From Halovenus sp. (lineage in GTDB: Archaea > Halobacteriota > Halobacteria > Halobacteriales > Haloarculaceae), in assembly GCA_003551265.1 (NCBI GenBank), contig PUMG01000311.1, positions 1 through 13,613 of the forward strand: 13,613 bases of DNA, given 5' to 3'. Within the stretch, counting starts at the first letter, position 1. Every line of letters starts with the position of its first letter. Below the pieces are notes generated by a model. That model was not told the DNA's origin and ran no database searches. It saw nothing but the letters and a program-made list of their open reading frames with translations. The position numbers were made by a program, and so were the translations under genes. This document shows, piece after piece, positions 1-13,613 of this stretch.

Positions 1-933
1 CACTCCGAGAACTGCAATCCGTCTCTCAGTCAGCGGCCCGAGTTCCGAACGGAGTTTGTCGACGACGTGGCCGGGCATGCTGTCGTTCACTCGCCGGGCG
101 CACTCCACGAGTCTGGCCCGGTCGGAGTTTTCCGCCAGGAATAGCGGGTCAACAGGGAGACAGTGCCCGCCGACACCAGGTCCGGGACGCAGTATCTCGA
201 CGCGGGGATGTGTGTTCGCAAGTTCGATAGCCCGGCGTGTCTCGATGCCGTAGTCATCGGCAAGCAGTGCGAGTTCGTTCGCAAACGCGATGTTCAGGTC
301 TCTGAATGCGTTCTGGGAGAGTTTGATGAACTCGGCTGTCGTAGCATCGGGTGCCCGGTGGACTGTGCCGGTGATTACAGGTTCGTAGAGGTCAGACACC
401 ATATCCGTCGAGGATTCGTCAATGCCGCCGACGATACGGTCGTTGGCACGGAGTTCGAGAACAGTGTTCCCCGGAAGAATCGTCTCCGGTGTGTAGGCGA
501 CGTGGAACTGCTCACCAGCGTGCAGACCGGATTTTTCGAGCAGTGGGGCAACTGTGTTGACGGTCGTTCCCGGTGGGACTGTCGATTCGAGGACAACAGT
601 GTCTCCGACACGTAAACTGGGTGCGAGCGTAGCGGTCGCGTCTTCGACGAACGACAGGTCTGCGCCTCCGTTATACGGTGTCGGAACGCAAATCAGGTGA
701 TACTCCGCGGGCACGACCTTCTCGCTCGCGGTAAGTCCCCTCTTGGTCGCGTTTCGGACGTACTTTTCGAGGTCTTCTTCAGGTAGTGAGACGTCATCAT
801 CCCGAATTGCATCGAGAATTTCGGTGTCGATGTCGTACCCGACAACGTCGTATCCGTTGTTTGCAAACAGCGAAGCAGTCGCAAGACCCACGTACCCGAG
901 TCCGTGTACACAGATTCGAACGTCCTGTTCCAT
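1..933 (-). CDS. wecC: UDP-N-acetyl-D-mannosamine dehydrogenase (3' end cut by window edge)
   Basis: This enzyme oxidises UDP-ManNAc to UDP-ManNAcA using two NAD+ in the cytoplasm, providing an acidic sugar donor for surface glycans. The first 311 residues are visible; family members are about 420-430, so the C-terminal UDP-binding part is missing only because the window ends. The N-terminal Rossmann motif is GLGYVG at 11-16. The central domain has ESTVPPGTT (116-124), TPETILPGN (148-156), NDRIVGG (164-170) and the helix EFIKLSQNAFRD (201-212), with K204 the likely catalytic lysine. The nucleophile is C258 in GVGGHCLPVDP. The NDRIVGG and RDLNIAFANELA blocks favour WecC over UDP-glucose dehydrogenase. 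The start is the ATG at 933, 26 bases after a promoter-like motif at 959-967, so the gene probably has its own leaderless transcript. The upstream GT2 ends 55 bases before it on the same strand. Its usual partner wecB lies about 4.2 kb away, beyond an origin. Confidence 0.93.
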   Translation of the reverse strand, partial: MEQDVRICVHGLGYVGLATASLFANNGYDVVGYDIDTEILDAIRDDDVSLPEEDLEKYVRNATKRGLTASEKVVPAEYHLICVPTPYNGGADLSFVEDATATLAPSLRVGDTVVLESTVPPGTTVNTVAPLLEKSGLHAGEQFHVAYTPETILPGNTVLELRANDRIVGGIDESSTDMVSDLYEPVITGTVHRAPDATTAEFIKLSQNAFRDLNIAFANELALLADDYGIETRRAIELANTHPRVEILRPGPGVGGHCLPVDPLFLAENSDRARLVECARRVNDSMPGHVVDKLRSELGPLTERRIAVLGV

Positions 934-958
934 GGCCTGTACCCTGTCGGAATAGTCG

Positions 959-967
959 CTTTGTTAT
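959..967 (-). promoter_or_regulatory. Promoter-like motif of wecC (ATAACAAAG)
   Basis: Read on the minus strand the sequence is ATAACAAAG, at -34 to -26 from the wecC ATG. That is where a TATA/BRE element should lie for a leaderless transcript. The same octamer core occurs at identical spacing before wecB. It lies in the 55-base gap between the GT2 stop and wecC. Promoter function is inferred from position and recurrence. Confidence 0.55.
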
Positions 968-988
968 GGTGAGCCTGTTGTCCCGGTC

Positions 989-1990
989 TCAGTGTCGAAC
1001 CGTCAGTCCGAGGTGGCCGCTCTGCCTCCGTTCGAGCGCCATCCCAAGACCAATCAAGAGGAGGCACACGAACAGGATGAGACCGCCGCTGAGAGCCGGC
1101 GAGACTTCGAGCGTTGCCGCTCCAAACAGAACAAGGACAGGCGCCGTCGCCGCTCCGACGAGACCGAGTACGTATGGAACTGTCGACTGTCTGTCGCCAT
1201 CGACGTACTGCTGCTGGAGTCGCCAGAGAAACGTACGTAGCAAAAGCCACGACAGAGTCGGAATGAACCGATGATACTGAATTGAACTCGTCTCGTCGCC
1301 GTAGACGGCAGACATCTCGACGTCGGCGATAGTGACGTTCTGTACGTTCAGTCGGACTAGCAGATGATTCAAGAATCCGTACTGGTCGTAGAGTTCGTCG
1401 AGGTCGAGTTTCTCGAGCGTTTCCACAGAAACCGCAGTGTATCCGTTCTGTGGGTCCACCATGTGCCAGTACCCGGAGGCAATTCGCGTCAGTCCGGTCA
1501 ACAGGACGTTACCGAACAGCCGCCAGCCGCTCATGCCCTCGACGTGTTCGCTCGTACTGAGTCGGTTCCCCTTCGAGTATCCGGCTTCCCCGTCGACGAC
1601 AGGGTCGAGAATACGGTCCAGGATATCCGGGTCCATCTGCCCGTCCCCGTTCATCACTGCAATGACGTCAGCCCCATCTTCCACCGCTCGACGGTAACCC
1701 GTCTTGATTGCAGCACCGACACCACGGTTTGTGTCGTGACGAATCGGAACGACTCGGGCTGGCTCACCCCCATCGGTTACCGGTTCGACCGACTCAGTGG
1801 GTGGCGATTCGGATCTGGCGTTGACCATCGCGGCAGTCGCTCTAATCTCGGTCCACGTCCGGTCACGAGAGCAGTCGTCGACGGGATAGATTCTATCAAC
1901 GTACGGTGGGACCGTCTGAATGACGTTCCCGACGAACCCCTCCTCGTTGTACGCCGGAATGACGACGGCGATGCGTTTTCCCTTGTACAT
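989..1990 (-). CDS. Family 2 glycosyltransferase, DPM1/AglJ-like, with two C-terminal membrane helices
   Basis: This is a 333-residue GT-A fold glycosyltransferase of the dolichyl-phosphate sugar synthase type. It would transfer a sugar from a nucleotide donor to a polyprenyl phosphate or growing glycan on the inner membrane face. The N-terminal strand carries VVIPAYNEE (9-17), then VDDCSRDRT (37-45), RGVGAAIKTGYRRA (89-102) and the metal-binding NGDGQMDPD motif (114-122). QNGYTAVS (181-188) matches the acceptor-side motif of DPM1-like enzymes. Two hydrophobic segments follow, at about 272-294 and 302-319, close to the C-terminus. Residues 55-78 form an acidic insert between the second and third strands, probably a surface loop. 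I chose the ATG at 1990 because the VVIPAYNEE strand begins a few residues later; a GTG at 2008 would add six residues. An in-frame TGA lies just before that GTG, so the roughly 93-base leader is untranslated. The acceptor and sugar cannot be read from sequence. Confidence 0.88.
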   Translation of the reverse strand: MYKGKRIAVVIPAYNEEGFVGNVIQTVPPYVDRIYPVDDCSRDRTWTEIRATAAMVNARSESPPTESVEPVTDGGEPARVVPIRHDTNRGVGAAIKTGYRRAVEDGADVIAVMNGDGQMDPDILDRILDPVVDGEAGYSKGNRLSTSEHVEGMSGWRLFGNVLLTGLTRIASGYWHMVDPQNGYTAVSVETLEKLDLDELYDQYGFLNHLLVRLNVQNVTIADVEMSAVYGDETSSIQYHRFIPTLSWLLLRTFLWRLQQQYVDGDRQSTVPYVLGLVGAATAPVLVLFGAATLEVSPALSGGLILFVCLLLIGLGMALERRQSGHLGLTVRH

Positions 1991-2026
1991 GGGTGATGGA
2001 GCCGCCACTCACGAGCGTACTGACTC

Positions 2027-2070
2027 GTCTCCTGAGTTGCTCAGGAGACCTCGCTTCTTTCGAGCGAGGT
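2027..2070. promoter_or_regulatory. Two abutting perfect stem-loops in the leader of the GT2 gene
   Basis: The first stem-loop pairs GTCTCCTGAG (2027-2036) with CTCAGGAGAC (2040-2049) around a 3-base loop. The second pairs ACCTCGCT (2048-2055) with AGCGAGGT (2063-2070) around a 7-base loop. The outer two bases of the stems overlap, so both cannot close fully at once. They lie between the promoter-like motif at 2109-2117 and the GT2 ATG at 1990, so they would be in the 5' untranslated RNA. They could be an RNA control element, a processing or stability element, a small RNA, or paired protein sites on DNA. Confidence 0.6.
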
Positions 2071-2108
2071 GAAATCGGCTCTCAAACCGTCACTCTGTCG
2101 CGATTCGG

Positions 2109-2117
2109 TTTTGTTAT
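2109..2117 (-). promoter_or_regulatory. Promoter-like motif of the GT2 gene (ATAACAAAA)
   Basis: The minus-strand sequence is GGGGATAACAAAAC. The ATAACAAA core matches those before wecC and wecB, but here it lies 119-127 bases before the start codon. If the transcript begins about 34 bases after its first base, as at the other genes, the start site is near 2083 and the leader is about 93 bases. Confidence 0.45.
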
Positions 2118-2186
2118 CCCCTCATTATCGAATCTGGTATTCAAACAGAACGTGGTAGTACGTATCTTCTCGGTGGAACAGTGCCT

Positions 2187-2235
2187 CGTCGAGAGGAAAA
2201 TACGCCGAGAGTGAAAACACGTCGAGAGTGAGACA
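2187..2235. repeat. Three tandem degenerate 16-17 base repeats
   Basis: Units are CGTCGAGAGGAAAATA (2187-2202), CGCCGAGAGTGAAAACA (2203-2219) and CGTCGAGAGTGAGACA (2220-2235), head to tail without gaps. The CGNCGAGAG block is shared by all three. They lie between the vapC stop and the GT2 promoter-like motif, about 100-150 bases before the predicted GT2 transcription start. They are iteron-like, possibly a regulator array. Confidence 0.55.
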
Positions 2236-2260
2236 CCACATCCACCGTTAAACCACGTCG

Positions 2261-2647
2261 TCACTCGCTGGTGTCCGGTTCCAACGGGAGACGCTCGGGA
2301 TCAACATTCTCGTACGCTCTGTCAGAGCTCAGGATGGGATGCCCGCGGGTTTCCGCAGTAGCAGCGTGGAAGGCATCGAATGCGGTCATGCCGTCCTCGA
2401 AGTAATTCACAGCCTTGAGCACGATCTGGCGTTCTTCCTCGGTTTCGACGGGAACAACGTCGAGCATATTCGAAAACAGTTTGACGTAGTCGAACTCGTG
2501 GCGCTCGCTGATGAGTAGAATCTCCAGATACGAATACGTGGACGTGACGACGTCGTGTTCTTCCAGTTCTTCTTCTGCTCGGTCCGTCAGCCAGTCAGAA
2601 TCTTTGGCGAGGGCGAGGAGAAAGTCTGTCTCGACGTACACCGTCAT
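2261..2647 (-). CDS. vapC: PIN-domain ribonuclease toxin, VapC type
   Basis: A 128-residue protein with the PIN fold layout of VapC toxins, Mg2+-dependent endoribonucleases that usually cleave tRNA or rRNA. The expected acidic active-site residues are present: D8 in YVETDFLLAL, E42 in SYLEILL, D91 in AFDAFHAATA and D109 in ILSSDRAY. The AxDAxHAATA helix is the most diagnostic stretch. Length is typical (about 125-140). Its ATG overlaps the TGA of the upstream antitoxin gene in an ATGA arrangement, so the two are translationally coupled in the usual antitoxin-first order. Nothing suggests inactivation. The target RNA cannot be predicted. Confidence 0.88.
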   Translation of the reverse strand: MTVYVETDFLLALAKDSDWLTDRAEEELEEHDVVTSTYSYLEILLISERHEFDYVKLFSNMLDVVPVETEEERQIVLKAVNYFEDGMTAFDAFHAATAETRGHPILSSDRAYENVDPERLPLEPDTSE

Positions 2648-2919
2648 TCGTCGTTATCTCCCGCTGCGCGTTTCCCGCGTTCGAATCCCTCTTCGGCATC
2701 TTTTTTCGCCTGCTGTCTCGCTTCTTCACGGAGTTCTTCTACCGACTCCCCTCCGAATGCGTCGCCAGCTGCTTCACGAATCGCCTGAAGGGGGTCCTCG
2801 TCGATGGGAATGAGTTCGAGGCGGTCCTCGTATTCGACCACGTGGAACTTCTCACCGTACTTCTGCCTCAGTTCTGAGGACAGATACAGTCGCCCGTGCG
2901 AATCCGTTTCGACTGACAT
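2644..2919 (-). CDS. vapB: AbrB/SpoVT-like antitoxin, VapB type
   Basis: A 91-residue protein. Residues 1-40 form a swapped-hairpin AbrB-like DNA-binding domain (DSHGRLYLSSELRQKYG, then FHVVEYEDRLELIPI). The remaining 50 residues are a highly charged helical tail (EELREEARQQAKKDAEEGFERGKRAAG) of the kind that wraps and blocks the PIN toxin. I chose the ATG at 2919 because it begins at the AbrB strand and lies 22 bases after a TATA-like element; another in-frame start at 2940 would add seven unconserved residues. It overlaps vapC by four bases. A palindrome between TATA and ATG suggests autorepression, as is normal for VapBC. Confidence 0.85.
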   Translation of the reverse strand: MSVETDSHGRLYLSSELRQKYGEKFHVVEYEDRLELIPIDEDPLQAIREAAGDAFGGESVEELREEARQQAKKDAEEGFERGKRAAGDNDE

Positions 2920-2923
2920 AGTC

Positions 2924-2947
2924 GCACAGTTGTGTGCCACGAATAAA
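2924..2947 (-). promoter_or_regulatory. vapBC promoter with palindromic operator candidate
   Basis: The minus strand carries TTTATTC at 2947-2941, at -28 to -22 from the vapB ATG, a fair haloarchaeal TATA position for a leaderless transcript. Immediately downstream is the inverted repeat GCACA-GTTG-TGTGC (2924-2937), sited where a bound AbrB-type antitoxin would block transcription. Confidence 0.5.
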
Positions 2948-2955
2948 GATTTTTC

Positions 2956-2968
2956 CCAAAGATTGGGT
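2956..2968. repeat. Inverted repeat CCCAA-AGA-TTGGG upstream of vapBC
   Basis: Five-base perfect arms around AGA, followed by a further TCCCA (2974-2978), so the CCCA/TGGG motif occurs three times within 23 bases. It lies upstream of the vapB TATA-like box and just before the small reading frame at 2982, so it may be a second operator between divergent promoters. Confidence 0.35.
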
Positions 2969-2981
2969 ATCTATCCCATAA

Positions 2982-3128
2982 ATGAGTGACGAGACGCCCT
3001 CGACGCCCTGGGCGAGTATCGACCACGAACTACACACCGATGGCGCAGTGTCCCGAAATCGACCAGCTCCAGCCGAAAACGGCTCTCACAGCCGAGCAAA
3101 CTGTCTTTGTCGCCGTAGCGGAACATAA
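2982..3128 (+). pseudogene. Possible gene remnant: 48-codon open frame
   Basis: An ATG at 2982 opens 48 codons starting MSDETPSTPWASIDHELH and ending at a TAA. The first 24 or so codons have GC-rich third positions and an opening typical of haloarchaeal proteins; the rest (SRANCLCRRSGT) does not look like native coding sequence. It faces away from vapBC and ends about 30 bases before the first ORB-like repeat, where the AT-rich island begins. It could be the stub of a gene cut off when the origin island arrived, or a chance frame. I recognise no family. Confidence 0.22.
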
Positions 3129-3156
3129 TTACGAACGACTCTATGAGTAAACTACC

Positions 3157-3177
3157 CCACCCGTCGTTTCCGCTGTT
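3157..3177 (+). repeat. ORB-like repeat A, downstream of orc
   Basis: Contains CACCCGTCGTTTCCGCTGTT (3158-3177). The reverse complement shows a GGAAAC core followed by a G-rich run, the general shape of haloarchaeal origin recognition boxes. It is identical over 21 bases to the copy at 3195-3215 and differs at one position within the 20-base core from copies C and D upstream of orc. Confidence 0.75.
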
Positions 3178-3194
3178 ATTTCCCTTAAAATGGA

Positions 3195-3215
3195 CCACCC
3201 GTCGTTTCCGCTGTT
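3195..3215 (+). repeat. ORB-like repeat B, downstream of orc
   Basis: An exact 21-base copy of repeat A, same orientation, starting 38 bases further right and ending 13 bases before the orc stop codon. The intervening 17 bases differ in origin and are AT-rich (TATTTCCCTTAAAA). Confidence 0.75.
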
Positions 3216-3228
3216 CGTATGATATTAT

Positions 3229-4488
3229 TTAAAAAGAATTGTCCATTGAATGATGGACATCAGTGTCGCTTTTGAACGCTTCAATTACCGCGTCAACCTT
3301 GACATCCAAATCAAATTGTTTGTATTTACCACCGCCCCGGCCAGCGTTCCGCTGGTCCTCCTTGGCAATTCCAATTAAGTCTAGCTCAGCGAGATGATCG
3401 CGAAGAGCACGTACAGAAAGAGTATCAGTCTGTTCGCGTTGGCACACGATCCGATAATAATCGTACAGTTCTTTCGTACGAATTGGTGTCTCATTGTTTT
3501 TACTAGCGATCGCCAACCCATGGAGCGCATACTTTCCGTGTGGCGAAAGTCCTCCAATCATCTCTGAAACCCGACCACGCTCTACGATACCTTTGGCTTC
3601 TTTCACCAGATCAGGTGTAATCGTATCTAGATCCTTTTTTTGTGCGAGATCACCAGCATTGCGAAGAATATCGATTGCTTGCCGCGCACTCCCTTTATCT
3701 TTTGCTGCATAGGCTGCGGAGCTGTTCAAGACTCCCAGATCATATGCATCATCGTATAGCGCTTTCTCTGCACGACGTTTGAGAATTTCTGTTAGCTCTG
3801 TAGCATTGTATGCTGGAAAGAGAATTTCTTTTTCACAGAGGGAGTCACGAACTTTCGGCGAAAGATCCTCCCGGAACGAGAAGTCATTGCTGATACCCAT
3901 AACACCCAAGTTGGAATTTTTCAAATTATTCGTCGATCTCGCTCGTGCTAGCTGATATAGGATTGTATCATCGTCACCGATATGATCAACCTCATCTAAA
4001 ACAACCAGAACCACTCCATTTCTATTGTCGATCTCTTCAAAAAGCCAATTGTAGATATCGTTTGGTGCGTGTCCTCGAGTCGCGACTTGATGAGCCTCAT
4101 CACGTAGATCGTTGAGAAGTTCAACAGCTACCTGATAACTTGATGTCAGGGCCTCACAATTAAGATAGACAACCTCAAGATTAGTACTGGAGGTGGTATT
4201 CGAATCTTTTTTATCACTGCCTTCAACGGCAGAAGATTGCTCTTGGATATCATGCCGGAGCCAATTTAACATGTAGTGAGTTGTTGCAGTCTTTCCTGTC
4301 CCAGTCTTCCCATAGACAAAGATATTATTTGGCTTCCATCCATTCAGGATTGGTTCAAGCGCTGAAGCGTATTCATCAATCTGTTCATCACGCTCGATCA
4401 GTTGTTCAGGCTGATAATCATCAACGTCCAGAACATCACGGTTCTGGAAGATATTTTGGGTCGTGTCGAACGGCGATTGATTTGGCAT
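3229..4488 (-). CDS. orc1/cdc6: Orc1/Cdc6 family replication initiator
   Basis: A 419-residue AAA+ initiator that binds ORBs, opens the origin and loads MCM helicase. The N-terminus has the family stretch DYQPEQLIERDEQIDEY (24-40). Walker A is GKTGTGKT (60-67), Walker B LVVLDEVD (161-168), sensor 1 around N201 (GISNDFSF), and sensor 2 GSARQAIDILRNAG (266-279, R269). A C-terminal winged-helix domain spans about 305-405, its wing probably being the glycine-rich NAGRGGGKYKQF loop. Length is typical. Residues 84-102 are a low-complexity acidic/Ser insert. Base composition is clearly lower in GC than neighbouring glycan genes (many A/T third positions), as expected of a transferred or plasmid-derived initiator. 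The ATG at 4488 follows a TATA box (4516-4525). ORB-like repeats on both sides and an AT-rich region upstream mark it as the cognate initiator of this origin. Which haloarchaeal Orc subfamily it belongs to cannot be read here. Confidence 0.95.
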   Translation of the reverse strand: MPNQSPFDTTQNIFQNRDVLDVDDYQPEQLIERDEQIDEYASALEPILNGWKPNNIFVYGKTGTGKTATTHYMLNWLRHDIQEQSSAVEGSDKKDSNTTSSTNLEVVYLNCEALTSSYQVAVELLNDLRDEAHQVATRGHAPNDIYNWLFEEIDNRNGVVLVVLDEVDHIGDDDTILYQLARARSTNNLKNSNLGVMGISNDFSFREDLSPKVRDSLCEKEILFPAYNATELTEILKRRAEKALYDDAYDLGVLNSSAAYAAKDKGSARQAIDILRNAGDLAQKKDLDTITPDLVKEAKGIVERGRVSEMIGGLSPHGKYALHGLAIASKNNETPIRTKELYDYYRIVCQREQTDTLSVRALRDHLAELDLIGIAKEDQRNAGRGGGKYKQFDLDVKVDAVIEAFKSDTDVHHSMDNSF

Positions 4489-4515
4489 TTCCTTGCCAAC
4501 AATACGTCCGTTACA

Positions 4516-4541
4516 CTATATAAAACCCCGGTTCCGCTGTT
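4516..4541 (-). promoter_or_regulatory. orc promoter: TATA box abutting a half-ORB
   Basis: The minus strand reads TTTTATATAG (4525-4516), a strong TATA box 28-37 bases before the orc ATG. Directly upstream is AACAGCGGAA (4541-4532), the first ten bases of the ORB repeat, followed by CCGGGG instead of the full motif. A weaker relative, AACAACGGAA, lies at 4559-4550. Initiator binding here would overlap the BRE region, so autoregulation by Orc is plausible. Confidence 0.6.
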
Positions 4542-4581
4542 TCTTCTGCTTCCGTTGTTCAACAGCTTTTATATACTCCCT

Positions 4582-4601
4582 CACCCGTCATTTCCGCTGT
4601 T
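4582..4601 (+). repeat. ORB-like repeat C, left flank of the unwinding region
   Basis: CACCCGTCATTTCCGCTGTT. It is identical over 20 bases to the reverse complement of repeat D and has one change from A and B. It faces the AT-rich stretch that follows. Confidence 0.8.
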
Positions 4602-4926
4602 CTCGACGAAACCGGAATACATTGCATCTGACATTCAAGAACCCCGTAACAACAAAAGTGCTGAAATCAATAGAAGAACGACTGTAATATGGATTTCCCA
4701 AATCTTAAAAACAGATTGAACTCACTAATTTTGTTTGTTCTTGTTACTAATAGACGAGAGTATTAGATATACATATAACTATGGGTAGGGGAAATTTTAG
4801 ACAAGATTGTTCTGTATCATATTCGGCTCCAGTATGTTGTTCTCTTCGATATATACTTCTCTTTTATTTGCATAGGTTTCTTTCTTTAAGTCACATCCTA
4901 CTTGTACTGTTTCCCAGTTTCCTAAT

Positions 4927-4946
4927 AACAGCGGAAATGACGGGTG
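4927..4946 (-). repeat. ORB-like repeat D, right flank of the unwinding region
   Basis: AACAGCGGAAATGACGGGTG on the plus strand, the exact reverse complement of repeat C. C and D thus point toward each other's AT-rich interval, the usual inverted ORB pair. The following bases TGTGTGCCCACACA contain a small inverted repeat (TGTGT/ACACA). Confidence 0.8.
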
Positions 4947-4964
4947 TGTGCCCACACATTAATC

Positions 4965-4981
4965 AATAATAAAACATTATT
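4965..4981. terminator. AT-rich inverted repeat downstream of wecB
   Basis: AATAAT (4965-4970), a 5-base AAAAC spacer and ATTATT (4976-4981). It is 137 bases past the wecB stop in its reading direction and 19 bases outside ORB D. It may be part of the origin or a weak transcription stop; the stem is all A/T, so the terminator reading is uncertain. Confidence 0.25.
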
Positions 4982-5057
4982 CGGCGAGATATTTTAAACA
5001 ATACGTCAACGCATGAAATCCAACGCTCTATAGTGATTCACTGAAGCTATGCACTCG

Positions 5058-5107
5058 CAGCAGTGGTGTGTGTCTGTAAGTCTCATTCACAACAGTGGTG
5101 TGTCTGT
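5058..5107 (+). repeat. Imperfect direct repeat pair at the right edge of the origin island
   Basis: CAGCAGTGGTGTGTGTCTGT (5058-5077) and CAACAGTGGTGTGTCTGT (5090-5107) align with one substitution and a two-base (TG) indel. The match extends leftward as CACTCG/CATTCA with two more transitions. They sit between the AT-rich origin and the wecB stop. They may be a second class of initiator site or mark an old recombination edge. Confidence 0.45.
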
Positions 5108-5117
5108 GGTAATATTC

Positions 5118-6272
5118 TCAGTACTGTTTCTCGGACGAAACCAGCTGTCCACGACGGTGTCGACCCTCAACTTCGCTGGCCGAGGCGTCTTCGAGCGCCA
5201 GCGTGTCCAAGATGCGCTCGCTCGCACGGCCGTCCCCGAAGGGCATTTCCCAGTTCCCTCGTTTGCCGTCCATCTGCTCTCCGGCGAGGACAATCTCAGA
5301 TGGTGAGACACCCGCGATGCAGTTCGCACCGACGTGAACCGTTTCGGGCCGTTCCGTGTTGTACCTCAGTGTCACACACGGTGTCCCGAGGATGCAGGTT
5401 TCTTCTTGCACCCCGCCTGAGTCCGTGAACACCAGCCGAGCCTCGTTTTCGAGACAGAGGAAGTCGAAGAAATCAAGCGGCTCGACGAGACGAATCGTCT
5501 CCGGAACCGTGATACCGAACACCTCAATTTGTTTCCGCGCACGCGGGTGGACAGGGTAGATGATGTCCACGTCGATTCGTCTGGCGTACCGGTCAACACC
5601 ACCGAGCAGCGACTGGAAGCGCTTTCTGTCGTCGACATTCTCGCTCCGGTGAGCAGTCAGGAGACAGAATTCACCAGACTCGAGGTCGAGCCTGTCGAGA
5701 ACGTCGCTCTCGATAACGGCAACCTTGCCGTATCGTTCGATTGCGTCCACGACGGTGTTTCCGGTGACAGTGATCCGTGACTCGGGGATGTTCTCGCGTC
5801 GGAGTTCCGCTGCTGCACTCTCGGTTGGCGTGAACAGGTAATCAGCGAGGTGGTCCACGAGGATACGGTTGGTTTCCTCGGGCATCTCACGGTCGAAGCT
5901 ACGAAGGCCAGCCTCGATGTGTGCCACCTCAGTATCGAGTTTGCTCCCAGCAAGCCCGCCTGCGAGCGTCGAGTTCGTATCGCCCTGGACGAAGACGACC
6001 TCGGGTTCGGTTTCGAGCAATCGCTGTTCGACTTTCCTCAGCATCTCGCCAGTCTGCTCACCGTGTGGTTTCGACCCGACCTGCAGGTTACAACTCGACG
6101 GCGGCAACCCCAGCTGCTCGAAGAACACCTCATCGAGACGCTCGGAGTAGTGCTGGCCAGTGTGAATAATCTCCGCCTGTACACCACGGCGAGCGCACTC
6201 CAGAACAACCGGAGCAGTTTTGATTATCTCGGGGCGGGTTCCAAGGACAAACGAGACGGAGTACTCGACCAT
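5118..6272 (-). CDS. wecB: UDP-N-acetylglucosamine 2-epimerase
   Basis: A 384-residue non-hydrolysing epimerase that interconverts UDP-GlcNAc and UDP-ManNAc, the step before WecC. It has the two-Rossmann GT-B-like layout: GTRPEIIK (11-18) and HTGQHYSERLDEVFF (37-51) at the start, GDTNST (97-102), the active-site block HIEAGLRSFDREMPEETNR (118-136), GNTVVDA (171-177), then LLTAHRSEN and FTDSGGVQEETCILGTPCVTLR in the C-terminal domain, where the UDP is held. Length is normal. I chose the ATG at 6272, seven codons inside the longest frame, because the first beta strand (VSFVLGTRP) starts there and because it lies 26 bases from a promoter-like motif identical in spacing to that of wecC. It is divergent from the GT2 at 6555 and reads toward the origin. 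Its natural partner wecC is on the far side of that origin. Confidence 0.95.
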   Translation of the reverse strand: MVEYSVSFVLGTRPEIIKTAPVVLECARRGVQAEIIHTGQHYSERLDEVFFEQLGLPPSSCNLQVGSKPHGEQTGEMLRKVEQRLLETEPEVVFVQGDTNSTLAGGLAGSKLDTEVAHIEAGLRSFDREMPEETNRILVDHLADYLFTPTESAAAELRRENIPESRITVTGNTVVDAIERYGKVAVIESDVLDRLDLESGEFCLLTAHRSENVDDRKRFQSLLGGVDRYARRIDVDIIYPVHPRARKQIEVFGITVPETIRLVEPLDFFDFLCLENEARLVFTDSGGVQEETCILGTPCVTLRYNTERPETVHVGANCIAGVSPSEIVLAGEQMDGKRGNWEMPFGDGRASERILDTLALEDASASEVEGRHRRGQLVSSEKQY

Positions 6273-6297
6273 ACGTGCTGTGGATGGTCCCACCTAG

Positions 6298-6306
6298 TTT
6301 TGTTAT
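6298..6306 (-). promoter_or_regulatory. Promoter-like motif of wecB (ATAACAAAA)
   Basis: Minus strand CCTATAACAAAACTAG, with ATAACAAAA at -34 to -26 from the wecB ATG, exactly the spacing seen at wecC. It probably places the transcript start at or next to the start codon. Confidence 0.55.
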
Positions 6307-6320
6307 AGGCAACTTTGTAC

Positions 6321-6353
6321 CAGTCAGTCCCTGACTGTCACTGCCAGATGGCA
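6321..6353. promoter_or_regulatory. Two adjacent palindromes in the divergent wecB / GT2 promoter region
   Basis: CAGTCAG-TCC-CTGACTG (6321-6337) has perfect 7-base arms. TGCCA-GA-TGGCA (6342-6353) has perfect 5-base arms four bases later. They lie about 50-80 bases before the wecB start, between the two divergent promoter-like motifs, a natural place for regulator binding. RNA function is unlikely, because on either strand they fall upstream of the predicted transcription starts. Confidence 0.4.
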
Positions 6354-6426
6354 ACACACGACCGGAGAGGCCGAGAAGCGGGAGAGAGATAGAGACACTC
6401 GTGAGTAACACCAGAGTAATGAAAGG

Positions 6427-6434
6427 ATAACAAT
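6427..6434 (+). promoter_or_regulatory. Promoter-like motif of the plus-strand GT2 (GGATAACAAT)
   Basis: AGGATAACAATG shares nine bases, GGATAACAA, with the motif before the minus-strand GT2. It begins 128 bases before the ATG at 6555; the other begins 127 bases before its ATG. By the spacing at wecB and wecC, transcription would start near 6461, giving a leader of about 94 bases. No strong hairpin is visible in this leader. Confidence 0.45.
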
Positions 6435-6554
6435 GTGACTAGAGAGCCTCGGAAGGACGAGAGGACTTACAACCGCTGCCCACGAGAATGCTTCAAACGA
6501 ACTGTTTACACTCCCATCCAGAAGCTATCCACACTGACCCTCGTCACACAAACC

Positions 6555-7541
6555 ATGACAGCCGACCAGTCGAATGCCACCGAAGAAGTCGAGACAGTCC
6601 ACGGGAACAACCCGCTCGTGACGGTCGTGATAACGACGTACAATCGACCATCGTATCTCAAAGACGCTGTCAGGAGCGTTCGGGCACAGACGTATGCGCC
6701 AGTCGAACTTGTCGTTGTAGACGATCACTCGGACACCCCCGCACAGGAAGTACTCAACGACGTCTCACTGGAGTCATTTCACTCCGTGAACTGCATCCGC
6801 CACGAGGAAAACCGGGGAGCGAACGCTGCACGAAACACCGGAATCAGGGCAGCTTCGGGGGAGTACATCGCCTTTCTCGACGACGATGACCGATGGGTAG
6901 AGACGAAGGTCGAACGACAGGTCGAAGCGTTCCAAAAAGACGACGACATCGGGGTAACGTACACCGGTCTCCGCACAGTCAACATAGAGGACGCCGGGGA
7001 GGTCATTCCCCCAGAGATCGAGATGAACCTCACGAAAGAGCTGCTGTGTCGGAACGTAATCGGCACGCTCTCGGCAGTCATGGTACGAACAGATGTGGCC
7101 CGGCAGGTCCCCTTCGACGAGGAGTTTCCGAGCTGGGCCGACCTGGAGTGGTACGTCAACCTCTCACTGATGACGATGTTCCGCCGAATTCCGGAACCGC
7201 TGGTCATCTACGACTACGCTTCACACAACCGGTTGAGCGAGGATTTCGGCAAGAAACAGGCCGCATACGAGCGGTTCGTCACCGAATTCGACGACCTCGC
7301 AGCACAGTACGGGCACACATTCAGGCGGAAGATGCGCGGCTGGGCCGCATACCGCCTCGGGTCGACGGCACTCAATCTGCATCGCTACGACCAGGCACGA
7401 CGACTACTGGCGACCGCTGTCCGGTGGTATCCGCTCGAACCGCTGTTTCTGAAGTACTTCATCGCCACGGCTGGTGGGCGCTACACACACGGTCTGGCAC
7501 GAAGCGTCAAACGTGTCGCCTCTGTCGCCCACAGTAGTTGA
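6555..7541 (+). CDS. Family 2 glycosyltransferase, soluble GT-A type
   Basis: A 328-residue GT2 enzyme. The N-terminal domain has VTVVITTYNRPSYL (22-35), VVVDDHSDT (53-61), NRGANAARNTGI (86-97) and the metal-binding FLDDDDRW (107-114). Further on, WADLEWYVNLS (194-204) supplies the acidic general-base region. The C-terminal third is helical (RRKMRGWAAYRLGSTALNLH, then YDQARRLLATAVRW), resembling a tail that packs against the membrane or a partner, and there is no clear membrane helix. The frame is open back to a GTG at 6435. However, the 40 residues before M41 lack conservation and acidic character, and the promoter-like motif would overlap that GTG, so I start at the ATG at 6555. It converges on the beta-helix gene with a 42-base gap holding no convincing terminator. 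The sugar donor is not predictable. Confidence 0.88.
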   Translation: MTADQSNATEEVETVHGNNPLVTVVITTYNRPSYLKDAVRSVRAQTYAPVELVVVDDHSDTPAQEVLNDVSLESFHSVNCIRHEENRGANAARNTGIRAASGEYIAFLDDDDRWVETKVERQVEAFQKDDDIGVTYTGLRTVNIEDAGEVIPPEIEMNLTKELLCRNVIGTLSAVMVRTDVARQVPFDEEFPSWADLEWYVNLSLMTMFRRIPEPLVIYDYASHNRLSEDFGKKQAAYERFVTEFDDLAAQYGHTFRRKMRGWAAYRLGSTALNLHRYDQARRLLATAVRWYPLEPLFLKYFIATAGGRYTHGLARSVKRVASVAHSS

Positions 7542-7583
7542 GTGTGCCTGCTCAGCAAAAGTGCCAGACATATCGGACCAGAG

Positions 7584-9023
7584 TCATCGACCAAAGAGGA
7601 GTCTGCGACTGCCGGCACCCACCTCGAGTGCGGTCGGGACGTGTTCAAGATCAGTTCGGTCACGCTGTTCTAGCGTCGTGATCTCCACGTTGCCGTTCAC
7701 GTCGAGTGCTTCGCCCCCGTTCTCGTAGGGATGGTACGTCTGGATACGGCCACCGAGAGCAGTGTCGGCGAGAAGGCCAGTCGGACCGTGCGCTCTGTTC
7801 GACCAGATCCGCTGAGCATCGATTCCAGCATCGTTCGTGATGCGGATGTTCTCACTGCCGTTTGCACTCGACAGTATCTCTGTTGGAATCACGTAGTCGG
7901 TGTTTCGTGAGAGGCGGAATCCGGTCTCACCGTTATTTCGGGCCACGACATCTTCGAATCGAACCAGGCTCCGGTTGTCGGTCTCCTGGCCTGCCCTGAT
8001 GTAGCCGTGGAAGTCGTTGTTTTCGAGGCGGACGCGACGATAGGTCGCCTCGATGGTTCCGCTCGTCGTTTTCGTCCCCTGCCCGTTGTTTGCACAGACG
8101 GTGTCTTCGACAATGACGTTGCCACCCGAGCAGTTGATACCGTACGTGTTGTTCCCTTTGCCGTTTCGGGCGCAGTACGCTCGCCGTATCACGACGGGCG
8201 GGATATCCTCGTTCCGGATTTCGGACGAGCCGATCGAGATGCCGTGGGTATTGCACCGTTCGACGGTGCAGTTCTCGATGAAAACACCACCTCGCCAGAG
8301 CGAGATACCGGTCTGGTTGCAGTTATCGACCCAGAGCCGCCGCATCGAGAGGTTCAGTGGCTCGGTAGCCTGTCCGCCGTTTTCGACTCGAATTCCATGT
8401 CCGCCGTCTGTGTTCTGCTCGGACCGGTTTCCGTCGATGCGGAACTGACTGAGTTCGAGCGTCTCGAAGTTGCTGTCGCCGTTAATCTCGACAACCTTGT
8501 TGTTCGCTGGCTGGTTGTCGTCCATGCGAATCGTAGACCGGAACCCCTCACCTGTGAGCGTCAGATTCGAAGGCAGTGCCGAGCTGTCGAGAACGATGGC
8601 TGCAGAGTTATCCACCACATCTGCCGAAACGAGCGTCGTTCCCTCCGGAAAATAAACCGTATCGCCGTCATCAGCGGCCAGAAGCGTCTCGTGTATTGCT
8701 TCCGTGTCGTCTGTCCTTCCATCGACGGCCGCACCGTACTCACGGATGTCGAGCGTTTCGTACTCGGGCTCGGCCGGTTCTGCAACCTCCTCATCCGCTG
8801 GAGAAACCTCCGTCTCGTCCTCACGGTGCTCGTCCGTGGTCGCTGCGTCACCCGCATCGGGTGACCTCTCCGTTTCGTCGGGAGTTCTCACGGCGGGACG
8901 CTCGTCGTCGGGGTGGTCCTCGCTCACAGGAGTCTCCTCGACGTCTCTGCGTCGAGCACCACAGCCAGCCAGCAAGGCAGTGGCTGAGCAGACCGCTACC
9001 AGATAGCTCCTGCGTGAGGGCAT
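7584..9023 (-). CDS. Secreted lipoprotein with parallel beta-helix (pectate-lyase-like) domain
   Basis: A 479-residue extracellular protein. The N-terminus is a short signal with a lipobox: RRSYLVAVCSATALLAGC with C21 as lipidated cysteine; the twin Arg at 4-5 suggests Tat export. Residues about 26-88 are an acidic Thr/Glu/Asp/Pro-rich spacer. The domain opens with the pectate-lyase-3 type signature DIREYGAAVDGRTDDTEAI (92-110) and DTVYFPEGTTLV, then repeated right-handed beta-helix coils to about 430. Asn and Cys recur at coil turns (VDNCNQTG, IENCTVERCNTHG, YCARNG, GINCSGG, VCANNG). I count nine N-X-S/T sequons, so it may itself be N-glycosylated. The start at 9023 is set by the signal peptide; the frame continues 152 codons upstream without protein-like sequence. 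It may cleave, epimerise or bind the polysaccharide made here; catalytic residues cannot be assigned. Confidence 0.85.
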   Translation of the reverse strand: MPSRRSYLVAVCSATALLAGCGARRRDVEETPVSEDHPDDERPAVRTPDETERSPDAGDAATTDEHREDETEVSPADEEVAEPAEPEYETLDIREYGAAVDGRTDDTEAIHETLLAADDGDTVYFPEGTTLVSADVVDNSAAIVLDSSALPSNLTLTGEGFRSTIRMDDNQPANNKVVEINGDSNFETLELSQFRIDGNRSEQNTDGGHGIRVENGGQATEPLNLSMRRLWVDNCNQTGISLWRGGVFIENCTVERCNTHGISIGSSEIRNEDIPPVVIRRAYCARNGKGNNTYGINCSGGNVIVEDTVCANNGQGTKTTSGTIEATYRRVRLENNDFHGYIRAGQETDNRSLVRFEDVVARNNGETGFRLSRNTDYVIPTEILSSANGSENIRITNDAGIDAQRIWSNRAHGPTGLLADTALGGRIQTYHPYENGGEALDVNGNVEITTLEQRDRTDLEHVPTALEVGAGSRRLLFGR

Positions 9024-9047
9024 CACTAGATATCGGTCGAGCGAACT

Positions 9048-9056
9048 CTTTGTTAA
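9048..9056 (-). promoter_or_regulatory. Promoter-like motif of the beta-helix gene (TTAACAAAG)
   Basis: Minus strand TTAACAAAG at -33 to -25 from the ATG, within one base of the wecB and wecC spacing. It is embedded in the palindrome CTCTT-TGTT-AAGAG (9046-9059), so a regulator bound to the palindrome would cover the promoter element. Confidence 0.5.
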
Positions 9057-9192
9057 GAGCGTCTTATCGGACAGAGTGTCTCTGGACAGGACTCCCAGAC
9101 TGCATCCCGATTCACTCAACGAGCTGCTTACAATCCCAGATGATTTTTGATATATTCGTGTTTGGTGACCAGTAGCGAACAGTATGTCGTTC

Positions 9193-9201
9193 ATAATTAA
9201 C
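9193..9201 (+). promoter_or_regulatory. TATA-like element of the GT4 operon
   Basis: ATAATTAAC at -32 to -24 from the ATG at 9225, in a 201-base divergent intergenic region. It is a more standard TATA-like sequence than the ATAACAAA motif but begins and ends similarly. A near-leaderless transcript is implied; no ribosome binding site precedes the ATG. Confidence 0.45.
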
Positions 9202-9224
9202 CAGAATTGCAAGCCAGATAGCCC

Positions 9225-10424
9225 ATGTACCGTCTCGCTGCATCGGCAGTCAACCATCCTGACCAGTTGAACCAGCTCTGGGGCGTGTTCAATCACCGGA
9301 GTCTGACAGCACTCTGGCGTAACGGGGTTACCGTGGACGCCGTCGTCCCTCGCCCACACGCTCCACCCGTCGGCCCGTTCTCGGAGTTTCGTTCGATTCC
9401 CTCCGAGGACGAGAGCTTTCCCTATCCAGTCTCTCACCCACGGTTCTGGTACTACCTTCCGAAGTCGCTCTGGTATCACCGCAGCGGTGACTCCATGGCT
9501 GCTGCACTCAAACGGTGGGTCGAGACGCTGGAATACTCACCAGATGTCTTCCATGGGTGTCATCTCTATCCAGACGGCTACGCCCTGAGTGAACTTTCAG
9601 AGAGAGACAGAATTCCCCTGACGACGTACGCCCACGGGACAATCCTCAACGAGTACACCAGTTTCAACAGGGGAACACAGCAGCGTATCGAGACTGCAAT
9701 CCGTTCGTCTTCAGTTGTCTTCTGTTCAGGCGATTCAATCGAGCGAAGCGTGCGCGCTATCGTCCCGACAGCCACGACACGAGTCGTACCGATTGGTGCC
9801 GACCCAGCCAACTTCCCGACAGAACACCAGGCATCGCTTCGACAGGAGTTAGACGTTCCTGCAGAGATGACCGTGGTGCTGTTCTGTGGTCAGTACTCCC
9901 GTCAAAAAGGCGTCGCTGATCTCATCGAGGTGTTGCGGACGCTCCGTGGGGAGTCGCTGTATTTCGTCTTCATCGGTCACGGCGGGGCGTTGCGAGACGA
10001 CGTTCAGGAACTGCTCGACACGAGCGACACACTACACGGGAGAACCCTCTGGAAGGTTCCTCCTGCTGTCGTTCGGCAGTGGTTCGCCGTTGCAGACCTG
10101 TTCATCCTCCCCAGTCACGCCGAAGGTCGCCCGACCGTCATTTACGAGGCGATGGCCAGCCAGACGCCGGTACTCACCACGACAGTGGGCGGGATTCCCG
10201 AGCAGGTCGAGGACGGAGTCACGGGGTGGCTCCTCGAACCCGGTGACATCTCTGGCTTTCGCTCGAAGCTGACAACACTTCCTGTCGAGACACTCCCGGA
10301 GATGGGCCGAGCGGCAGAAACGCGACTCCGGAGAAACGGCTGGACGTGGGATGGACACGCGAGAAGGCTGAGAGACACCCACATGGAAATGATAGGACAG
10401 GAACTAAAAACCCAGAATATATGA
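9225..10424 (+). CDS. Family 4 (GT-B) glycosyltransferase
   Basis: A 399-residue retaining glycosyltransferase of GT4. The N-terminal acceptor domain spans about 1-195 and includes VFHGCHLYPDGYALSEL (108-124) and TYAHGTILNEY (134-144). The C-terminal donor domain opens with VVLFCGQYSRQKGVADLIE (217-235), contains FIGHGG (249-254), and carries the E-X7-E motif as E300 to E308 in SHAEGRPTVIYEAMASQTPV, followed by VGGIPEQVEDGVTGWLLEPGD. There are no membrane segments; it would act at the cytoplasmic membrane face. It is the first gene of a plus-strand operon. Its TGA overlaps the ATG of the next GT4 gene by four bases (ATGA), indicating translational coupling. Donor and acceptor are unknown. Confidence 0.9.
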   Translation: MYRLAASAVNHPDQLNQLWGVFNHRSLTALWRNGVTVDAVVPRPHAPPVGPFSEFRSIPSEDESFPYPVSHPRFWYYLPKSLWYHRSGDSMAAALKRWVETLEYSPDVFHGCHLYPDGYALSELSERDRIPLTTYAHGTILNEYTSFNRGTQQRIETAIRSSSVVFCSGDSIERSVRAIVPTATTRVVPIGADPANFPTEHQASLRQELDVPAEMTVVLFCGQYSRQKGVADLIEVLRTLRGESLYFVFIGHGGALRDDVQELLDTSDTLHGRTLWKVPPAVVRQWFAVADLFILPSHAEGRPTVIYEAMASQTPVLTTTVGGIPEQVEDGVTGWLLEPGDISGFRSKLTTLPVETLPEMGRAAETRLRRNGWTWDGHARRLRDTHMEMIGQELKTQNI

Positions 10425-11587
10425 GACAGGCGAGGACACACAACGCAGACTCCCGGGAGGAGACGCAGAAACCTATTCGGGTACTCGCAGTGACCTCGTT
10501 TCGACCTGAAGAGATTACAGCGTCGCTCGAAAATATGACCGTTCCGACTGAAGTCATCACAGTAACCCCCACCGCAGGCAGAGTCGGACATGTGAGAGAG
10601 TTGTACGAGCAGTTCCAGCAGATGCTTTCGGGACACAACCCTAACGTCATCCTTCTGGACTGTTATGAGACGATGGGCCTGGTGGTCTCGCTCCTCGCCA
10701 GCCGCCACGAAATCCCCGTCGTTGCTCGGCTCGTGGGTGATACCTGGCGTGGTTACGAGCAGCCCGCTCTCTCTGAAATCGAGACCGTCAGTGACCTCAA
10801 ACGATACTTCCTCCACCGGGCCAGCCTGCATCTCGACCGCTACATTTTCAATCGGGCTGCCGGTTTCGTCACAGTATCACACGAACTGAAGACAGTTGCA
10901 GCCAGCCGAACTGGCTGTCCACCCGAGCGAATCGGCGTCGTCCCGGTACCGATGACCGTCGATACGCTGACGCAGGGGTCGGCAACCGCAGGACGTACCT
11001 CTCACGACATCGACGAAGAGCGAATCATCCTCACGGTAACGAACCTGAGGTTTCCCGAGAAGTTCGAGGGCGTCAAACTCGCACTGTCGGAGCTACAGCC
11101 GTTGCTGGCAGCAGACGACAATCTCGGGTACGTCGTTGCCGGGTCAGGAAGATTTCTCGACCCCCTCGAAACGGTCGTGAACGAAACCGTTGCAGACCGG
11201 CGTGTTCGACAGCAAGTGTCCACACTGGGTCACGTCGAGAACGTCGCAGACCTGTATGCGCTCGCCGACGTGTTTGTGTACGTCTCCTATCGAGACGGCT
11301 ATCCGAACGCGGTGCTCGAGGCCCAGACTGCAGCGCTCCCGGTGGTCGCAAACGAAGCACACGGGATGTGTGACCAGATCGTCGACGACGAAACGGGCTA
11401 TCTCGTCGACCCGGGCAAGCAGGGGCAGTTACGATCACGCGTGGCATCACTGCTGGAGTCGCCCCCAGAGCGTCGGCGGATAGGTGAGCAAGCCAGAGCC
11501 CGAGTGTTGCGAGAGAACACTCCCGAAACGATAGGTGCTCAGTTAGAGCGAGTGCTGGGGCGAATCGTGGACATGGAGTACAGGTGA
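10421..11587 (+). CDS. Family 4 (GT-B) glycosyltransferase
   Basis: A 388-residue second GT4 enzyme of the operon. The N-terminal half (about 1-195) is divergent, with NPNVILLDCYETMGLVVSLLA (73-93). The donor domain has ILTVTNLRFPEKFEGVKLAL (203-222), VVAGSGRF (238-245), LGHVENVADLYALADVFVYVSY (269-290) and the sugar-phosphate motif RDGYPNAVLEAQTAALPVVA. There D292 to E300 replaces the usual E-X7-E (Asp for the first Glu). It ends DDETGYLVDPG plus a helical tail. I start at the ATG at 10421 because it gives the ATGA overlap with the upstream gene; an in-frame ATG at 10346 would overlap the first GT4 by 79 bases and adds residues unlike a GT4 N-terminus. Its TGA overlaps the GTG of the next gene (GTGA). 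Sugar specificity is unknown. Confidence 0.88.
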   Translation: MRQARTHNADSREETQKPIRVLAVTSFRPEEITASLENMTVPTEVITVTPTAGRVGHVRELYEQFQQMLSGHNPNVILLDCYETMGLVVSLLASRHEIPVVARLVGDTWRGYEQPALSEIETVSDLKRYFLHRASLHLDRYIFNRAAGFVTVSHELKTVAASRTGCPPERIGVVPVPMTVDTLTQGSATAGRTSHDIDEERIILTVTNLRFPEKFEGVKLALSELQPLLAADDNLGYVVAGSGRFLDPLETVVNETVADRRVRQQVSTLGHVENVADLYALADVFVYVSYRDGYPNAVLEAQTAALPVVANEAHGMCDQIVDDETGYLVDPGKQGQLRSRVASLLESPPERRRIGEQARARVLRENTPETIGAQLERVLGRIVDMEYR

Positions 11588-12324
11588 GTTCGAGTGAGCG
11601 CGAGCGAGTGGGCCAGGACATGGATATAAAAGAAACCCTCGACCGGACGTTCCCGAGACGCCCACTGATGAGGGCCAGAAATGCGTACTACACGGTGGTT
11701 TGTAACTACTACGCCCAGAAGAACCGACTCCTCGACGACGGATACGGTCAGTGGGACCGTATTGAGTGGGTTTCCCCCGAAGAGATACGCTACATCACGT
11801 ACAACGACCATCACCTCGACCACGGTCACGGGTATCTCAACGCTGGCGCGTTCAACATCATCACACGCGCAGGGGCGAGAAGCGGTGGCCGATGGGATAC
11901 GAAAGAGATCGAGTTCGAGGAGTTGCACATCTACACTGCGGTGAAACGGCGATTTCTCGACGGCTATGACTGGCAAGACACCCGGTTCTTCGAAGAGATG
12001 GTCGACTCCATCGAGTCGGGTGATTCTCCGTGGGGATGCACTTCCATCCCGGACCTGTGGGATCGGTGTGAGCACATCGAGACGCTCCTGGAACGGATAC
12101 GTACCGAAGGCTATCGGTCACAGCGTTCACTCGGAAAGGTCCCGGTGGACGAAGTGACCGTCAACATTGGGCGAAACGGGACGCTTTTTTTCAACGACGG
12201 ACGTCACCGGCTGACAGTTGCGAAAGTGCTGAACCTCGACGAGATACCGGTCAGGGTACTCGTCATTCACGACGACTACGACGACTGTTCAGACCGGCGA
12301 CGTGGGGGCTTATATTCGATATAG
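11584..12324 (+). CDS. Unrecognised protein with C-terminal ParB/sulfiredoxin-like motif
   Basis: A 246-residue soluble protein of no family I can name. The C-terminal part, about residues 185-230, reads PVDEVTVNIGRNGTLFFNDGRHRLTVAK (in pieces: EVTVNIGRNG, FFNDGRHR, VAKVLNLDEIPVRVLVIH). This resembles the ParB/Srx fold, where a DGxHR nucleotide-binding motif (here D205-G-R-H-R) is followed by a helix and a short strand (IPVRV). The N-terminal half is rich in Tyr, Trp and Arg with a conserved-looking YNDHHLDHGHGYLNAG patch (73-88). It has no signal or membrane helix. The GTG start at 11584 overlaps the GT4 stop by four bases (GTGA); an ATG at 11620 is the alternative. Being third in a coupled glycosyltransferase operon, it probably acts in glycan synthesis, perhaps as a nucleotide-dependent kinase or modifying enzyme, but this is inference from position. 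Confidence 0.8.
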   Translation: MSSSERERVGQDMDIKETLDRTFPRRPLMRARNAYYTVVCNYYAQKNRLLDDGYGQWDRIEWVSPEEIRYITYNDHHLDHGHGYLNAGAFNIITRAGARSGGRWDTKEIEFEELHIYTAVKRRFLDGYDWQDTRFFEEMVDSIESGDSPWGCTSIPDLWDRCEHIETLLERIRTEGYRSQRSLGKVPVDEVTVNIGRNGTLFFNDGRHRLTVAKVLNLDEIPVRVLVIHDDYDDCSDRRRGGLYSI

Positions 12325-12354
12325 ATGGAACGGGCTCAACTTATATTAAGATAG
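12308..12354 (+). promoter_or_regulatory. Promoter of the wHTH/small-protein operon with repeated AT element
   Basis: CTTATATTAAG (12340-12350) contains TTATATT at -31 to -25 from the ATG at 12372 and is an inverted repeat (CTTA-TAT-TAAG), so it could be both TATA box and operator. A partial copy, GCTTATATTCGATATAGA, lies 31 bases upstream over the last codons of the preceding gene. The spacing of about three helical turns would suit two regulator dimers on one DNA face. Confidence 0.45.
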
Positions 12355-12371
12355 ACTGTGTACTACCGGGT

Positions 12372-12914
12372 ATGGTCGAGGACGAGCCAAATTCGAAGAG
12401 AGGACTCAAAAGACGCCAGACAACCGGCGAAGACCGTGTGCGAATGGCCGCCCGACAGCTGTCAGAGCCGCGAACAGCGAACTGGATTGCTTCCGAAGTG
12501 GGCTGGTCACACGAACCCACAAAGCGCGTCCTCGAACGGCTCGTTGACGATGGTATTCTCGGCCGTGACGACAGCGGTGCCCACACGACATACTATCCCG
12601 ATTACCGCCGACAGGCGATGCAGGAAGCGATGCGCCTTCGAGACAGCGAACACACAGTTGAAGAACTCACGGATCGCCTCGCCAAGATGAATGCGCAAAT
12701 CCGGGACTGGGAACGTGAGTTCGGTGTCGAATCACCGAATCAGCTTCGTGGGACACTCGCAGACGGCGGCTTTGATGCCGACGAAGAGGACCGTCGCCGT
12801 GAAATCGCGCGCGAGTGGGACCATCTCCAGCGCCGCATCCGAATCGTGGGGTTTGCCATCCGCGAATGGGATTTTCTGACACCCGCGATAGAGCCCTCTG
12901 AGGCAAGGGGCTAA
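12372..12914 (+). CDS. Winged-helix DNA-binding protein with C-terminal coiled coil
   Basis: A 180-residue protein. Residues about 18-75 form a winged HTH: EDRVRMAARQLSEPRTANWIASEVGWSHEPTKRVLERLVDDGILGR, then a wing DDSGAHTTYYPDYRR. Residues about 88-120 are a likely coiled coil (EHTVEELTDRLAKMNAQIRDWERE), and a second helical pair (EEDRRREIAREWDHLQRRIR) follows. This resembles a haloarchaeal group of small wHTH proteins encoded just ahead of a small partner protein. The ATG at 12372 is leaderless relative to the TATA-like element. The next gene begins three bases after its TAA, so the two are one transcript. Likely a DNA-binding autoregulator or antitoxin for the downstream product. The HTH call is strong; the antitoxin role is inference. 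Confidence 0.82.
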   Translation: MVEDEPNSKRGLKRRQTTGEDRVRMAARQLSEPRTANWIASEVGWSHEPTKRVLERLVDDGILGRDDSGAHTTYYPDYRRQAMQEAMRLRDSEHTVEELTDRLAKMNAQIRDWEREFGVESPNQLRGTLADGGFDADEEDRRREIAREWDHLQRRIRIVGFAIREWDFLTPAIEPSEARG

Positions 12915-12917
12915 CGA

Positions 12918-13376
12918 ATGTCGGTTCCGCATCCAGGTGACGACCCGAATCCGAATCTGTACGCACAGCTGAAACGAGATGTGCTCGACCGCATCCCACA
13001 GATCACAGCAGTCGAGTTCGTTCCCGATGATATTGAGGCCAGGCAGTTGCGGGCGACTTTCGGCCCATCTCGCCTCGATCCCCCAACAGGACCCGAATCA
13101 CCTGAGTTGGAACTCAAGTGGTACAGACAGGACCCACACGACTGGTTCCGTATCGATTACAACGACCCGAATACAGACTTTCACGCCGGTTGGCATCAAG
13201 ACGAGGACCATCCCGATCTCGGGCGAACACATTTTCAGTACTCGACCAGAGATGAGGTGGACAGGTGGGGAGTCACACTCGACCACGAGACACCCTCTCT
13301 CATCCTCTGGGAAATCATTGAAACCCTCCTCGAGGATGTCCGTCCGACATACCAGTATTCACACCTCGAAAAGTGA
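12918..13376 (+). CDS. Small protein with TumE/DUF6516-like pattern, candidate toxin
   Basis: A 152-residue acidic protein. The central part reads ELELKWYRQDPHDWFRIDYND (in pieces: ELKWYRQD, DWFRIDYNDPN), then FHAGWHQDEDHPDLGRTHFQYS, followed by a C-terminal helix (SLILWEIIETLLEDVR). A strand ending in FRxDYND, a His-rich loop and a closing helix resemble the TumE-like toxin family (DUF6516), whose partner TumA is an HTH antitoxin. The assignment is by pattern from memory, not by search. It follows the wHTH gene by three bases, antitoxin-first as in such pairs. No signal or membrane segment. If not a toxin, it is an unknown partner of the regulator. Confidence 0.75.
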   Translation: MSVPHPGDDPNPNLYAQLKRDVLDRIPQITAVEFVPDDIEARQLRATFGPSRLDPPTGPESPELELKWYRQDPHDWFRIDYNDPNTDFHAGWHQDEDHPDLGRTHFQYSTRDEVDRWGVTLDHETPSLILWEIIETLLEDVRPTYQYSHLEK

Positions 13377-13422
13377 CCTGCCCAAAGCGGTTGGTGCCGT
13401 CTACAGAGGTACAGCAGAGTGA

Positions 13423-13441
13423 TGCGAGGACGTGCCTCGCA
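13423..13441. terminator. Stem-loop between convergent genes
   Basis: TGCGAGG (13423-13429), loop ACGTG, CCTCGCA (13435-13441): a perfect 7-base stem. It lies in the 70-base gap between the plus-strand gene ending at 13376 and the minus-strand gene ending at 13447, where a two-way terminator would be expected. No T-run follows, so function is uncertain. Confidence 0.35.
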
Positions 13442-13446
13442 GTGCT

Positions 13447-13613
13447 TCACAGCTGTTCTGTAACGGGACGCCACGACGGCGCGTCAGTATCATCAGCATC
13501 GCCAACACGGAACTCATCGAACAGCGTCACGTTGTTGCCGATGGCGTACGTGCCGAGGCCGACACCGACCTCTTCGGGGAACGCGTTGGTCTCGTCGACA
13601 GCCTCCGTATCGG
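13447..13613 (-). CDS. C-terminal end of an unidentified protein (cut by window edge)
   Basis: The last 54 codons of a minus-strand gene are visible, ending FDEFRVGDADD then APSWRPVTEQL and a TGA at 13449-13447. The piece VGVGLGTYAIGNNVTLFDEFRVG resembles the last strands of a concanavalin/LamG-like jelly-roll domain, which often end with a glycine-rich strand and a DxFRV strand, so a secreted carbohydrate-binding or hydrolase domain is possible. The fragment is too short for a firm call. Composition is typical of the GC-rich neighbours. Confidence 0.55.
   Translation of the reverse strand, partial: DTEAVDETNAFPEEVGVGLGTYAIGNNVTLFDEFRVGDADDTDAPSWRPVTEQL

Follow-up and report, generated by a model that had tools for sequence, protein, structure and literature searches.

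An orc1/cdc6 gene with inverted boxes in a surface-glycan locus

The window analysed here, 13,613 nt in length, is the whole of contig C288 of a Halovenus sp. MAG that comprises 2.91 Mb in 380 contigs and is 88% complete. Domain and profile matches identify it as a surface-glycan locus encoding a wecC-like dehydrogenase, glycosyltransferases, a wecB-like epimerase and a pectate-lyase-like protein, in the middle of which sits an AT-rich island with a single orc1/cdc6 gene. This gene (3229-4488, minus strand) has a complete and uninterrupted reading frame encoding 419 amino acids, and its product shows the Walker A (GKTGTGKT) and Walker B (LDEVD) motifs of an AAA+ domain as well as lid and winged-helix domains, scoring 402 bits against TIGR02928 (cut-off 181). 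A profile built from its clade aligns over nearly the whole length with the structures 2qby_A (Cdc6 homologs 1 and 3; E = 5e-79) and 2v1u_A (Cdc6 homolog; E = 3.2e-60), proteins of other archaea (Sulfolobus and Aeropyrum) whose DNA words differ.

The orc gene adjoins four 20-nt boxes that are exact matches to one another save for an R at one position. ORB A (3158-3177, plus strand) and ORB B (3196-3215, plus) lie 52 and 14 nt past the orc stop codon, respectively, ORB C (4582-4601, plus) is proximal to the start at about -113 in the orientation of orc, and ORB D (4927-4946, minus) is distal at -457. C and D form an inverted pair, 100% complementary over 20 nt, on either side of an interval of 325 nt (4602-4926) that we presume to be the duplex-unwinding element and whose GC content is 34.2%, as compared with 44.6% in orc and 55.4% in the window. 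The box ends in a G-string, GACGGGTG, with a variable additional G, which is shorter than some published ones. In 100 Markov resamples of the window the mean number of matches at up to three mismatches was 0.0, and in the 2.9 Mb of the 88% complete MAG these four are the only exact boxes, one more site having three mismatches. The initial annotation had described an orc1/cdc6 gene in an AT-rich island, four near-identical boxes with a G-run and an inverted C/D pair around the 325-nt interval, all of which are found as described.

The predicted origin module and two further elements stand between two surface-sugar genes. On one flank lies the wecB-like UDP-N-acetylglucosamine 2-epimerase gene (5118-6293, minus; TIGR00236, 372.7 bits, cut-off 210), and on the opposite one a wecC-like nucleotide-sugar dehydrogenase gene truncated by the contig end (1-933, minus; TIGR03026, 320.5 bits, cut-off 190), which scores below the cut-offs of the narrower UDP-ManNAc dehydrogenase models. 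Besides the origin, the insert includes a glycosyltransferase family 2 gene (989-2008, minus; PF00535) and, at 2261-2919 on the minus strand, a PIN-domain gene (2261-2647; PF01850, 41.5 bits) with a short overlapping gene upstream of it (2644-2919). The latter has no Pfam match and resembles AbrB by eye only, and together the two look like a toxin-antitoxin pair. In all three congeners with the best wecB matches (G099, G097 and G112; 58-60% identity, the G099 frame containing one stop) wecC follows wecB within tens of bases, whereas in the window the two genes keep the same order and direction at a distance of 4.2 kb. A wecB match was obtained in five of the 17 other congeners, the weaker two being G100 and G101; in G100 the order is another one, with a glycosyltransferase gene between wecC and wecB. 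The embedding of the predicted origin in a surface-glycan locus, as originally proposed, is borne out, and the module splits a gene pair that three congeners carry side by side. Regarding direction, it would be the module that entered the glycan locus and parted wecB from wecC. Wu et al. (PMC3528665) have already reported that some species-specific origins of Haloarcula chromosomes lie in polysaccharide regions.

Two observations concern the remainder of the contig. The listed GTG start of the pectate-lyase-like beta-helix protein (7584-9479) overlaps the next gene on the opposite strand, and a segment with two genes, one of them of the DUF7342 type (12414-13357), matches plasmids of Haloarcula halophila and Halovenus salina at a DNA identity of 78-79%.

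The initiator clade and its box in other genomes

In a tree of 87 rows the window Orc falls in a clade of its own that comprises 25 rows as one group (support 100/98) and stands apart from the Orc on contig C171 of the same MAG. This tree includes no reference oriC1 Orc, and we assume C171 to be of the oriC1 type from the look of its 40-nt inverted repeat. The protein database lists 21 further clade members with 63-89% identity. Among 392 order-level genomes, searched with a threshold of E <= 1e-130, the clade was retrieved from four, namely the MAG itself and three genomes of another family (G150, G202 and G209) whose Orcs are about 66% identical to that of the window; in 142 genomes of its own family the next best Orc reached E = 1.3e-115 and 46% identity. 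Two other scans led no further: none of the 23 stretches found by a single-sequence scan of genome contigs was confirmed, and an alignment-based scan that kept 80 of 537 relatives gave a best identity of 44% and missed the clade members recovered by the order-level search.

All four genomes with a clade Orc carry the box, with 0-2 mismatches, at three kinds of position. Their common layout consists of a distal forward box at -188 to -700, a proximal reversed box at -98 to -113 and a reversed box downstream of the gene. In the three relatives the proximal box lies at -98 to -100 with 0, 1 and 2 mismatches, and the downstream one 11, 13 and 25 nt past the orc stop, also reversed; the relatives have two distal boxes and one downstream, whereas the window has one distal and two downstream. 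The ORB word is thus common to this Orc family in four of four genomes, at an identity of the relatives' Orcs to that of the window (about 66%) lower than the 80% that Wu et al. (PMC3528665) set as the limit of a family. This makes a defined initiator/box pair that can be traced across families, and the initiator/ORB pairing put forward by the initial annotation is conserved within its own Orc clade.

The claim that the pairing is also distinct has to be tempered, since Orc-specific ORBs are known and a related ORB is already in print. The Origin II ORB of Hla_3512 / HQ2959A, TAACAGCGGAAACAGTGGGGTGGGGGGGT (PMC3528665), begins with 12 bases, TAACAGCGGAAA, that are those of boxes A and D in that orientation, and differs in its spacer and G-run, the window box having YGACGGGTG. 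An ORB of the TAACAGCGGAAACAGTGGGGTGGGGGGGT type is absent from the one stretch of pHLAC01 scanned for it (L184); the orc4 of pHLAC01 has another ORB. The box word itself does not occur in the main-text ORB sections of PMC3528665 and could figure in the supplementary list of predicted ORBs of that paper, while the matches listed by a literature text search with the letters of the box look like unrelated primer lists.

Exact copies of the box were surveyed as a 20-mer in 146 family genomes and as a 19-mer in 392 order genomes, 445 different genomes combined, in which about 0.03 would be expected at the base composition of the window. Eight genomes have it: the four with a clade Orc, three in which it lies at other orcs or an orc remnant, and one with an orphan copy. 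In these last four (G055, G161, G166 and G154) the box lies beside Orcs of other clades, a remnant or no orc, which counts against the origin reading of the locus proposed below. The single copy in G161 precedes, by about 0.35 kb, an Orc of a different clade that has a 27-nt inverted pair of its own, CCCCCACCCCGGCGTTCCGCTGAATCG, and the single copy in G166 lies about 0.2 kb past a remnant of orc and 1.75 kb from the intact orc. In G055 two inverted window-type boxes flank an unrelated Orc, which shares 31% of 349 aligned positions with that of the window, and after one of these boxes come TATATAAAA and 9-bp units, the arrangement seen in front of a clade orc. We considered whether the box serves there as the ORB of two unrelated Orc clades and rejected this reading, because the G055 Orc has its own thrice-repeated word, nested between the window-type boxes; the specificity of Orc for its ORB can thus stand. 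The simplest reading of G055 would be that a foreign orc-origin sits inside a window-type origin whose own orc was lost. Against the possibility raised initially that the box might be frequent and unlinked to the clade, it is rare and linked to an orc or its remnant in seven of the eight genomes, whereas a clade Orc is present in only four of the eight.

The surroundings of these copies can be described further. In G055 (L014:6427-8563) the Orc's own word, GTGGTCTAAATGAGGGG, is present in three exact copies nested between the two window-type boxes, and genes for a flippase and an aminotransferase lie about 3-4 kb away. In G166 (L143:7620-7914) the remnant is an orc-end fragment that repeats the last part of the orc next to it at 87%, and a single window-type box comes after it. 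At the orphan box of G154 (L144:7411-7429) a TATA-like element and 9-bp units are retained, and the glycan genes around it encode a nucleotidyltransferase, an ABC transporter, an epimerase and glycosyltransferases; no orc was found within about 7 kb. A PF00535 gene lies within 5 kb of the box in the window and in G150, and among the matches listed the other six of the eight loci have none within 25 kb; any enrichment of box-bearing loci near glycan genes is weak, with few loci and a preselected window.

Putative promoter units and a second ORB type

Between box C and orc, each of the four clade members has the same succession of an ORB, ATATAAA, 9-bp units and, some 30 nt ahead of the start codon, a TATA-like element. 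On the minus strand of the window these are, as read from the sequence, the element TATATAAAA (4567-4575) between ORB C and the units, three tandem 9-mers, AACAACGGA AGCAGAAGA AACAGCGGA, the middle one degenerate (4533-4559), and, shortly before the ATG, GGGGTTTTATATAG (4516-4529), the presumed BRE/TATA of orc, to which a promoter role is ascribed by inference. The position of TATATAAAA is occupied by ATATAAA in loci L145-L147 and L014 and by TTATAAA in L144, and a similar GGTTTTATA is found in many orc upstream regions. The units read AACAGCGGA AACAGCGGA AC in G202 and G209 and are degenerate in G150 and in the window, where the best 18-mer scores 6/9.

Upstream regions of other haloarchaeal orcs are often similar, each with its own word. 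We quantified this periodicity in 26 non-redundant orcs (28 cluster representatives minus two short ones, L050 and L143:3551), whose start codons were picked by rule, at least one (L005) being likely wrong. At -90 to -25 the identity at lag 9 was on average 0.363, compared with 0.258 after shuffling (z = 9.5), with a smaller peak at lag 18 (z = 3.1) and other lags between z -3.4 and 3.1, a scatter wider than 1; at -185 to -110 of the same 26 orcs the signal was absent. As a control, 206 upstream regions of other ORFs, which include miscalled ORFs and coding DNA, had a lag-9 mean of 0.279 (0.256-0.279 at their other lags), the value of the orcs was never reached in 2000 draws of 26 of these regions, and a lag-9 identity of at least 0.40 occurred in 8/26 orcs vs 7/206 control regions. 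The arrays also resemble the ORB region of their own locus, with 8.15 of 9 positions vs 7.41 of 9 when mispaired (0/5000 permutations), a difference uncorrected for the base composition shared within a locus.

Period-9 half-ORB units beside the TATA-like element of orc suggest that Orc would bind there and, hence, that the gene is autoregulated; on its half-boxes against this element the protein would repress its own promoter. Mini-ORB and G-string motifs have been described by Norais et al. 2007, as cited in PMC3119063, and some of the 9-bp units may be the 'mini-ORBs' of these authors. Within the literature covered by our searches, no report of such promoter arrays was found. If working as proposed, the units would represent an easily tested control of initiator level in haloarchaea, comparable with that of DnaA boxes in the dnaA promoter.

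At the far end of the intergenic region the window carries two ORBs of another type. This type belongs to an orc on contig C27 of the same genome, whose ORB is a perfect inverted pair of 30 nt; the first of the two window copies (5050-5079, plus) is identical to it at 26/30 positions and the second (5082-5111, plus) at 21/30, with the search word exact at 5090-5108. This word, CARCAGTGGTGTGTSTSTG, occurs without mismatch at four sites of the genome, two at C27 and two at 5050-5111, for a chance expectation of about 1.7e-4 exact sites; the other 12 sites listed differ from it at two or three positions, and their number is about that obtained with the backward control pattern (12). The C27 Orc belongs to a clade different from that of the window Orc (7 rows, 100/100), and in three other members of the C27 clade that were inspected the core 11-mer recurs 6 or 7 times with at most one mismatch. 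Of the 51 loci scanned for both ORB types, many of which span no more than about 4 kb, just one, the window, has the two together. These ORBs lie inside the range covered by the initial annotation (3129-5117), which does not mention them.

With two ORBs of a type that belongs to another Orc of the same genome, the window origin would be either dual, the C27-type initiator acting there too, or the bearer of a relic of C27-type ORBs. We lean slightly to the second option, in which the present module was inserted into or beside a lost C27-type origin and the remaining ORBs provide no working second input. The second copy is identical at merely 21/30 positions, there are just two copies, both in the same direction, and G055, with its GTGGTCTAAATGAGGGG Orc between window-type boxes, resembles one origin type nested in another. 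On the other hand, both copies contain the search word without mismatch, and it has no other exact occurrence outside C27 in the genome, which speaks against a relic. Two ORB types at one orc have a precedent in H. lacusprofundi and H. walsbyi, according to PMC3528665; the window differs from these loci in that its second type can be assigned to a named Orc of the same genome. It is tempting to speculate, though we regard it as a rather doubtful generalization, that many haloarchaeal orcs share an autoregulatory switch of tandem 9-bp half-ORBs, each carrying the ORB word of its locus, at the TATA element and that the window origin is in addition wired to both its own and the C27-type Orc. Should this be true, each Orc would throttle its own synthesis and the dual wiring would couple two origins of one genome.

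A predicted secondary origin and its alternatives

Taken together, the locus is probably a secondary, and probably also horizontally acquired, orc1/cdc6-linked haloarchaeal origin, which would operate as follows. Orc would bind boxes C and D and, once bound, distort and melt the AT-rich interval between them, where MCM would be loaded, while Orc molecules held at boxes A and B past its own stop codon may titrate the initiator. The predicted orc1/cdc6-linked origin of the initial annotation is supported by the Orc domains, the inverted ORBs and the AT-rich interval. The arrangement has counterparts in Haloarcula hispanica, for which PMC3936714 describes origins that depend on a co-located cdc6 and an ORB-rich region downstream of cdc6E (oriC2D) that negatively controls oriC2, likely by titration. 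As in the oriC2-cdc6E locus, the extra ORBs of the window lie directly downstream of the initiator gene; they are two, against 11 in the titrating oriC2D region, which counts against titration here. Similarly, in the origins of Wu et al. 2012 (PMC3528665) orcs adjoin inverted G-run ORBs around an AT-rich region, ORBs may occur on both sides of the gene and the ORB word tracks the Orc family. Given that origins in polysaccharide regions and Orc-specific ORBs have been published, the window locus belongs to an already known class of origins. It is of the ordinary kind of haloarchaeal secondary origin, and its added interest lies in two traits by which it differs from the origins of Wu et al. 2012, a second ORB type assigned to a specific Orc and the placing of the insert between wecB and wecC, as well as in the recurring promoter units.

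Several haloarchaeal origins are dormant (PMC4595724) or nonfunctional (PMC4441112), and the window origin may therefore be silent. A dormant or decaying origin, acquired with foreign DNA and keeping its anatomy without firing, is a less probable but serious alternative to a working one. It accords with reports of nonfunctional (PMC4441112) or dormant (PMC4595724) secondary origins in variable regions and with the decayed-looking stages of the module in G154, with no orc found within about 7 kb, and G166, with its orc remnant. Nonetheless, the unbroken orc of the window, its four boxes exact but for the R at one place and a layout equal to that of the relatives argue for selection until recently. 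That the boxes and 9-bp units are mainly transcriptional, belonging to an Orc-like regulator of its own gene and neighbours with no origin involved, is improbable: boxes and units do abut TATA-like elements, and a non-initiator regulator, Orc1-2, has been described (PMC9738581), but the inverted pair flanks a strongly AT-rich interval, the box ends in a G-run and the 88% complete MAG contains no further exact box.

As for the replicon of provenance, a captured replicon would be consistent with the toxin-antitoxin-like pair and with an insert separating wecB from wecC. The integrated plasmid suggested initially is plausible but unproven: Orc matches occur in 394 plasmid records, every one of them under 60% identity, a close plasmid relative being thus absent among them. 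A recent plasmid copy is unsupported by these values and by the origin DNA (4489-5117), which has no plasmid match, and so is a viral origin, since none of 14 pattern-matching stretches of viral contigs was confirmed. Neither an integrase nor recombination ends were detected among the window proteins scanned, a subset of the ORFs on a contig that ends inside wecC. The GC content of the window (55%) lies within that of four other contigs of the MAG (54-58%).

The predicted origin, as had been suggested, is probably secondary, because the MAG holds other orc-linked repeat sets, one of which resembles oriC1 in look; this single genome seems to carry five Orc/ORB sets. The locus bears on how archaea with multiple origins keep their initiators apart and on how new origins enter chromosomes, and it offers an origin placed between genes that are adjacent in relatives together with a testable cross-connection of two initiators. 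Each of the four further orcs of the MAG (L148, L149, L150 and L151) has a different adjoining repeat word. These words are inverted at C27, C40 and C171 and only direct at C132, where two 33-nt direct repeats, 97% alike, follow directly after the end of orc (L150:3170-3235).
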